The position numbers and the translations under genes are program-made. From positions 1 through 64,000 of the forward strand of contig JANQEE010000039.1 of the NCBI GenBank assembly GCA_028278525.1: a stretch of DNA of 64,000 bases. The letters run 5' to 3'. The stretch's first letter is position 1, and each line of letters opens with the position of its first letter. The notes beneath the pieces are model-generated. The model saw only the letters and a program-made list of their open reading frames with translations, did no database searches and was not told the origin of the DNA. This stretch comes from Minwuiaceae bacterium. GTDB taxonomy: Bacteria; Pseudomonadota; Alphaproteobacteria; Minwuiales; Minwuiaceae. Positions 1 through 64,000 of the stretch are shown one piece after another.

Positions 1-50
1 TGGGTGGTTGGGACGGGGGAGCGGGCCGGCTTGGCCCAAACAGAGGAATC
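1..50. repeat. right half of a large palindromic repeat (cut by the window edge)
   Basis: The bases match the right arm and flank of the hairpins at 12705-12791 and 50920-51002: TGGGTGGTTGGGACGGGGGA, then GGGCCGGC..GGCCC and ACAGAGGAATC. The left arm should lie upstream of this window. Positions 51-137 hold no gene that I can support. Confidence 0.75.
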
Positions 51-137
51 CCCCGGCTAGGCTGCTACAGAGAACTAGCATTAACGTTTTATTTACTACG
101 TCCGGTCGATACTACATCGTCCGGAATCGATCCGGCC

Positions 138-785
138 TTGCCAGAGGGATCGACAAAGGTGAGAGGCGCACTGCTTCTGACGGGTCTATGGATCGGGATG
201 CAGACCATCCCGGTGCCGGCGCATGCGTTTGATGCGCAAGACCTTGATAAACTTAGAAAAACTGGTAATTGCGAGGGCTGCGACCTGCGGGCGGCGGACC
301 TGAGCGGCCAGAACCTGCTGGGCGCCAACCTGCGCGGGGCCTATATGCATCGCGCCAACCTGCGCGGCGCCAAACTGCGCAATGCGGACTTGAGCAATGC
401 CGATCTGAGCTCCGCCAACCTGCGCGAAGCCGACTTGCGCGACGCGATCCTGACGGGCACCCAGTTGAACAACAGCAATCTGGCCATGACGAACCTGCGC
501 GGCGCGAACATCCGTGACGCGGCTTTGTCGGAAACCGTCCCGTTGGATACGATCCCCGCCAACGACGACGCCGTCGGATCCGGCCGCCCTGTCACGCCGG
601 CATCATCCAAGGATGGCGATACGGACGAGCACAGTTCGGATATCGATCCGTACCTGGTGCCCAGTATGTCCTCCGACAGCCTCTACGAATTGGATTTTCA
701 ACCGGCCGGCGGCGGGGATGCCGGGAAGAAGGCTGAGGAGCCGAATAGAGTGCTCCGCTTTTTCGAACAGTTCCTGACCCGTTAG
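138..785 (+). CDS. exported pentapeptide-repeat protein
   Basis: The protein has an N-terminal signal-like hydrophobic stretch ending near AHA-F, then about 18 tandem A(D/N)Lxx five-residue repeats at roughly residues 47-133. These should form a right-handed quadrilateral beta-helix. The C-terminal 80 residues are acidic and low in complexity, ending in an amphipathic segment (VLRFFEQFLTR). The first possible start is TTG at 138. GTG at 159, with AGAGGG about 11 bases upstream, places the signal peptide better. The function is unknown; such proteins are structural or protein-binding, and no gyrase-protection role can be inferred. It converges on the histidine kinase gene. Confidence 0.8.
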   Translation: MPEGSTKVRGALLLTGLWIGMQTIPVPAHAFDAQDLDKLRKTGNCEGCDLRAADLSGQNLLGANLRGAYMHRANLRGAKLRNADLSNADLSSANLREADLRDAILTGTQLNNSNLAMTNLRGANIRDAALSETVPLDTIPANDDAVGSGRPVTPASSKDGDTDEHSSDIDPYLVPSMSSDSLYELDFQPAGGGDAGKKAEEPNRVLRFFEQFLTR

Positions 786-793
786 TTCCGCGG

Positions 794-2227
794 TCAGACA
801 CCGACCCTGGGCAATGTGACCCGGGCGAGCAGGCCGCCGCCGGGCCGGTCTTCCAGCACGACGTCGCCGCCGTGGCGCCGAACCGCGGAACGGGCCACCG
901 ACAGGCCGAGGCCCGTACCGCCGGTCTCCCGGCTGCGCGACCCCTCGACGCGGAAGAACGGCGTGAAAACCTTCTCCCGCAGGTCCGGCGGGATACCGGG
1001 GCCGCGGTCTCCGACTGTAATTTCCAGATCGTCGGCGCGCTCCGCCAACGTCACCGTTGCTTCCTGGCCGTAAGCGACGGCATTGGCGATCAGGTTGCCG
1101 AAGGCGCGGCGCAGCGCCACCGGGCGGCATTGGTAGGTCAGACGTTCCGGCCCTTCGTAGCTGACGGCCTGCCCGGCATCGGCCATATCGTCGCACAGAC
1201 TTTGCAGCAGGCCGGCGAGATCGATCCGGGTACGCGGCTCTTCCCGCGTGTCGTCGCGGGCGAACGACAGGGTCGAATCGAGCATGGTCTGCATCTCGTC
1301 GACATCGGCAACCGCCTTGCGCTGCTGTTCGGCATCTTCGATGAACTCGGCGCGCAGGCGAAGCCTTGTCAGCACGGTGCGCAGGTCGTGCGAAATCGCC
1401 GCCAGCATCAGCGTGCGATCGTCGACGAAGCGGCGCAGCCGTTCCTGCATGCGATTGAAGGCGGCGGTCGCCTTGCGCAGTTCCCGAGACCCGGTCTCCG
1501 GCAGCGGCGGCGCGCGGACGTCCACGCCCAGCCTGTCGGCGGCTTCCGCGAAACGGCGAAGCGGCCTGGTCATCCGGTGCACCGCCCAGATCCCGAACAC
1601 GACGACCACCACGGCAGTCAGGATCAGCCAGACCAGCCGCGCGCCCCAGCGGAACGGATTGCGATGCGGCGTGTGCGTGAAGGTCAGCCAGCTGCCGTCG
1701 CCGAGACCGACCGACAGGCCGACCCGATGCCTATCTCCCCACTTTTCCGAACCGCGCGACGACCCGTTCTCCCTGTCGAAAACGATAATCTGGACAGGGC
1801 GGTCGCCAAGCAGCAGCAGATGATCGCCGATTGCGCGTTTCGCCCGCTCGGCCCGCCGGGACGCGCGGGAATCCGGCGGCGGCGCCGGTGGGCGCGTTGC
1901 GGAGAGGCGCACACGCAGCAACGGCCCGTTGACCGCGCGCAGGACCTCGGCCCGCCGGTCCGCCGGCGTCTTCTCCACCAGCACGACGATGGCGGCCACC
2001 TGATTGGCGATGGACTGGGTGAACAGGTCGAACGTTTCGCGCGTCCGGTCATGCAGGTAGAGCGCCGCGGCGACCACCGGCAGCGCAAGCAGGCAGACGA
2101 CCAGCAGCATGCCGACACGGCCGGCGAGACCGCCCGGCCACATCTGACGCATGCGCTCGCGGTGACGGCTCCGCCGGCCTCTGCGGGCTCGATGGCCCCG
2201 GGGGCCGTAACGGTCGACCGGAGTCAT
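794..2227 (-). CDS. EnvZ-type sensor histidine kinase
   Basis: This is a membrane sensor kinase of 477 aa. TM1 is at about 39-58 and TM2 at about 197-217, with a periplasmic loop of about 140 residues between them. HAMP follows (217-270), then the H-box ISHDLRTVLTRLRLR with phospho-acceptor His280. The N box (NLIANAVAYG), G1 (DRGPGIP) and G2 (GGTGLGLS) are all present, so the ATPase domain looks intact. The start codon overlaps the stop of the upstream response regulator (ATGA), indicating translational coupling. The pair is divergent from two Spy/LTxxQ-like envelope genes, which suggests envelope sensing. The signal is unknown. Confidence 0.93.
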   Translation of the reverse strand: MTPVDRYGPRGHRARRGRRSRHRERMRQMWPGGLAGRVGMLLVVCLLALPVVAAALYLHDRTRETFDLFTQSIANQVAAIVVLVEKTPADRRAEVLRAVNGPLLRVRLSATRPPAPPPDSRASRRAERAKRAIGDHLLLLGDRPVQIIVFDRENGSSRGSEKWGDRHRVGLSVGLGDGSWLTFTHTPHRNPFRWGARLVWLILTAVVVVVFGIWAVHRMTRPLRRFAEAADRLGVDVRAPPLPETGSRELRKATAAFNRMQERLRRFVDDRTLMLAAISHDLRTVLTRLRLRAEFIEDAEQQRKAVADVDEMQTMLDSTLSFARDDTREEPRTRIDLAGLLQSLCDDMADAGQAVSYEGPERLTYQCRPVALRRAFGNLIANAVAYGQEATVTLAERADDLEITVGDRGPGIPPDLREKVFTPFFRVEGSRSRETGGTGLGLSVARSAVRRHGGDVVLEDRPGGGLLARVTLPRVGV

Positions 2228-2967
2228 GTGCGGTCGACCGATGCGGCGAACAGATAACCGCCGCCGCGCACGGTTTTGATCACCGAAGGCTCCTTCGGGT
2301 CCGGCTCGATTTTGCGGCGCAGGCGGCTGATCTGAACGTCGACCGCCCGATCGAACGGGCCGGCGGATCGGCCTTTCGTCAGGTCCAGCAACTGGTCGCG
2401 GCTTAAGACCCGGTTCGGATGCTCGACCAAGGCGACCAGAAGATCGAACTCGCCGGCGGTCAGCGGCATCAGCACGCCGTCCGACGAATACAACTCGCGT
2501 TTCGTGAGATCCAGGCGCCAGCCGTCGAACGTAAAGCCCTGGACGGCGGCGTCGCCGCCCGGACGCGGGGCGCCGCCCGCGCGGCGCAGCACCGCCTTTA
2601 TCCGGGCCAGCAGTTCGCGTGGGTTGAACGGCTTCGCAAGATAGTCGTCGGCGCCCATCTCCAGGCCGACGATACGGTCGGTCTCCTCGCCAATCGCCGT
2701 CAGCATGATGATCGGCAGATCGGACGTTGCCCTAAGCCGGCGGCACAACGTCAAGCCGTCCTCCCCCGGCAGCATCAGGTCGAGCACCACCAGATCGTAG
2801 CGGCCGTTTTCCAGCAGGCGCGCCATCGCCTGACCGTCCGCCGCCGTATCGACACGGTATTCGTGCTTCTTCAGGAAGCGCGCCAACAGGTCGCGGATTT
2901 CCCGGTCATCGTCGACGATCAACAGATGCGGCGACGGCTGCGATGGCCTGGGCGACGTCTCGGACAT
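2224..2967 (-). CDS. OmpR-family DNA-binding response regulator
   Basis: The protein has 247 aa. The receiver domain carries the acidic pocket DDD near residue 19, phospho-acceptor Asp63 in VVLDLMLPG, and the conserved Lys in LAKPF. The C-terminal winged helix ends RAVDVQISRLRRKIEP..IKTVRGGGYLF, typical of OmpR. It is the first gene of the operon with the kinase. Its promoter region carries two palindromic TGTAAC/GTTACA sites (3010-3026, 3036-3056), so autoregulation is likely. Matching sites in the ceramide island (14110, 18885) suggest wider targets; this is inference. Confidence 0.94.
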   Translation of the reverse strand: MSETSPRPSQPSPHLLIVDDDREIRDLLARFLKKHEYRVDTAADGQAMARLLENGRYDLVVLDLMLPGEDGLTLCRRLRATSDLPIIMLTAIGEETDRIVGLEMGADDYLAKPFNPRELLARIKAVLRRAGGAPRPGGDAAVQGFTFDGWRLDLTKRELYSSDGVLMPLTAGEFDLLVALVEHPNRVLSRDQLLDLTKGRSAGPFDRAVDVQISRLRRKIEPDPKEPSVIKTVRGGGYLFAASVDRT

Positions 2968-3009
2968 GGCGGGATTATAGGTATGGCCGGGCCCGATTCC
3001 GGGTTTTTT

Positions 3010-3026
3010 TGTAACACACTGTTACA
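3010..3026. promoter_or_regulatory. palindromic operator TGTAACA-N3-TGTTACA
   Basis: This is a perfect 17-bp palindrome in the divergent promoter region of the two-component operon and the Spy-like genes. Read on the minus strand it shares TGTAACAGTGTGT with the site at 14110. It is a candidate binding site for the adjacent OmpR-type regulator. Confidence 0.6.
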
Positions 3027-3035
3027 GGCCCCGCG

Positions 3036-3056
3036 TTTGTAACGAAGCGTTACAAA
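3036..3056. promoter_or_regulatory. second palindromic operator TTTGTAACG-N3-CGTTACAAA
   Basis: This perfect 9-bp inverted repeat with a 3-base spacer has its centre 28 bp from the centre of the 3010-3026 site. That is close to three helical turns, as expected for cooperative binding to one DNA face. Confidence 0.6.
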
Positions 3057-3178
3057 ACAGGCTTTTCGCGAAATCCGAGCGTAACAGGCGGCCGCCATAT
3101 CTGGATCACCGGCGGCAAACAACCGCCGAAAATCGAAGGTTCCGGCAGACCCGGAACCCCGCGCAAGGAGGGACCGAC

Positions 3179-3802
3179 ATGAGATCGAACCGCGTGCTGA
3201 TCGTCGCCGCGCTGGCCGCCGCCGCTTTGAGCCTGGTCTTCGCCACCATCCAGGCGATGCAGTCGAGCGCCTGGAGCTACGCCGCCGGCATTTCGGCGAT
3301 GACCGCCGTCGGCCTGGTCCTTGCCTTCGCGTCTTTCCTGACCCTGCAGCCGGCCGGCGCCGGTTTCGCCGGACAGGGTTGGGCCATGTTCCGGCACCGG
3401 CATCGACACCGGCACCACGAACCCGGCCACGGACCGGGCGGCCGTCGGGGTGGATGGCAACCGCACGAGACCTGGAACGGCATGTATTCGGCCCGCATGG
3501 AGCATTTGATCGCGGTCGTCGAAAACCGGCTGCGTTTCACGCCGCCGCAAGCCGCCGCGTGGGAAAAACTGGCCGATTCCCTTCGCGCCGGCGGACGGTC
3601 GATCAGCGACGCCTGCGACGCCCTGGCCCACGACGGCCGCGGCGAAACCGCCCCGGCAACGCTGACCCGCGCCGAGGTGATGGTCACCGTCGGGCTGGAC
3701 GCCTTGCAGCAGGTTCGGCCGCGCCTGGACGAGTTCTACGCCACCCTGGACGACGAGCAGAAACAGACCATCGACGGCCTGTTCGCCCGCCGCCGCTGGT
3801 GA
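3179..3802 (+). CDS. membrane-anchored Spy/LTxxQ-like envelope protein 1
   Basis: The protein has 207 aa with two hydrophobic segments near the N terminus (about 7-26 and 36-58). A His-rich linker follows (HRHRHRHHEPGH, about residues 72-85), which could bind metal. The helical C-terminal half resembles Spy/CpxP-type LTxxQ proteins (FTPPQAAAWEKLADSLR; LDEFYATLDDEQKQTIDGLF). It has a strong AAGGAGG ribosome site. It is followed by a paralogue and faces the two-component system across the TGTAAC operators, so it is a likely target. A periplasmic chaperone or metal-stress role is inferred from the family only. Confidence 0.75.
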   Translation: MRSNRVLIVAALAAAALSLVFATIQAMQSSAWSYAAGISAMTAVGLVLAFASFLTLQPAGAGFAGQGWAMFRHRHRHRHHEPGHGPGGRRGGWQPHETWNGMYSARMEHLIAVVENRLRFTPPQAAAWEKLADSLRAGGRSISDACDALAHDGRGETAPATLTRAEVMVTVGLDALQQVRPRLDEFYATLDDEQKQTIDGLFARRRW

Positions 3803-3850
3803 CGCGGTTTACCCCGAAACCACCCGTTCTTTCAAAGAGGAGATCGAACC

Positions 3851-4363
3851 ATGCTACGCAAAAGCCTTATCGTTATCGGCGCGGTAACCGCCATCGGATT
3901 GGCCGTCGGCGCAACCGCCGTCGGCGCGGTCCGATACGCGCCGGACGTCGTGACGAGTGCGATGACCGCCGAGTTCACGCGTTTCGGCGGTCGCGACCAC
4001 GGCATGCACGGCCGCGGTATGGCGCGGATCTGCAGCGACCGCCGGGATCGGCATATCGACCGGATGGCGAATTTCGTCGAAGGCTTCGTCAACCTGACCC
4101 CGGAACAGACCGAGGCCTGGAACCGCCTGACGGAAACCGTACGAAGCGGCAGCGAGTCGGTCGGCAGGACCTGCGAGCAGCTCGAGGCGGACGGCATGCC
4201 GCAGACGGCGCCGGAAAGACTGGCGATGGTCGAAACGATGATGACCACCGGCCTTTCCATCGTGCAGGACGTGCGGCCGGCGTTCGATGCCTTCTATGCC
4301 ACGCTGAACGAACGGCAACGCAAGGCGCTGGACGACCTGACCGATCGGCGCCGGCATCACTGA
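3851..4363 (+). CDS. Spy/LTxxQ-like periplasmic protein 2
   Basis: The protein has 170 aa with an N-terminal signal peptide or anchor (residues about 5-27). It has the LTxxQ-like segment LTPEQTEAWNRL and a second one, FYATLNERQRKALDDL. It resembles the preceding gene over the helical part, so the pair probably arose by duplication. AGAGGAG lies upstream of the ATG, 48 bp after the first gene, consistent with an operon. Family members are periplasmic chaperones or metal-responsive regulators of envelope kinases, so feedback on the adjacent kinase is possible but unproven. Confidence 0.75.
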   Translation: MLRKSLIVIGAVTAIGLAVGATAVGAVRYAPDVVTSAMTAEFTRFGGRDHGMHGRGMARICSDRRDRHIDRMANFVEGFVNLTPEQTEAWNRLTETVRSGSESVGRTCEQLEADGMPQTAPERLAMVETMMTTGLSIVQDVRPAFDAFYATLNERQRKALDDLTDRRRHH

Positions 4364-4447
4364 GCGCCGCCGCCCGTGACGAGCCTGTCAGTCTAAACCT
4401 GAGGAGCGCGGCGGATCGACCGCCGCGCTCCAACCCAGAGGGGCCGA

Positions 4448-4930
4448 ATGACCGCGGATAGCAGCATCGACAAACACGACAATCCGGGCGTCGTCGCGCG
4501 ACCGCCGTTTATTTACATGACCGCGCTGGCGGCGGGTCTGTTGCTGGAGTTTTTTCTGCCGACCGCCACCGTGACGCCGCCCCTGAACTACCTGGTCGGC
4601 ATAGCCGCGATCGGCGCGGGACTGGCAATCCTCATCGCCGCCATGCGGCAGTTTCGAAAAGCCGGCACCAACGTGCCGACACCGCTGCCGACCACGGCCA
4701 TCGTCACCGACGGCATCTACAACTATTCCCGCAACCCGATCTATGTGGCCTTAAGCCTGCTCTATGCCGGCATCGGCCTCGCCGCCGACAGCCTGTGGGT
4801 GCTGGTCCTGCTGGCGCCGGTACTGCTGATCGTACGCTTCGGCGTCATCGCGCGCGAGGAACGCTATCTGGAAGAAAAGTTCGGCGACGACTACCGGCGT
4901 TACAAGGAACGCGTCAGGCGCTGGTTCTAG
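4448..4930 (+). CDS. isoprenylcysteine carboxyl methyltransferase-like (ICMT/PEMT) membrane protein
   Basis: The protein has 160 aa with about four membrane segments. It carries the family signature DGIYNYSRNPIYVALSLLYAG near residue 90 and the C-terminal REERYLEEKFGDDYRRYKERV, which form the SAM-binding part of ICMT-like methyltransferases. The substrate is unknown; a bacterial membrane lipid or small molecule is more likely than a prenylated protein. GAGGGG precedes the ATG. It probably ends the operon that starts at 3179. Confidence 0.8.
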   Translation: MTADSSIDKHDNPGVVARPPFIYMTALAAGLLLEFFLPTATVTPPLNYLVGIAAIGAGLAILIAAMRQFRKAGTNVPTPLPTTAIVTDGIYNYSRNPIYVALSLLYAGIGLAADSLWVLVLLAPVLLIVRFGVIAREERYLEEKFGDDYRRYKERVRRWF

Positions 4931-5162
4931 AGCTTGATGGTCCTAGGCCAGGCCGCCCTCTTAACCCCCCCTCCCCACGCTTGCGGGGGGAGAGGTCAGG
5001 GTGAGGGGGGTGTTGATGCAAGGCACGCGCTCTACCAAGGACGCGTAGCCGGACCGGATGCCCGACCCAGGCTACCTTGGACATCTTCGACAACGCAGCC
5101 AATCACCCCCTCACCCAACCCTCTCCCCCTCAAGGGGGAGAGGGCCGTTCGTGGCCCTACCC
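4931..5162. repeat. intergenic region with palindromic repeat elements
   Basis: This 232-bp gap contains two hairpin-forming GC blocks in opposite orientation (CCCCTCCCC-CGC-GGGGGGAG near 4970-5010 and CTCTCCCCCT-CAA-GGGGGAGAG near 5122-5145). The stretch GGTCCTAGGCCAGGCCG near 4940 matches the left flank of the large palindrome at 12700. It looks like a composite of interspersed repeats between convergent genes and may act in transcription termination. No gene is seen. Confidence 0.6.
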
Positions 5163-5549
5163 CTATTCCGCGTTGGAATAACCGAGCTGGCTCAGCCCTT
5201 CCTCAAGATGGCTGGCGAGCAGCGGAATGGCGGCCAGATAGTCGCCGGTGTGATTGTTGTGCGCCCGTTCGGCCTCGGCCAAGGTCGCGGACCAGTCGTC
5301 GGCGGTGTAGGTGCCACGGCCGAGCCAGGTGAGCGCGACCAGGTTGATCTGCTCCTCTTCGCTAAGGCCGTCGATCACATCCCGCAGATCCTGACGCGTC
5401 ATATCGTCGGCATAGTCCTCCAGGACTTCATGCACCGGGCCTTCCGCCGCGTCGGCGGCCGCGTCCGGTTCGGCCATTTCCAGGTGCACCTCCAGGGCTT
5501 TCGCCTTGTCGATCACCTCGCTCACCTTTTCGACCGCAATTCCAAGCAT
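5163..5549 (-). CDS. DUF3775-family protein
   Basis: The small acidic protein has 128 aa. I chose the ATG at 5549 because GGAGAAGAG lies just upstream. The sequence (LSEEEQINLVALTWLGRGTYTADDW; LEEGLSQLGYS at the C terminus) matches the DUF3775 family of uncharacterised proteobacterial proteins. It is divergent from a universal stress protein gene, with an FNR/FixK-type box (5615-5628) between them, so expression under low oxygen is plausible. The biochemical role is unknown. Confidence 0.8.
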   Translation of the reverse strand: MLGIAVEKVSEVIDKAKALEVHLEMAEPDAAADAAEGPVHEVLEDYADDMTRQDLRDVIDGLSEEEQINLVALTWLGRGTYTADDWSATLAEAERAHNNHTGDYLAAIPLLASHLEEGLSQLGYSNAE

Positions 5550-5614
5550 GGTCTCTTCTCCGCTGTTCACGCCGCGACCTAGGCCGATTGTCGGCAAGAA
5601 AGACCCGGCGCGAA

Positions 5615-5628
5615 TTGAGGTAGGTCAA
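5615..5628. promoter_or_regulatory. FNR/FixK-type box TTGA-N6-TCAA
   Basis: TTGAGGTAGGTCAA lies between the divergent DUF3775 and Usp genes. It keeps the TTGA..TCAA half-sites recognised by FNR/FixK/Anr-type regulators. Two similar sites at 6554 and 6588 support its significance. Confidence 0.55.
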
Positions 5629-5712
5629 TGAACATGGTCGGCAGGCGGGCCAGCCTGACCGACGCCCCAAGGCCGGCGCACGGCCTGATCGAAAGGGAAC
5701 GGACAGCAACCG

Positions 5713-6162
5713 ATGAAGATGAACCACATACTGGTCCCGGTCGACGGCTCGCAAGCGGCGTTGAAGGCTGTCGACCTGGCAAGCAATCTGGCAGGCAAAT
5801 TCGAAGCCAAGCTCACCCTGCTCCACGTGGTCGAGGACATGACCATGTCCGACGAACTGAAGCGTTTCGCCGAGCTGGAGCACCTGCCAAGCGAACCAGA
5901 TAAAATGCATGTCGACGTGATCGCCAAGGCGATTCTCGACGAAGCCCGGCGACAGGCCGCGACGCTGGGCGTCGCCCAGCCGCAAACCGAAGTGCGCCGG
6001 GGCAGCCCCGCGCTGGAAATCCTGGATTACGCCGAGGCAAACGGCGTCGACACGATCGTAATCGGCAACGAGGGTTTGGGCCGCATCGAAGGATGGCTGC
6101 TGGGCAGCGTGTCCCACAAGGTCAATTATCTATCGACCTGCACCTGTATCACGGTGAAGTAG
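5713..6162 (+). CDS. universal stress protein (UspA family)
   Basis: The single Usp domain has 149 aa. It starts ILVPVDGSQAALKAV (strand 1 with the conserved Asp) and ends with the nucleotide-binding motif GNEGLGRIEGWLLGSVSHKV, which fits G-2x-G-9x-G-S, so ATP binding is expected. Two in-frame ATG codons (5713, 5719) are possible. It is a cytoplasmic stress-survival protein by family. The upstream FNR/FixK-type box and the DUF465 and CBS-BON neighbours suggest a microaerobic or stationary-phase response. Confidence 0.9.
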   Translation: MKMNHILVPVDGSQAALKAVDLASNLAGKFEAKLTLLHVVEDMTMSDELKRFAELEHLPSEPDKMHVDVIAKAILDEARRQAATLGVAQPQTEVRRGSPALEILDYAEANGVDTIVIGNEGLGRIEGWLLGSVSHKVNYLSTCTCITVK

Positions 6163-6169
6163 GGCCGAT

Positions 6170-6215
6170 TGCCGCCCTCTTAAGCCCCTCTCCCTCAAGA
6201 GGGCGAGGGCTGCTA
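6170..6215. repeat. short palindromic repeat
   Basis: GCCCTCTTAAGCCCCTCTCCCTCAAGAGGGCGAGGG lies in the gap between convergent genes, quoted here only to show the hairpin arms CCCTCT and AGAGGG. It is related to the block at 5105-5150 and may serve as a bidirectional terminator. Confidence 0.5.
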
Positions 6216-6231
6216 ACCGGATAGCCATGGG

Positions 6232-6480
6232 TCAGACCCGGGCATTGGCCTCCATAATCAGCAACATCTCTTCCTCCAGCGCGGCGCGGCGGTGCCGCAT
6301 CTGGTCCGCCTTGTCGGCGTCCGCCGGATCCGTTTCGACTTGAAGTCCGTCGAGATGCTCATTGATCTCGCCGTATTCGCGGCAGAGTTCGTCGAAGCTG
6401 GTGTTTGTCGTAATCAATTCGTCGATGATGGTTTCGAATTGCGGGAACCGTTCCATCAAGTGCCGGACAACCGCGCTCAT
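6232..6480 (-). CDS. YdcH/DUF465-family small protein
   Basis: The helical acidic protein has 82 aa. The ATG at 6480 is chosen because GGAGGAAG lies directly upstream, while the longer frame has no such site. Features FPQFETIIDELITTNTSFDELCREYGEINEHL and the C-terminal RHRRAALEEEMLLIM form the two-helix hairpin of DUF465 proteins. The function is unknown. It is divergent from the CBS-BON gene with two FNR/FixK-type boxes between, so it probably belongs to the same low-oxygen regulon. A second DUF465-like gene is at 44278. Confidence 0.8.
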   Translation of the reverse strand: MSAVVRHLMERFPQFETIIDELITTNTSFDELCREYGEINEHLDGLQVETDPADADKADQMRHRRAALEEEMLLIMEANARV

Positions 6481-6553
6481 CGCGTCTTCCTCCGTTGATC
6501 TGGGAACCGGATCGATTGCATGGGAGACCTTAGTCCCGCTGCCGCCGAACGCG

Positions 6554-6567
6554 TTGACCGAAATCAA
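6554..6567. promoter_or_regulatory. FNR/FixK-type box TTGA-N6-TCAA
   Basis: TTGACCGAAATCAA lies about 80 bp upstream of the DUF465 start, which would serve a minus-strand promoter. It is in the same divergent region as the box at 6588. Confidence 0.5.
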
Positions 6568-6587
6568 TACGGGCAACGGCCGCGGTC

Positions 6588-6601
6588 TTGATTCAGGTCA
6601 A
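6588..6601. promoter_or_regulatory. FNR/FixK-type box TTGA-N6-TCAA
   Basis: TTGATTCAGGTCAA lies 50 bp upstream of the CBS-BON start codon. It is the third such box within 1 kb and could activate the plus-strand operon. Confidence 0.55.
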
Positions 6602-6651
6602 CGTCACCTCGGCTGGATTTTGCGATGTTGAATGTAGGAAGGAGACCCGTC

Positions 6652-7353
6652 ATGCAGGCAAGAGACATCATGACCACGGCCGTCGCCAAAGTGACGGCGG
6701 ATACCTCGGTCCCCGACATCGTCGATCTGCTGCTGAGGCGCCGGATCAGCGCGGTACCGGTAGTCGACGCCGACGACAGGATTGTCGGCATGGTCAGCGA
6801 AGGCGACCTGATGCGGCGGCATGAGACCGGTACCGAGCGGCATCGAAGCTGGTGGCTGACGCTCTTCACCAACACCTCGGATCTCGCCGGCGACTACACG
6901 AAATCGCACGGAATGCACGCCCACGACATCATGACGCAGCCTGTACTGACGGTTACCGAGGACGCGACATTGCCGGAGATCGCGCAGACACTGGAATCCA
7001 AGCGGGTCAAGCGGCTGCCGGTCGTCCGCGACGGCAAGATGGTCGGTATCGTCAGCCGCGCCGACCTGCTGCGCGGGTTGGCGGCGCAACAGGCGCAGAT
7101 CAGGGCGAACGAAAAATCGGAATCCGTGGCGACGGACGACCGGGCTATTCGGGAAAACCTGCTCTCGGCAATCAAAGACGAGGCATGGGTGTCTTCGTCC
7201 TACCTGAACGTGGTGGTCAGCGACGGTGTGGTCCATCTCTGGGGCCTTGTGGCATCCGACAAGGAACGCAAAGCGCTGCAGATCGCGGCGGAGAACACCC
7301 CGGGCGTCAAAGCGGTGGAGCAGCATCTCAGCCCGCTGCCGACCTATGTCTAA
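6652..7353 (+). CDS. CBS-pair plus BON domain protein
   Basis: The protein has 233 aa from the ATG at 6652 (GGAAGGAG upstream). The first CBS motif is at about 1-60 (ARDIMTTAV...VPVVDADDRIVGMVSEGDLMRR) and the second at about 85-142 (AHDIMTQPV...LPVVRDGKMVGIVSRADLLRG). A BON domain closes the protein (about 165-230). CBS pairs sense adenine nucleotides, and BON domains bind phospholipid or other proteins. The combination is common in stress regulons of alphaproteobacteria. The TTGA-N6-TCAA box upstream points to oxygen-linked control. Confidence 0.9.
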   Translation: MQARDIMTTAVAKVTADTSVPDIVDLLLRRRISAVPVVDADDRIVGMVSEGDLMRRHETGTERHRSWWLTLFTNTSDLAGDYTKSHGMHAHDIMTQPVLTVTEDATLPEIAQTLESKRVKRLPVVRDGKMVGIVSRADLLRGLAAQQAQIRANEKSESVATDDRAIRENLLSAIKDEAWVSSSYLNVVVSDGVVHLWGLVASDKERKALQIAAENTPGVKAVEQHLSPLPTYV

Positions 7354-7675
7354 ACCGGCCGCCGCCGATCCGCTCCTGCCGACCGGCGGCGCGACGCTGA
7401 AGCGGATCGGCGGCGGGCTTATGGCCGTCAAACTGGCCATCGCTTCGGGCCACAGCGTCGCGGCGGTGCCTGCATGGCAACAAACGCTGATGAACTTGAT
7501 GGCGTCGGAGCACGGCTGTCAGGTGGCGTACTTTACCGGTGTGGTCGAACGGACAATCGACGGCCGGCAAGTGCTGATCGCCAGGGCGCATTGCGAAGAC
7601 GGCCGCGCTTTCGACGCGTCGCGGGACGATAAATCCGCGCCCTTCGTCATCCGGGCCTGCCAGACCACCTGCTGA
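7346..7675 (+). CDS. small conserved-looking hypothetical protein
   Basis: This 109-aa frame starts at an ATG overlapping the last codons of the CBS-BON gene, so translational coupling is likely. It has no recognised domain. The segment QVAYFTGVVERTIDGRQVLIARAHCEDGRAFDASR looks like a small beta-rich fold, and the two C-terminal cysteines are RACQTTC. An alternative start is the Met at MAVKLAIASG, about residue 27. Reality is supported by coupling and by its position before a convergent gene. The function is unknown. Confidence 0.55.
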   Translation: MSKPAAADPLLPTGGATLKRIGGGLMAVKLAIASGHSVAAVPAWQQTLMNLMASEHGCQVAYFTGVVERTIDGRQVLIARAHCEDGRAFDASRDDKSAPFVIRACQTTC

Positions 7676-7678
7676 AGC

Positions 7679-8503
7679 TCAGGCGCCTAGCGCTCGACGG
7701 GCTAGAATTTTCTCGACCAGATCGAGATCGGCCGGCTTGTCGACATCGATAGCCGCCTCGGCGACGGGGATCCGGACCGCGGCGACCGAAACGCCGAGAA
7801 TCCGCGACGCGCGGCGCATCGCTTCCTCCAAGGTCAGCCGTCGGAACAGGAACAGCAACAGAGAGCCGATGCCGAACGCGCCGATCAGCTTCCACGGACG
7901 TTTTCGGTTTTTCTCGACTCGCGACCAGAACCGCGCGACCTCCAGCGCTGCGGGCCCGGACATGGCGAACAGGTTGCAGCCGGAATACCGCTCGTCGCGA
8001 AACGTCAGGAAAGTCCGGCTGGCGTCCGGGTAGTCGCGCAGGATGACCGACGCAGGCGCCAGGCCGGCCGCCATCTCTGCGCCGCTGTTGGCCGCCGTTC
8101 GGCAGAAGCGGTCAACCAGATTCGGCGTCAGCAGCGGGTTGTCGGCGGTCGTGACCAGCAGCGGATAGGGCTCGTCCATCTCACCGGCCGAACGGATCAC
8201 GCTGAGGCTGGGAGTCGCATCGCTGGAGACGGTGCGCACCTCATCCGCATCCAACCATGCCGCAATCTCCGGCACCGACCGCAGAACGCCGGCATCGTCG
8301 ATGCAGACGGCAATCCGGCCGACACACTCGCTCGCCCGCAACGCCTCCAGCACACGCAGCAGCATCGGCTTGCCGGCGACATCCATCAGGCATTTGTGGA
8401 CGACGCCGAGGCTTATGGTCATCGGATCGTCCGGCCCGCGGCTGCCGGCCAGGACCAGGGCCGAATAGCGGCGCGGCGCGGCGGAACCGTCCGCCGACGC
8501 CAT
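7679..8503 (-). CDS. MobA-like NTP transferase (nucleotidyltransferase)
   Basis: The protein has 274 aa with a Rossmann-type NTP-transferase fold. The start YSALVLAGSRGPDDPMT...HKCLMDVAGKPMLLRVLEAL is a variant of the G-x-G-T-R...PK nucleotide loop. LLVTTADNPLL supplies the metal-binding Asp region. The start (ATG 8503) overlaps the stop of the bCerS-like gene by one base (TGATG), so the two are co-translated. Context places it in ceramide head-group synthesis, perhaps activating an alcohol phosphate as a CDP- or UDP-derivative. The substrate is not determinable from sequence. A short hydrophobic stretch (IGSLLLFLFRRL) near residue 200 could touch the membrane. Confidence 0.7.
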   Translation of the reverse strand: MASADGSAAPRRYSALVLAGSRGPDDPMTISLGVVHKCLMDVAGKPMLLRVLEALRASECVGRIAVCIDDAGVLRSVPEIAAWLDADEVRTVSSDATPSLSVIRSAGEMDEPYPLLVTTADNPLLTPNLVDRFCRTAANSGAEMAAGLAPASVILRDYPDASRTFLTFRDERYSGCNLFAMSGPAALEVARFWSRVEKNRKRPWKLIGAFGIGSLLLFLFRRLTLEEAMRRASRILGVSVAAVRIPVAEAAIDVDKPADLDLVEKILARRALGA

Positions 8504-9690
8504 CACAGGTCCTTCTCGTAAATCCGGTAGGTCTTGTAAGGCTGGGCGCCGGAGGCTTCGATAATCGTGCGGATTGCGTGATTGTCCTCCAGGATCCAGG
8601 ACAGTTCGGCCTGGGTAAAGCCCTTCGCCATGTGGTTCCGGTGCAGCCGGTCGATGACGCCGAACGCCAGGGCGACGCCCAGCGGCGTGCCGTGGAATCG
8701 CTTGCGGACGCCCATCAGCGGCAGGCGGGCGGAACGGATCTTGCCGCCCTTCAACCGGTACAGCAGCTTGGCCCATCCGAACGGCAGCAACGCGCCGTTC
8801 AGATCGGCGATCGCCTCGTTGATATTCGGCAGTCCGATGCCGAACGCCACAGGTTCGCTGTCGACTTCGGCGATGGCGACGAAATCTTCGTGGATCAGCG
8901 GCTTCAATTCCTTGGCCAGATGGGCGATTTCGTAGTCGGCCATCGGCACGAAGCCCCAGTTGTCGGACCAGGCGTCGTTGAACACGTCCAACACCGCCTC
9001 GACCTCCTGCTGGTATTGCGACCTGTTCAAACCGCGAACGACGACCGACGAATTCGTTCCCAATCGCTTGACGATCGCCGCGGCCGATTTCGGCAACGGG
9101 TTGCTGTCCATCGGAAAATCGTAGGCGATCAGGTCCTTCGCCTTGGCGTAGCCTTGCTGTTCCATCCGTGGCCCGTAGTAAGGCCGGGCATGGCCCATCA
9201 ACAGAGACGGCGGCCGGTCGAAGCCGTCGACCAGCAGGCCGAGCTCGTCGTTGATCGAGAAGCAGAACGGGCCGCGGATGCGGCGCATGCCCTGTTCCGC
9301 CAGCCAGCTTTCCGCCCGTCCCAGCAAAGCGGCGAAGACGGCCGGGTCGTCTTCCGCCTCGATAAAGCCGAAATGGCCGGTCGCGTCCCGGTAGCGCTTC
9401 AGCGAGGCGTGGTTGACCTGGGCGCTGATCCGTCCGACCGGCCGGCCGCCGCGCAGCGCCAGCCAGAGCCGGACGTCGGCGTGCCGATAGAAGGGGTTGG
9501 ATTTCCGGCCCAGATGCCCGCGCCGTTCGATAACCAGCGGCGGCACCCAATTGGGATCGCCGGCATAGATCCCCCAGGGCACCTTGATGAACCGGTCGAG
9601 GTCCGCCTTGCCGTCGACCTCGACGAGATCCAGATCGGCGGCGCCTGCGGTTACCGGCGCGGCGTCGAATGCCGGTTCAGGCTGAGCCAT
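8503..9690 (-). CDS. bcerS: GNAT-like N-acyltransferase, probable bacterial ceramide synthase
   Basis: The protein has 395 aa. It resembles the GNAT-fold proteins identified as bacterial ceramide synthase in Caulobacter; this family assignment is from memory and from context, not an alignment. It contains PWGIYAGDPNWVPPLVIERRGHL near the N terminus and YRHADVRLWLALRGGRPVGRISAQ (acetyl-CoA-fold strand pair). Near the C terminus is AELSWILEDNHAIRTIIEASGAQPYKTYRIY, a GNAT ending. The expected reaction is acylation of the sphingoid amine, using acyl-CoA or acyl-ACP. It overlaps both neighbours, consistent with one operon. The nearby SPT, ACP and CerR-like genes support the role. Confidence 0.75.
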   Translation of the reverse strand: MAQPEPAFDAAPVTAGAADLDLVEVDGKADLDRFIKVPWGIYAGDPNWVPPLVIERRGHLGRKSNPFYRHADVRLWLALRGGRPVGRISAQVNHASLKRYRDATGHFGFIEAEDDPAVFAALLGRAESWLAEQGMRRIRGPFCFSINDELGLLVDGFDRPPSLLMGHARPYYGPRMEQQGYAKAKDLIAYDFPMDSNPLPKSAAAIVKRLGTNSSVVVRGLNRSQYQQEVEAVLDVFNDAWSDNWGFVPMADYEIAHLAKELKPLIHEDFVAIAEVDSEPVAFGIGLPNINEAIADLNGALLPFGWAKLLYRLKGGKIRSARLPLMGVRKRFHGTPLGVALAFGVIDRLHRNHMAKGFTQAELSWILEDNHAIRTIIEASGAQPYKTYRIYEKDL

Positions 9691-10558
9691 GGCTTTGGCG
9701 GAGACCCTGGCCGGTCCGCGGCGACGCCGTCGGCTCCGGTTCGTCGGTCAGCGCGGCGACCCAGGGATACCGCTCGCACTCGTCGCCCATATAACCGAGG
9801 TTCCGGACGGTGGCGCTCAGCGGCACGTCGCTCGGCTTGTGGTAATAGCTGCCGAGGATCTTGTCCCACAGATAGTTGGTAATGCCGTAATTGCCCTGTT
9901 CGTTATGGAAATGGTGGGCGAGATGCAGCCGCTTGATCCGGATCAGGAACTTCAGCTTCGGTTTGAACGCCAGATGCTGGACGCAGTGGCAGAACTCGTA
10001 GAAGCAGGTGGTGACCAAGGCCGCCGACACCGCGGCCGCGGCCCCCGCCATTCCGGCGATCAGCCAGCCGATCGGGAACGTCACGATCAGGATCGTCGGC
10101 AGCGTCGTGTGCAGCCCGCCGAACAGCACGGAAAGATCGTTCGGGTTGCGGTGGTGGTCGTAGTGGATGCGTTTCCAAAGCGCCGCGGTGAACGGCATCT
10201 TGTAGAGCCACCGGCCGTGCAGCACGAACCGGTGCAGCAGGTACCAGATCAGCGGATAGACCAGAAACGCCGCGGCGGCCGCCGCCAGCACCGGCAGGAC
10301 CTCGATCGTCGTGCGCACGGCCACGACGGCGCCGGCAACCGCCAGCAGCGCGTAGACCTGGATCGCCGGATAGGTCACATAGGCGCGAATCAAATCCCGC
10401 AGCGTCATGCGGTCCAAGAGATACTTCTGCGCGCGCCAGCGCTTATAGCCGATTACCAAGCTGCCCTCCGAAACCCTACGAAACGTGCCGCCCGCCGCCT
10501 GACGCCCTTCAACTAGACCGTCGGCGTAACGCGTCAAGAATGCGGTGGAGGCGGACAA
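9677..10558 (-). CDS. fatty acid hydroxylase / sterol desaturase family membrane enzyme
   Basis: The protein has 293 aa with about four membrane segments and the full di-iron histidine set: HRFVLHG, HYDHH, HCVQH and HLAHHFH. This makes it an integral-membrane hydroxylase or desaturase. In a ceramide operon it is most likely a ceramide or fatty-acyl hydroxylase (Scs7-like). The annotated start at 10558 is a TTG. A later ATG (MTLRDLIRAY, about residue 51) is an alternative, but the upstream region codes plausibly. It overlaps the next gene by 14 bases. Confidence 0.82.
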   Translation of the reverse strand: MSASTAFLTRYADGLVEGRQAAGGTFRRVSEGSLVIGYKRWRAQKYLLDRMTLRDLIRAYVTYPAIQVYALLAVAGAVVAVRTTIEVLPVLAAAAAAFLVYPLIWYLLHRFVLHGRWLYKMPFTAALWKRIHYDHHRNPNDLSVLFGGLHTTLPTILIVTFPIGWLIAGMAGAAAAVSAALVTTCFYEFCHCVQHLAFKPKLKFLIRIKRLHLAHHFHNEQGNYGITNYLWDKILGSYYHKPSDVPLSATVRNLGYMGDECERYPWVAALTDEPEPTASPRTGQGLRQSHGSA

Positions 10559-10779
10559 TCGCGCGCAACCGAAACCGGCGCGCGTCCCCCAAGAATCCGC
10601 TATTCAAAGCCGAGAAGAGACCTACCACATATCGGGGAGAAAGGTAAAAAAAACTGCAATAATCAGGCCCTGTTCGGCCCGGTTTTCTGTGGCATTACGG
10701 CCAAATTTCCCGCAAAAACCCCGGGTTGGCCGCAATCCCGATTCGAACGCTTTATCAACAACCCTCAATCGCTCCATCG
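10559..10779. promoter_or_regulatory. divergent promoter region between the hydroxylase and lipid kinase operons
   Basis: This 221-bp gap separates two divergent ceramide-island operons. It is locally A-rich (AGGTAAAAAAAACTGCAATA near 10640-10660), unlike the surrounding DNA, as expected for promoters. I found no TGTAAC repeat here. Confidence 0.4.
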
Positions 10780-11742
10780 ATGCTCAAGATCGGCCTGATC
10801 AGCAACATGCGAAGCCAGCGCAACCGCGCCGGGCTGGACGACCTGCGCAACCTGATCGCCAAGGACGGCAATGCCGTGCATGCGGAGCTGGATGGCATCG
10901 AGGGGTTGAGCGCGGCGCTGGCCGAATTCGCGGCCAGGGAAGTCGGCATCATCGCGGTCAACGGCGGCGACGGTTCGGTGCAGGCCGCGCTGACCGCCCT
11001 GTTCCGCGACCGGCCGTTCGACGAACGGACGCCGGCGCTGACGATCCTGCCGGGCGGCATGACCAACACCATCGCCAACGACATCGGCCACGCCAACGAC
11101 CGGGCGAAGGCCCTGGCGCGCGTGCTCGCGGCCTGCGGCAACGGCCACATGCCGGAGACGACGGAACGCAACGTGATCCGCGTCGACTACCGGGCCGACG
11201 GCGGGCCCGAGTTCGGCATGCTGTTCGGCACCGCCGCGATCCCCCGGGCGATCGAAGTCTGCCACCGGGCGATCCATCCCATGAAGCTTCAGTCTTCGGC
11301 GGCGGTCGGCGCGACCCTGGCCATGATGATGATCCGCACCCTGTTGAAAGGCGGCAACGACGATACCGTGCTCCACGGCGACGACATGACGGTCAGCATC
11401 GACGGCGACGCGCCCAAGCCGGGCAGCCGCCTGATCGCGCTGGCCACCACCCTGAACCGTATCATGCTGCGCTCCCGCCCCTATTGGGGCACGGAATCCG
11501 GCCCCCTGCGCTACACGGAAATCGCCTATCCGGCGCGCAAACTGATGCGGGCGGTCTATCCGGCCCTGTACGGCGGGCGCGACCGGCGGTTTCCCACGGA
11601 CGACTATGTCAGCCACAATGCCGACACGGTCACGATGGAAATGGCCTGCCGGTTCATGATCGACGGCGAGATGTTCGACCCCACCCCCGGTATTCCGGTG
11701 ACCCTGACCGGCGGCCAGACAATGCGTTTCCTGCCATGCTGA
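10780..11742 (+). CDS. diacylglycerol kinase-family lipid kinase, probable ceramide kinase
   Basis: The protein has 320 aa from the ATG at 10780. It has the DAGK catalytic core: ISNMRSQRNR (phosphate loop region), VNGGDGSVQAAL (the GGDG nucleotide motif) and LPGGMTNTIANDIG (the conserved PGGTxN-like element with Met for Thr). Related YegS/LCB5-type enzymes phosphorylate lipid hydroxyls. In a sphingolipid locus the substrate is probably ceramide, as for CpgB of Caulobacter (established for that organism; homology here is inferred). It overlaps the downstream Tam41-like gene by 7 bases, so the two products probably act consecutively. Confidence 0.8.
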   Translation: MLKIGLISNMRSQRNRAGLDDLRNLIAKDGNAVHAELDGIEGLSAALAEFAAREVGIIAVNGGDGSVQAALTALFRDRPFDERTPALTILPGGMTNTIANDIGHANDRAKALARVLAACGNGHMPETTERNVIRVDYRADGGPEFGMLFGTAAIPRAIEVCHRAIHPMKLQSSAAVGATLAMMMIRTLLKGGNDDTVLHGDDMTVSIDGDAPKPGSRLIALATTLNRIMLRSRPYWGTESGPLRYTEIAYPARKLMRAVYPALYGGRDRRFPTDDYVSHNADTVTMEMACRFMIDGEMFDPTPGIPVTLTGGQTMRFLPC

Positions 11743-12689
11743 ACGAAGCATTGACGCCGATCGCCGACCGCATCGGGCGGGAGCTGTCCCAGCCGGTGGC
11801 GGACCCGGTCCGCGCCGCGGCCGACGAGCTTTGCCGCCGGCACGGCGACGCCATCGCCGCCATCCTGTTCTACGGTTCCTGCCTGCGCGACAAGGAAGAC
11901 CGCGACCGGGTGCTGGACTTCTACGTGATCGTCGACCGTTACCGCGACTACCACGGCCGCCTGCATTGGGCGGTTCTGAACAAGCTGCTGCCGCCCAACG
12001 TCTACTATCTGGCGATGGCGTACGAGAACCGGACGATACGGGCCAAATACGCGGTGATTTCGGTCGACCATTTGCGCCATGCGACGTCGCGCCGGGCCCT
12101 GATGCCCACCCTGTGGGCCCGATTCAGCCAGCCCTGCGCCCTGATCTACCGGCGAGACGAAAGCAGCGCCGACAAGGTGCGGAGCGCCTTGCTTGCCGCG
12201 ATCGAAACCACCGCCGGCGCCGCCCTGCCGCTGATGCCGGAACGTTTCAGCCCACGCGACCTGTGGCGTCGGGTGTTCCAGGAAAGCTATCGCACCGAAT
12301 TCCGAGCGGAACGCGCCAACCGGCCGGACCAGTTGATCGACCCCTACGCCGACCGCTACGACATGCTGACGGAAACCCTGCTGGCCGCCGGCCGGCTTGC
12401 CGGCAGCACAGCCATCGATGGCGGCCTGATCGGCCGACAGCCGAACGGGTTGCAGCGGGTCGCCACGCGGGCCATCTGGTGGCTGAGACGCCTGACCGGC
12501 AAGATCCTGCACCCGCTGCGCCTGATTAAATCCGCCTTCACCTTCCAGGGCGGGCTGGACTACGTGCTCTGGAAGATCGAGAAACATTCCGGCATCAAGA
12601 CCGAACCAACCGACTGGCAACGGCGCCATCCGGTTATGGCCGCGCCGCTGCTGGCCTGGCGGCTCAGGCGCCAGGGCGCGTTTCGTTAA
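11736..12689 (+). CDS. Tam41/Mmp37-like phosphatidate cytidylyltransferase homologue
   Basis: The protein has 317 aa. Motif order matches mitochondrial Tam41: AAILFYGSCLRD (nucleotidyltransferase GS), LDFYVIVDRYRDYH (catalytic acidic strand), NVYYLAMAYENRTIRAKYAVIS, then RSALLAAIETTAGAALPLMPE..FSPRDL and SYRTEFR. These parallel Tam41 segments YGSGV, LDF, KYGVIS, RSAL, LMLPESFSEEDL and SYSGDFR as I recall them. Tam41 makes CDP-diacylglycerol from phosphatidate and CTP. Overlap with a lipid kinase inside a ceramide island suggests the substrate is ceramide phosphate, giving CDP-ceramide; this is inference. No transmembrane segment is obvious. Confidence 0.72.
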   Translation: MLNEALTPIADRIGRELSQPVADPVRAAADELCRRHGDAIAAILFYGSCLRDKEDRDRVLDFYVIVDRYRDYHGRLHWAVLNKLLPPNVYYLAMAYENRTIRAKYAVISVDHLRHATSRRALMPTLWARFSQPCALIYRRDESSADKVRSALLAAIETTAGAALPLMPERFSPRDLWRRVFQESYRTEFRAERANRPDQLIDPYADRYDMLTETLLAAGRLAGSTAIDGGLIGRQPNGLQRVATRAIWWLRRLTGKILHPLRLIKSAFTFQGGLDYVLWKIEKHSGIKTEPTDWQRRHPVMAAPLLAWRLRRQGAFR

Positions 12690-12696
12690 GGCTCCG

Positions 12697-12800
12697 TGGT
12701 CTTAGGCCAGGCCGGCCCACTCCCCCGTCCCAACCACCCACGCGAGGGTACCCTATGGGTGGTTGGGAAGGGGGAGTGGGCCGGCCTGGCCCCAACAGAG
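12697..12800. repeat. large palindromic repeat (36-bp arms) between convergent genes
   Basis: Left arm 12705-12740 and right arm 12756-12791 pair with one mismatch. The loop contains AGGGTACCCT. Flanks GGTCTTAGGCCAG and CCAACAGAGGAATC recur at 4940 and at window start. It lies between the ends of the Tam41-like and SPT1 genes and could act as a bidirectional terminator. Confidence 0.85.
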
Positions 12801-12810
12801 GAATCGTTCG

Positions 12811-14007
12811 CTAAGAACGATTATGGCCGATCAAGGCCACCTCCTGCATCGCGGTTTCGAAGGCGCCGCAGAGCCGGGCGATCTCAGCCTCGCTGTGCGC
12901 GGCGGAAACGCTGCAGCGCAGCAGCGGCACATTATGCGCCGGCGGCAACGCCAGATTGACGTAGACCCCGTTCGCGAACAGCCGGTTCCAGAACAGCACC
13001 GCCAGTTCCGCGCTAGGCATCAGGACCGAGACGATCGGGCTCGGGCCGGCGCCGAGTTCAAGCCCCAGTCCTTTTAACCCTTCGTGCAGAGCATGGGCGT
13101 TGCGCCACAATGTGTCCTTCAATTCGGGCCGCGCCTCGATCTGATCCACGGCGGCAAGCACCGACGCGACACTGGATGGCGCCGACGACGCGGTGAACAT
13201 GTACGGCCGGCTGGCGAACTTCAGGTACTTGAATTCGGCGTGATCGGAGGCGCAGAACCCACCGACCGAACCGAGGCTCTTGCTGAACGTGCCGACCACG
13301 AAATCTACATCGTCACTCACGCCGTCCCGCTCGGCGACGCCGCGTCCGCGCTCGCCGAACACGCCGAGGGAATGAGCTTCGTCGACCAACAGGTAGGCGC
13401 CATGCTTGCGCTTGACGGCGACAAGTTCGGCCATCGGCGCCGTGTCGCCCAACATGCTGTACAGGCCCTCGATGCATATCAGTTTGTTGACGCCGGGATC
13501 GAGCAGCGACAGCCGGCGGTCCAGATCCGCCGCCGAATTGTGGCGAAAGCGAATGACCGTAGCGCCGGACAGCTTGCAGGCGTCGTAGATGCTGGCATGA
13601 CAATCCGCATCCAGCAGGATCGTGTCGTCCGGCCCGGCCAGGCCGGCGATTGACCCCAGGTTGGCCTGATAGCCGGTCGGGAAAATCATCACATGCCTGC
13701 GGCCCAGAAACGCGGCCAACCGCGCTTCCAGTTCCTTATGGCCGGCATAGGTACCGTTGGCGATGCGCGATCCGGTGGTGCCGGTTCCCAGGCGTTCGAT
13801 GGTCGTCGTCGCCGCCTTGATGCAGGTTTCGTCGAAGGTCAGGCCAAGATAATTGTGGGTGCCGGCGAGCAGGATGGGCCGGCCGTCCGCCGTGGCTTCC
13901 GTCGGCGAAGTCACATCATCGAACTGAACGCTGAGCGGGTCGCGCCCGATTGCCTCGATGCCTGCGTGACGGTCCGATACGCGGGCAAACTTGTCGAACA
14001 GGCTCAT
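12811..14007 (-). CDS. serine palmitoyltransferase paralogue 1 (alpha-oxoamine synthase)
   Basis: The PLP enzyme has 398 aa and condenses an amino acid, normally L-serine, with an acyl thioester to a 3-keto sphingoid base. PLP Lys243 is in GTFSKSLGS, Asp209 in LLVDEAHS, and His137 in DADCHAS stacks on PLP. The start at 14007 (CGGAG upstream) aligns with the paralogue at 15522; the first 243 residues align without gaps. It is a separate transcription unit, with its own promoter region carrying a TGTAAC direct repeat about 100 bp upstream. Different acyl or amino-acid preference from SPT2 is possible. Confidence 0.85.
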   Translation of the reverse strand: MSLFDKFARVSDRHAGIEAIGRDPLSVQFDDVTSPTEATADGRPILLAGTHNYLGLTFDETCIKAATTTIERLGTGTTGSRIANGTYAGHKELEARLAAFLGRRHVMIFPTGYQANLGSIAGLAGPDDTILLDADCHASIYDACKLSGATVIRFRHNSAADLDRRLSLLDPGVNKLICIEGLYSMLGDTAPMAELVAVKRKHGAYLLVDEAHSLGVFGERGRGVAERDGVSDDVDFVVGTFSKSLGSVGGFCASDHAEFKYLKFASRPYMFTASSAPSSVASVLAAVDQIEARPELKDTLWRNAHALHEGLKGLGLELGAGPSPIVSVLMPSAELAVLFWNRLFANGVYVNLALPPAHNVPLLRCSVSAAHSEAEIARLCGAFETAMQEVALIGHNRS

Positions 14008-14109
14008 GATGCACTCCGGGGCGAGGAAATTTTCTACGTAGCCCGTACGGATTCGTTTCAGGCTACGCTTAGTGTCCTCGGCGCGGCGCAAAAGCGTCAA
14101 CAAACATCC

Positions 14110-14125
14110 TGTAACAGTGTGTAAC
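14110..14125. promoter_or_regulatory. TGTAAC-N4-TGTAAC direct repeat upstream of SPT1
   Basis: TGTAACAGTGTGTAAC has a 10-bp repeat period, the geometry used by OmpR/PhoB-family regulators. Thirteen bases are identical to the minus strand of the operator at 3010. It lies 103 bp upstream of the SPT1 start codon. Confidence 0.6.
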
Positions 14126-14168
14126 GGCCACTCGCAACCGATGTCGGGTGTCACTCAGGCCCACACGT

Positions 14169-14239
14169 CGTCATTCCGGCGAAGGCCGGAATCCATACAA
14201 CGGTCGGTTCTGGACCCCGGCCTTCGCCAGGGTGACGAT
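14169..14239. repeat. interspersed palindrome (CGTCATTCCGGCGAAGGCC type)
   Basis: The arms CGTCATTCCGGCGAAGGCCG and CGGCCTTCGCCAGGGTGACG surround a short centre. This is a repeat type widespread in intergenic DNA of alphaproteobacteria. Confidence 0.7.
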
Positions 14240-14301
14240 GCCTGGGCGGTCGTCAGGCGACGCGACACTTCACCCGACAGACGGCGGTAGCCCTCGCCCC
14301 C

Positions 14302-15522
14302 TCAGCCGCGGCCGCCGGCCGCCGCCTTCCGGTCCTCGATCAGGCCAACATCGCGGGCGACGAATTCGAACGCCGCGCGCAGCTGTTCGATCTGTTCCAG
14401 CGTGTGCGCCGCCGAGACGCTGCAGCGCAGCAGCGACAGGCTGTTCGGCGTGCCCGGCGGAATCGCCAGGTTGACGTAGACGCCGGCTTCCAGCAGCCGG
14501 TTCCAGAACAGAACCGCCATTTCCGTGCTCGGCATCTTGACCGCGACGATCGGGCTCGCCGGGGCGCCAAGCTCGAAGCCCAGCCCGGACAGGCCGTCGT
14601 GCAACGCATGCGAATTGCGCCACAGCGTCTTCATCAGTTCCGGCCGCCGTTCGATCTGGTCGACCGCCGCCAATACCGACGCCACGTTGGATGGGGCCGG
14701 AGACGCGGTGAACATGTACGGCCGGCTGGCAAACTTCAGATATTTGAATTCCGGATGATTGGAAGCGCAGAAGCCGCCGATCGACCCGAGGCTTTTGCTG
14801 AAGGTGCCGACAATGAAATCGACGTCGTCGCAGATGCCGTCCTGTTCGGCAACGCCGCGTCCACGCTCGCCGAACACGCCGACGGAATGCGCCTCGTCGA
14901 CCAGCAGGTAGGCGCCGTGCTTGCGCTTGACCGCGGCGAAGGCGGCCAGAGGCGCGGTATCGCCGAGCATGCTGTACAGGCCTTCGACACAGATCAGACG
15001 GTTCGAATTCGGGTCCAGCCGCGACAGGCGCCGGTCCAGATCCTCGGCCGAGTTGTGGCGGAAGCGGATCACGGTGGCGCCGGACAGCTTGCAGGCATCG
15101 TAGATGCTGGCATGGCAATCCGCGTCGATCAGGATGAAATCCTCCGCGCCGGCCAAGCCCGCGATGGTGCCGAGGTTCGCCTGATAGCCGGTCGGGAAGA
15201 CCATGGCCGCTTCGTAGCCGAGGAACGACGCGAGCTTCGCTTCCAGCGCTTTATGTCCGGCGTAGGTGCCGTTGGCGATGCGCGAACCGGTGGTGCCGGT
15301 GCCCTGCTCTTCGATCGCTTTCGCGGCGGCGCTGATACATTCCGCGTCGAACGTCAAACCGAGGTAGTTATTGGTCCCCGCGAGCAGAATGTCGCGATCG
15401 CCGACGACAGCCATGGTCGCCGAGCGGATCTCGTCGATCTGCACACCCAACGGATCTTTCCCGAACTCCATGATGTCGGCATAACGTTCCGAAATCCTGG
15501 TAAACTTGTCGAAGATGCTCAT
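14302..15522 (-). CDS. spt: serine palmitoyltransferase paralogue 2 (alpha-oxoamine synthase)
   Basis: The PLP enzyme has 406 aa. PLP Lys243 (TFSKSLGS), Asp209 (DEAHS) and His137 (DADCHAS) are all present, as is the dimer/substrate loop TGSRIANGTYAGHK. Its start lies 2 bases after the stop of a dedicated ACP gene, and in sphingolipid producers the pairing of SPT with its own ACP is typical. It is therefore the best candidate for the canonical sphingolipid SPT that uses acyl-ACP. The C-terminal tail is Gly/Ala-rich and longer than in SPT1. Confidence 0.88.
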   Translation of the reverse strand: MSIFDKFTRISERYADIMEFGKDPLGVQIDEIRSATMAVVGDRDILLAGTNNYLGLTFDAECISAAAKAIEEQGTGTTGSRIANGTYAGHKALEAKLASFLGYEAAMVFPTGYQANLGTIAGLAGAEDFILIDADCHASIYDACKLSGATVIRFRHNSAEDLDRRLSRLDPNSNRLICVEGLYSMLGDTAPLAAFAAVKRKHGAYLLVDEAHSVGVFGERGRGVAEQDGICDDVDFIVGTFSKSLGSIGGFCASNHPEFKYLKFASRPYMFTASPAPSNVASVLAAVDQIERRPELMKTLWRNSHALHDGLSGLGFELGAPASPIVAVKMPSTEMAVLFWNRLLEAGVYVNLAIPPGTPNSLSLLRCSVSAAHTLEQIEQLRAAFEFVARDVGLIEDRKAAAGGRG

Positions 15523-15524
15523 TG

Positions 15525-15782
15525 TTATTGTGTACCCGTCTGTTGGTGTATGGCGTTGACCAAATCGCCGACCGTCTTGATCTCGGCGATGAGGTTCATG
15601 GGAAAGCTGATCCCATATTCCTCCTCGACCTCCATGATCAGATCCAGGACGGCCAACGAGTCGATCTCAAGATCGGTCGTAATGTTGGTGTCGAGAGACA
15701 ATTCCAGATTCCGGACGTTGAACGGCTCCAACAACTTGCACGTCTTCCGGAATACCAGTTCGTCCACGTCACCCATCTTCAC
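15525..15782 (-). CDS. dedicated acyl carrier protein
   Basis: The acidic four-helix carrier protein has 85 aa. The phosphopantetheine site is Ser42 in LEIDSLAVLDLIMEVEEEYG, a DSL motif. A GGAGCGAGGG region precedes the ATG. It is first in a bicistron with SPT2, like the ACP-SPT pairs of sphingolipid-producing bacteria, and should carry the acyl chain for the SPT step after loading by the acyl-AMP ligase at 16845. It is distinct from housekeeping AcpP by sequence and context. Confidence 0.88.
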   Translation of the reverse strand: MKMGDVDELVFRKTCKLLEPFNVRNLELSLDTNITTDLEIDSLAVLDLIMEVEEEYGISFPMNLIAEIKTVGDLVNAIHQQTGTQ

Positions 15783-15899
15783 CCTCGCTCCAAGGCAACG
15801 GACCCAGAAACGCGAATCAGTGTCGTGGCCAAAATAATGTAGGATTTTAATAACATACGCAAAGTTCTTTATATCCCGTTAAAGCAAAGCCGAATAACG

Positions 15900-16841
15900 C
15901 TATATCCAACCGCTACAACGGTACCAGTTCACCGTCCGGCCGAAGCCCTCGTCGATCATCACCGCCGGCCGCCAGTCGACCAGCCGCGTCAGCGGATTGT
16001 CGTGACAGACCCAGTCGCTGTGAAAGATCTCCCGCACCTTGCCCGGCGTGATCATCGGCGCCCCGCCGGTCAGGTAGGCCAGCCCGACATTGAGTCCTGC
16101 CAGCAGCCGCATCAAAGCGCGCGGCACTGGAAAACAGACGACACGGCGGCCGAACTGCTCGGCCCCGGCGGCCGCGAGGCGGCGCCAGGAATAGCCTTGC
16201 GTGCAGCCGTCGCTGATTTCGAAGGTGCCGCCGCCGGCAACCGGCGCGGCAAGAAGCGACAGGACCGCGGCGCAAAGATCGCCGACATAGATCAGCGACA
16301 TGCGCGCGCCGTCCAGGTTCGGCGCGGGCACCACGCCGTGCCGCATCAACCGGAACAGCTTCAGCGTCTCCCGGTCGCCCGGGCCGTAGATCACCGGCGG
16401 GCGCAGGATGGTCCACTGCAGCGCGCCGGCGCGATCGGCCAATTCGGTTTCGCCAAGCCGCTTGCTTGCGCCGTAGTCGGACAGTTCCGGCGTGCGCGCC
16501 GCCAGCGACGACAGATAAATCAGACGCGGCGGTGCCGTCTGCGCGGCGCAGGCCTCGGCCAGCAGGCCGGTGCCGTAACCGTTGACCCGGTCGAATTCGT
16601 CGCGCCCCGCCGCCTTGATCAGGCCGGCGCTGTGCACGACGTGGTCCACGCCGTCGACCAGACGGCGCAGGCTGTCGGCATCTTCCATCGATCCCGGAAC
16701 CGGCGTCACGCCTGCGGACGGCAAATCGGCGTCCGGCCGGCGCACCAGGGCGCGCACCTGCCATCCGGCCGCGACCAGCCGGTCGATCAAATGCCGACCG
16801 ACGAATCCGGTCGCACCGGTGACCGCGACAATGCCCGCCAT
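15900..16841 (-). CDS. cerR: NAD-dependent epimerase/dehydratase, probable CerR-like ceramide reductase
   Basis: The extended short-chain dehydrogenase has 313 aa. The dinucleotide motif TGATGFVG is at residues 8-15, the active-site YGASK follows ELSD near residue 135, and ILRPPVIYGPGD is the family's substrate loop. In Caulobacter a protein of this family (CerR) reduces the 3-keto group of the ceramide intermediate. The operon with an acyl-AMP ligase, next to ACP-SPT, supports the same role. It starts 3 bases after the stop of the ligase gene. Confidence 0.78.
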   Translation of the reverse strand: MAGIVAVTGATGFVGRHLIDRLVAAGWQVRALVRRPDADLPSAGVTPVPGSMEDADSLRRLVDGVDHVVHSAGLIKAAGRDEFDRVNGYGTGLLAEACAAQTAPPRLIYLSSLAARTPELSDYGASKRLGETELADRAGALQWTILRPPVIYGPGDRETLKLFRLMRHGVVPAPNLDGARMSLIYVGDLCAAVLSLLAAPVAGGGTFEISDGCTQGYSWRRLAAAGAEQFGRRVVCFPVPRALMRLLAGLNVGLAYLTGGAPMITPGKVREIFHSDWVCHDNPLTRLVDWRPAVMIDEGFGRTVNWYRCSGWI

Positions 16842-16844
16842 GGC

Positions 16845-18614
16845 TTAAGCCCCCGCCTGCGCCGTGACCGGCGCGCTGTCGGGAACCGCCGTATAAACGC
16901 CCGCCAGGTAACGGACCTTCGTCGCCGCCCGGCTGAGCTTGCCGGAAGACGTCATCGGCAGGCTGCGGTGCGGCGCCAGCACGACCGCGCAATCGACGCC
17001 CGCGGAATTCCGCACCACGGCGGCGACCGCCTGACGCAGCGCCTCGCGCTCGTCCGGGTCGCGCAGACGGCACTGCACGACAGTGACCACGGCTTCGTCG
17101 CCGTCCGCGCCGTCGACGGAGAACGCCGCGACATCGCCGCTGCGCACGCCTTCCAGGCTCTCCTCGACCGCCCATTCGATATCCTGCGGCCAGATGTTGC
17201 GGCCGTTGCAGATGATCAGGTCTTTAAGGCGGCCGGTCAGCACCACACCGCTTTCTATGGTGTAGGCAAGGTCGCCGGTATCGAACCAGCCGTCGGCCGA
17301 GCGCGCGGCCGCCGTCGCTTCCGGGTTGTCGAAGTAGCCCTCGGTGACGCTCGGCCCCTTCATCATCAGCCGGCCGACCCGGCGGTGCGGCAGTTGATTG
17401 CCCGCTTCGTCCCGGATCTGCAGGTCGTGGCCGGACATGGGATGGCCGCAAACGACGAAGGCGCGGGTGTGATCTTCCCGCGCGTCCGGCGACGCCTGTA
17501 CGGCGCGCCCGGTGCTTTCGTATTCCCGCAGGTCGATCGTGTCGGTCTCGAATTCCTCGTCCAGCGGGGCAAAGCTCACCGCCAGCGTCGATTCCGCCAG
17601 CCCATAGCTCGGCGTGAAGGCGCTGCGCTTGAAACCGTGTTGCCCGAACTGATCGGCGAACCGGTTCAGCACGTCCGCGCGCACCATGTCGCCGCCGATG
17701 CCGGCGACGCGCCAACTCGACAGGTCGAAGGACGCTTTGGCGCCCGCGCCGCCGGAGGCGCGGCGGACGCAGAGGTCGTAACCGAAGGTCGGGCTGAAGG
17801 CCAGCGTGCCCCGGTTTTCGGAAATCAGGGTCAGCCAGATCAGAGAACGGCGCGCGAAATCGGGCGTCGACAGATAATCGACCGACAGTTGAGACAGCAG
17901 CGGCGCGATGCAGAACCCGACCAGACCCATATCGTGGTAAAGCGGCAACCATGAGGTACAACGGTCACCGCCGCGCACGTCCAGCCCGTCGGTAATGATC
18001 GCCCGCGCATTGCTGGTTGCGGAAAGCTGGGAGACCATGACCCCCTTCGGATCGCTGGTGCTGCCGGACGAATACTGGATGTAGCAAGGATCGTCCTTGC
18101 CGAACGGCCGGAGCGCGCCGCTTTCCGGCAGCGCATCGAAATCGCCGGGCGCGCCGACCAGGGCAAGCGCCAGACCGTCCGTCGCTTCCCGCAGCATATC
18201 CGCCAGATCGTCGGAGGCGACCGCGGCAGAGGCGCCCGCCGCCTGCACCATGGTCCGCACGTGGCGAAGATAGCCTTCCTTGCCGCCCAGATTGATCGGC
18301 AACGGCACCGGCACGGGGACCAGACCGGCATACTGGCAGGCAAAGAAAAAGCGATGGAAATCCGGCGTGGTCTCGGCGACCAGCGCCACGCGCGCGCCGA
18401 CAGGCAGGCCCATGCCCGCAAGCCGCCGTCCCAGGGATACCGCCTGATCGCGCAGGTCGCGGTAAGGCAGGCTGCTCGTCAGCTCGCCGCGAACCGAATA
18501 ATAGTTGAAGCCCGTATCGCCACGCGCGGCCAGCTCGAGGCCGTCGATCAACGTCTCGAAGTCGCCGGGAACGAGCGGCAGCTTGGGGCTGGTCGTAGGA
18601 GTCGGTGAGGTCAT
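16845..18614 (-). CDS. fatty acyl-AMP ligase / acyl-ACP synthetase
   Basis: The ANL-superfamily enzyme has 589 aa. The phosphate loop is YIQYSSGSTSDPKGV, the acyl-AMP motif SWLPLYHDMGL is typical of FAAL enzymes, and GWFDTGDLAY plus LTGRLKDLIICNGRNIWPQDIE form the hinge and C-terminal domain. It should activate a free fatty acid with ATP and load it onto the dedicated ACP. The C-terminal part ends with TSSGKLSRAATK, containing the catalytic Lys region. It heads an operon with the CerR-like gene. The TGTAAC repeat at 18885 lies 270 bp upstream. Confidence 0.88.
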   Translation of the reverse strand: MTSPTPTTSPKLPLVPGDFETLIDGLELAARGDTGFNYYSVRGELTSSLPYRDLRDQAVSLGRRLAGMGLPVGARVALVAETTPDFHRFFFACQYAGLVPVPVPLPINLGGKEGYLRHVRTMVQAAGASAAVASDDLADMLREATDGLALALVGAPGDFDALPESGALRPFGKDDPCYIQYSSGSTSDPKGVMVSQLSATSNARAIITDGLDVRGGDRCTSWLPLYHDMGLVGFCIAPLLSQLSVDYLSTPDFARRSLIWLTLISENRGTLAFSPTFGYDLCVRRASGGAGAKASFDLSSWRVAGIGGDMVRADVLNRFADQFGQHGFKRSAFTPSYGLAESTLAVSFAPLDEEFETDTIDLREYESTGRAVQASPDAREDHTRAFVVCGHPMSGHDLQIRDEAGNQLPHRRVGRLMMKGPSVTEGYFDNPEATAAARSADGWFDTGDLAYTIESGVVLTGRLKDLIICNGRNIWPQDIEWAVEESLEGVRSGDVAAFSVDGADGDEAVVTVVQCRLRDPDEREALRQAVAAVVRNSAGVDCAVVLAPHRSLPMTSSGKLSRAATKVRYLAGVYTAVPDSAPVTAQAGA

Positions 18615-19193
18615 GGCTCAGGCCGCCCCATTCACGAACGCGCGGCATGCAGCGACACCGCGGCCATACGGAGATATGGCCCGCGGCGTGCGATGCCCGC
18701 ACGTCGAAACGACTGCCCAAAAACAAGACATCAAAACCAATCCAACCCTCGCGGACCTGCCCCTAGCCCGCAGCCTGAACGAAACGGAATGCCCCAATGC
18801 GCCCCATCGGGCAGAAGAGAGGGATCTCTACTACTGCCACGCGCTAGTTCTCTTATTGCAGCGCGAAACAGTCAATTAAACTCCTGTAACACTATGTAAC
18901 ACCTGGGGTTTCGCCCTGACGGCTGTGGCATTTTTGGGTCACGCGTTTGCAGCGCCGTCCGCAGAAATCTGCGCCGCCGGACGGCCGAATCGGCACGGCA
19001 AAACCCGCACAAATACTCGCTATACGATTATACCGACCGAGACGGCCTCGGCCCGAAAAGCCGATGGGCCATCGGCCGGTTTGCGCCCTGCCTCCATTGA
19101 TGATATCCCGGCGTCCGACGGTCGCCGGCCCTGATCGCCCGGACCGGGGCGCGGCTTTTTCAGGAAATAACGGCACCGCAGCAGATCGACATC
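18615..19193. promoter_or_regulatory. 579-bp divergent intergenic region
   Basis: This lies between the acyl-AMP ligase (minus) and the HAD phosphatase (plus). It contains the TGTAAC-N4-TGTAAC site at 18885-18900, preceded by an AT-rich patch (GTCAATTAAACTCC). Open frames here lack ribosome sites and recognisable domains, so I call no gene. Confidence 0.45.
18885..18900. promoter_or_regulatory. TGTAAC-N4-TGTAAC direct repeat in the ceramide island
   Basis: TGTAACACTATGTAAC has the same 10-bp period as the site at 14110. It is placed midway between the divergent acyl-AMP ligase and HAD genes and is a candidate site for the OmpR-type regulator at 2224. Confidence 0.55.
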
Positions 19194-19898
19194 ATGCGAC
19201 AAGGCACGGAGCATGCAATCGGTGATCACAGTGACCCGCGCCGCGTTGCCGCCCTGTTCGATCTCGACCGGACCATCACGCGCCAGGGCACCTTCACGCC
19301 GTTCCTGATGACGGTGGTGCGCAAGCACCCGGCCAAGGCCCTGCATGCCGTGCCGATCGCCGTCGCGGCGGTGCGCTACCGGCTTGGCCTGATCAGCCGC
19401 AAGCGCCTGAAGGAAATCATGCTCAAGCGGGTTCTCGGCGGTCTCGACCGGCAGGAAGTGTCGGCATACGCGGCCGCTTTTGTCGCCGACTGGTGCCGAA
19501 GCGGCCTGAGACCCGGCGCCCGGCGCGCCCTGGCGGACCATAAGGCCGCCGGTCACCTGCTGGTGCTGGCGACGGCCAGCATGGACTTCTACGCCGAAGA
19601 GTTCGGCCAGAAGCTCGGCTTCGACGCGGTGGTCGCGACCAAATCGGTCTGGGACGAGAACGGCCGCCTCAGCGGCCTGATCGACGGCGAGAACTGCTAC
19701 GGCGACGCCAAGCTGCGGGCTATTCAACAGGCCCTGCCGCGCCTCAGACGGGAATTCCGCCTGATCAGCTATTCCGACCACCATACCGACGCGCCGCTGC
19801 TGCGCTGGACCGACGCCGCGGTGGCCATCGAACCGACCCGCAAACTGCGCGCCATCGCCGACGCCGAAGGCTTCGAAACCCAGGACTGGGACCGCTAG
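19194..19898 (+). CDS. HAD-IB family phosphatase
   Basis: The protein has 234 aa. HAD motif I is FDLDRT (Asp23, Asp25), motif II VLATAS, and motif IV YSDHHTDAPLL; a helical cap lies between I and II. The family includes phosphoserine phosphatase and phosphatidylglycerophosphatase-like lipid phosphatases. A serine-supplying role or removal of a terminal phosphate from a ceramide head group would both fit the location. The ribosome site is weak, and a later ATG (19212 region) is possible but out of frame. It sits at the edge of the ceramide island. Confidence 0.75.
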   Translation: MRQGTEHAIGDHSDPRRVAALFDLDRTITRQGTFTPFLMTVVRKHPAKALHAVPIAVAAVRYRLGLISRKRLKEIMLKRVLGGLDRQEVSAYAAAFVADWCRSGLRPGARRALADHKAAGHLLVLATASMDFYAEEFGQKLGFDAVVATKSVWDENGRLSGLIDGENCYGDAKLRAIQQALPRLRREFRLISYSDHHTDAPLLRWTDAAVAIEPTRKLRAIADAEGFETQDWDR

Positions 19899-20299
19899 CG
19901 GGGCCCCACTGTCATTGCGAGCAAAGCGAAGCAATCTCGAAAAGCGGTGCACCGTCGTCCCGAAATCGCCACGGCGCTCCGCGCCTCGCGATGACAGTGA
20001 AGGTCTCAACGGGCAGTGCGGGCGGTACCATGGACCCTCGGATCAAGTCCGAGGGTGACGATTTTTGGAGAAGCCTCGATCAAAGCACAATCGTCATGCT
20101 CGGACTTGATCCGAGCATCCATGGGACGGTTTACGCAGCTTGAGCCGGGAGTGCGGCAGCAGCGCAAACTGAGTCAGCGACGAGCTGGATGGTTCAGATT
20201 GTCGAAGCCTCATACTGCGATTGTCGAAGGACAACCGTCATCAAGGACACAAAGCGCGGTCAGGAACCCACCAAGCTCCTCACTCCGAAGCCCATTTCC
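19899..20299. repeat. intergenic region with two interspersed palindromic repeats
   Basis: The first element (19908-19998) has arms ACTGTCATTGCGA and TCGCGATGACAGT. The second (20028-20124) has arms built from CTCGGATCAAGTCCGAG and CTCGGACTTGATCCGAG, bounded by CCATGGA and TCCATGG. Both are repeat types common between alphaproteobacterial genes. The remainder (20130-20299) shows no gene. Confidence 0.7.
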
Positions 20300-20344
20300 T
20301 TGACAACAAACCCATACTTCCATATTCTATCTATCAATTGATAG
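20300..20344 (+). promoter_or_regulatory. sigma70-like promoter with palindromic operator
   Basis: TTGACA at 20300-20305 and TATTCT at 20323-20328 are spaced 17 bp. The perfect palindrome CTATCAATTGATAG (20331-20344) sits over the expected start site. It precedes the PhyH-TetR operon, so the TetR protein is the natural candidate repressor. Confidence 0.65.
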
Positions 20345-20360
20345 AAAATCGGAACACGCT

Positions 20361-21176
20361 ATGACACATCCGATCGAGATAACCGCAGAAGACCGCGACG
20401 CTTACGCCCGCGACGGCGCGGTCTGCCTGCGCGGACTGTTCGACGACGCCTGGCTGGACCGGCTGCGCGTCGCCATCGACCGGGATATCGAAAAACCCGG
20501 TCCGATGGGCATGCGCTACGGCCGCAAGACCGACGAGGGCACGTTTTTCGGCGACATGTACATGTGGACCTACGATCCTGACTTTCGGGATTTCGCCCTG
20601 GAATCGCCGGCCGCCGAAATCGCCGGCGCGCTGATGGGATCAAAAAAGGTCAACCTGTTCTACGACCACCTGCTGGTGAAGGAACCGGGCAGCGAAAGCC
20701 TGACGCCCTGGCACCACGACCTGCCCTACTGGTGCGTCGAAGGTGACCAGGTGTGTTCGATCTGGCTGGCGCTCGACCCGGTGGACAAGACGTCCGGCGC
20801 GGTCGAGTTCGTGCGCGGCTCCCACCGCTGGGGCAAGCTGTTCCGGGCGCAGGACTTCCGCATGAAGACCATCTTCGCCGATCCGTCGTTGGAAGAAATC
20901 CCGGACATCGACGCCGACCGCGACTCTTACGAATTTCTCAGCTGGGATACCGAACCGGGCGACTGCATCGTGTTCCATGCCCTGACGGTGCATGGCGCGC
21001 CCGGCAACGCGGCCAGCGACCGGCGGCGGCGGGCGTTGTCGACCCGCTGGGCGGGAGACGATGCCGTGTACATCGAACGGCCGGCAATGTCGGAACCGCT
21101 GCGCGACCCGGGCCTGAAGCCAGGCGACCCGTTGGACAGCGAGCTGTTCCCGGTGGTGTGGCGCGGCGCCGCCTGA
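20361..21176 (+). CDS. phytanoyl-CoA dioxygenase (PhyH) family protein
   Basis: The Fe(II)/2-oxoglutarate dioxygenase has 271 aa. The iron ligands His and Asp are in TPWHHDLPYW, and the distal His and 2-oxoglutarate Arg region is in FHALTVHGAPGN..RRRALSTRWAGDD. It hydroxylates an unknown small molecule. It is transcribed from a strong-looking promoter with a palindromic operator and followed 7 bases later by a TetR gene, so expression is probably inducible by the substrate or a related ligand. Confidence 0.88.
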   Translation: MTHPIEITAEDRDAYARDGAVCLRGLFDDAWLDRLRVAIDRDIEKPGPMGMRYGRKTDEGTFFGDMYMWTYDPDFRDFALESPAAEIAGALMGSKKVNLFYDHLLVKEPGSESLTPWHHDLPYWCVEGDQVCSIWLALDPVDKTSGAVEFVRGSHRWGKLFRAQDFRMKTIFADPSLEEIPDIDADRDSYEFLSWDTEPGDCIVFHALTVHGAPGNAASDRRRRALSTRWAGDDAVYIERPAMSEPLRDPGLKPGDPLDSELFPVVWRGAA

Positions 21177-21183
21177 ACCTGCC

Positions 21184-21804
21184 ATGAGCGTATCCGTTCA
21201 ATCGACAGTCGCACGCAAGCCCGCCGGCAAGCGTGAGGTTACCCGGCGGCGCGTGATCGACGCCGCGGCGGCGGAATTCGCCGAGCATGGCTATCACGGC
21301 GGCAGTACGCGCGGCATCGCCGACCGCTTAGGGATGAAACAGGGCAGCCTCTACTACCACTTCAAGTCGAAGGAAGCCGCCCTGGAGGAGGTCTGCCGCG
21401 TCGGCGTCGGCGAATTCGCGGACGGGCTGGAGGCCATCCTCCATAAGGAACAGAATTCGACGGAGCGGTTGCGCGCGGCGGTCGCCAATCATCTGACGCC
21501 GCTGCTCGACAAGTCCGACTATGTCCGCGTCTTCCTGTTCGAACGCCAGCATCTGCCGCGCGACCAGCGCGGCGAAGTGGCGCGCCTGTCGCGGCGGTAC
21601 GAGGCGCTGTTGCGTTGGATGTTCGAGGACGGCATCACCGCCGACGCGTTCCCGCCGCGCCTCGACAGCGGGCACGCCGTCCTCGTCTTTATCGGCGCCT
21701 GCAATATGGTCGCCGCCACCTACGGCCGGCCGGCACCGGAACAGCTCGACGAGCTGATGGACGGTGTTGCCGACCTGCTACTCGGCGGCCTGCTCAGGCG
21801 CTAG
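21184..21804 (+). CDS. TetR-family transcriptional regulator
   Basis: The protein has 206 aa. The N-terminal helix-turn-helix is RRRVIDAAAAEFAEHGYHGGSTRGIADRLGMKQGSLYYHFKSKEAAL at about 20-65, written here only by its key parts RGIADRLG and SLYYHFKSKE. A helical ligand domain follows. It is cotranscribed with the PhyH gene and likely binds the palindrome at 20331. It converges on the GST gene with 3 bases between stops. Confidence 0.9.
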   Translation: MSVSVQSTVARKPAGKREVTRRRVIDAAAAEFAEHGYHGGSTRGIADRLGMKQGSLYYHFKSKEAALEEVCRVGVGEFADGLEAILHKEQNSTERLRAAVANHLTPLLDKSDYVRVFLFERQHLPRDQRGEVARLSRRYEALLRWMFEDGITADAFPPRLDSGHAVLVFIGACNMVAATYGRPAPEQLDELMDGVADLLLGGLLRR

Positions 21805-21807
21805 GCA

Positions 21808-22416
21808 TCAGGCCCGCGCGGTCGGGCGCGACGCCACCGACTTGAACCAGCGGATCAGGTTGCCGCATTCCTCCGGGATCGGCGTGCCTGTGTTCTTACC
21901 GAGCAGGAAGCCGCATTGCGCCGTGATGTCGGCGATGGTGTAGCGGTCTCCGGCGATGAATTCGCGCTCGGCCAGTTCCTTATCCAGCCAACGCATGCGG
22001 CCGCCGGCGTTCTCGCGGCAGAGTTGGCCGAAATCGGGCACCTGCGGGTTGCGGCCGGCCCACATCTCGTGGGTGTGGCGGAACGCCATCGCCATCGGGA
22101 ACATCAGTTCGAATTCCATCCGGCGGTTCCACATCTCGACCTGGGCCCGTTCCAGCGCGGTGCTGCCGAACAGGTTCGGTTCAGGGTGCAGTTCCTCGAA
22201 GTAACGGCAGATCGCGACCGACTCGGTCAGGATGGTGCCGTCGTCCAATTCCAGCACCGGCAGGGTGCCCATCGGGTTGATCGCCAGGAATTCGGGCGTC
22301 CGGTTCTCGCCCTTCATCATGTCGACCTCCACCATCGGGACCTCGACGCCCTTCTCGGCCAGGAAAATACGCACGCGCCGCGGGTTCATGCCGGCGCCGA
22401 GGTTGTAAAGCTTCAT
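21808..22416 (-). CDS. glutathione S-transferase
   Basis: The protein has 202 aa. The thioredoxin-fold N-terminal domain has MKLYNLGAGMNPRRVRIFLAEKG, NPMGTLPVLELDDGTILTESVAI (cis-Pro and the ES glutathione-binding motif). A helical C-terminal domain contains the N-cap motif GDRYTIADIT. The catalytic Ser/Cys position near residue 10 is taken by M-N-P, so the active nucleophile is unclear. The substrate is unknown. It is followed upstream by another GST-fold gene on the same strand. Confidence 0.88.
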   Translation of the reverse strand: MKLYNLGAGMNPRRVRIFLAEKGVEVPMVEVDMMKGENRTPEFLAINPMGTLPVLELDDGTILTESVAICRYFEELHPEPNLFGSTALERAQVEMWNRRMEFELMFPMAMAFRHTHEMWAGRNPQVPDFGQLCRENAGGRMRWLDKELAEREFIAGDRYTIADITAQCGFLLGKNTGTPIPEECGNLIRWFKSVASRPTARA

Positions 22417-22434
22417 GTCTTGCCTCCAGGGTTT

Positions 22435-23469
22435 CTAATTGGTCGCGGTAAGGATGTCCCAGCAGCCGGTCTCTTCCAGCACCCCCCGCGTGCGCCGGAG
22501 CGGTTCGCCCTCCAGCGCGCCGAGCCGCCGTCGTAAATCGTCCAGGCATTTCAACTGATAGCGGAAAACGCCCTGTGCATAGGGTCGTTCCCAAATTTTA
22601 AGCTCGACCCCCTCCCTACCCCCCCGGATCGCCGCCGCGTTGGCCGCCAGGAACGGCAGATACACTTCCCCCGCCATACGCAGCAGCCCGACCGTCGCGT
22701 CCGACAGCGCCGCGTCGGCCGGCAGCCATTCACCCTCGATGCCCGACGCGTCGTCCAACTGCCGCACCCACGATTCGGTCCGCTGCGCCGTCTCCCGCAT
22801 AATCGCCATCGGCGTCGGGTCGGTCGCCAACGTCTTCAACTGCCCGAACAGCCCGAAATCCGCCAGCGCCGGCCGCGAGCCGAACAGATACGCATGCAGG
22901 CCGACATGGCCTTCCAACAGCCTAAGCAGGCGGCGGTAGGTCTCCTCGATCACCGGCGCGTTCTCCGGCGTGCAGCCGACCAGCGCCATCCGCCCGATCT
23001 GCCGGTCCGCAAACTCCCGCGCCGCCTCGGCCCGCGCCGCGCCGGTCAGGTCGGGAAAAAAATCATCGGCGATCCAAAGCCCGGCATAGTCGATGTCCGC
23101 CGCGTAGGCCCAGCGGTAATGGAACATCATCTTGGTGCACCATTCGTCGGCCATGTCTTCGATCAGGTGACTGAGGAACGCGTGTCCCGGATCGTCCGGC
23201 ACGATCGACCGCTGGCCGGGATGGCGCTCTTCCAGGTCGTAGGCGATGGGCGTGCTATCGACGCGTTCGCCGCCATCCGGGTAGCGCAGTATGGGGATCA
23301 GGGCCGGTTTGATGTGCGCCACCTGGTGCCGGTTACGGTCGGTCCGCAAAACCCAGTCGAACGCCAGCCGCCGGTAGCGCATGATCGCCCGCAGCTTCAT
23401 CGAATAGGGCGAGCCGTTAGAGCCGATCAGGCGATAGCGACCGTCGTTGTCCGAAACTAAATTCGCCAT
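22435..23469 (-). CDS. GST-fold protein (glutathione S-transferase-like)
   Basis: The protein has 344 aa from the ATG at 23469, which has GGAGGC just upstream. The thioredoxin-like N-terminus reads LIGSNGSPYSMKLRAIMRYRRL, then IPILRYPDGGERVDSTPIAYDLEER. The long C-terminal region (LIEDMADEWCTKMMFHYRW; HAYLFGSRPALADFGLFGQL) is the helical GST domain with the D-x-G-L-x-G motif typical of this subgroup. It is longer than classical GSTs. The substrate is unknown. It forms a two-gene unit with the GST downstream. Confidence 0.8.
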   Translation of the reverse strand: MANLVSDNDGRYRLIGSNGSPYSMKLRAIMRYRRLAFDWVLRTDRNRHQVAHIKPALIPILRYPDGGERVDSTPIAYDLEERHPGQRSIVPDDPGHAFLSHLIEDMADEWCTKMMFHYRWAYAADIDYAGLWIADDFFPDLTGAARAEAAREFADRQIGRMALVGCTPENAPVIEETYRRLLRLLEGHVGLHAYLFGSRPALADFGLFGQLKTLATDPTPMAIMRETAQRTESWVRQLDDASGIEGEWLPADAALSDATVGLLRMAGEVYLPFLAANAAAIRGGREGVELKIWERPYAQGVFRYQLKCLDDLRRRLGALEGEPLRRTRGVLEETGCWDILTATN

Positions 23470-23580
23470 TTTTGCCTCCCGCTCCGCTGGAGGCGAGAGT
23501 TTACCCCGCCATCGTGACAGGCTGAAAGCCCTGGCCGATAATGAGCGTCCGAAACAGCGGCAACACGGGAGCGAAGCGTC

Positions 23581-24369
23581 ATGGACTACCAAAACATTCT
23601 GTTCGAGGTGAGCGACGGTGTCGGCCGCATTACCCTGAACCGGCCGGACGCGGCCAACGGCATGGACCTCGCCATGATGAAGGAGCTGCATCACGCCGCC
23701 AACGCCTGCGACCAGGACGACGCGGTGCGCGCGGTGCTGATCACCGGCGCGGGCAAGATGTTCAGCGCCGGCGGCGACCTGAAATCGTTCATATCGGCCG
23801 GCGACAATCTGGGCGCGATGCTGCCCCAGATGACCACCTTCTTCCACGGCGCGGTGTCGCTGCTGAACCGGATGGATGCGCCGGTGGTGACCGCGATCAA
23901 CGGCACGGCGGCCGGCGGGGGCTTAAGCTTCGGCATCTCCGGCGACATCGTGCTGGCGGCGGAAAGCGCCAAATTCACCCTGGCCTACACCGCGGCGGGG
24001 CTGTCGCCGGACGGCAGCTCCAGCTACTTCCTGCCGCGCCTGGTCGGCATGCGCCGCGCCAAGGAACTGCTGCTGACCAACCGGGTGCTGACGGCGGCCG
24101 AGGCGGAAGCCTACGGCATGGTCGACCGGGTGGTGCCGGACGACGAGTTGATGGCGCAGGCGGAAAAGATGGCGCTCGGCTTCGCGGCCGGGCCGACCCG
24201 GGCCTACGGCGCGGTCAAACGGCTGCTGAACGGCACCTTCTCCGAGAGCCTGGAAACCCAGATGGAGATGGAGGCGCGCACCATCAATGCGCTGGCGCAA
24301 GGCCCGGACGGCCGCGAGGGCGTCGCCGCGTTCGCAGAGAAACGGAAGCCAGATTTCAGAGGCCAGTAG
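23581..24369 (+). CDS. enoyl-CoA hydratase/isomerase family protein
   Basis: The crotonase-fold enzyme has 262 aa. ITLNRPDAANGMDLAMM, TGAGKMFSAGGDLKSF (oxyanion Gly) and ITAINGTAAGGGLSFGISGDIVLAAESAKF (second oxyanion loop) are present. The usual catalytic Glu positions are replaced around TAAGLSPDGSSSYFLPRLVG, where Asp is retained (SPDGSS), as in isomerase/dehalogenase subgroups. GGGAGCG precedes the ATG. It probably acts on an acyl-CoA in fatty acid or aromatic breakdown. Confidence 0.9.
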   Translation: MDYQNILFEVSDGVGRITLNRPDAANGMDLAMMKELHHAANACDQDDAVRAVLITGAGKMFSAGGDLKSFISAGDNLGAMLPQMTTFFHGAVSLLNRMDAPVVTAINGTAAGGGLSFGISGDIVLAAESAKFTLAYTAAGLSPDGSSSYFLPRLVGMRRAKELLLTNRVLTAAEAEAYGMVDRVVPDDELMAQAEKMALGFAAGPTRAYGAVKRLLNGTFSESLETQMEMEARTINALAQGPDGREGVAAFAEKRKPDFRGQ

Positions 24370-24377
24370 AAGCTGAA

Positions 24378-24905
24378 TTAGCCGCGGAACAACTGCGCCA
24401 GTCTCAGCCGTGCGATCTTGAACACCTCTTCCAACGCTGTCTGCCGTTCCTGCTCGGCGGTGTTGGCCAGGCGCGCCTCGAACCGGTCGAGGATGCTCTG
24501 TTTGGTGTGCTCGCGGACGGCGATGATGAAAGGGAAGCCGAACTTGTCGCGGTAGGCCTCGTTTAGGCCGTTGAAGCGCGTCTTTTCCGCCGGCGTCAAC
24601 CGATCGAGCCCCGCACTGGCCTGCTCCGCCGTCGACGACGCGGTCAATCGCCCAGTTTCGGCCAGCCGGCCGGCCAAATCCGGATGCGCACGCAACAGGT
24701 CCAGATGGGCTTCGGTTCCGGCGCGCCGTACGACCGCAACCATGGCGCCGTGTAGATCGTCCACACCGGCGAACGGGCGTGACGCCCAGGCGCCGTCGGC
24801 GACCCAGGGCGAGTCCTCGAAAATGCCGCCCAACAACGCGACGAAGTCCGGCCTGTCCAGTCCGTTCACTTCACCGAGAGCGACGCGATCTACGTCTGGC
24901 GGCAC
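24378..24905 (-). CDS. uraD: OHCU decarboxylase (purine/urate degradation)
   Basis: The helical protein has 175 aa. LLRAHPDLAGRLAETGRLT holds the catalytic His near residue 68, followed by STAEQASAGLDRL and FNGLNEAYRDKFGFPFIIAVRE, the UraD signature. It decarboxylates 2-oxo-4-hydroxy-4-carboxy-5-ureidoimidazoline to S-allantoin. No other urate genes are in the window, so it is isolated here. It converges on the enoyl-CoA hydratase gene. Confidence 0.92.
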   Translation of the reverse strand: MPPDVDRVALGEVNGLDRPDFVALLGGIFEDSPWVADGAWASRPFAGVDDLHGAMVAVVRRAGTEAHLDLLRAHPDLAGRLAETGRLTASSTAEQASAGLDRLTPAEKTRFNGLNEAYRDKFGFPFIIAVREHTKQSILDRFEARLANTAEQERQTALEEVFKIARLRLAQLFRG

Positions 24906-24965
24906 GTCCGATTCCCTTTACTCTTTGGGATCAACCACACCGGGCATCATAGGGAGGCAAGTGCG

Positions 24966-25820
24966 ATGAACGCGAGGGTCTTTGCGGTTCTGTTGATCCT
25001 GGGCATTGGCTGGTTCGGCGCGGCGGCATCCGCCCAACAGCTTAAGCGGGAAATCACACAGATTTCCGACAATCTCTATCGGTTCCAGAACAACTTCCAC
25101 TATTCGGTTTTCATGGTGACGCCGGACGGCGTGCTGGTGACCGACCCGATTAACCGGCAAGCGGCCGGATGGCTGAAAGCCGAGATCGCCAAGCGCTTCG
25201 ATCAGCCGATCAAATACCTAGTCTACAGCCACGACCATGTCGACCACATCGCGGGCGGCAAAGTGTTCGCCGACACCGCGGTTGTCATCGCACACGAGAA
25301 CGCCAAGCGCACGATCATCGGCGAAAAGCGGCCGACCGCCATGCCCGACGTCGTATTTTCCGACGAACTGACAATCGAACTGGGCGGTAAGAAAGTTGAG
25401 CTCACCTACGTGGGCCCGAGCCATTCGGACAATATGATCGTGATGCGGTTCCCGGACGAGCAGGCGCTGTTCGCCGTCGATTTCATCCCGGTCAAGGCGC
25501 TGGCCTTCCGCGACATGTCCGACGCCTACATTCCCGGCTGGATCGATGCGCTGAAAAAAGTCGAAGGCATGGATTTCGACATGCTGCTGCCCGGCCATGG
25601 ACCGATCGGCACCAAGGCCGACGTCAGCGCCTTCCGCGGCTATATGGAAGACCTACACGACGCGGTGCTGACCGCCGCCCGCGACGGTCAGTCCCTGGAG
25701 GAAATGAAAGCCAGCATCTCGCTCGACAAGTACAAGGGCTGGTTCCGCTACGAGGAGTGGCTGCCGCTCAACATCGAAGGCATGTACCGCCGCGTCAGCC
25801 TACAGCGGCGAGGAAACTAG
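24966..25820 (+). CDS. exported metallo-beta-lactamase-fold hydrolase
   Basis: The protein has 284 aa. The signal peptide is about residues 1-23 (AAASAQQ cleavage). The zinc motif HDHVDH is at 89-94, with further ligands in GPSHSDN and PGHGPIG. It therefore acts in the periplasm. Relatives include quinoprotein-relay hydrolases and SoxH-like proteins; no beta-lactam activity can be claimed. GGAGG precedes the ATG. It converges with 4-base overlap on the CoA-transferase gene. Confidence 0.88.
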   Translation: MNARVFAVLLILGIGWFGAAASAQQLKREITQISDNLYRFQNNFHYSVFMVTPDGVLVTDPINRQAAGWLKAEIAKRFDQPIKYLVYSHDHVDHIAGGKVFADTAVVIAHENAKRTIIGEKRPTAMPDVVFSDELTIELGGKKVELTYVGPSHSDNMIVMRFPDEQALFAVDFIPVKALAFRDMSDAYIPGWIDALKKVEGMDFDMLLPGHGPIGTKADVSAFRGYMEDLHDAVLTAARDGQSLEEMKASISLDKYKGWFRYEEWLPLNIEGMYRRVSLQRRGN

Positions 25821-27004
25821 CCGCCGACCACGTTGGCCGTGCGGAGGCTTTCGATCTCCGCGTCGGTCAAGCCGGCCTCGGCCAGCACTTCGTCGGTATG
25901 AGCGCCGAGTTGCGGGGCGCCGCGGCGGATCTCCGATGGCGTACCTTCGAACCGCGCGGCCGGCCGGGCCTGGCGCAGGCGGCCCGCGTCCGGGTGATCG
26001 GTTTCGACGGCGGTGCCGCTCGCGACGATCTGCGGGTGTTCCAACAGGGCATTACGGGTCAGCACCGGCGCGCAGGGCACGCCTTCGGCCTCCAGCCGCT
26101 CCAGCCATTCCTCGGTGGTTTTCGTCGCCAGCACTTCCTGAATCAGTTCCAGCCGGTCGTCGATATTCTGGTCGCGTAGCGCGGGTGTCTTGAAACGCGG
26201 GTCTTCCAGCCATTCCGGTTTGTCGAAGGCCCGTGTCAGGGCAAGCCATTCGCGGTTCGACATGACCGCCACGCTCATATAGCCGTCCTTTGTCTCGTAG
26301 ATCAGGTCGATGAAGCTGGCCGCACGCTGCTGGCTTACCGTTTTGCCGACGAACGTCTGGCCGCCCATGTCCGACGACCAGAGGAACGCCAGGACCGAAT
26401 CCAGCATCGAGAGACGGACATGCTGGCCCTCGCCGGTGCGTTCGCGCGACAGCAGCGCGGCGGTGATCGCCTGAGAAGCCGTCACGGCGGTCAGCTTATC
26501 GGGCAGGATGGTTCGCACCAGGCGCGGCCGGCGCTCGTCCGATCCGCCCTGCACCGATGCCAGACCCGAGATGGCCTGGATGATCGGATCGTAGGTCGGT
26601 TTGGCCGCGTAGGGTCCGGTCTCCCCGAAACCGCTGATCGAGACATAGACGATGTTCGGCGCAACGGCGCGGATATCGGCCTCGCCGATACCGAGCCGGT
26701 CGACGACGCCCGGGCGGAAATTCTGCACGAACACGTCGGCGCCGGCGGCCACCCGTTTCAGAGCGTCGCGGCCAGCGTCCGTCTTCAGATCAATGGTAAT
26801 CGACCGTTTGTTGCGGTTGTTGTTGAGGAAGCTTGCGGGCAGGCCGCCGCTGCGGTTGCCACCGGCCCGGACATGGTCGCCGGAGCCCGGCACCTCGACC
26901 TTGATCACGTCGGCGCCCTGATCCCCTAGGATCATGGTCGCGAACGGACCGGAGATCATACTAGTCAGATCGACGATCCTGTAGCCGTCCAGCGGTCCCG
27001 CCAT
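25817..27004 (-). CDS. CaiB/BaiF-type (class III) CoA-transferase
   Basis: The protein has 395 aa. The N-terminal LDGYRIVDLTSMISGPFATMILGDQGADVIKVE is typical, with the catalytic Asp in the region around YDPIIQAISG near residue 165. The C-terminal part repeats the fold (APVLTRNALLEHPQIVASG). It transfers CoA between carboxylic acids, and the substrate is unknown. AGAGG lies upstream of the start. It stands beside LLM oxidoreductase and crotonase genes, consistent with acyl-CoA catabolism. Confidence 0.92.
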   Translation of the reverse strand: MAGPLDGYRIVDLTSMISGPFATMILGDQGADVIKVEVPGSGDHVRAGGNRSGGLPASFLNNNRNKRSITIDLKTDAGRDALKRVAAGADVFVQNFRPGVVDRLGIGEADIRAVAPNIVYVSISGFGETGPYAAKPTYDPIIQAISGLASVQGGSDERRPRLVRTILPDKLTAVTASQAITAALLSRERTGEGQHVRLSMLDSVLAFLWSSDMGGQTFVGKTVSQQRAASFIDLIYETKDGYMSVAVMSNREWLALTRAFDKPEWLEDPRFKTPALRDQNIDDRLELIQEVLATKTTEEWLERLEAEGVPCAPVLTRNALLEHPQIVASGTAVETDHPDAGRLRQARPAARFEGTPSEIRRGAPQLGAHTDEVLAEAGLTDAEIESLRTANVVGG

Positions 27005-27146
27005 TTTCTACCTCTTTGCGCTCTGTTCCATCGTCGGCAGCGGCGTACCATAATTGGCCCGGGCGGGCGGAGACAAATCACAGTCGCGAATAGCCGGCCC
27101 ACAGAGGCGCATAGCTTTGCCGGAAATCGAATAGGAGCGAATTCTC

Positions 27147-28058
27147 ATGGCCACGCAAAAACCCGCCGTCAGCCTGTCCGCCGTACCCGGCTGGCGCCAC
27201 GCCATGCTGGAGATCGCCCGGGAGATTGAACAGCGCGGCTTCGCCGGCATCTATTGCCCCAGCCTGTCGGACAATATGGGGCTTTGCTCCGGCATCGCCA
27301 TGGCGACGGAGAGCATCCCGTTCGGCACCTCGATCGCGCCGATCTATATGCGAACCGCGCTGGACTACGCGCAATCCGCATCTTTCATTCACGAGCTGTC
27401 CGGCGGGCGGTTCCGGTTCGGCATCGGCGTCAGCCACGGACCGTCGCTGGAGCGGATGGGGGTTACCGCGGGCAAGCCGCTGGCCGACATCCGCGGCTTC
27501 GTCGAACGCTTCAAGGCAGTGCCCCGAACCGGCGACAAACCGCCGATCGTCCTGGCTACGCTGCGCCGGAAGATGATCGGCCTGGCCGGTGAAATCGGCG
27601 ACGGCATGGTATTCGCCAACGGATCCCGGTCGCACATGCCGGATTCGCTTGGGCACCTGCCGGCGGCGGCGCGCGACAATTCGGATTTCTTCATCGGCAA
27701 CATGATCCCGACCTGCATCTCCGACGATATCGAAGCGGCCAAGGCGGTCAACCGCCGCACCCTGACCAGCTACGCCCTGCTGCCGAACTACCGCAACTAC
27801 TGGAAGGAGGCCGGCTATATCGAGGAAATGGAGGCGGTGGAAGCGGCGGTCGAAGCCGGTGACAACGACGCGGTACCCAGGGCCCTAAGCGACCGCTGGC
27901 TGGCCGACACGACGCTGTTCGGCCCGGTCGCCCGCATCCGCGACGAACTGGCCGCCTGGTACGAAAGCGGCATCCGCACGCCGATCCTGGTGCCGTCGTC
28001 TGCTGCCGGCAACCAGCTTAAGGCGTTCGAGGAACTGTTCGCCGCATTCGAGGAGTAG
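27147..28058 (+). CDS. luciferase-like (LLM class) flavin-dependent oxidoreductase
   Basis: The protein has 303 aa with a TIM-barrel of the bacterial luciferase family: EIEQRGFAGIYCPSLSDNMG, FGTSIAPIYMRTALDYAQSASFIHELSGGRFRFGIGVSHGP (F420/FMN-binding core, of which GRFRFGIGVSHGP is the key part), and LAGEIGDGMVF. The cofactor is F420 or FMN; sequence alone does not decide. AGGAG precedes the ATG. It is divergent from the CoA-transferase gene. Confidence 0.9.
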   Translation: MATQKPAVSLSAVPGWRHAMLEIAREIEQRGFAGIYCPSLSDNMGLCSGIAMATESIPFGTSIAPIYMRTALDYAQSASFIHELSGGRFRFGIGVSHGPSLERMGVTAGKPLADIRGFVERFKAVPRTGDKPPIVLATLRRKMIGLAGEIGDGMVFANGSRSHMPDSLGHLPAAARDNSDFFIGNMIPTCISDDIEAAKAVNRRTLTSYALLPNYRNYWKEAGYIEEMEAVEAAVEAGDNDAVPRALSDRWLADTTLFGPVARIRDELAAWYESGIRTPILVPSSAAGNQLKAFEELFAAFEE

Positions 28059-28110
28059 CTTTAGCCGTGAAGCTATAAGCCAAAATAGTTCCATTAACGA
28101 GGAAAATGAT

Positions 28111-28135
28111 TATAATGATCAAAATGATCATTATA
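28111..28135. promoter_or_regulatory. perfect inverted repeat in the toxin-antitoxin promoter
   Basis: TATAATGATC (28111-28120), 5-base spacer, GATCATTATA (28126-28135). The left arm contains a TATAAT-like -10 element. The site is 10 bp before the antitoxin ATG and is likely bound by the antitoxin for autorepression. Confidence 0.7.
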
Positions 28136-28144
28136 GGCTGATTA

Positions 28145-28429
28145 ATGAACATCTTTGCGGCGAAAGACGCCAAGACACGGTTCGGAGAGCTGCTCGATAC
28201 CGCCCAGCGAGAACCGGTCATTATCGAAAAGCACGGCCGCCGGGTTGCCGTCGTTCTGTCCGCGACCGAATACGATGAACTTGTCGCGGCAACACGTGAC
28301 CGCCTGCTTGCCGAAATCCAACTCGGCCTGGACCAACTCGACCGAGGGGAAGGGCAGGAGTATGAGCTTGCCGATCTGAATACTCTATCGGATCGGATCA
28401 AACGCACCGGCACCAAACAGCCCGAATGA
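28145..28429 (+). CDS. Phd/YefM-family antitoxin
   Basis: The protein has 94 aa. The N-terminal DNA-binding domain reads FAAKDAKTRFGELLDTAQREPVIIEKHGRRVAVVLS (key residues AKTRFGELLD), and the charged C-terminal half should wrap the toxin. The ATG overlaps no upstream gene. It ends in an ATGA overlap with the toxin gene. Autoregulation at the inverted repeat just upstream is expected for the family. Confidence 0.92.
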   Translation: MNIFAAKDAKTRFGELLDTAQREPVIIEKHGRRVAVVLSATEYDELVAATRDRLLAEIQLGLDQLDRGEGQEYELADLNTLSDRIKRTGTKQPE

Positions 28430-28719
28430 GAATTGTCATCTCGTCGGCAGCGGAGGCCGACCTAGCGAGCATATTCAACTACACACTGACAAATTGGGGA
28501 GAAAGCCAAGCGAAGGCGTATCTGGATACCCTGACCGCTCGTTTCGCTTGGCTTTCGGCCAATCGGTCGCTATGGCGAGAGCGCGACGACCTTCAACCCG
28601 GGCTTTATAGTCATCGTGAAGGCCGCCATTTAATCTTCTATCGCGAAGCAGACAACCGTCTACAGATCATCCGCGTGCTTCATCAGCGAATGGATCCCGA
28701 ACGCTACATCAAAGCGTGA
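28426..28719 (+). CDS. ParE/RelE-superfamily toxin
   Basis: The protein has 97 aa with the ParE-like pattern SSAAEADLASIFNYTLTNWGESQAKAYLDTL and the C-terminal HLIFYREADNRLQIIRVLHQRMDPERYI. It is intact and coupled to the antitoxin by ATGA. ParE proteins poison gyrase, while RelE proteins cleave mRNA. The DPERYI ending and overall pattern favour ParE. Confidence 0.92.
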   Translation: MRIVISSAAEADLASIFNYTLTNWGESQAKAYLDTLTARFAWLSANRSLWRERDDLQPGLYSHREGRHLIFYREADNRLQIIRVLHQRMDPERYIKA

Positions 28720-28760
28720 TTTGCGGTGTCGACGGACCAACCTTGTCAGTGTAGGTCCGT

Positions 28761-29519
28761 TCAGCCGCGCCCGACGAATGGCATCTTGGTGGCCATCACC
28801 GTGAGGAACTGGACGTTGGCGTCGAGCGACAAACTATCCATATAGACCACCGCGCTGGCGACGTTGGACACATCCATCAGCGGTTCGGGCTCGATCCTGC
28901 CATTGGCCTGGGGCACGCCGTCCTTCATACGCGCGGCCATCTCGGTTTCCGCGTTGCCGATATCGATCTGGCCGCAGGCGATGTCGTATTTCCGGCCGTC
29001 GAGCGAGGTCGATCGGGTCAGGCCGGTAACGGCGTGTTTGGTCGCGGTGTAGGGCGACGAGTTGGGGCGCGGCGCATGCGCAGAGATGGAGCCGTTGTTG
29101 ATGATCCGGCCGCCCATCGGAGTTTGCGCCTTCATCACACGGAATGCCGCCTGGGTGCATAGGAACACCCCGGTCAGGTTGACGTCGACCACCGCCTTCC
29201 AGTCTTCCACCTTGAGGTCTTCCAGTGGAATCCCGGGCGCGTTGAGACCGGCATTGTTGAACAGCAGATCCAGGCGGCCGAACCTCTCGCAGGTCTTCTC
29301 GAACAAGGCGCCGACCGACGCTTCGTCGCTGACGTCCGTCGGCACGGCCAGGGCCCGTTCTCCGTCCGCGCCGGCGAGCGTCACGGTCTCATCCAACGCC
29401 TCCTGCCGACGACCCGCGAGAGCCACAGAATAGCCTTCCTTCAACAGCGCCAGAGCGACCGACCGGCCGATCCCGCTGCCCGCTCCCGTCACGATGGCAA
29501 CCTTGCCGTTTCCGCTCAT
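28761..29519 (-). CDS. short-chain dehydrogenase/reductase
   Basis: The protein has 252 aa. The cofactor motif is TGAGSGIG, the structural motif NNAG, and the active site SISAH..YTATK (Ser, Tyr, Lys). Arg in AGRRQEAL after strand 2 suggests NADP preference. The substrate is unknown. It stands alone between the toxin gene and the flotillin block. Confidence 0.92.
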
Positions 29520-29617
29520 GGTTTGTCCCTTCCCTTGCCGTCGATCACCCGCAAAATGCGGGCGCCGAATCTACCTTAGATCCGGCGCCCGGGACAAACG
29601 TGCTGCGGTCCGTCGGT

Positions 29618-31363
29618 CTACTCCTGAGACGGTCCTGCAACCTCTTCAGCGAGCGGCTTCGTCAGGCCGTTGATCGTGTCGCCGTTGAGGCCGACCTCTT
29701 TCAGCAACGCATCCAGCACCGGCGCCTGCGCGCGATAGCGAAGCGCGCTGTTAACGGCGGAATCGACCAAACTGCCGCCACCGCCGCCGGCCTCGCCATT
29801 GCTCTCGGGCCCCGACCCGTTGGTTAAGCCATCGACCTGGACAATACGGATCCCATCGATCTTTTCGATCGGTTTGACCGCTTCGCGAATGATCTGGTCC
29901 AGGTTATCGATCAACTTTTCCTTGATCTCTTTCTGGATCAGGTCGACCGAGAGAACGTTCTTGGCTTCGTTGACGGCACGGGTGCCCGTCGCCTCGACAG
30001 CGTAGGTCACCTCCCGGGCCTCGGCCAGCGCGCGCTCCGCGGAGGCCTCGCCTTCGGCAGCGATCCTGGCCTTGTCCGACTGGCCCTGGGCTTCCTCGCG
30101 CAGGGCATCGGCCTGATCGGCCGCTGCTGCTTTCTCGGCAGAGGCATGGACCTTGACCTTGATCGCTTCGCGCTGCGCCTCCTCGTCCGCTTTGATCAGT
30201 TCGATCCCCTTGTCGCGCTCGGCTTTCTCGGTCTCGCGCACGGTCGTCACCTGCTCCTCCGCGCGGACGGCCAGGGCGCGGGCGGCATCCGCCGCCGCCT
30301 GCGCTTCCGATTGTTCCCTGGATTTCTCCGCGATCACGATGGCGCGGACCTGTTCGGCCAGTTCGACCGTTTTGCGTTTTTCGATGACGTCGGTCTCGAC
30401 CGCGCGCTCTTTGTCGATTTCGGTTTGGCGGATCATCCGCTCCTTCTCGATCCGCTTTTGCTCGACCTCCTTATCGGCCAGGATCTGCGCGCTCTCGACC
30501 TCCCGCTTGGCCTGGATTTCCGCCTCCTGGGACTCCCGGCTCCGCTCCGCCCGTTCCCTGGCGATATCGGCTTCCTGGGCGGCACGCTGGGATTCGATCT
30601 CCCGCTCCTGCTCGAGCCGCGCATATTCCTGCTGCCGGCCGATCTCGAAACTCAGCTTGTCCGCTTCCAGGTTCTTGTTCTCGATCTGGACCTTCGTGTC
30701 CTGCTCGATATCGTTGCGGATCTTGCGGCGTTCCTCGATCGCCTGGGTCAGCCTGGTCAGACCCTCGGCATCGAATGCGTTGTTCGGATTGAAAAAGTCC
30801 TTCGCGGTCTGATCCAGACCGGTCAAAGATACCGATTCCAGTTCGAGCCCGTTCTTGAGCAGGTCCTCGGTAACGGCCTGCTGTACCTTCTGGACAAAAT
30901 CGATACGCTTTTCGTGCAGCTCTTCCATCGTCATCTCGGCAGCGACGGCGCGCAGGGCGTCGACAAACTTGCCTTCCACGAGTTCTTTCAGCTGTTCGGG
31001 CACCATGGTCCGCTGGCCCAATGTCTGGGCCGCGCTGGCGATCGCCTCGCGGTTTGGCTGAACGCGCACATAGAACTCGGCGACCACGTCGACCCGCATG
31101 CGATCCTGGGTGATCAGGCCCTGGTCCTGATCGCGCCGGACTTCCAGACGAAGGGTGTTCATGTTGACCGGGATGGTTTCGTGCAGCACGGGGAAGACCA
31201 GCGCGCCCCCGTTCATGATCACCCGCTCGCCGCGAAACCCGGTCCTAACGAACGAAATTTCCTTCGAAGCCCGCCGGTAGAGCCGCGCGAGAATGAACCC
31301 AATCGTCAACAAAGCAACGACAATAACGATTGCAGAAAATCCAATATCGAGAATGCCTGACAT
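29618..31363 (-). CDS. flotillin-family (YqiK-like) SPFH protein
   Basis: The protein has 581 aa. An N-terminal membrane helix (about 7-28) is followed by an SPFH domain (about 30-210: MNMNTLRLEVRRDQDQGLITQDRMRVDVVAEFYVRV, key part DGLITQDRMRVDV-like). A long Glu/Arg/Lys/Ala coiled coil (about 220-450) and a flotillin C-terminal region follow. It should form membrane microdomain scaffolds. It follows a YqiJ-like gene, matching the E. coli yqiJ-yqiK pairing, and PspA and RHH genes upstream. AGGAG is present before the start. Confidence 0.9.
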   Translation of the reverse strand: MSGILDIGFSAIVIVVALLTIGFILARLYRRASKEISFVRTGFRGERVIMNGGALVFPVLHETIPVNMNTLRLEVRRDQDQGLITQDRMRVDVVAEFYVRVQPNREAIASAAQTLGQRTMVPEQLKELVEGKFVDALRAVAAEMTMEELHEKRIDFVQKVQQAVTEDLLKNGLELESVSLTGLDQTAKDFFNPNNAFDAEGLTRLTQAIEERRKIRNDIEQDTKVQIENKNLEADKLSFEIGRQQEYARLEQEREIESQRAAQEADIARERAERSRESQEAEIQAKREVESAQILADKEVEQKRIEKERMIRQTEIDKERAVETDVIEKRKTVELAEQVRAIVIAEKSREQSEAQAAADAARALAVRAEEQVTTVRETEKAERDKGIELIKADEEAQREAIKVKVHASAEKAAAADQADALREEAQGQSDKARIAAEGEASAERALAEAREVTYAVEATGTRAVNEAKNVLSVDLIQKEIKEKLIDNLDQIIREAVKPIEKIDGIRIVQVDGLTNGSGPESNGEAGGGGGSLVDSAVNSALRYRAQAPVLDALLKEVGLNGDTINGLTKPLAEEVAGPSQE

Positions 31364-31390
31364 CAGCCCACTCCTCTCCTTTTTGTTTGT

Positions 31391-32077
31391 TTATCCAGCC
31401 GCCGGCCGGCCCGCATCCGCGTTGGACAGAACCGCCGACGTGTTTCGAATTGCGTAGAATTTTCCCCTGCGCCTGCGCACCAGGAGGACTTCGTCGCCCT
31501 GACCGAATTCCTCGCCGGCGACATCGGGCTCCACCATCACGTAGTGGGTCAGCCGGTGTTCGTCGGCGAGCTTGGCCTGGGCAGGCGCACGGCGCCGTGC
31601 GGTCCCCAGCGTGATCACGGCGACCCGCCCGATAAAGCTGTCGCGCGACACGGCGGACGTCTCATCCTTCGGCATGATCCTGCCGAGCAGACCGCTGAAA
31701 CCGGACATAACCGGAAGCGCCGCAAAGACGGCGGGCAGCCAGGCGATGGTAGCCGGCAAATAGAACCCGCCGACAGCGCTGACAGCCTGTTGCACCATCA
31801 GCCCGCAAAGGCCAAAAGCCGTGAGGAAGGCGATCAGGGAGACAATCGCCGGGACACGACCGATTTTCAGCCAGGCAAGCAACGTGCTGACGATTCCGCC
31901 GTCCGGCGCATCCGGCATATCGACATCCAGATCAATATCCGGCAACAGGCCGTCAAGCAGTTCCGACAATCCGGCACCGAAAGCCGCGCCGGCCAGTTCG
32001 ACCATCGCCAGGACGACAACCACGGCAAGCGAGATCGCGAACGGCGCGTTAGCGCTATCGGTCAAGAGGTCAAACAC
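31391..32077 (-). CDS. YqiJ-like (NfeD-related) membrane protein
   Basis: The protein has 228 aa from a GTG start at 32077, three bases after the PspA stop. Hydrophobic segments lie at about 13-35, 67-90 and 97-130. A C-terminal OB-like domain (SFIGRVAVITLGTARR...GDEVLLVRRRRGKFYAIRN) resembles NfeD/YqiJ. Such proteins bind flotillins. The order PspA - YqiJ - flotillin implies a joint membrane-stress function. Confidence 0.82.
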   Translation of the reverse strand: MFDLLTDSANAPFAISLAVVVVLAMVELAGAAFGAGLSELLDGLLPDIDLDVDMPDAPDGGIVSTLLAWLKIGRVPAIVSLIAFLTAFGLCGLMVQQAVSAVGGFYLPATIAWLPAVFAALPVMSGFSGLLGRIMPKDETSAVSRDSFIGRVAVITLGTARRRAPAQAKLADEHRLTHYVMVEPDVAGEEFGQGDEVLLVRRRRGKFYAIRNTSAVLSNADAGRPAAG

Positions 32078-32080
32078 CGG

Positions 32081-32755
32081 TCACTCCGCGCCGATACGCG
32101 CCTTCACCGCCTCCAGACGTTCCCTGACGCGGTTCTGGCGGGCCATTTCGTCCAGTTCCCTTAGCGATGCCTGGGCCTTCACATCATGATCGCGGTCCAG
32201 GGACACGCCGCTCTTGGCGCTCATCGCGCGTTCGAAGGCGCGCGAGGCATTGGTGACGCTTCGGTCGGCGACGGCCGCCGCCGGAACCGGCGCGCCCATG
32301 GATGCCTCGTCCCGCTCGGCCGCCAGCGCGGCCTTCAGGTCGACTTCCATCTCCCGCCGCTTTGCCTGAAGCGCCAGGATGTAGCCTTCGAGTTCCTTCT
32401 CCTTTTCGCCGGTCTCCGCCAGATCGTGCTCGAGGATGGGAATCTGCGCTTCGATATCCATTTGCCGCGATACGGCGGCTTCCGCGAGGTCGTCCCGGCT
32501 TTGCTGGATCGCCAGTTCCGTCCGTTCGGCCAAGTCCTCATGCTCGCCGTTCTTGGCCGCGAGTTCCTTGCCGATCAGGTGTTTTTGCGCGATCAGCCGG
32601 CCGATATCGGCACGAACATCGTCGATCGCCTGATCCACCTCGGCAATCGCCTGTTCCATCACGGCGACCGGCGCCGCGTTTTCGACGGTCGATACCAGGG
32701 CATCGATCCCACCGGAGATGATCCGTTTCACCCTGCCTGCAATATTCTCAGTCAT
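32081..32755 (-). CDS. PspA/IM30-family protein
   Basis: The protein has 224 aa. Predicted long helices cover almost the whole length: RVKRIISGGIDALVSTVE (amphipathic membrane-binding N-terminus), then heptad-rich segments (AIAEVDQAIDDVRADIGRLIAQK; LQAKRREMEVDLKAALAAERDE). PspA-like proteins form oligomers on stressed membranes. It overlaps the end of the upstream RHH gene by 8 bases, so it is translationally coupled. It is unlike canonical PspA in length (about 220 aa, close to normal). Confidence 0.85.
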   Translation of the reverse strand: MTENIAGRVKRIISGGIDALVSTVENAAPVAVMEQAIAEVDQAIDDVRADIGRLIAQKHLIGKELAAKNGEHEDLAERTELAIQQSRDDLAEAAVSRQMDIEAQIPILEHDLAETGEKEKELEGYILALQAKRREMEVDLKAALAAERDEASMGAPVPAAAVADRSVTNASRAFERAMSAKSGVSLDRDHDVKAQASLRELDEMARQNRVRERLEAVKARIGAE

Positions 32756-33278
32756 CGTCCGATCCCCTTTCGTTTTGCGTTTCTATCAACGTGGCCAGCC
32801 GCAACAGGGCGGGCAGGTATTTGGTCAAATTCTCCGCCTCGTAGGCGGACGTCTCGGCGGCAACCGACAAGCGAAGCGCCCTCTCCAACAACCGGAAGAC
32901 ACGCCGAGCAATGGATTTCTCCAGTTCCTTCAGGTCGAGCTCGTCCGGCTGGTTCACCGCCGTCCGGGTCAGCAGCTCTGCCAACACCTCCGGAAGCCAT
33001 TCAACAAAAAGCAACATGAACTCAGAATGAACGTCCTGATTTCTTTCCGCGATACGGATGGCGGCCAGGGCGGGCGCCACCGTCTCGCCCACCTGCCCCA
33101 GGACGTCCAGGTAATCGGTCCGGTGCTCCTGTTTTCGGCGCGCATCACGTATCAGCGCCCTTATCTTGTCGCTTGGCGTCACCGCGCCCTCCAACTGGAG
33201 GCCCGCGATGAATTCGGCGTCATCCGCCGTGATACGTACGCTCAGAGGTATCGTTCTTGCCGGCATGGTCGATTTCAT
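32748..33278 (-). CDS. ribbon-helix-helix-like protein heading the flotillin operon
   Basis: The protein has 176 aa (or 172 from the Met at 33266). The N-terminal RTIPLSVRITADDAEFIAGL followed by VTPSDKIRALIRDARR matches a beta-helix-helix (RHH) DNA-binding unit. The rest is helical with no domain I recognise. The perfect palindrome GTATACATATGTATAC lies 23-38 bp upstream of the start, a fitting operator for a dimeric RHH protein. It is the first gene of the RHH-PspA-YqiJ-flotillin operon, suggesting autoregulation. Confidence 0.65.
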   Translation of the reverse strand: MKSTMPARTIPLSVRITADDAEFIAGLQLEGAVTPSDKIRALIRDARRKQEHRTDYLDVLGQVGETVAPALAAIRIAERNQDVHSEFMLLFVEWLPEVLAELLTRTAVNQPDELDLKELEKSIARRVFRLLERALRLSVAAETSAYEAENLTKYLPALLRLATLIETQNERGSDDD

Positions 33279-33300
33279 TCCGCATCATTTGTGTTCTTAT

Positions 33301-33316
33301 GTATACATATGTATAC
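33301..33316. promoter_or_regulatory. perfect 16-bp palindrome GTATACATATGTATAC
   Basis: This AT-rich, exactly self-complementary site lies in otherwise GC-rich DNA between the metacaspase stop and the RHH gene start. It is a likely operator for the RHH protein and contains the promoter region of the operon. Confidence 0.7.
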
Positions 33317-33403
33317 AGTAATGCGAAAATTCAAGACCTAGCCGCGCGGGCGCGGGGCTATGCCGAAAAAACCAAGGAGAAACAGCTGGTTATCGCCGCC
33401 GGA

Positions 33404-35440
33404 CTACCTCTTCAGGCAGCCGGTCCCTTGCGGATCCAGGGTGCAGGCAACGCGCAGGCCGTTGGTGGTGCGGCGGACCGCGATCTCGTTGCGGCCGTTG
33501 CGGGCGGCGCGGAGCTCGTTGGGAAGCGAGAACCAGGAACCGCCGCGCAAGGTGCGGCGCTCACAACGGCTTCTGGTCCAGGCCGAGCCGTCCAGCGGCG
33601 CGCCGTCGTAGCCCTTTCGGAAGCAATCCTCGGTCCATTCCGAGGCATTGCCGATCACGTCATGCAGGCCGAATCCGTTGGCGACGAACGAAGCGACCGG
33701 CGCGGTGTAGGCATGGCGGTCGCGGCACATGAATATGCGGCCGGGTGTCGGCGGCAGGTTCAGCATGTCCGCCGCCATTTCGTCGGCGCCGTTGGCATAG
33801 AAACATTCGTTGCGGAGGCGGTGGTCGTCGCCCCAGTAGCGCGCCGTCTGGGTGTTGGCGCGCGCCACGTATTCCCACTCGGTGGCGCTGAGCAGCCGAT
33901 AGGCCTTGCCGGTCTTGCCCGCCAACCATTCGACGTAGGCTTTGGCGTCCTTCCAACTGACGCAGACCGCCGGGTCGAGGTCCGACTGGGAGAAGCCGGG
34001 ATTGCGCCAGGAAACCGACGCCTGCTTCACCCACCCGGTGCCGTTCCAGGCAAAGCAGCCGTCGGACGACCGGCCCGTCGCCTCGACGAATTCCAGAAAC
34101 TCCCGGCGCGTCACTTCACGCTGCCCAACGGCGAAGCCGTAGCCGATGTTCACATTCTGGCGTGGCATCTCGCGGGCGCCGTCGTCCTCGTCGACGTTGA
34201 AGGCCAAATGCTCGTACCGAACGGCGCCGAACTGGAATTCGCCCGGCGGGACCCTGACCATGATCGGACAATCCGGGCAATCCCGGAACGTTTCGACCGG
34301 CGGCGGCACCTGGATCTTGTATTTCCGGATCTGTTCGTCCGTCAGCAGGCGGACCGACTGCGGCAGCGCGGCGACCTGCATGCCGCCGCCCTTGGTCTCC
34401 GGCATGCCAAGCTTCAGGTCGGCGGTCTCGGTATTGCCGAAGGCGCGGTTCTTGTAGCTCTTCGTCAGGAAGAAGAACTCGCCCGCATTGTCGCTGCGCA
34501 GTTCGGAAATCTGCGGCGACATCTTTATCTGGTCCGGCTCGGAATCGATCCGGTCCTCGATGTATTTGACCAGTTCCTTGATCGACACGATGCCGTCGGC
34601 GCCGAACGCCGCGGTGGAGGCGTCGGCTTCGCCGGCGATGCCCTTCAGGAACGCGTCGGTGAACAGGCTGCCGCCCCAGCGGGACATGCTGGCGAAGGAT
34701 TCCTCGTTTTCGGTGCCTGCGGTGATCAGATGGTGGCCGGGCTGCGACAGGCGCTGCAACTGTTTGGTCTGGAGCGGCGACTTGCGCTGCACCCCGGCCA
34801 AACCGCTGAAGCAGGAATCCAGCACGAACAGGGACTGGCGCGACTGCCCGACCAGGCGCGACCAACGCTGCACGTCCTCCATGCTGATCATGTCGGCGTA
34901 GCCGGTCTCGGTCGCGTTCTGCAACGGCAGATAGCCGATCTTCTCGTCGCCGATCTTGCGCTGCGTGCCGTGGCCTGAGAAATAGAACAGGAAGCGGTCG
35001 TCCTTGCCGAGAACGCTCGGGAAGTACTCCAACATCAGCTTCTCGACGCGGGACTTGGTCGCCCTGGCATTCGTCAGCGTGACGACGTAGTCGAAGCCGG
35101 CTTCGTTGATCAGGTGATCGCGCACGCGGGTCGCGTCCGCCAGCGACGCTTTCAGATCGCTCCAATGTTCGTAGTCGCCAATGCCGATGACCAGCGCGTA
35201 GCTTTTGCCGAAGCCGGTGCGGTTAAAGATCTGCCGGTAGATATCGCCCCAGGCGAAAGACTCCGCTTTTTCGTAGGTTTGGTCGAGATTGCGCTCCTGC
35301 GCGCCGGCCGTCGATACCGTCAGCGCCAAGCCGGTCAAGATAAGGCAACAACAGAACCCGGCCATCGCGGCCGCAAGCCTCGCCTTCATCGTCATCGCTT
35401 CGCCCAGCAAAACGGCGAAAGACCGAATAGAGAGCGACAT
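33404..35440 (-). CDS. metacaspase (C14 peptidase) fused to an FGE-sulfatase domain
   Basis: The protein has 678 aa (start could also be the ATG at 35395). A signal peptide or anchor (about 18-48, ending STAGAQ) implies export. The caspase-like domain (about 80-330) has the catalytic His157 in YFSGHG and Cys210 in VLDSCFSG. The C-terminal domain (about 395-678) is an FGE-sulfatase fold with VPPGEFQFG, GFAVGQREVTRREFLEF, GLHDVIGNASEWTED and TLRGGSW. The pair of domains is known in bacterial orthocaspases. It follows a small membrane protein by 6 bases. Confidence 0.9.
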   Translation of the reverse strand: MSLSIRSFAVLLGEAMTMKARLAAAMAGFCCCLILTGLALTVSTAGAQERNLDQTYEKAESFAWGDIYRQIFNRTGFGKSYALVIGIGDYEHWSDLKASLADATRVRDHLINEAGFDYVVTLTNARATKSRVEKLMLEYFPSVLGKDDRFLFYFSGHGTQRKIGDEKIGYLPLQNATETGYADMISMEDVQRWSRLVGQSRQSLFVLDSCFSGLAGVQRKSPLQTKQLQRLSQPGHHLITAGTENEESFASMSRWGGSLFTDAFLKGIAGEADASTAAFGADGIVSIKELVKYIEDRIDSEPDQIKMSPQISELRSDNAGEFFFLTKSYKNRAFGNTETADLKLGMPETKGGGMQVAALPQSVRLLTDEQIRKYKIQVPPPVETFRDCPDCPIMVRVPPGEFQFGAVRYEHLAFNVDEDDGAREMPRQNVNIGYGFAVGQREVTRREFLEFVEATGRSSDGCFAWNGTGWVKQASVSWRNPGFSQSDLDPAVCVSWKDAKAYVEWLAGKTGKAYRLLSATEWEYVARANTQTARYWGDDHRLRNECFYANGADEMAADMLNLPPTPGRIFMCRDRHAYTAPVASFVANGFGLHDVIGNASEWTEDCFRKGYDGAPLDGSAWTRSRCERRTLRGGSWFSLPNELRAARNGRNEIAVRRTTNGLRVACTLDPQGTGCLKR

Positions 35441-35446
35441 GGCCGA

Positions 35447-35665
35447 CTAGCTTTGCGAGGCGCGTTGGCGGATATCGAACAGCTTCAGGATCAATCCGGC
35501 AACCGAGCCCAGCATGCTCACCATCGAGGTGGCGAGCGAAACCCAGGCCATGATGTCTTCCGGCCCCTTTGTCTCCACGCCTTCGAGCGGGCGGTTTTGC
35601 AGGTAATAGACAAACGCCGCGACGGCGACTGCCAGCAACAGAACGATCACCCAGGTGCGTTTCAT
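35447..35665 (-). CDS. small two-helix membrane protein
   Basis: The protein has 72 aa. Hydrophobic segments span about 4-21 (VIVLLLAVAVAAFVYYL) and 40-62 (WVSLATSMVSMLGSVAGLIL). No family is recognised. It is directly upstream of the metacaspase gene on the same strand, so it is probably a partner or membrane anchor for it. A purine-rich GGCGAGAATCCG lies before the ATG. Confidence 0.65.
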   Translation of the reverse strand: MKRTWVIVLLLAVAVAAFVYYLQNRPLEGVETKGPEDIMAWVSLATSMVSMLGSVAGLILKLFDIRQRASQS

Positions 35666-35967
35666 CGGATTCTCGCCTCGGTCGTCGACGGAACTAAGAC
35701 CGAACAGAGCAACGGCGCGCGCCGTCCATTCGATCTAGCCCTCAAGTCCGGTCGAATTCGGACGGAGGTTCTACTCCTACGCTGATTCGCAATGCTAACA
35801 CCACGTCAAATGCCTGTCTTGTGCGGAAAGCCACACGTCAAAAAGAGGCTTAAGATCTTGTTAGTAAAGGTTAATGAATCTTAACTCTCGTAAGAGTTGC
35901 AATTTGGCGAGCAATCGACTAATTCATATGCCCTAGTTAATTCCTCCACTAAATACGGGTTTTCGAT
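35666..35967. other. 302-bp intergenic region
   Basis: It is relatively AT-rich near 35850-35890, where TTAAGAT (35850) and ATCTTAA (35878) form an imperfect inverted pair with a 21-bp spacer. It should hold the divergent promoters of the metacaspase operon and the DUF4145 gene. No gene is seen. Confidence 0.4.
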
Positions 35968-36615
35968 ATGCTGTTTAGACTTCCCGAACTCGGTTCCCAA
36001 GCCTTCAATTGCCCCTTCTGCAGCGCTTTCGCGCATCAGCAATGGGGTCTGGTCGAAATACGGCACGGCGGGTCGGTCAGCGACCCCATCGAAGACCTAA
36101 CCGTTTCCAGATGCTCCCAGTGCGGCGGCGAGATTTGTTGGCGCGCCGACAAGGTCTTGTACCCGAAGACCGCCGCCGCGCCGGTGCCGCATGCGCGCCT
36201 CGGTCGCGATGTCGAAAGGATCTATCGGGAAGCAGCCGCGGTACTGCCGGAATCGCCGAGCGCGGCCGCCGCGTTGCTGCGCCTAGCTCTGCAAGGGCTC
36301 TGTATCCAGCTCGGCCAGGACGGCCAGCACATGGACGGCGATATCGCCGCGCTGGTGGAAAATGGTCTGAACCCCGAGATGACAACCGTCCTGCAGATCA
36401 CGCGCACGATCGGCGACAACGCGACCGAGCCGGGCCGGATCGACATGCAGGACGACACCGAGGTGGCCACCACCCTGTTCCAATTGGTCAACCAGATCGC
36501 GGATCAGATGACCGGGCGGCACGACGCGGCGGCGACCCACTCCGCAGAGGACGCAACCGAACGGGCGGTCACGGCGATCCCGCGGCCCGACACGGCCTAC
36601 CAAGCAACCGCCTGA
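35968..36615 (+). CDS. DUF4145-domain protein with zinc ribbon
   Basis: The protein has 215 aa. The N-terminal CPFC...CSQCGG pairs form a probable zinc ribbon. The helical ERIYREAAAVLPESPSAAAALLRLALQGLCIQLG is the DUF4145 signature at about 80-115. The C-terminal tail is low in complexity. DUF4145 domains occur beside nucleases and defence genes, but no partner is seen here. The ATG has no clear ribosome site, so the start is uncertain. Confidence 0.75.
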   Translation: MLFRLPELGSQAFNCPFCSAFAHQQWGLVEIRHGGSVSDPIEDLTVSRCSQCGGEICWRADKVLYPKTAAAPVPHARLGRDVERIYREAAAVLPESPSAAAALLRLALQGLCIQLGQDGQHMDGDIAALVENGLNPEMTTVLQITRTIGDNATEPGRIDMQDDTEVATTLFQLVNQIADQMTGRHDAAATHSAEDATERAVTAIPRPDTAYQATA

Positions 36616-36642
36616 GTCCGGAAAGGCTGGCGCCGGCCGAGG

Positions 36643-37554
36643 TCAGGCGTCCAGCAGTTTGGGTGTCTCGTTGCGCAGCAGGTCCACAAGCGCGTCGGCC
36701 GCCGCGGCGCGATAGCCGTTCCGGCGCAGGACCACCACCACCGGAATCCGGGGCTTGAGGCTTTCGACCTCGATAACGCGCAGGCTGCCGATCCTGAGCT
36801 CTTCCCTGACGCTTGCTTTCGGCATCAACGAAATGCCGAACCCGGCTTCGACAAGACGTTTCTGCGCGGTCAGGCTGTCCACCGACGTGATCGACGGGTT
36901 GTTGAGACCGGCCGCGATCAACTGAGTCTCCAACAAACGGCCGAACGATTCCGGCTGGGAGCGGGTCGGCGGAAAGCCGAGCCACCGTTCTTCCGCCAAC
37001 GGCTCGATACCCGTCAGCCGGTCAGCGACTATCCGGTGGGAGGCCGGCACGACGACGTAGAGCCGCTCCGTGCCGAGTTCGATGCAGTTCAGTTTGGGAT
37101 CCACGTCCGGAAAGTACCGCACGCCCAAAGCCGCATCGCCCCGTCTGACCAGGTCGCTTACTTCCCGACTCGTCGCGGTGCGAAGCTCGATCCGCGCATC
37201 CTTGAAGCGCGACCGGAACTTTCGCAGCGCGCCGACGATGTGAGTGTCCGCCAGGGTGCCGACAATGGCGAGGGTCAGAGAGCCGCCGGCCTTATGGGTG
37301 CGTTCGCGAACGGCACTGTAACCGTCACGCAGCGCTGCGAGCGCCGTTTCCGCATGCGGCAACAGCACCTTGCCGGCATCGGTCAGCGTTGCGCGGCGGC
37401 CTTCCCGCTCGAACAACGGTGCGCCGACCGACTGCTCCAGCATGGTGATCCGCCGGCTGATCGCCGGTTGCGACCGGTTGAGCCTCTCGGCCGCCTTCGT
37501 GAAACCGCCCAGTTCGGCGATGCAAAGGAACGTCTCGATTTCGTCCAAGTTCAT
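36643..37554 (-). CDS. LysR-family transcriptional regulator
   Basis: The protein has 303 aa. The N-terminal winged helix reads LDEIETFLCIAELGGFTKAAERLNRSQPAISRRITMLEQ, with key part AERLNRSQPAISRR. The periplasmic-binding-like effector domain follows. It is divergent from an isocitrate lyase/PEP mutase-like gene with about 100 bp between, the classical arrangement for LysR control of the neighbour. Confidence 0.9.
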   Translation of the reverse strand: MNLDEIETFLCIAELGGFTKAAERLNRSQPAISRRITMLEQSVGAPLFEREGRRATLTDAGKVLLPHAETALAALRDGYSAVRERTHKAGGSLTLAIVGTLADTHIVGALRKFRSRFKDARIELRTATSREVSDLVRRGDAALGVRYFPDVDPKLNCIELGTERLYVVVPASHRIVADRLTGIEPLAEERWLGFPPTRSQPESFGRLLETQLIAAGLNNPSITSVDSLTAQKRLVEAGFGISLMPKASVREELRIGSLRVIEVESLKPRIPVVVVLRRNGYRAAAADALVDLLRNETPKLLDA

Positions 37555-37655
37555 ATTATCAGAATAACTGATGAAATAGAGAAATACTATGCATTCGACA
37601 AATCATCGAGAACGGGCCAATCTGGTCTCCAACACAGGAAGTTCAGGAGATACCG

Positions 37656-38468
37656 ATGTCCGACCAAGCAACCAAGGCCGCCGCCTTCAAAGCGCTGCAT
37701 GAACGGCCCGAGCCTCTTTTGCTGCCCAATCCCTGGGATGCCGGCAGCGCCAAGCTGCTCGCGAGCCTGGGGTTCGACGCGCTGGCGACCACCAGCCTGG
37801 GCGTGGCCAACAATCTCGGCCGGGTGCGGGCCTCGCGCGCGGAAATCCTGGACAATTGCCGACAGATCGTCGACGCGACGAATCTGCCGGTGAACGCCGA
37901 CCTGGAAAACTGTTACGCGGACGGTTCCGAAGAGGCCGCCCGGATGATACGCGACGCCTACGACACCGGCGCGGTCGGCGCATCCATCGAAGACGCGACC
38001 GGCGACCGAGCCAAGCCGATCTACGATTTCGGATTGACGGTCGAACGGGTTCAGGCGGCCGTGGAAGTCGCCCGGTCGCTGCCAATCCCATTCGTCCTCA
38101 CCGCCAGGGCGGAGAACCTGCTCTACGGCATCAACGACCTGGACGATACGATCAAACGGCTGCAGGCGTTCGAAGCGGTCGGCGCCGACGTGTTGTATGC
38201 GCCCGGGCTGAGGACCATCGAGGAGATGCGGACGGTCATTTCCGCCGTCGGCAAGCCGATTAATATCGTCATGGGCTTCGCGGACCCGTCGATCACGCTG
38301 GCCCAACTCGCCGAAATCGGCGTCCGGCGCGTCAGCATCGGCGGCGCGTTTTCCCGCCTGGCGCTGCAATCGATGCTGCGGGCGGCACGGGATATGAAGG
38401 AAGGCCGCTTTGGCTTCGTCGAGGACGTGATCCCAATCAAGGAACTGCGCCACGCGTTCAGGAACTAA
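37656..38468 (+). CDS. isocitrate lyase/PEP mutase family enzyme
   Basis: The protein has 270 aa. NPWDAGSAKLLASLGFDALATTS, LPVNADLENCYADG (metal-binding Asp and Glu) and IEDATGDRAKPIYDF are typical of the PEP mutase/2-methylisocitrate lyase group. The canonical ICL motif KKCGH is absent, so it is not isocitrate lyase proper. Carboxyphosphonoenolpyruvate mutase-like or oxaloacetate-acting lyases are alternatives. It is probably regulated by the divergent LysR. Confidence 0.85.
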   Translation: MSDQATKAAAFKALHERPEPLLLPNPWDAGSAKLLASLGFDALATTSLGVANNLGRVRASRAEILDNCRQIVDATNLPVNADLENCYADGSEEAARMIRDAYDTGAVGASIEDATGDRAKPIYDFGLTVERVQAAVEVARSLPIPFVLTARAENLLYGINDLDDTIKRLQAFEAVGADVLYAPGLRTIEEMRTVISAVGKPINIVMGFADPSITLAQLAEIGVRRVSIGGAFSRLALQSMLRAARDMKEGRFGFVEDVIPIKELRHAFRN

Positions 38469-38486
38469 ACGGTCGGCGGCACCGCA

Positions 38487-38822
38487 CTATGGTTCTCGAC
38501 GGTCCGCGTCTGCCAGTTCGTCGATCACCATGCCCTTCCAGAGCGGCACGCCGGTCCGGTAGGCCGCCCGGCCGATCATGTGGGCGGCAACCGGCGCCGT
38601 CAGCATAAGGAAGACAATCGCCGCAATCGCCCTGGCGACAATGCCGGTTTCGCCGAAATGCACGGCGACGGCAACCAGGATTAGACCGCTTCCGAGCGTG
38701 CCGGCCTTGGTTGAGGCATGCATGCGGATCAAGACGTCCGGCAGGCGCAGCACGCCGATAGCGGCGGCCAGGGCGAAGAGGCCGCCGGCAACGACCAGCA
38801 GCGCGGCGACGAACTCGGTCAT
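38487..38822 (-). CDS. mrpG: Na+/H+ antiporter subunit MrpG
   Basis: The protein has 111 aa from the ATG at 38822, with three hydrophobic segments. GVLRLPDVLIRMHASTKAGTLGSGLIL is the MrpG signature. It is the last gene of the seven-gene operon and overlaps mrpF by 4 bases (ATGA). It is part of the Mrp membrane complex that exchanges Na+ for H+. Confidence 0.93.
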   Translation of the reverse strand: MTEFVAALLVVAGGLFALAAAIGVLRLPDVLIRMHASTKAGTLGSGLILVAVAVHFGETGIVARAIAAIVFLMLTAPVAAHMIGRAAYRTGVPLWKGMVIDELADADRREP

Positions 38823-39142
38823 GGCTCGGCTCTCGCCGAATCCGCCGCCGGCGCCGTCTGCGCTTTGCGTCTCTCGGCAAAGCGGGCCAAGGCGATCGTG
38901 GCAAGAAACGCCACCAGCGCGAGGGCGATGGCGACATCGAGAAAGGCCGGCTGATCGGACGCGATCGCGAACAGGGCGCAAAAGGCGACGGCCAGAATGG
39001 TGATCAGGTCCAGCGCGACCACCCGATCGGGCAGGCTCGGCCCGCGGACCAAGCGAATGAAGGCGAGCAGGATGGCCACCGTAAGGAAAACGAAGGCGGC
39101 GTCCACCGCCAGGGTCAGGACGGATCCGTCGTCGATCGTCAT
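38819..39142 (-). CDS. mrpF: Na+/H+ antiporter subunit MrpF
   Basis: The protein has 107 aa with three membrane helices. LIRLVRGPSLPDRVVALDLI contains the conserved RGPxxxDRVxAxD element of MrpF. It overlaps both neighbours by 4 bases. Confidence 0.93.
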   Translation of the reverse strand: MTIDDGSVLTLAVDAAFVFLTVAILLAFIRLVRGPSLPDRVVALDLITILAVAFCALFAIASDQPAFLDVAIALALVAFLATIALARFAERRKAQTAPAADSARAEP

Positions 39143-39612
39143 TTCAAAGCCTCCACCACTCGACGTTCGATGCCCGATTTAAGGTCCTGCCGCAGTTCTT
39201 CCGGATCGTCGACGAACATCGCGTGCACGTAGAGCGTCTTCCTGTCCGGCGAGAGATCGAGGCTAAGACTGCCCGGGGTCAGCGAGATCAGATTGGCGAC
39301 CAGAAGAATCTCCGCGTCGCCTTCGGCGTCCAGTGGCAGGGCGACGATGCCCGGGCGGCTGAGATGGCTGGGCGTGACCACATCCCAAACCACGCGCAGG
39401 CTGGAGGCGACAAGTTCGTAAACGAAGAAGACGGCCAATCGGACAAGGCGCCAGACCCTTTCGAAATAGCCGCTCTGTCCGAACAAAGGGCGCGCGACCC
39501 AGAGCGCGAGGTAGCCGACGCCGTAGCCGAGCAGAAGGCTCGGCAGCGTGAAGCTGCCGGTCAACGCCGCCCAGCTAACCGCGAGAAAAACGTTCAGCAC
39601 GAAAATATTCAT
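39139..39612 (-). CDS. mrpE: Na+/H+ antiporter subunit MrpE
   Basis: The protein has 157 aa. N-terminal membrane helices precede a cytoplasmic domain with LVANLISLTPGSLSLDLSPDRKTLYVHAM, the MrpE signature. It overlaps mrpD and mrpF by 4 bases each, indicating tightly coupled translation. Confidence 0.93.
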   Translation of the reverse strand: MNIFVLNVFLAVSWAALTGSFTLPSLLLGYGVGYLALWVARPLFGQSGYFERVWRLVRLAVFFVYELVASSLRVVWDVVTPSHLSRPGIVALPLDAEGDAEILLVANLISLTPGSLSLDLSPDRKTLYVHAMFVDDPEELRQDLKSGIERRVVEALK

Positions 39613-41111
39613 GGCGACGCTCCCAATACGGCAGTGACGTAGCCGGTTGGATCGAGCAATTGTGCGGCCGCCCGTTCCGCGAAACCAATGAAGGGTTCTG
39701 GGAAGAAGCCAATCATGACCGTCATGACGGCAAGTCCGGTCACCGGAACAAGCAGCGCCGTGAGATTACCCCGCTCGACCAGCCGGAGAGCGGGGGCAAC
39801 GTCTTCGGGATGCGGCTTCCAGAATACTTCGGCCCAAATCTTGGTCATGGAAAAGACGGTGAGAATACCGACCAGCAAGGCGGTTCCAGCCACCAGATAC
39901 GCGCCGATATCCAGGCTCGCCTTGACCAGCAGGAACTTGGCCCAGAACCCGGACAACGGAGGGAACCCTGCCAACGAAAAAGCGGGCACCAGAAACAGGA
40001 CGGCCAGCAGCGGGCTCGACTTGTAAAGCCCGCCAACGGCGGCAAGGTTGAAGGAACCCGTCAGACGCTTGGCGATTCCGCTGACCAAGAAAAGGTTCGC
40101 TTTCACGATGATGTGGTGGACCAGGTAAAACACGGCGCCGACAAGAGCGAGCGGCGTATAGAGCGCAAGACCGAGCACCATGTACCCGATCTGACTGACG
40201 ATGTGGAACGAGAGGATCTTGCGGAATTCGTTCTGCGCCGCCGCGCCCAGCACCCCGGTAATCATGGTCAACACGGCGATGGCCAGCAGCAGGCCGTGCG
40301 TGTAGCCGATGTCCTGGGTGAAAACCATCGTGAACATGCGGATAAGGGCGTAGACACCGACCTTGGTAAGCAGGCCGGCAAAAATCGCCGATATGGCGAC
40401 CGGCGGCGTGTGGTACGAGGCCGGCAACCAGAAGAACAACGGGAAGACGGCGGCCTTGACGCCGAACGCGACGATGAACAGGACCGCGATGACCGTCAGC
40501 AGGCCCGTATTCTCCACGTCGCGTACGGCGAGGTGCAGATCGGCCATGTTGAGGGTGCCGGTCAACCCGTAAAGCATGCCGATGCCGGATAGGAACATCG
40601 CGGTCGAAACCAGATTGAGAGCGACGTACTTGATGCCGCCGTCGAGTTGTTCCTTGTCGCCGCCAAGCACCAGCAAACCGAAGGAGGCGATCAACATCAC
40701 CTCGAACCAGACATAGAGGTTGAAGAGATCGCCGGTCAGGAACGCGCCACTGACGCCGGCCAGCAGCACCTGGAACAGTACATGATAGCCGAGGGCTTCG
40801 CGGCGGGCGTCAATATCGGCCAAGGCGTAGATCGCGACGGCCAGACCGATGATCGCCGTGATGACGACCATAACGGCGCTCAGCAGATCGGCGACGAGCG
40901 TAATGCCGAAGGGCGCTGGCCAGCCACCCATTTGCGCGGCGATCACGCCCCTCTGCAAGACCGCGATCATGAGGCCGACTGCAGCCGCCAAGAGCAGCAC
41001 GCTTCCGCCGATACTCAGCCAACGACCCGACCGTCCGTTGGCTCGGAACAGGAATGCCAAAATTGCCATGGCGAAAGGCAGCACGATCGGAAGCGAGAGG
41101 AGCCAACTCAC
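39609..41111 (-). CDS. mrpD: Na+/H+ antiporter subunit MrpD (NuoN/L-like)
   Basis: The protein has 500 aa with about 14 membrane helices and the proton-conducting antiporter domain of the complex I family. It starts at a GTG (41111) overlapping the mrpC stop (GTGA). Key helices show LYVWFEVMLIASFGLLVLGG and PVAISAIFAGLLTKVGVYAL, which include the conserved Glu and Lys. MrpD with MrpA drives proton movement. Confidence 0.94.
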   Translation of the reverse strand: MSWLLSLPIVLPFAMAILAFLFRANGRSGRWLSIGGSVLLLAAAVGLMIAVLQRGVIAAQMGGWPAPFGITLVADLLSAVMVVITAIIGLAVAIYALADIDARREALGYHVLFQVLLAGVSGAFLTGDLFNLYVWFEVMLIASFGLLVLGGDKEQLDGGIKYVALNLVSTAMFLSGIGMLYGLTGTLNMADLHLAVRDVENTGLLTVIAVLFIVAFGVKAAVFPLFFWLPASYHTPPVAISAIFAGLLTKVGVYALIRMFTMVFTQDIGYTHGLLLAIAVLTMITGVLGAAAQNEFRKILSFHIVSQIGYMVLGLALYTPLALVGAVFYLVHHIIVKANLFLVSGIAKRLTGSFNLAAVGGLYKSSPLLAVLFLVPAFSLAGFPPLSGFWAKFLLVKASLDIGAYLVAGTALLVGILTVFSMTKIWAEVFWKPHPEDVAPALRLVERGNLTALLVPVTGLAVMTVMIGFFPEPFIGFAERAAAQLLDPTGYVTAVLGASP

Positions 41112-41500
41112 GGCACTCTCCCTTCCGACCTCGACGTATCCGGGGCGATCTCATCCGGCTCAGCAAAGCGCATTGCGTCACTGTCCAGCGTGCCAAGCAC
41201 CCGGTAGCCGCGGTAAACCAGCACAAGGGCGAAGGCGAGCAGACCGAAGCCGATCACGATGGCGGTCAGAACCAGCGCCTGCGGCAAGGCGTTCGCCACC
41301 ACTTCGGCCGGCCTTGCCAAACCCTCCGGCACCAGCGGCGGCATGGCCGGGGTTAAACCACCGGCAATAAAGATCGTCAGGTTGGCAGCATTGCTCAACA
41401 GCACCAGACCGAACAGGAACCGGATAAGGTTGCGGGCAAGCATGAGGTAAACGCTTGCTGCCACCAGGATGCCGACCAGCGGTGCGAGCACGGTCTCCAT
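41108..41500 (-). CDS. mrpC: Na+/H+ antiporter subunit MrpC (NuoK-like)
   Basis: The protein has 130 aa from the ATG at 41500. Three helices and LPQALVLTAIVIGFGLLAFALVLVYRGYR mark the NuoK-like MrpC family. It is 2 bases after mrpB and overlaps mrpD. Confidence 0.93.
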   Translation of the reverse strand: METVLAPLVGILVAASVYLMLARNLIRFLFGLVLLSNAANLTIFIAGGLTPAMPPLVPEGLARPAEVVANALPQALVLTAIVIGFGLLAFALVLVYRGYRVLGTLDSDAMRFAEPDEIAPDTSRSEGRVP

Positions 41501-41502
41501 GG

Positions 41503-41922
41503 TCAGGTTTCGTCTTCCAGAGCGAGCGCTATGGTCAGCGCTGCGCCGACCACAACCAGATAGACACCGATATCGAACAGGAGCACCGTGCTGATCGGCA
41601 GGCCTTTTTCGCCATCGATCGCACCGGCGAACCACCACTGTCCTGTAAACAGCGCGTCGCCGGCCAACGCCGCCGAGAGACCGGCGAGCAGCGCGATGCC
41701 CAATCCGACGACCGAGATCGCCGCAGGGTCGAAACGCAGCGCACGTCGCGCCGCCGCGGTGCCATGCGCCATCGCATAGAGCGCGAAGCCGATCGCCGCG
41801 ATCAGCCCGCCGATGAAGCCGCCGCCGGGCTCGTTATGGCCGCGCAACAGCATGTAAACGGAAAACAACAGCATCAGCGCGACCAGCAACCGCGTTGCCG
41901 CATTGAGGATCAGGGAGTTCAT
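41503..41922 (-). CDS. mrpB: Na+/H+ antiporter subunit MrpB
   Basis: The protein has 139 aa with four helices. [24 protein letters not shown] is the MrpB signature (HNEPGGGF). It overlaps the end of mrpA by ATGA. MrpB is separate here, not fused to MrpA as in some alphaproteobacterial pha operons. Confidence 0.93.
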
Positions 41923-44219
41923 GGCCGCTTTCCGCGCCGCGTGCCGGCGAGCAACGCGTAGGCGCCGAGTGCAGCCACGACCACGACGGCGATTTCGCCG
42001 AAGGTGTCGAGAGCGCGAAAATCGACCAGGATCACGTTGACGATATTGCGCCCGAAGGCCTCCGGCACGCTTGCCGTTTCGAAATACGCCGTGATCGACC
42101 TGTCGAAAGGCGCGGCAACAACGGCCAGCAACGTAGCCGTGACAACGGCGCCGACGGCAATCCCGAGCAAAGCGTCCAGCTTACGGATCCGTCGCGTGGA
42201 TCCCTGCTCGAAACCCGGCAAGCGGAGCATTACCATCGCGACCAGCACCACCACCAGGATCTCGACCAGAAGCTGTGTGACCGCCAGATCCGGCGCGCCG
42301 AACATAACGAACAGCAGCGCCACGCCAACCCCGACGACGCCAAGGGCACAGATGGCCGTAAGCCGCGTCGAGGCCACAGCGGCCATGACAGCGCCCGCGG
42401 CGATTAGGGCGGTCACGGCCCAGTGCTTTAGCAACAGATCCGGCCAGCCTGCGGGCACACGCATCGCGCCGGTCGCAAATAGAGCCGTCCCAACCGCCAG
42501 CGCGAAACTCGCGAAGACCACGAACAGATAGCGATGCAGTCTGCCGCCCTGCAGCGTGCGGGTCTGCATCGCGGCCAAACTTTTCACCCCATCCAGCAGC
42601 CGGTCCCAGACCTGGTCCGCGGTCATGGGCAACCGCCCGCTCGCCGCGATCAGATGCCGCCTGAGCCACGGATGAACGGCGTAGGCGGTGAGACCCAGGA
42701 CAAAGGTGAGCACGCTTAACAGCAAAGGCAGGTTGAAGCCGTGCCAGAGCGCCAGCTTCACCGTTTCCGGCCGCCCCAGGATCGCCGTGACGGCGGGCTG
42801 AACCAGCGCGTCCGCAATCAGCGATGGCGCCAAGCCGAAGGTCAGGCCGAGACCGGCCAACAGAACCGGGCTGATCCACATGCGCATTGGGACTTCGCGC
42901 GGCGGTTTCGGCGTTGTCGAAGGTGTACCATAAAACGGCCGCAACGCGACAATGCCGGCCACCGCGACCATCAACGCATTGGCGACGACCGCCGCGCTGG
43001 CGACAAACAACGGCTCGGAGGCAATAGCCAGCGCGCCTTCGTATTTAAGCTCTTTACCGATGAAACCGAGGAACGGCGGGAAACCGGCCATGGAAAGCGC
43101 CGCCGCCGCCGCGGCCAGGGCCGTGACCGGCATCGCGCGAACGAGGCCGCCGAGCCTAGCCACGTCGCGGGTCCCCGTTGCATGGTCGATGTTACCGATG
43201 ATCAGGAACAGGGCCGCTTTGTAGAGGGAGTGGACAATTAGGAACGTGATGGCCGCCGCCACCGCGACTGTCGCCTCTGCGCCCAGAAACATGGTCAGTG
43301 TGCCGAGGGCCATGACCGTTGTGTAGGCCAGCGCGAGCTTCAGGTCGGTCTGCCGTAACGCGAGCACGGACGCGGCGACAGCGGTAAAGGCGCCGAAAAT
43401 CGTCAGCGTCCAGATCCAGCTATCCGTGCCGCCCAGGACCGGATGCATTCGCGCCAGCAGGTAGATGCCAGCCTTTACCATGGTCGCGGAATGCAGGTAG
43501 GCGCTGACCGGGGTCGGCGCAGCCATCGCATTCGGCAGCCAGAAATGGAACGGCACCTGGGCCGACTTCGTAAACGCGCCAAGCAACACCAGGATCAGGA
43601 TCGGAAGGTAAAGCTGGTGGGCGCGCACCGCATCGCCGCTGGCCAAGATCGTCGAGAGGTCGAAACTGCCCGCGGCGGCGCCGAGCAGGATCAACCCCGC
43701 CAACAGCGCAAGCCCGCCCGCGCCGGTCAGTAGCAGCGCCTGCAAGGCCGAGCGCCGCGCCTTGGCCGAAGCGTGATCGAAGCCGATCAGCAGGTAGGAC
43801 GCGACCGTCGTCAGCTCCCAGAATATGAAGAGCGTAATCACGTTGTCGGCAAGCACCAGTCCCAGCATCGCGACCATGAACAGAAGCAGGTAGACCGAGA
43901 AGCGGGCGTAGTGGTTGTGACCGGCGAGATAGGCGGACGAGTACAATGCCACCAGGACGCCGATACCGCTGATCAGCAGGGCGAAAGTAAGGCTCAGTCC
44001 ATCGATCAGGAAGGAGAGGCCGACGCCGAGACTTGGAACCCAGTCATAGGCGAGACGGACGGCGCCGCCACCCATCACCGTTGGCAGGGCGGCCGAAAAG
44101 GCGACAGCCAAGCCGGCCGGCGGTATGGCAAGCAGCCAGCCGAAACCGCCACCCCGGCTTATCGTCCCCCCGCCCCGGCCGGCGATTTCCCGGCCGGGGG
44201 CCAAGCCATGGTCGTTCAC
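41919..44219 (-). CDS. mrpA: Na+/H+ antiporter subunit MrpA
   Basis: The protein has 766 aa and starts at GTG 44219 (GAGGAAGC upstream). The NuoL-like antiporter core contains [18 protein letters not shown] and [20 protein letters not shown]. The C-terminal region (about 600-766) has the DUF4040/MbhD-like and MbhE-like helices ([18 protein letters not shown]). It is the first of seven overlapping genes mrpABCDEFG. It is the largest subunit, with Na+/H+ exchange used for pH and sodium homeostasis. Confidence 0.95.
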
Positions 44220-44277
44220 AGCGGTTAAGCTTCCTCAAATATGTGGGCAGCCCCGTTTTGGGACCGCGTTGCCCGTT

Positions 44278-44532
44278 TCAGGGACCATGCCGACCCGGCC
44301 GCTCGCCGGCGTTTGGTGTCGCCAGTACGCCCGCCGTCGACACACGCCGGACGGGACGCCCGCTCAGTAGCCATTCCCAGGACTGTATCTCGTCGCGGAT
44401 CGTGAGTTTGTTCCGTTTGAGCCGTTGCACAACGAGCGCGTCGGGCAACGGGCGCTTCATCTCTTCGAGGAGCGCCAACTCGATGGCACGATGCCAGTCG
44501 ATTAATGCCTGATAACGGTTCCCGATTTGCAT
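44278..44532 (-). CDS. DUF465-like small protein
   Basis: The protein has 84 aa. HRAIELALLEEMKRPLPDALVVQRLKRNKLTIRDEIQSW is the DUF465-like pattern (RPLPD..LKR.KL..RDEI). The C-terminal tail is basic and disordered. It sits 58 bases upstream of mrpA on the same strand. It resembles the DUF465 protein at 6232 in family, not closely in sequence. Function unknown. Confidence 0.72.
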   Translation of the reverse strand: MQIGNRYQALIDWHRAIELALLEEMKRPLPDALVVQRLKRNKLTIRDEIQSWEWLLSGRPVRRVSTAGVLATPNAGERPGRHGP

Positions 44533-44826
44533 GCGTCGTATCCCTGCGACTGTTTCACCTTGAGATATCGCGCGGTCACAGTGATTGTTCCAGTCGCATA
44601 TTATCGGATTTTTGATAGATTTTACCTATCAACCGTTTTGAACCGCACCGGACCTCGGATGGACATTTCGTCGCACCGAATCTATCGGAAATCCGCTTGT
44701 GATCGGGCGTTCCTATGAATTCCGGCTTCGTCATCAATTGGACGCCATGCCGGACAGGCCCTACGTGACGAAAAGGACATGCTGTCGACGTTGCCGCGCA
44801 GAATGCCGGCAGGAGTTGGAGATACG
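44533..44826. promoter_or_regulatory. intergenic region with OxyR-like half-site
   Basis: This 294-bp gap lies between divergent small genes. It contains the inverted repeat TTGATAG-N7-CTATCAA (44612-44632), described separately. No gene is seen. Confidence 0.45.
44612..44632. promoter_or_regulatory. OxyR-type motif ATAG-N7-CTAT within a larger inverted repeat
   Basis: ATAGATTTTACCTAT (44615-44629) fits the OxyR half-site consensus ATAGNTNNNANCTAT at all fixed positions. The inverted repeat extends to TTGATAG/CTATCAA. I see no second adjacent half-site. A LysR protein resembling OxyR is encoded at 46168. Confidence 0.45.
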
Positions 44827-45006
44827 ATGAGAAGACTGACCCAAACCGCTTCAACCACCGTGCGGGCCGCGCCCATGCCGCATTCGCAACAGGTCGCGCA
44901 AGCGGAGCTGGACTATCACGAGTGCATCGCGCGATACGGCTACAATTCAGCCGAAGCGCACGTTGCTGAAATGCTGTGGCGCCGGATACGCAGCCGCCGG
45001 CTTTGA
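44827..45006 (+). CDS. small hypothetical protein
   Basis: The protein has 59 aa from the ATG at 44827, which has GGAGTTGGAG just upstream. The longer frame from 44779 lacks a site. The pattern AELDYHECIARYGYNSAEAHVAEMLWRRIRSRRL suggests one or two helices. No family is recognised. Confidence 0.5.
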   Translation: MRRLTQTASTTVRAAPMPHSQQVAQAELDYHECIARYGYNSAEAHVAEMLWRRIRSRRL

Positions 45007-45030
45007 GCGGACGGCATAGCGCCGGTTTCA

Positions 45031-45987
45031 TTAGCTTAGGCGTACCGGTGTTTCGAAGCCGGGCGGCTTCACGGCGAGTACAGAGCATTTCACCTGATTG
45101 AGGATCGCCTCAGCGGTATTACCGATGAACAATCCCCGAATACCGGTGCGGCCGATAGTACCCATAACGATCAGATCAACCTGCTTGGTTTCGGCAAACG
45201 CGGGGATTACGTATCGCGCTTCCCCTTTCAGCGAATGAACGTGCCGGCGTGCGGAATAGCCCGGATAACCGGACAGTAGTCCTTGCAGCACTTTCTCGCT
45301 CTGCCTGCGCTTCTCCTCGACCAACAGATCGACCTGGGCTTCGGCAACTTTTGCAAAAGCGCTGTGGCGCAGGGTGTCCTCTTCGATCAGTCGCCACACA
45401 TTGACCACATGCAGTTCACTCTCGTCAATTTTCGACAGCGACGTCGCCAGATCCATTATCAGCGTGTTCAGTGCGTCTCTTTGAGCGTCAGCGGGATCTG
45501 GATTGACGGCGGCCACAATACGCGCGTAACGGCTCTGTCCGCTTTTCTTTATGACCCAGACCGGACAGGGACATTTGCGCAGCAGATGAAGGTCGGTACT
45601 CGCAAAGAACAGCGACCCGCCGTCGGACCCGCCGGCGCCCTTCATGACAAGATCGTGACCATCGCGAAGCACTTTTCGAATGACTTCGACGAAAGGGATG
45701 CCCTGCAGCACAAGTTCGGTCGTCCCTATGCCCTCGTCCCGGATGGCCGCGCCAATCCGGGCAAGGCGCGCCCGATGGAACTCAAGCACCTCGTACTCGA
45801 CATCCTGAGCGCCCGCACCCGCCAACGCGCTGAACATGCCAGCGAGCTCGCCGGGCGCCGCGTCGACGAGATCGACCAGCGTGATACGCGCGCCGTTCGC
45901 TTTCGCCAGCCAGATGGCCCGGCCTATCAGACCGTCGTGGACGCTCTCTTCGTCACAGATCAACAGGATGTTCTTGAATCTCTTCAT
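45031..45987 (-). CDS. tandem-domain universal stress protein (UspE-type)
   Basis: The protein has 318 aa with two Usp domains. The first starts FKNILLICDEESVHDGL, and the second begins near ARIVAAVNPDPADAQRDAL and ends MGTIGRTGIRGLFIGNTAEAIL, the G-x2-G-x9-G-N/S/T nucleotide motif. The first domain ends with VMKGAGGSDGGSLFFASTDLHLLRKC, a degenerate form. It is divergent from the OxyR-like gene, with 180 bp between. It is a stress-tolerance protein by family. Confidence 0.9.
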   Translation of the reverse strand: MKRFKNILLICDEESVHDGLIGRAIWLAKANGARITLVDLVDAAPGELAGMFSALAGAGAQDVEYEVLEFHRARLARIGAAIRDEGIGTTELVLQGIPFVEVIRKVLRDGHDLVMKGAGGSDGGSLFFASTDLHLLRKCPCPVWVIKKSGQSRYARIVAAVNPDPADAQRDALNTLIMDLATSLSKIDESELHVVNVWRLIEEDTLRHSAFAKVAEAQVDLLVEEKRRQSEKVLQGLLSGYPGYSARRHVHSLKGEARYVIPAFAETKQVDLIVMGTIGRTGIRGLFIGNTAEAILNQVKCSVLAVKPPGFETPVRLS

Positions 45988-46167
45988 CGCCGAGCCTCGC
46001 CGCCTGCGGTTGCCGAAACGCCGCGTCAGACGCCGCCGAAACGGCCGCCCGCACCGCGGTTTCCACTCGAGGTGGGGCTTGACAACTTATCGGGCCAATC
46101 GAAGTTAAGGGCGAGTTCGATTGGTTTTACCTTTCGAACACCTGCTCTTTAGGGAGAGGACCAAGAC

Positions 46168-47088
46168 GTGCCGACTTTGCAGCAGCTCCGCTATCTCGTC
46201 GCCGTTGCCGAAACTCTGCACTTCCGCAGGGCCGCAGAGCTTACCCACGTGACCCAGCCGACATTGAGCGGTCAGCTTCGCGAACTGGAGCAAAAGCTCG
46301 GCGTCCAGTTGGTCGAGCGCAGCCGCGCAAAAGTGATCCTGACGCCGGTCGGCAAGGAAATAGCGGCACGAGGCAGAACCGTTCTGCGTGACGTACAGGG
46401 CATTGTCGAACTTGCCAAGCATGGACAGAGCCTACTCGGCGGCACGATCCGCATCGGCGTCCTGCAGTCGCTTGGGCCCTACCTTTTGCCGCACATCCTA
46501 CCGGAGTTGCACAGGAGTTATCCCAGCCTGAAGCTTTACGTCCGCGAGGGCATGCCGCAGGCGCTGCTTAACGGCGTCGACGACGGCAGTCTGGACCTGC
46601 TGCTGTTTCCCTTGCCAATCACCGGCGCGGACCTGCACACCGTCCGGCTGTTCCGCGAGCCGCTGTGGATCGTGGCTCCCTACGATCACGCTCTAGCAGA
46701 CAAGGACCCAGCCGAGCGATCCGACCTGAAGGGGGAGACGATCATGGCGCTGGAGCGCGGGCACCGTCTGCACGAGCAGGTACGGGAGCTGTGCGAGCAA
46801 TACGGTGCCAACCTGGCTCTCGATTACGAGGGCACCAGCCTCGACACTCTGCGCCAGATGGTCGGCATGGGCATGGGGCTGTCGTTCCTGCCGGCTCTTT
46901 ATGTGCGGTCGGAGGTCCTGCAGGACGATCAGGTGATCGCCCGCGAACTGCGCGGCCGGGCGCCATTCCGCATGATCGGGATGATCTGGCGTCGGCACTC
47001 GGCAAGACAGGACGAGTTCCTTACCCTTGCCGGGCTGATCCGCAGCATCCTGAAAGGAAGCGTCCAGGAAGTTACCGTCATGGAATGA
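46168..47088 (+). CDS. OxyR-like LysR-family regulator lacking the peroxidatic cysteine
   Basis: The protein has 306 aa. The helix-turn-helix is HFRRAAELTHVTQPTLSGQLRELEQKLG. The effector domain is strongly OxyR-like: MALERGHRLHEQVRELCEQYGANL..TSLDTLRQMVGMGMGLSFLPALYV. In E. coli OxyR the corresponding segment is DGHCLRDQAMGFC. Here the Cys199 position is Arg200, while the Cys208 position keeps Cys209. It therefore cannot form the usual disulfide switch and probably responds to another signal. It is divergent from a Usp gene and upstream of the F0 a/c genes. Confidence 0.85.
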   Translation: MPTLQQLRYLVAVAETLHFRRAAELTHVTQPTLSGQLRELEQKLGVQLVERSRAKVILTPVGKEIAARGRTVLRDVQGIVELAKHGQSLLGGTIRIGVLQSLGPYLLPHILPELHRSYPSLKLYVREGMPQALLNGVDDGSLDLLLFPLPITGADLHTVRLFREPLWIVAPYDHALADKDPAERSDLKGETIMALERGHRLHEQVRELCEQYGANLALDYEGTSLDTLRQMVGMGMGLSFLPALYVRSEVLQDDQVIARELRGRAPFRMIGMIWRRHSARQDEFLTLAGLIRSILKGSVQEVTVME

Positions 47089-47399
47089 TCCCGCTCCATG
47101 AGCATCGGGTAAATCTATCAAAGCCTACAACGACTTCGAATGGCCGCCGGCGACGGCGCCGCTACATGATATGTGACAGGTCTATCGATTGAGGGGCACG
47201 CAAATCCGCGGCCGGTTCTTCGATGCCTGCCTGGGACCGCCCACGCGCTCAACGCATGGCTGCGGCAAGGCGATGTGTGCCCACAGTACAACTGTCATAG
47301 GGAATTCCGATCACTGCATTGATTGTAATCGTTCATATCTAACGACAGATCTCCAATCAGAAACGGTCGCCATGCGCGATTTCTGAGGGGACAGCTGTC
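47089..47399. other. 311-bp intergenic region before the F0 a/c genes
   Basis: It is AT-richer than its surroundings at 47295-47365. TTGATTGTAATC (47319-47330) is a degenerate FNR-like half match and the only regulatory sequence I can suggest. The promoter for the a/c pair should be here. No gene is seen. Confidence 0.35.
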
Positions 47400-48167
47400 A
47401 TGGCTTCCTACGAGCCGGAAGCACCATACGCGATAAGACAGTTCGAGATCGACGTCCTGATCCCGATCGAGTTGTTCGGGATCGACATGTCGTTCACGAC
47501 CTCGGCGCAGGCGATGGTGACGACGATCATTCTGGTCAGCGCCTTCATGCTGTACGGCATGAGGGGGCGGTCGATGACGCCGAACCGTCTGCAGGTAAGC
47601 GTAGAGGCGGTCTATACCTTCGTCGCCCGCACCGTGATCAAGACGGCGGGGCCGGAAGCGAAATCAGCGATCCCTTTCGTATTCTCGCTGTTCGTCTTCA
47701 TCCTGTTCGGCAGCCTGTTCGGCCTGACGCCGGTGAAGTTCACCTTCACCAGCCATCTGGTCGTGACGATGGCGCTGTCCCTTTTGGTCTTCGCATACGT
47801 CAATACCCTGGCGGTTCGGACGCAAGGCGCCGGTTTTTTCCGTTTCTTTCTACCCGCGGGAACGCCGATTTACCTGGCGCCCGTCCTGGTCGTTATCGAA
47901 GTCATCTCATATCTATTCAGGCCGATTACGCTGGGCGTTCGTATATTCGCGAACATCCTGGCCGGACACATCATGATCAAGCTGTTCGCCGACTTCAGCG
48001 TCATGATGACGGAGGCACTGGGCTTGACGGGCATCGCGTTGTCCATCCTGCCGGTCATCATGATGACCGTGCTGTACGGCTTCGAGGTCCTGATCTTCCT
48101 GGTCCAGTCGTACATCTTCATCCTGATCACCTCGCTCTACATCAGGGACGCGCTGCATGCCCACTAA
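47400..48167 (+). CDS. atpB: F-type ATP synthase subunit a
   Basis: The protein has 255 aa with five to six membrane helices. LGVRIFANILAGH contains the essential Arg181 (E. coli aR210) and the conserved Asn. FEVLIFLVQSYIFILITSLYI is the terminal helix with the usual Q. It is followed 41 bases later by subunit c. Normally b and b' genes follow c; here tRNA-Phe (opposite strand) follows. The N-terminal and loop sequences are more divergent than I expect for a housekeeping alphaproteobacterial subunit a. Confidence 0.9.
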   Translation: MASYEPEAPYAIRQFEIDVLIPIELFGIDMSFTTSAQAMVTTIILVSAFMLYGMRGRSMTPNRLQVSVEAVYTFVARTVIKTAGPEAKSAIPFVFSLFVFILFGSLFGLTPVKFTFTSHLVVTMALSLLVFAYVNTLAVRTQGAGFFRFFLPAGTPIYLAPVLVVIEVISYLFRPITLGVRIFANILAGHIMIKLFADFSVMMTEALGLTGIALSILPVIMMTVLYGFEVLIFLVQSYIFILITSLYIRDALHAH

Positions 48168-48208
48168 CGCGTCCTGTCCTTACTGACATCGAAACAAGGA
48201 GACCCCAC

Positions 48209-48436
48209 ATGACCGATGATGGCATAAGACTGTTGGCGGCGGCGCTCGCCGTGCTTCCTCTCTTCGGCGTCGCCCTCGCCCTTGGGAAAATCTTCGCCGA
48301 TTGGATTTCGTCGGTCGCGCGCAATCCCGGCGCGGGCGAGGCCGTCCAGCCCGTCGGCCTGCTCGGCTTCGCGCTGACCGAGGCGATCGCGCTGTTCGCG
48401 CTCATAATCTCCTTCATCATCCTGTTCGTCGGATGA
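48209..48436 (+). CDS. atpE: F-type ATP synthase subunit c
   Basis: The two-helix proteolipid has 75 aa. The ion-binding Glu58 is in FALTEAIALFALI and the polar loop is ARNPGAG. In helix 1 the usual GxGxGxG packing motif is replaced by G20-V-A22-L-A24-L-G26. Pro16 precedes it. There is no Gln/Ser pair typical of Na+-binding c subunits, so H+ coupling is expected. AAGGAG precedes the ATG. Confidence 0.9.
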   Translation: MTDDGIRLLAAALAVLPLFGVALALGKIFADWISSVARNPGAGEAVQPVGLLGFALTEAIALFALIISFIILFVG

Positions 48437-48479
48437 CGCGCGCGGCCGCGAGAGCTCCGTTAGATGGGAATGAAGGAAA

Positions 48480-48555
48480 TGGTGCCCAGGGGCGGATTCG
48501 AACCACCGACACGCGGATTTTCAGTCCACTGCTCTACCAACTGAGCTACCTGGGC
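48480..48555 (-). tRNA. tRNA-Phe (GAA)
   Basis: A 76-base cloverleaf on the minus strand: acceptor GCCCAGG / CCTGGGC, D-arm AGCTCAGTTGGTAGAGC, anticodon loop CTGAAAA (GAA), T-loop GGTTCGAATCC, and an encoded CCA. It closes the conserved yacG-tRNA-Phe block. Confidence 0.97.
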
Positions 48556-48651
48556 GCCGGTCTTCGTCGGACCGGAAGCGGCCACGAAAAGACGCCGCGT
48601 TATAGAAGACTTGGCAGGACCTGTCCAGCGGCAGCAAGGCTATATCGCAGC

Positions 48652-48834
48652 CTACTCGTAACCGTCCGGCGGCCCATCGTCGGGTATGGCATAGGAACCG
48701 GTCAGCCAGCGGGAGAGGTCGGTTTCCTGGCAGCGCACACCGCAGAACGGCCGGCAGTCGGCCGCCGCCGCACGGCCGCAGATCGGGCATTTCATACCGC
48801 GCACCTTGGCGGTGCGTTTGCCGGACGCGGACAT
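48652..48834 (-). CDS. yacG: DNA gyrase inhibitor YacG (zinc finger)
   Basis: The protein has 60 aa from the ATG at 48834 (GAAAGG upstream); the longer frame starts with TTG inside rng. The zinc motif is CPICGR...CRPFCGVRCQ followed by DLSRWLTGSYAIP, the YacG signature. It binds GyrB and inhibits gyrase in E. coli. It is placed after rng as usual in alphaproteobacteria. Confidence 0.92.
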   Translation of the reverse strand: MSASGKRTAKVRGMKCPICGRAAAADCRPFCGVRCQETDLSRWLTGSYAIPDDGPPDGYE

Positions 48835-48865
48835 CGCGCCGGCCTTTCGCCGTGTCGGTTTGGCG

Positions 48866-50260
48866 CTACGCGATGGCAATCTCGATCCGCTCCCGCTCGT
48901 ATGCCGAGTCCGGACATACCTCTATCACACGCCCGGCCCGGCCGGAAAGCCGGCCAATTGACGCATCGTCCAGCGCATCGGCCACCGGTGGCGCACATCG
49001 AATGACGATGCGGCCCGGCGGCCCGACCAGAGCCTCCCGCAGCGCGCGGCGGAGCGCCTGCGCCCTGAGGGCGGGAATGCCAAGGCGTCGCGGCGCCTCG
49101 GCCGCCGGTTCCAGCATCAGATCCGCCAGCGGAGTCCGCGTGCGCTGGCGGCTGATCTCGACCAGACCAAGCTCGCTGAACCTGCCGACGCGCACCCTGG
49201 CCGGGTCGGACGAGAATGCCGCCGTCAGCGCGTCGGTCACACGCCCGGCCTGCCTTCGCCCGCCCATGCGGATGAAATCGACCACGATATTGCCGCCGAT
49301 GCCGCGCAGGCGGACCTGGCGTGCGATCTCGTCCGCCGCGGCGAGATTGGTGCGAAACGCCGTCTCCGTCCGGTCGCGACCGCCGACATCGCCCGCTGAA
49401 TCGACATCGATAGCGGTCAGTGCCGCCGTTTGCTCAATGGTCAAGACGCCGCCGCCGCGCAGACCGACGCGCGACTGCAACGCCGTCTCGATCTCGCGGT
49501 CGATCTCATAGGCGTCGAACAAAGCTTCGGGCCCGTCGTGACGTGCCAAACGGTCCACCAAGTCCGGCGCGTACCTCGCCGCATAGCCTCTCGCCGCCGC
49601 CAGAGTCTCCACATCATCCAGGAGTACACGGCGAACGGCAGGCCCGGCATGGTCGCGCAGCGCGCGCTCCACCGGGTCGGCATCATCGTCGATCAAACAG
49701 GGCGGTTTCGAGCGGTCGGCGCGGGCCCGGATATCAGACCATCGCCTGAGCAGCGCCGTCCGTTCCTGCGTTATCGCCGACGCATCCGCGTTTGACGCTG
49801 CCGTGCGGACAATGGTCCCGCCATCTGCATCGCCACCGCCGACGATGCCGGAAAGACGGTCGCGCTCGGCGACATCGTCTATGCGGCTGGAGATCGCGAC
49901 GCCTTCGCCGAACGGCCGGTAGATCGTCAGCCGGCCGGGCAGCGATGGACGGGCGGTCAGACGGGCGCCCTTATCCGCGATCGGCGGGCGCATCACCTGC
50001 ACCAGCACCGCCTGCCCTTCGGCCGGCAAAGCCCGGCCGGCGGTTTCCGCCTCGGGCAACAGGCCGTGCGCCTCAGCGCCGAAATCAACGAACGCGGCCT
50101 GCAGCGACGGTTCCACCCGGACGACACGGCCCAGATAAAGTTGGCCGGCACGTGGGCCGGCTTCCTCGCGCTCGATCAGCAGTTCGACCACGCGGCCGTT
50201 TTCGATAAGGGCGGTACGAGTCTCGCCGATACCCTGCTCAATCAGGATTTCCTCGATCAC
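48866..50260 (-). CDS. rng: ribonuclease E/G family protein (RNase G)
   Basis: The protein has 464 aa and starts at GTG 50260, overlapping the maf stop (GTGA), with AGGAG upstream. An S1-like domain comes first (LYLGRVVRVEPSLQAAFVDFGAEAHGLL, about 38-100). The catalytic metal-binding Asp residues are in TAIDVDSAGD and the downstream NIVVDFIRM. RGIGGNI is the conserved end of the DNase-like domain. It processes 16S rRNA and degrades mRNA by family. Confidence 0.93.
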   Translation of the reverse strand: MIEEILIEQGIGETRTALIENGRVVELLIEREEAGPRAGQLYLGRVVRVEPSLQAAFVDFGAEAHGLLPEAETAGRALPAEGQAVLVQVMRPPIADKGARLTARPSLPGRLTIYRPFGEGVAISSRIDDVAERDRLSGIVGGGDADGGTIVRTAASNADASAITQERTALLRRWSDIRARADRSKPPCLIDDDADPVERALRDHAGPAVRRVLLDDVETLAAARGYAARYAPDLVDRLARHDGPEALFDAYEIDREIETALQSRVGLRGGGVLTIEQTAALTAIDVDSAGDVGGRDRTETAFRTNLAAADEIARQVRLRGIGGNIVVDFIRMGGRRQAGRVTDALTAAFSSDPARVRVGRFSELGLVEISRQRTRTPLADLMLEPAAEAPRRLGIPALRAQALRRALREALVGPPGRIVIRCAPPVADALDDASIGRLSGRAGRVIEVCPDSAYERERIEIAIA

Positions 50261-50862
50261 GGCTCCTGCTTTCCAGCCCAGACCGGATAGCCGAGACCGC
50301 CGAGCAGGGCGGCCGTCTCGTAGAGCGGCAGGCCGACGACATTGGAATAGGACCCCTGCACGGCCGGGACGAAAGCGGCGGCCATGCCCTGTATGGCATA
50401 TCCGCCGGCCTTGCCGCGCCACTCGCCGCTTGTCAGATAGACTACCAGTTCCTGTTCGGTCAGCCGCTTGAAGGTGACCGTCGTGGTGACCAGCCGAGCA
50501 GCGCGGCGCCCGTCCGGCGCCAGCACGACCACGCCGGTATGGACCTTATGACGCCGGCCGGACAGAAGCGCGAGGCAGGCGCGCGCTTCCGTTTCGTCAT
50601 CGGGTTTGGGCAGGCTGCGCCGGCCGCAGGCAACGACGGTATCGGCCGCCAGGACGAAACTCCCCAGATGTCGGCCGGCCACGGCCTCGCCCTTCGCCAG
50701 AGCCAGCCGCTCGGCGATACGTCGGGGCAACTCGCCCGCCAACGGCGCCTCGTCGATTTCCGCCGAATCGACGGCGTCCGGCTCAACGCCGATTTGCCGT
50801 AACAGGTCGAGGCGGCGTGGCGAGGCGGAGGCGAGGACAAGACGGGGAGTTTCGGATGCCAT
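50257..50862 (-). CDS. maf: Maf-family nucleotide pyrophosphatase
   Basis: The protein has 201 aa from the ATG at 50862. LVLASASPRRLDLLRQIG (the SxSPRR motif), LAADTVVACG (catalytic Asp) and EWRGKAGGYAIQGMAAAFV are the Maf signatures. It hydrolyses non-canonical NTPs or UTP/dTTP by subfamily. It is coupled to rng by overlap. Confidence 0.95.
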   Translation of the reverse strand: MASETPRLVLASASPRRLDLLRQIGVEPDAVDSAEIDEAPLAGELPRRIAERLALAKGEAVAGRHLGSFVLAADTVVACGRRSLPKPDDETEARACLALLSGRRHKVHTGVVVLAPDGRRAARLVTTTVTFKRLTEQELVVYLTSGEWRGKAGGYAIQGMAAAFVPAVQGSYSNVVGLPLYETAALLGGLGYPVWAGKQEP

Positions 50863-50919
50863 GGCGCAAACTGCGCTGAACCGCCCCGGAAAATCAAGCC
50901 GGGCTTCTTGTTGGTTCAG

Positions 50920-51002
50920 TCCATGCCACCCGCTCCCCCGTCCCAACCACCCATAGGGTACCCTGGTGTGGGTGGTTGGGACGGGGGAGCGGGTGGCATG
51001 GA
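50920..51002. repeat. perfect 34-bp-arm palindromic repeat
   Basis: Left arm 50920-50953 and right arm 50969-51002 are exact reverse complements. The 15-base loop has AGGGTACCCT. It belongs to the same family as 12697-12800 and 1-50. It occupies the place where infA normally lies in this gene order. Confidence 0.9.
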
Positions 51003-51027
51003 CCTTCAAGCAATACGAAAATGACCG

Positions 51028-51471
51028 CTACACCTGGGGCGGCGGGGCATCGCGGAAGCGTTCGATGATCCGGCGCTGCAAGGTGTCCCGCACCTGCCGA
51101 TAGGCGTCGAGCATGGTTTCGCGGCTGCCTTCGACCACCGACGGGTCGAAGGTGTTCCAGAACTCAACGTCGCAGGCCATGGTGCGGGTCATTTCGACGG
51201 CGCGGTGCTGGGCCTCCGGCGACAAAGAGACGATCAGGTCAAAAGAGCTGTCCTCCAGATCGTCGAACGCTTTCGCCTTGTGGCCGGAGATGTCGATGCC
51301 GATCTCCTCCATCACCGCGACGGCGAACCCGTCGACCTCACGGGTTCGAACGCCGGCGGAATCGACATAGACCGCGTGGCCGAACAGATGCTTCATCAGG
51401 CCTTCCGCCATCGCCGAACGGATGCTGTTCTGCGTACAGGCGAACAGTACCGCACCCGGCAGGTCGGACAT
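51028..51471 (-). CDS. low molecular weight phosphotyrosine phosphatase/ArsC-like protein
   Basis: The protein has 147 aa. The P-loop CTQNSIRS (Cys12, Arg18) fits CX5R(S/T). The general acid Asp lies in the NTFDPSVVEGS region (FDP). It is the gene usually found between UPF0262 and infA/maf in alphaproteobacteria. The true substrate is unknown; arsenate reductase activity is not shown. Confidence 0.9.
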   Translation of the reverse strand: MSDLPGAVLFACTQNSIRSAMAEGLMKHLFGHAVYVDSAGVRTREVDGFAVAVMEEIGIDISGHKAKAFDDLEDSSFDLIVSLSPEAQHRAVEMTRTMACDVEFWNTFDPSVVEGSRETMLDAYRQVRDTLQRRIIERFRDAPPPQV

Positions 51472-51477
51472 GCGCCC

Positions 51478-51948
51478 TTAGCCCCTGAGATGCAAAACGC
51501 AAATCAACGTAAACAGACGCCGCGCGGTGTCGAAGTCTATGTCGACCTTGCCGTCCAGGCGCTCGACCAGCAGTTGCGACCCTTCGTTGTGAACGCTGCG
51601 CCGGCCCATGTCGATGGCCTCTATCCGCGACGGGCTGGCAGTCTTGATCGCGTCGAAATAGGTCTCGCAGATCTGGAAATAGTCGCGCACGATGCGGCGG
51701 AACGCCGTGGTCGCCAGGGCGATACGGCCGACGGCCTCACTGCCGTCCTGCTTGATCTCGAAGATCAGCCGGTTTTCCTCGATCGCGAGATGCAGGTGGT
51801 ACGGGCCGCTGAAATCGCCCACCGGCGCGAAATGATTCTCCTCCAGCAGGTCGAAGATCGCGACCTTGCGCTCGTGGTCGACGTCCGGATTCCAGCGCAC
51901 CACACTGCCCTCGTCGAGGGTGATGTTGACGATGCGATGGTCGGCCAC
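51478..51948 (-). CDS. UPF0262 family protein
   Basis: The protein has 156 aa from GTG 51948, four bases after the hisD stop. [38 protein letters not shown] and [41 protein letters not shown] are the family's conserved stretches (key part [10 protein letters not shown]). Function unknown. It is a constant neighbour of hisD in alphaproteobacteria. Confidence 0.93.
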
Positions 51949-51952
51949 CGGT

Positions 51953-53263
51953 CTAGTCCCGGGGGCGGTTGGAACGAATGGTGATCGATAGGGCGTGGGC
52001 ACCGAAGCCTTCCGCATCGGCCAGCGTCGCCGCGGCGGGACCGATGGCGCCGAGGCTCGCCGTATCGCAGCGCACGATCGAGGTGCGCTTGACGAAGTCG
52101 AGCACCGATAGGCCGGAGGAGAAACGGGCACTGCGCGCGGTCGGCAAAACGTGGTTGGTACCGGCAACGTAGTCGCCGATCGCTTCTGGTGTGTGACGAC
52201 CCAGGAAAATAGCCCCGGCATTACGCACGCGCGCCGCCAACGCATCCGGATCGTCCACCGCCAGTTCCAGATGTTCCGGCGCGATGCGGTCGATCAGATC
52301 CGGCGCCCGGTCCAGGCTGTCGACCGTGACGACAGCGCCGTAGTCGTTCCAACTGGCGGCGGCGATCGACGCGCGGTCCAGGGTGGTCAAATGCGCGTCG
52401 ACCGCGGCGACGACCGCGTCGGCGAATCCGGCATCGTCGGTGATCAGGATCGATTGGGCGTCTTCGTCGTGTTCAGCCTGCGACAGCAGGTCGGCGGCGA
52501 TCCAGGCCGGGTCGTTGTCGCGGTCCGCAACCACCAGGATTTCCGACGGCCCGGCGATCATGTCGATACCGACCGTGCCGAAGACACGCCGCTTGGCCGC
52601 CGCCACATAGGCGTTGCCGGGACCGACGATTTTATCGACCGGCGCGACCGCATCCGTCCCAAACGCCAACGCGCCAATCGCCTGGGCGCCGCCGATGCGG
52701 TAGATCTCGTCGACACCGGCGATATCGGCGGCGGCCAAGACCAGGGGATTGATCTCGCCGTCGGGGGTCGGCACGGTCATGGCGACCCGGTCTACGCCGG
52801 CGACCCGCGCCGGCACCGCGTTCATCAGGACCGACGACGGATAGGCGGCCAGACCACCTGGCACGTAAATACCGACCGCCGCGATGGCTGTCCAGCGCGA
52901 CCCGAGTTCGACGCCGGCGGCATCGACGTAGCGCGTATCCTCCGGCAGTTGACCGCGGTGAAACGCTTCGATCCGTTCGGCCGCGAGCCGTAGTGCCGCC
53001 ACCGTCTCGGGCGGGCTTGCCGCGACGGCCGCCGCGATCTCCTCCGCCGAGAAGGCAATCCGATCGGGCGCGACCTCAACGCGGTCGAACCGCGCCGTGT
53101 AATCCAGCACGGCGGCATCACCCCGCGCGCGGACGTCGGCCAGGATATCCGCCACCACCTGATCGACGTCAGCCTCGGCCTCTCGCTTGATCGCCAGGAA
53201 GGCGGCGAAATCATCCGCAAACGACACGTCGAGGCTGTTCAGTCTACGCGGCATCGAGTACAT
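51953..53263 (-). CDS. hisD: histidinol dehydrogenase
   Basis: The protein has 436 aa (433 if started at the Met three codons later). It oxidises L-histidinol to L-histidine with NAD+. APEHLEL contains the catalytic Glu/His, and [13 protein letters not shown] and [19 protein letters not shown] are zinc- and substrate-binding signatures. Its start overlaps the hisG stop by about 20 bases. Confidence 0.97.
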
Positions 53264-53921
53264 CCCGGAATCTGTCGATCCAACCGCCGATCTCCGTCGG
53301 CCGGGTCTTCAACGCCGCGCGGTTCACCACCAGACGGGAGGTGATTTTGGCGATCAGTTCCACTTCCACCAAACCATTGGCCTTCAATGTCTGACCGCTT
53401 GAAACCAGATCGACGATGCGCCGGCAAAGGCCCAAACCCGGCGCGAGTTCCATCGCGCCGTTGAGCTTGATGCATTCCGCCTGCACGCCGCGCGCCGCGA
53501 AATGTCGCTGGGTGATGTTGGGATATTTGGTCGCGACCCGGACATGGCTCCACCGCGCTGGGTCGTCGGTCTTGACCATCTCCGCCGGCTCGGCAACCGA
53601 CAGGCGGCAATGGCCGATCCCCAGGTCAAGCGGCGCATAGATCTCCGGATAGTCGAATTCCATCAGCACGTCATTGCCGGCAACGCCCAGTTGCGCGGCG
53701 CCGAACGCCACGAATGTCGCGACATCGAACGAGCGCACCCGGATGATCGAAATGTTCGGATGATTGGTCGCGAACTGCAGCCGGCGAGAGGCCGGATCGC
53801 TGAAATCCGGTTCCGGTTCGATGCCGGCCGCACGGATCAACGGCAGCGCCTCGTTCAGGATGCGCCCCTTGGGCAAGGCCAAGACCAGGTCGTCGTTGGC
53901 CGCTGGAATAGTTGCGTTCAT
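53244..53921 (-). CDS. hisG: ATP phosphoribosyltransferase, short form
   Basis: The protein has 225 aa from ATG 53921. [34 protein letters not shown] and the phosphate loop around [21 protein letters not shown] are typical. The length is that of the short form, which lacks the C-terminal regulatory domain and requires HisZ. No hisZ is present in this window, so it should be elsewhere. It performs the first step of histidine synthesis. Confidence 0.95.
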
Positions 53922-53929
53922 GCGCGCCT

Positions 53930-54394
53930 CTAGGTTTCGGCGTCCAGCCCATAGTCGGGCCGGTGCGGCGTCTGCCACGGCTCGCCGATATCGTCCAGTG
54001 TGCAGTCGACGCATTCGGCCTCGAACTTAAGTCGCGCCCCGCCGGCGAACACCAGCGTGATCTCCACCGACTGGTCGTCGCGGGCCTCGAAAGTAATGGT
54101 ATGCAGTTCCAGCACACCGCCAGCGACGCCCGGGCGAAAGCCGGAGGTACGGACCTTGTCGACGAAGTCGAACCGAAGCGCCGAGCGAACCCGCTCGCCG
54201 CCGGAGCCGCGTGGCGCGCCATCGCCCTCCGCCTCCCAACGATAGCGGTTGAACATGGCGACCAAACGCCGCTCACGCGGTTGGTAGGATAGGTTATCGG
54301 TCAACAGCACGGCGCTCTGCAGGGTGGCTGCGATGACCTGCAAATCGATCGGCTCCTCCGCCCGTAGCTTCAGCTTGGTCGGCGCGTCGGCCAT
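53930..54394 (-). CDS. DUF2948 family protein
   Basis: The protein has 154 aa. [47 protein letters not shown] and [27 protein letters not shown] are the conserved parts. It is the usual gene between murA and hisG/hisD in alphaproteobacteria. Function unknown. It is 8 bases from hisG and 1 base after murA. Confidence 0.93.
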
Positions 54395-54395
54395 C

Positions 54396-55679
54396 CTAGT
54401 CCCCCAGCCGTTCGATATCGGCGCCGCAGCCGGCCAGTTTCCGTTCCAGGCGTTCGTAGCCGCGGTCCAGGTGATAGACGCGATTGATGATCGTCTCGCC
54501 CTCTGCCGCCAGCCCGGCGATTACCAGCGATACGGAAGCGCGGAGATCGGTCGCCATCACCGGCGCGCCGGTCAATGCCGGCACACCACGCACCAGGGCC
54601 GACGACCCGTGCACGGTGATGTTGGCGCCCATCCGGCTCAGTTCCGGCACATGCATGAAGCGGTTCTCGAAGATCGTCTCGGTAATCATCGAGGCGCCGG
54701 AAGCAACCGTCATCAAGGCCATCATCTGGGCCTGCATGTCGGTCGGGAACCCCGGATAAGGCTGGGTCATGACATCGACGCCGGCGATACCGGCGCCGTT
54801 GCGCCTGACCCGGAAGCCCTTGTCCGTCTCGCTCAACTCGACGCCCGACTCGGCCAAAGGCTCCGCCACCGCGCCAACCAGCGAGATGTCGGTGTCGACC
54901 AGTTCCAGATCGCCGCCGGTGACCGCCGCCGCGATGGCATAGGTGCCGGTTTCGATCCGGTCCGGCATAACCCGGTAGTCGGCCCCGTGCAGACGATCGG
55001 TGCCGCGGATAACCAGCCGTTCGGTGCCGACCCCTTCGATGTCGGCGCCCATGGCGATCAGGCAGTTGGCCAGATCGGCCACTTCCGGCTCTCGAGCAGC
55101 GTTGTCCAGAACCGTCTCGCCCTTGGCCAGGGTGGCGGCCATCAAAAGGTTCTCGGTCGCGCCGACCGAAACAACGGGGAAACGGATCTCCGCCCCCTTA
55201 AGGCCCCGGGGCGCCGTGGCGCGGATGTAACCGCCCTCAATCTCCACCTCCGCCCCCAGTTCGCGCAGGCCGTCGATATGCAGGTTCACCGGCCGTGTGC
55301 CGATGGCGCAACCGCCCGGCAACGACACGTCCGCCCGACCGCAGCGTGCCAGCAGCGGCCCCAGCACCAGGACACTGGCCCTCATCTTCCGCACCAGGTC
55401 GTAGGGCGCCGTGGTGTTGGTGACATCGGCGGTCCGGATCGACATGGTGCGCCCGGCATAACCGTCCGCGCCATTGCCGTCCAAGGTAACACCGGCGCCA
55501 TGCTGGTTCAGCATGTTGGCCATGGTCGCGATGTCGATCAACTGTGGCAGATTGCCGAGGCTTAGCGTCTCATCGGTCAACAGCCCGGCCGCCATCAGCG
55601 GCAAAGCGGCGTTCTTGGCGCCGACAATGCTGACCTGACCTTTGAGCGGTTCGCCGCCGCGTATGCGGATCCTGTCCAT
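54396..55679 (-). CDS. murA: UDP-N-acetylglucosamine 1-carboxyvinyltransferase
   Basis: The protein has 427 aa. The catalytic Cys is in [14 protein letters not shown], so the enzyme is of the fosfomycin-sensitive type. [15 protein letters not shown] near the N terminus and [14 protein letters not shown] near residue 310 are EPSP-synthase-fold signatures. It catalyses the first committed step of peptidoglycan synthesis. GAGG lies upstream of the ATG. Confidence 0.97.
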
Positions 55680-55889
55680 ATGTGCCTCGATGGTTGGCTT
55701 GCGCCTAAGCGCTCCTGGGACGTGATCGGAGACAAGCCCTTTCCGGATCGACCGCTAGCTCATCCCGGAAGAGCCGGACGGCCCAAGCCACAGCAGTAGC
55801 GCGGGTTTGTACCCCATCACGGAGGGGAAGAAAACCGCAGATTGCGGCGATTTCACGGCGGGCCGGTGGCGGTCGACGAGGGCCGTCCG
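55680..55889. promoter_or_regulatory. murA upstream region
   Basis: This is a 210-bp gap that should contain the murA operon promoter. No strong box or gene was recognised. Confidence 0.35.
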
Positions 55890-56072
55890 TCAGGCCTGCC
55901 GCTCAGGATTCTTGATCGGCCGGGCCGGCAGCACCGCGCGGTCCCGCGACTGCTGCTTGCGACGGCTCAAATTGGCGCGGAGGGCTTCCGCCTGCCGCGC
56001 CGCCCGGTCGGCCTTTTTGGACGTCGCCGGCCCTTTGCCGGAAGGCCCTGTCCGTTCGTCGCCGTCACCCAT
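55890..56072 (-). CDS. small basic conserved protein
   Basis: The protein has 60 aa from ATG 56072 (GGGA upstream). KKADRAARQAEALRANLSRRKQQSRDRA is a charged helical pattern of a small alphaproteobacterial protein often near murA. No function is known. The N-terminal part is low in complexity. Confidence 0.65.
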   Translation of the reverse strand: MGDGDERTGPSGKGPATSKKADRAARQAEALRANLSRRKQQSRDRAVLPARPIKNPERQA

Positions 56073-56205
56073 CGAATCGTCCCTTTTGCCCTGCCGCGCT
56101 AGTATAGCCGCCGGTTTCGTCCTGGAGTAACCACCCAGACAATGCCGAATGACCGCTTGTGTGCAATCGACAAGCTTGTTATTCAAGGCGCGAATAACTC
56201 CCCGG

Positions 56206-56280
56206 GCCGCCGTAGCTCAGGGGTAGAGCACACCCTTGGTAAGGGTGGGGTCGCGTGTTCAATTCACGCCGGCGGCACCA
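56206..56280 (+). tRNA. tRNA-Thr (GGT)
   Basis: A 75-base cloverleaf: acceptor GCCGCCG / CGGCGGC, D-arm AGCTCAGGGGTAGAGC, anticodon loop TTGGTAA (GGT), T-loop GTTCAATTC, encoded CCA. No duplicate of its 3' end was seen downstream, so there is no sign of tRNA-targeted integration. Confidence 0.96.
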
Positions 56281-56376
56281 CCGACTCGGTCGGATTGCAT
56301 CTCTATATCGCTGGGCAGCGTGTTACCGTTGTCCGAGCGGCCTCGATACACGACAATACCGTCCAAGACGCGGGCA

Positions 56377-56679
56377 ATGGTGACGCTGATCAAATCGTTG
56401 TGGGTGGGCGAGGTGCCGCTGGGGCAGGTTTTCTGGTGGTATGCCGTGGTGTGCGGCCTACTCATCAATCTGGTGACATCGATCCTGCTGCTGGCGCTGT
56501 TCGTGAACGATGCGCATATCACGCTGCTGATCGGATCGTTCTTGCTGCCAATACCGTACAACCTGCTGGTCGTCGCCGGGGTCTGGCGAAGCGCCAATCG
56601 CTACGACGGGCCGAAATCCCACGCTGACCTAGCCCGGATCGGCTGTGTGGTCTGGATGATTGCCCTGACCGCGGCTTGA
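56377..56679 (+). CDS. small membrane protein
   Basis: The protein has 100 aa with three hydrophobic stretches (FWWYAVVCGLLINLVTSILLLALF; ITLLIGSFLLPIPYNLLVVAG; ARIGCVVWMIALTAA). No family is recognised. It lies just after tRNA-Thr and overlaps the end of the convergent partner gene of module 3. Confidence 0.55.
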   Translation: MVTLIKSLWVGEVPLGQVFWWYAVVCGLLINLVTSILLLALFVNDAHITLLIGSFLLPIPYNLLVVAGVWRSANRYDGPKSHADLARIGCVVWMIALTAA

Positions 56680-56901
56680 CCCGGCGGCAACGCTACGCCC
56701 GCCGTCGGATCGACGAAAACGACAGAATTCGAGCAACACCTGACAGTGGTCTTCGTCGGCTGCGACCGTGTGCACGGCGGCCCGTCTATGTAGGCCGGAC
56801 TTCAGTATGCGGTCGTACATCGCGCAGGCTTCGCGCTCGTCCAGCGTAACGCTGCAGGGCCGGTCGTCCGTGGTGACGATGTAGACATGCATGACACTCA
56901 C
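56629..56901 (-). CDS. DUF1127-module partner protein, copy 3
   Basis: The protein has 90 aa and starts at GTG 56901, overlapping the DUF1127 stop (GTGA). VYIVTTDDRPCSVTLDEREACAMYDRIL aligns with the partners at 57422 and 58141. The C-terminal 30 residues are an extension absent from the other two copies. No family is recognised. Confidence 0.7.
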   Translation of the reverse strand: MSVMHVYIVTTDDRPCSVTLDEREACAMYDRILKSGLHRRAAVHTVAADEDHCQVLLEFCRFRRSDGGRSVAAGSSRGQGNHPDHTADPG

Positions 56902-57122
56902 CCAATCCAGAACGGCTTATGGCACTCGCGGCGAACATCCGCCCTGGTACAGCCGATGTCTTCCAGCAAGCGGTCATCGAACGATGCCAGTATGGCGCGT
57001 GAGTGCGCCCTTTCCCGCCATGTCGCCTGGATATCCAACGCTCTGCTGATCGCCCTGCCGAACAGAGACGGCCTAGAGGTCGGGTGTCCAATGCCGCTGG
57101 CGGTTGATTCATTCTGTGTCAT
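56898..57122 (-). CDS. DUF1127 small protein, module copy 3
   Basis: The protein has 74 aa. The C-terminal TWRERAHSRAILASFDDRLLEDIGCTRADVRRECHKPFW is the DUF1127/YjiS-like motif (key part DDRLLEDIG.TR.DV). GGGAAGGAG precedes the ATG and matches the other copies. DUF1127 proteins are linked to RNA or phosphate/carbon metabolism in alphaproteobacteria. Confidence 0.88.
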   Translation of the reverse strand: MTQNESTASGIGHPTSRPSLFGRAISRALDIQATWRERAHSRAILASFDDRLLEDIGCTRADVRRECHKPFWIG

Positions 57123-57421
57123 CTTGGTCTCCTTCCCGCCCGTTCTCTTGCTGGCCGATATCTTTCTTTCCAGGATTACATGGGCCTAGACAGTTGCTGC
57201 CAAATGGCGAAAACCTGGACTCTTTGTAATCTTTGTTTCGAAGCCTGGATGATTTAGTCCGCAACGCGCCAATTGACCGAGCACGGCGAAATTCCGTGAA
57301 GCGCCAAGTCGTAAGCGCAAGTACCCGCCGACTTGTCAGCGCAGCCGCGATGACTCATCGAAAGCAGATCGAGTTACAGGACGAAGCCGGCGGCGGCGCT
57401 ACGATGGCCGCCGGATCAGTA
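57123..57421. promoter_or_regulatory. conserved leader and gap upstream of module 3
   Basis: It contains the shared leader of the modules: a GGGAAGGAGACC box near the gene, and GGATTACATGGGC (57173-57185) 50-65 bp upstream of the ATG. It also lies downstream of module 2. No further gene is seen. Confidence 0.45.
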
Positions 57422-57595
57422 TTAGCTGTAGAATTCAAACAGAGCCTGCCACCGATCCTCGCTGGCCATAACGGCCAGCCGGTGCCGACCGGACCCAAAG
57501 ATGCGGTCGTACACCGAACAGGCATCGCGCTTGTCAAGCGCGATGCCACAAGGCCGGTCGTCCGTGGCGACGATGCAGGCCTGCATGGCGATCAC
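57422..57595 (-). CDS. DUF1127-module partner protein, copy 2
   Basis: The protein has 57 aa and starts at GTG 57595 overlapping the DUF1127 stop (GTGA). CIVATDDRPCGIALDKRDACSVYDRIFGSGRHR aligns with the other two partners. It is shorter than copy 1 by about 6 residues. Confidence 0.7.
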   Translation of the reverse strand: MIAMQACIVATDDRPCGIALDKRDACSVYDRIFGSGRHRLAVMASEDRWQALFEFYS

Positions 57596-57816
57596 ACCAT
57601 CCAGAACGGCTTCCGGCACTCCCGGTAGACGTCCGTCCGGTTCAGACCAATGTCCGCCAGCATGTGATCGTCGAGCGACGCCAGGCTCGCGCGCTGATGC
57701 GCCCGTTCCCGCCAAGTCGACAAAACGTCGAGAATCCCTGCCATTGCCGACACAAGCGCGGACGACCAGGCATTCGGGTACGCGACACCGATTGTCGGAT
57801 TTCTGCTCAGAATCAT
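57592..57816 (-). CDS. DUF1127 small protein, module copy 2
   Basis: The protein has 74 aa from ATG 57816 (AAAGGAGAG upstream). YPNAWSSALVSAMAGIL and TWRERAHQRASLASLDDHMLADIGLNRTDVYRECRKPFW are nearly the same as copy 1. Confidence 0.88.
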   Translation of the reverse strand: MILSRNPTIGVAYPNAWSSALVSAMAGILDVLSTWRERAHQRASLASLDDHMLADIGLNRTDVYRECRKPFWMV

Positions 57817-57863
57817 CTTTCTCTCCTTTACATTCGGCCCCTCTTCGGCCGACTTTCTGTCAC

Positions 57864-57880
57864 GGGTCACATAGGACCGG
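57864..57880. promoter_or_regulatory. conserved leader element of module 2
   Basis: GGGTCACATAGGACCGG lies about 50-65 bp before the copy 2 ATG. It matches GGGTTACATCGGAC (58603-58616) before copy 1. Confidence 0.45.
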
Positions 57881-58140
57881 CACGTTTTTGTCCGGAGATC
57901 GAAAATCTGATGTAATTGTGACTATTGGTTTAGAATCCGCAGGATCCGGTCCGCCCCCGGAACCTCTAACACCCAGGCAGCTTCGGCCAGCGGGAGAGGT
58001 ATTACCGGAATCGCGAACGGCTCTTGTTTCGCCTTCTCGTCGACACATGAACATGCTCAGGGGCGGCACGGCACGACAACTCGAATAGGGCTGCGGTTGG
58101 CAAAACCGGCAATGGCCGCAACGCTACGACGGTCGACAGA

Positions 58141-58332
58141 TCAATAGCCGCGGCAAAATTCAAGCAGAACCTGCCGCCGGTCCTCTTCGGCCGTAATGGC
58201 ACGCACGGCGGCCTGCCTATGCCGGCCGTATCTCAGGATACGGTCGTACATCGCGCAGGCCTCGCGCTCGTCCAGCGTAATGCCACAGGGCCGGTCGTCC
58301 TTGGTGACGATGTAGACCTGCACGGCGCTCAC
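58141..58332 (-). CDS. DUF1127-module partner protein, copy 1
   Basis: The protein has 63 aa and starts at GTG 58332 overlapping the DUF1127 stop (GTGA). VYIVTKDDRPCGITLDEREACAMYDRILRYGRHRQAAV is the best-preserved version of the motif. The C-terminus reads RRQVLLEFCRGY. No family is recognised. Confidence 0.7.
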   Translation of the reverse strand: MSAVQVYIVTKDDRPCGITLDEREACAMYDRILRYGRHRQAAVRAITAEEDRRQVLLEFCRGY

Positions 58333-58553
58333 ACAACCCAGAGAGGCTTACGGTACTCACGGTAGACATCCGCGCGGGTCAAACCGATGTCCTCCAGCAT
58401 GTGGTCGTCCAGCGACGCCAGGCTGGCGCGCTGGTCCGCCCTGTCCTGCCAGGACAAAAGCGTGTTGCAAACCCTCGTCGCCAGGCCGCCCAGCAAGGAC
58501 GACCACGCATTGGGGTAACCAACGCCAACTGAGATCGTTTCAGCCTGTATCAT
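58329..58553 (-). CDS. DUF1127 small protein, module copy 1
   Basis: The protein has 74 aa from ATG 58553 (GGGAAGGAG upstream). It is very similar to copy 2 (YPNAWSSLLGGLATRV; ASLASLDDHMLEDIGLTRADVYREYRKPLW). Confidence 0.88.
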   Translation of the reverse strand: MIQAETISVGVGYPNAWSSLLGGLATRVCNTLLSWQDRADQRASLASLDDHMLEDIGLTRADVYREYRKPLWVV

Positions 58554-58605
58554 CTTAGTCTCCTTCCCGCCCGGTCCCTCACCGGCCGGCATGCCTTGCC
58601 GAGGG

Positions 58606-59241
58606 TTACATCGGACGAGCCGGTTTCCATTTGATGTCCGGCCCGGAAAAATATTGTTTCAATTGTTTCAGCGATTCTATGACCGCCGCAGTGTCCAACG
58701 CCTTGGCGGACGGCGTGCCGTCTCGAGGTTCGAGCCGTATGATCAGAACCGCGACCGGGTCCTGCGTTGCTTTCTCGGCAACAGGCACGAAGACCGGCAG
58801 CGGCAGCACCGGATCGGCGATTAGAGCGTTGGTGTCGCTCTTCCACGCCAATTGGCCGACTACCGTAAAATGACTCCGGTCCTGTTCCCGCGTCAGGTGG
58901 GCCGCGCGCAGCAACGCCAACTCCACGGCTCTCTGTTTGCTGGTCTTCGGACTGCCGTAAACCACCACACCGAATTCGTTAGGACGCAAACGGCGAATAG
59001 CACGCATTCTCCGCGGTTGGGTTTCCAGGCCATCCGTATCCCCTAACAGTCCATACCGAGCCCAACGCAGCCAATTCAACACAGTCCCCCGTGACGTGAC
59101 CGTGATTGGCTTCGCATCGAAGCGATCCGGTTGAAAAAAAGTTTCGATTCTGTGACGACCATCGCAGTCGGGCGAACATGACCGTGAATTCGTCAAATCG
59201 CCCTTCGCCGTGGCTCGGCAAGCGCGTATTTTCATGCGCAT
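58606..59241 (-). CDS. CC0125-like protein
   Basis: The protein has up to 211 aa. FGVVVYGSPKTSKQRAVELALLRAAHLTREQDRSHFTVVGQ resembles the core of CC0125/CC1285-type proteins (xxLLRAAxxT...xFxVV). I see no lipobox, and the N-terminal 45 residues look poorly conserved. The first ATG (59241) has no ribosome site, so a later start is possible. Its last codons overlap the leader motif of module 1. Confidence 0.55.
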   Translation of the reverse strand: MRMKIRACRATAKGDLTNSRSCSPDCDGRHRIETFFQPDRFDAKPITVTSRGTVLNWLRWARYGLLGDTDGLETQPRRMRAIRRLRPNEFGVVVYGSPKTSKQRAVELALLRAAHLTREQDRSHFTVVGQLAWKSDTNALIADPVLPLPVFVPVAEKATQDPVAVLIIRLEPRDGTPSAKALDTAAVIESLKQLKQYFSGPDIKWKPARPM

Positions 59242-59273
59242 ATTGAAGAAATGTTGTTATAGAGACAGTCATT

Positions 59274-59906
59274 ATGGTCACGGGGGCATTTCAAGGGCTC
59301 GGCGCCATCCTCATCGGCGTGGTTCTCCTCGTCGCGGCACCGCTGTCGGCGTCCGCGCAGGACGAGCCTGTCGGCAAGGTGGTGCAACAGCGCGGCGCAG
59401 TGACCGTGCTGCGCGATATGACGCCGAGCCTGATGCTGCTGGGTGCGCCGGTCTTCCGCTCCGACCGGATCGTTACCGGGCCGGATTCGCGGATCAAGAT
59501 CGAGTTCGCCGACCGCAGCCTGTTGGCGATCGGGTCCGACAGCGACATTACGGTCGATACTTTTCTGACCGAAGACGGCAGCCGCGTCTCGGCGGTGCTG
59601 TCCATGCTGCTCGGGATCGTGCGCGCGACGATTACCCCGGCCAAGGCGCAGGCCGGCTTCGACATCAAGACCCGGGCGGCCGTTGCATCGGCGCGCTCAA
59701 CCGATTGGATCGTGGAGGTAACGCCGGACCGGACATCGGTGTTCGTTGAGGAAGGCGAAGTTTCGGTCATTCATCGCGACGGCGGCGGGGTGATCTTAAA
59801 GCCGGGCGAAGGCACGGATGTAATCGGCGACGCGCCGCCGAAGCAACCCATGCGTTGGGGCGACGAACGCATGCGGGATGTGGTCGCGCGAACCCGCGTT
59901 CCCTAA
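59274..59906 (+). CDS. exported FecR-domain protein
   Basis: The protein has 210 aa. The signal peptide is about residues 1-28 (SASAQ cleavage). The FecR domain contains VTVLRDMTPSLMLLGAPVFRSDRIVTGPDSRIKIEFADRSLLAIGSDSDITVD. It is followed 3 bases later by a CHASE2-cyclase gene, an association known in proteobacteria. It probably senses or presents a periplasmic ligand for the cyclase. Confidence 0.88.
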   Translation: MVTGAFQGLGAILIGVVLLVAAPLSASAQDEPVGKVVQQRGAVTVLRDMTPSLMLLGAPVFRSDRIVTGPDSRIKIEFADRSLLAIGSDSDITVDTFLTEDGSRVSAVLSMLLGIVRATITPAKAQAGFDIKTRAAVASARSTDWIVEVTPDRTSVFVEEGEVSVIHRDGGGVILKPGEGTDVIGDAPPKQPMRWGDERMRDVVARTRVP

Positions 59907-59909
59907 TGC

Positions 59910-61961
59910 ATGTCCGGCCTGATCGATACGCTGGTTGGGCGGGCCGGACGAATCGCCGCTGCAGTGTTGTTGACGCTGGGCGTCGCGGTTCTTTATGCCC
60001 TGGCGGGCAATCTGCCTTTCTTTCAGTCGCTGGAAGCCCAAACCCTTAGCTGGCGGTTTCAAATGCGCGGCCCGGCCCAGCCCGGCCGACAGGTCGCGTT
60101 GCTGATGATCGACGATCGGACGATCAACGCGCTCGGCCAGTGGCCGCTATCCCGAACCTACCTGGCGCGCGCCGTCAGAATGCTGGCCCGTGATCGGGCG
60201 CGGGTCATCGCGCTGGACCTGCTGTTTACCGGACCGGGGCAAATGTCGTCGCCAGAAGTCGACGCCGCCCTGCGGGCCGCCCCGTCGGATCAGGGGGGCA
60301 GCACGGAAGACCCGTTCCGAGGGCGGGAGCCGGATCGCGTTCTGGCCAAGGCGATATCGGACGCCGGCAATGTTGTCGTGCCCTTCGCCTTCGCATTTTT
60401 GCCCAGCCAGGCAAACGTCGTCGCGCTGCCCGACGCCATCGCGCGGGCGGCCTACCGGGTCTATCGCCTGCCATCCGACACCGGCCTGGCATTGTCCATT
60501 GTCCCGCACGGCGTTGTCGCACCATGGCCGATGATCGCGGAGGCGGCCGCCACCGCCCATGTCAGCGTGCTGCTGGAGCAGGATGGCGGCCTGCGCTACG
60601 ACCATCCGGTGATCGGCTATCGCGAGACCTTCTACCCGTCCCTGCCGATCGAGACCGCGCGACTGTTCCTAGGTCTCACCAAGGAAGACGTGGTTGTCCG
60701 GTTCGGACAGGGCATCTCGTTGGCCGACCTCACCTTGCCGACAGACAGTCAGATGCGTCTGCTGGTCAACCACTATGGGCCGACCGGCACCATCGAAACC
60801 TATTCGTTCCTGGACCTGATCGAGGGACGCGTTCCGGACGGCACGTTCCGGGACCGGATCGCGATCATCGGCGGCACGGCACTCGGCGTCGGCGACACAT
60901 TCATCACACCCTACAGCCGCACACTGCCCGGCGCCGAGTACCACGCGACGGTCATCAACAATATTCTGCAGGACGACTTCCTCGTCCGGCGGGATTGGAC
61001 GTCGATGTTGGATATTGCCGCCATCGTCGTCGCCGGCTTGCTGACCGCTCTTCTGGCCTCGGCGAGGGCCCCGGTGCTGGCTGGCGGGATGGCCGCGATA
61101 CTGATGGCCGCGTGGGGCGTTGTCGCCCTGGCAGCTTTCGTCTGGGGCAATACCTGGCTGAACTTCACCTTCCCCGCCGGCGCCATCGTCGTCAGCTTCG
61201 TCTGGTTCGCCATGACCGGCGCGGTACACGAACAGGGCCTGCGCCGCCGCGCGGAACGGCATCGGCGCAATCTCTCGCGCTATGTGCCAAGTACGGTCGC
61301 CACGACCCTGGCCGATCGGGACCAGCCATTCCAGTCGGACAGGACCCAGGATGCCGCGGTCATGTTCATCGACATGATCGGCTTCACCAGACTGTCGGAG
61401 ACCATCAGCCCGGCCGACGGCATGACGCTGCTGCGGGCGTTCCACAGCCGGGTCGAGGCCGCCGTCTCCGCCCATAACGGCACGCTGGACAAGTTCATGG
61501 GCGACGGTGCTATGGCCACCTTCGGCGTGCCGGAACCCCGCGCGACGGACTGCCGCGACGCTGTCGCCTGCGCCCGCGACCTGGCGAAAGACATCGCCGC
61601 CTGGCGCGGCGAGTTGACGGCAGCAGGCCATCCGCCGGTTCGTATCGGCATCGGCCTGCACCATGGGCCGGTGATGGTCGGCGAGTTGGGCGGCAAACGG
61701 CAGGTCCAGTTCACGGTGACCGGCGACACTGTCAATGTCGCCAGCCGGATCGAAGCGCTGACGCGCGAGCACAAAGCTACGATCCTGGCTTCCGACGCCG
61801 TGATCGAGGCCGCGCGGGCGACCGCTGATGAAGACGCGACGGAAGGATTCGTCTGGCTCACGAACCAGCAGATCCGCGGCCGCGACCGAACGGTCGGACT
61901 ATGGGGCTGGCGCGACGGTTCCGAGGATGACAGCGGCGGAAAGTCGACGCCGGCCGCTTAA
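59910..61961 (+). CDS. CHASE2-domain adenylate/guanylate cyclase (class III)
   Basis: The protein has 683 aa. An N-terminal membrane helix precedes a periplasmic CHASE2 domain (about 40-350: DDRTINALGQWPLSRTYLARAVRML; IGGTALGVGDTFITPY). Three helices follow (about 365-440), then a cyclase domain with VMFIDMIGFTRLSE, LDKFMGDGAMATFG and GDTVNVASRIE. The metal Asp residues and the Lys are present, so it looks catalytically competent. Adenylate is more likely than guanylate specificity by context of Lys, but uncertain. Confidence 0.93.
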   Translation: MSGLIDTLVGRAGRIAAAVLLTLGVAVLYALAGNLPFFQSLEAQTLSWRFQMRGPAQPGRQVALLMIDDRTINALGQWPLSRTYLARAVRMLARDRARVIALDLLFTGPGQMSSPEVDAALRAAPSDQGGSTEDPFRGREPDRVLAKAISDAGNVVVPFAFAFLPSQANVVALPDAIARAAYRVYRLPSDTGLALSIVPHGVVAPWPMIAEAAATAHVSVLLEQDGGLRYDHPVIGYRETFYPSLPIETARLFLGLTKEDVVVRFGQGISLADLTLPTDSQMRLLVNHYGPTGTIETYSFLDLIEGRVPDGTFRDRIAIIGGTALGVGDTFITPYSRTLPGAEYHATVINNILQDDFLVRRDWTSMLDIAAIVVAGLLTALLASARAPVLAGGMAAILMAAWGVVALAAFVWGNTWLNFTFPAGAIVVSFVWFAMTGAVHEQGLRRRAERHRRNLSRYVPSTVATTLADRDQPFQSDRTQDAAVMFIDMIGFTRLSETISPADGMTLLRAFHSRVEAAVSAHNGTLDKFMGDGAMATFGVPEPRATDCRDAVACARDLAKDIAAWRGELTAAGHPPVRIGIGLHHGPVMVGELGGKRQVQFTVTGDTVNVASRIEALTREHKATILASDAVIEAARATADEDATEGFVWLTNQQIRGRDRTVGLWGWRDGSEDDSGGKSTPAA

Positions 61962-63937
61962 TGCCTCAGCCGGACCGGGCGGTTCCGTTCCCGGGCATCG
62001 GCGTGGCGGCGAAGGCGCGGCGCATCGCCGTCGTCCAGCGCCCGATAGACGGGCCACTGCCCGGCCGCCAACGCGACCAACGACGGGGCTGGCTGTCCCA
62101 GCCGCTTGCGGTATATCCAAAGATTGGTCAACACGCGCTCGACGAACAACCGTGTCTCCAGCAACGGGATACTCTCGATAAACAGCAGCGGATCGTCGCC
62201 GTAATCCATCCGGCGCTGCCATTTTCCGAGATTGCCGGGCCCACCGTTGTAGGCGGCGGCCAGGCGGAACAGATCGCCGTCGACGCGGCTGCTTTTCAGC
62301 AACTGACTTAAGTAACGCTGCCCAAGATCGATGTTGAGATCTGGCTGATAGAGTTCGTCCCGCCCCTGGCCGCGAAACCGCCGGCTGCGCGCCACGGCAC
62401 GCGCCGTACGCGGCATCAACTGCATCAGGCCGCGCGCGCCGTCAGGGCTCTTGGCAAACCGGTCGAACGAGGATTCCTGGCGCATAACGGCAAAAACCAG
62501 CGCGCGGTCCAGCTTAAAACCGCTTTTCGGCTGCCACGGCGGGATCGGATAAAGTCCGCCATCCAACAGCTCCTCCGACCAGTCGCCCTTATCGTGTTTG
62601 CGCAGCTTGTCCGCAAGCTTGTAGCCGATCGAGGGCATGTCCATAAATTGCGTCACGGCGAGCAGGCCGTCGGCTACCGCCGGGTCGGACCAGCCCTGCA
62701 CGGTCAGTAGTTCCCGTTCCGCCTTCTCGATCTCCGACAATTGGATCAACGCCAATGCACGCCGGATAGCGGGTTCTCCGAGCAAGGCCTCGCGGACGGA
62801 TGGGGAGGGTACCCTTGGATCGAAGAAAAACTCGGTTTCGATGCCGAGACGCTGCCGGGCGAGCAATCCGTAAAAGGTCCGCGGATGTTCCGACGCCAGC
62901 ATGAGCCAATGATCGGCCTCCGCGGTATTGGCCTGCTGGAGATGCGCCCTCGCCGCCCAATATCCCCCGGCCGCCCGGTTCCAACCGGATACGCCAACAG
63001 AAAGTGCGAGCGCTTCGAAATGATGAACGGCCAAGTCCATTCGCCCGAGCCGCCAGGCAGCCAACCCCGCCGTCCAGTGGGACAAAGGAACCTCGACCCC
63101 GGACCTGAAGGCCACCGCGCGCGCCAAATCGAGCGCCTGTTCCGCGTCGCCAAGATAGAACCGGCCCGCCGCAACCCTGGCATAGGCGTCGTCCACCTGA
63201 ACGCGGTCGAACAGACGACGTACTTCGGCGGTCGCCAGTAGTTTCTCGGTATCGGTCAGACGCGTTTTGCGTAGGTAATAACGTATCCGCCGCTGCAGCT
63301 TCTGGACGCGCCGGCGCTGCGGCCAACTCAGGTTCTTTTCCGAACGATAGGGTTCGGCGCGAGCCGGCAAGGCGCCCAAACTGTCGGCAACGGACTTCGG
63401 CCGCAGCGGTCGCTTAGCGCCCTTGGGCCGCCGTTTCTTGGCCAACCGGTAGATGACGGCGGCGCCCGGACGATCCGCATAGGCCTTCAGCCAATCCCGC
63501 AGTTCCCCATACTTGGATCGATAGGCGGTTGGGTGAAGATATCGCTGATGCAGGATATAGCTCAGCAGCAGCGGGTCTTCGAGCTGCTCGATCATCCGGT
63601 CCGCAGCCGGCCACCATCCCTGTTCCTGAAGCGCGAATATGGTTCGATAGCGCGCCTCGTCCTCTGCCGTCAGAACGGTGGGCAAAGGGCCGAACGGGCC
63701 GGACAGTTTCGGCTGCTGCGCCGGCTGTGGCCCTACGGCCTCAGCCAGGTCCACGTTACCGGACTCGAGTCTGGCACCAGTCTCGTGGGCTTGCTGTCGC
63801 GTCGCCGTCGGCTCGTTCGTTCCGAGAGCCGAAAGAATGATCAGAGACAGCAAGCCCACGACAAACGCAGGGCCAGGCATCGAACGGGCGAGCCAAGTTA
63901 GTGCGCGCAAACGTGGCAACTTTAACGCTGACCGCAT
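61958..63937 (-). CDS. soluble lytic murein transglycosylase
   Basis: The protein has 659 aa. A signal anchor (about 22-41) is followed by a long helical superhelix (U-domain, TPR-like) and a C-terminal goose-type lysozyme domain. The catalytic Glu is in RQESSFDRFAKSPDGARGLMQLMPRTAR, and YNGGPGNLGKWQR is the substrate motif. It cleaves peptidoglycan glycan strands with 1,6-anhydro products. It converges on the cyclase gene with a 4-base overlap. Confidence 0.93.
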   Translation of the reverse strand: MRSALKLPRLRALTWLARSMPGPAFVVGLLSLIILSALGTNEPTATRQQAHETGARLESGNVDLAEAVGPQPAQQPKLSGPFGPLPTVLTAEDEARYRTIFALQEQGWWPAADRMIEQLEDPLLLSYILHQRYLHPTAYRSKYGELRDWLKAYADRPGAAVIYRLAKKRRPKGAKRPLRPKSVADSLGALPARAEPYRSEKNLSWPQRRRVQKLQRRIRYYLRKTRLTDTEKLLATAEVRRLFDRVQVDDAYARVAAGRFYLGDAEQALDLARAVAFRSGVEVPLSHWTAGLAAWRLGRMDLAVHHFEALALSVGVSGWNRAAGGYWAARAHLQQANTAEADHWLMLASEHPRTFYGLLARQRLGIETEFFFDPRVPSPSVREALLGEPAIRRALALIQLSEIEKAERELLTVQGWSDPAVADGLLAVTQFMDMPSIGYKLADKLRKHDKGDWSEELLDGGLYPIPPWQPKSGFKLDRALVFAVMRQESSFDRFAKSPDGARGLMQLMPRTARAVARSRRFRGQGRDELYQPDLNIDLGQRYLSQLLKSSRVDGDLFRLAAAYNGGPGNLGKWQRRMDYGDDPLLFIESIPLLETRLFVERVLTNLWIYRKRLGQPAPSLVALAAGQWPVYRALDDGDAPRLRRHADARERNRPVRLRH

Positions 63938-64000
63938 GGCCCGACCCGAATCAATTGGAGTTTTCTGCTAGGCGTGTTGTTGTACAGACCGCCAAAGAAC

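Follow-up and report, generated by a model that had tools for sequence, protein, structure and literature searches.

DUF1127 is a very large bacterial family of small proteins, which are small chromosomal regulators. Their mode of action is disputed, with RNA binding set against protein binding. Members have been reported to bind the sensor kinases PhoR or SsrA, or RNA (PMC12501420, PMC11707872, PMC10253847). CcaF1 is reported to bind RNA (PMC10253847; discussed in PMC12501420), and other DUF1127 proteins act via sensor kinases. Arginine averages 14% across the family (PMC12501420). Two described loci are of particular relevance here. In Rhodobacter sphaeroides, the repeats of the CcaF1-CcsR1-4 locus are four small RNAs (PMC12501420), and in Sinorhizobium a DUF1127 gene is subject to uORF-dependent attenuation (PMC12218461, PMC12501420).

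The window, which is the whole 64,000-nt stretch analyzed here, carries three modules composed of a DUF1127 gene and a small partner gene. All three lie on the minus strand, with module 3 upstream-most in the direction of the genes. The initial annotation had proposed three tandem modules with a GTGA stop-start overlap, and the open reading frames, the PF06568 matches and the 300-nt repeats confirm this. The anatomy and copy number of the locus are established by the features below, given in gene order.

58606-59241, minus strand: upstream ORF, residues 84-137 weakly CC0125/CC1285-like (NF047637), ending in ATG TAA
58620-58668, minus strand: AT-rich, promoter-like island of module 3 (AAACAATTGAAACAATATTTTT), within the 3' end of the upstream ORF
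58554-58611, minus strand: leader of module 3, from the Met-stop end of the upstream ORF to the AAGGAG Shine-Dalgarno
58329-58553, minus strand: DUF1127 gene of module 3, 74 codons, PF06568 E 3.3e-12
58141-58332, minus strand: partner gene of module 3, 63 aa if started at the overlapping GTG, 60 aa if started at the following one
57857-58110, minus strand: spacer 2, in which the 3' part of the upstream gene persists as a decayed copy with internal stop codons; AT-rich island at about 57890-57931
57592-57816, minus strand: DUF1127 gene of module 2, 74 codons, PF06568 E 2.1e-12
57422-57595, minus strand: partner gene of module 2, 54 aa if started at the ATG at 57586, with an internal 4-codon deletion relative to the other copies
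57123-57330, minus strand: spacer and leader of module 1, with an AT-rich island, a Met-stop relic, a Shine-Dalgarno and a possible NFAVLGQLA remnant
56898-57122, minus strand: DUF1127 gene of module 1, 74 codons, PF06568 E 3.8e-9
56629-56901, minus strand: partner gene of module 1, homologous stop lost, the frame extending about 28 codons beyond it

The 300-nt repeat units are 61% and 76% identical and are spaced by 694 and 737 nt. All three DUF1127 products score above the PF06568 gathering cut-off of 23.3 bits (36.6, 47.0 and 46.4 bits). The genome carries 11 DUF1127 matches over this cut-off, and multiple copies per genome are likewise found in other alphaproteobacterial DUF1127 systems. 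The products have the same domain and size as the three short DUF1127 proteins of Agrobacterium tumefaciens, YjiS and CcaF1, and share the C-terminal KPFW-type end of many relatives. Their arginine contents are 14, 9 and 8%, so that two of the copies fall below the family average, and their pI values are 8.9, 8.0 and 5.1. In another alphaproteobacterial genome, a tandem DUF1127 pair lies about 270 nt apart (L177), and its second gene begins in an NTGA overlap.

An AAGGAG Shine-Dalgarno leader is common to the modules, as the initial annotation had noted for the ribosome site; GGAAGGAGACNAAGATGA has exactly two occurrences in the genome, both at this locus. In each of the three modules, the partner ORF has as its start codon a GTG that shares bases with the DUF1127 stop (GTGA), and an alternative in-frame start, ATG in two modules and GTG in the third, lies 9 nt downstream. 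This type of overlap is by itself unremarkable: in a sample of 130 alphaproteobacterial DUF1127 genes, 38 show an NTGA start/stop overlap, and 20 of those 38 have an open frame of at least 30 codons. Elsewhere in the sample, genes that appear PhzF-like by eye, with a DAFGAGLPFRGNPAAVVP-type start, lie directly downstream of DUF1127 (L138, L145, L152, L162, L167, L185), some of them with a start/stop overlap. At L179 and L189, genes resembling GFA/CENP-V family proteins are overlapped or abutted by DUF1127 genes.

The upstream ORF shows how the repeats may have arisen. It resembles the CC0125/CC1285 lipoprotein family at 28.5 bits, below the 40-bit NCBIfam cut-off for NF047637, and unlike those lipoproteins its start has no visible lipoprotein signal. 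Since the core is CC0125/CC1285-like and no signal peptide is evident, the ORF may itself be a decayed lipoprotein gene. Its 3' end accounts for the GGRTYACAT box that the initial annotation had listed as a shared upstream element. The box is present in all three modules, at 57173, 57864 and 58603, but read in the gene direction it is ATG-TAA/TGA, where the upstream gene ends in Met and stop, and each module retains this ATG-stop. The box is thus conserved because the upstream gene's 3' end was inherited in the duplication. Spacer 2 holds an in-frame remnant of the same gene, in which VDEKAKQEPFAIPVIPL aligns with VAEKATQDPVAVLIIRL and beyond which stop codons appear; 0 of 500 dinucleotide shuffles match its alignment score. 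The nine-residue candidate NFAVLGQLA in spacer 1 is not significant alone, with 156 of 500 shuffles reaching its score. From the spacer 2 remnant and the ATG-stop relics it follows that the duplicated unit took in the 3' part of the upstream gene. Duplication with decay of the upstream-gene copies, both small ORFs being kept open, is supported by this pattern. The ancestral stretch would have held the 3' end of the CC0125-like gene, the leader, the DUF1127 gene and the partner. Two duplications of it would then have left upstream-gene copies decaying in the spacers while the small ORFs remained open. The decay in the spacers gives a control, within the locus itself, against which constraint on the small ORFs can be judged.

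The partner has a core of 54-60 aa, and its DNA is conserved about as well as the C-terminal half of DUF1127 (0.70-0.81), while the N-terminal part of DUF1127 is much less so (0.45-0.53). Of the six frames, the partner's alone stays open in every copy, and its similarity sum of 547 is the highest, the runner-up reaching 447. Variable columns are enriched at third positions (27 of 57, P 0.019). Between copies, pS/pN is 0.57/0.21, 0.46/0.13 and 0.32/0.19 (bootstrap P 0.001, <0.001 and 0.094), the comparison of modules 2 and 3 not being significant by itself, and dN/dS is 0.2-0.5, indicating purifying substitution. Such substitution and the sole open frame argue that the partner is very probably translated, and it is probably a real gene. 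The two-ORF unit suggested by the initial annotation is real and locally amplified, with the partner under coding constraint (pS > pN, sole open frame). The same data bear on the idea that the partner is an open frame carried in the UTR, devoid of protein function and conserved through duplication alone. No search returned a homologue, the stop codon is lost in module 1, and the module 2/3 excess of pS over pN is not significant, all of which agree with this idea. However, the synonymous excess is significant in two of three comparisons, the third-position excess and the sole open frame point to coding, and spacer 2 lost its frame over the same time, so we regard a functionless frame as unlikely. 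In module 1, CGA stands where module 3 has the TGA stop, adding about 28 residues (56629-56715); given this loss and the deletion in module 2, not every partner copy need be functional. An AlphaFold model of the partner from the three rows has a beta-beta-alpha-beta-beta order at a mean pLDDT of 54, and a Foldseek search with it returned nothing at E<=0.001. The ubiquitin-like and protein G/L matches from Foldseek were not meaningful. The predicted fold is too weak to build on; perhaps the partner is a small soluble protein of this topology.

The partner belongs to no named family, as the initial annotation had supposed, with no significant match in Pfam, NCBIfam, PADLOC or PDB sequences. Its best PHROGs match is phrog_16066, of unknown function, at E 0.02 and for one copy only. 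A profile scan of its own genome found exactly three copies, all at this locus, and the other DUF1127 genes there have no partner. As context, a murA scan puts this genome no more precisely than near Rhodospirillales-like Alphaproteobacteria. The same profile found none in 8 genomes of the family and no credible one in 385 alphaproteobacterial genomes of the class or 398 genomes of the phylum; a second draw of class genomes overlapped largely with the 385-genome set. Weak class matches at L098, L099 and L107 were judged to be chance, with no DUF1127 gene at any of these loci, and the L098 match lies in a different frame from a long ORF that resembles a PLP-dependent Cys/Met-metabolism enzyme. 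Scanning 360 nt around and after the stop codons of the 130 DUF1127 genes gave no match. Peptide patterns found none in GTDB or in viral contigs (IMG/VR), tblastn found none on plasmids or phages, and the searches returned no second genome of the same genus. The expectation that the partner family would sit beside DUF1127 genes elsewhere was thus not borne out in the 8 family, 385 class and 398 phylum genomes or at the 130 DUF1127 genes, and at the present search depth the partner is not conserved outside the locus, one of the two outcomes that the initial annotation had named as refuting its proposal. Within the limits of these searches, the partner forms an orphan family; small orphan genes are common.

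Two further explanations are touched by these searches. Two small overlapping genes in several copies could form a small toxin-antitoxin or defense module. Neither gene has a PADLOC match, Pfam and PADLOC find no known toxin or defense domain in the pair, the partner is without a Pfam or NCBIfam match, no phage, viral or plasmid copies were found, and DUF1127 is a chromosomal regulator family, making such a module most improbable. The partner could also be a translated, lineage-specific orphan that shares transcription and translational coupling with DUF1127 and has no physical action on it. The lack of any relative near the 130 other DUF1127 genes fits this, as do the partnerless DUF1127 genes of the same genome and the many unrelated genes, several with an NTGA overlap, that DUF1127 precedes elsewhere. 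Against it, the pair was kept through two duplications while the upstream-gene copies decayed. We consider an orphan of this kind possible, if doubtful.

Upstream of each DUF1127 start, at about 100-130 nt and in the same place in all three modules, is an AT-rich island, with 62-70% AT measured over 40 nt; of all 40-nt stretches in the window, about 1% reach 62.5% AT. All three islands contain AAACNA(N5-6)ACAA, with a constant distance of 109-110 nt between the motif and the end of GGAG; this motif was derived from the same three copies, so that the independent evidence is the AT-richness and the position. No sigma-70 consensus was found. The islands are promoter-like, and each module probably has its own promoter. 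GC-rich hairpins after modules 1 and 2 (CGGCGG...CCGCCG) were set aside, being absent from module 3 and without a T run. The leaders might instead act as a conserved RNA element or attenuator, as in the Sinorhizobium uORF or the CcaF1-CcsR sRNA locus. DUF1127 genes under such control are known (PMC12218461, PMC12501420), and the leader is conserved between modules at about the level of coding sequence. Yet the leaders fold no better than shuffles (z = +0.7, -1.3 and -1.4), and neither do the 3' regions; the hairpin of modules 2 and 3 is absent from module 1; Rfam gave no RNA family match; the CCTCCTCCC motif is absent from the window; and the GGRTYACAT box comes from the Met and stop codons that end a coding gene. 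An RNA-linked role for the leaders, as raised in the initial annotation, finds no support in these folds and scans, and we hold an RNA element to be very unlikely.

The preferred reading, which we put at an even chance, is a lineage-restricted, triplicated DUF1127 operon in which the partner would bind or modulate its DUF1127 protein, the most likely role for it given co-translation and co-retention through two duplications. Each copy would be driven by its own promoter in the AT-rich island, and DUF1127 would be translated from the strong Shine-Dalgarno site. Ribosomes terminating at the GTGA overlap would reinitiate there on the partner, which would keep the two proteins in a coupled ratio. 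The DUF1127 protein itself may be a small adaptor that acts on RNA or a sensor kinase, and the partner may serve as the dedicated binding partner or modulator of its cognate. The stronger proposal, that the partners form a new small-protein family tuning DUF1127 in three diverged, insulated regulator-modulator pairs, the first dedicated DUF1127 partner, is rather unlikely, though a co-translated partner in three diverged pairs, if truly dedicated, would give a direct handle on DUF1127 action. If the partner does not bind, the locus still offers a clear example of a small orphan gene whose frame survived duplication as its neighbor decayed.

Like CcaF1-CcsR1-4 of R. sphaeroides, the locus has a DUF1127 gene that shares its operon with an element repeated locally. 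The repeats here are protein-coding cassettes with no RNA fold signal, and neither the CcsR-type CCUCCUCCC motif nor an sRNA family match was found by the window motif scan and Rfam. Unlike known DUF1127 genes, those described here are overlapped by a downstream small ORF of no known family, a feature absent from the 130 sampled genes. The locus is a new arrangement around a known and common family, with an orphan companion.
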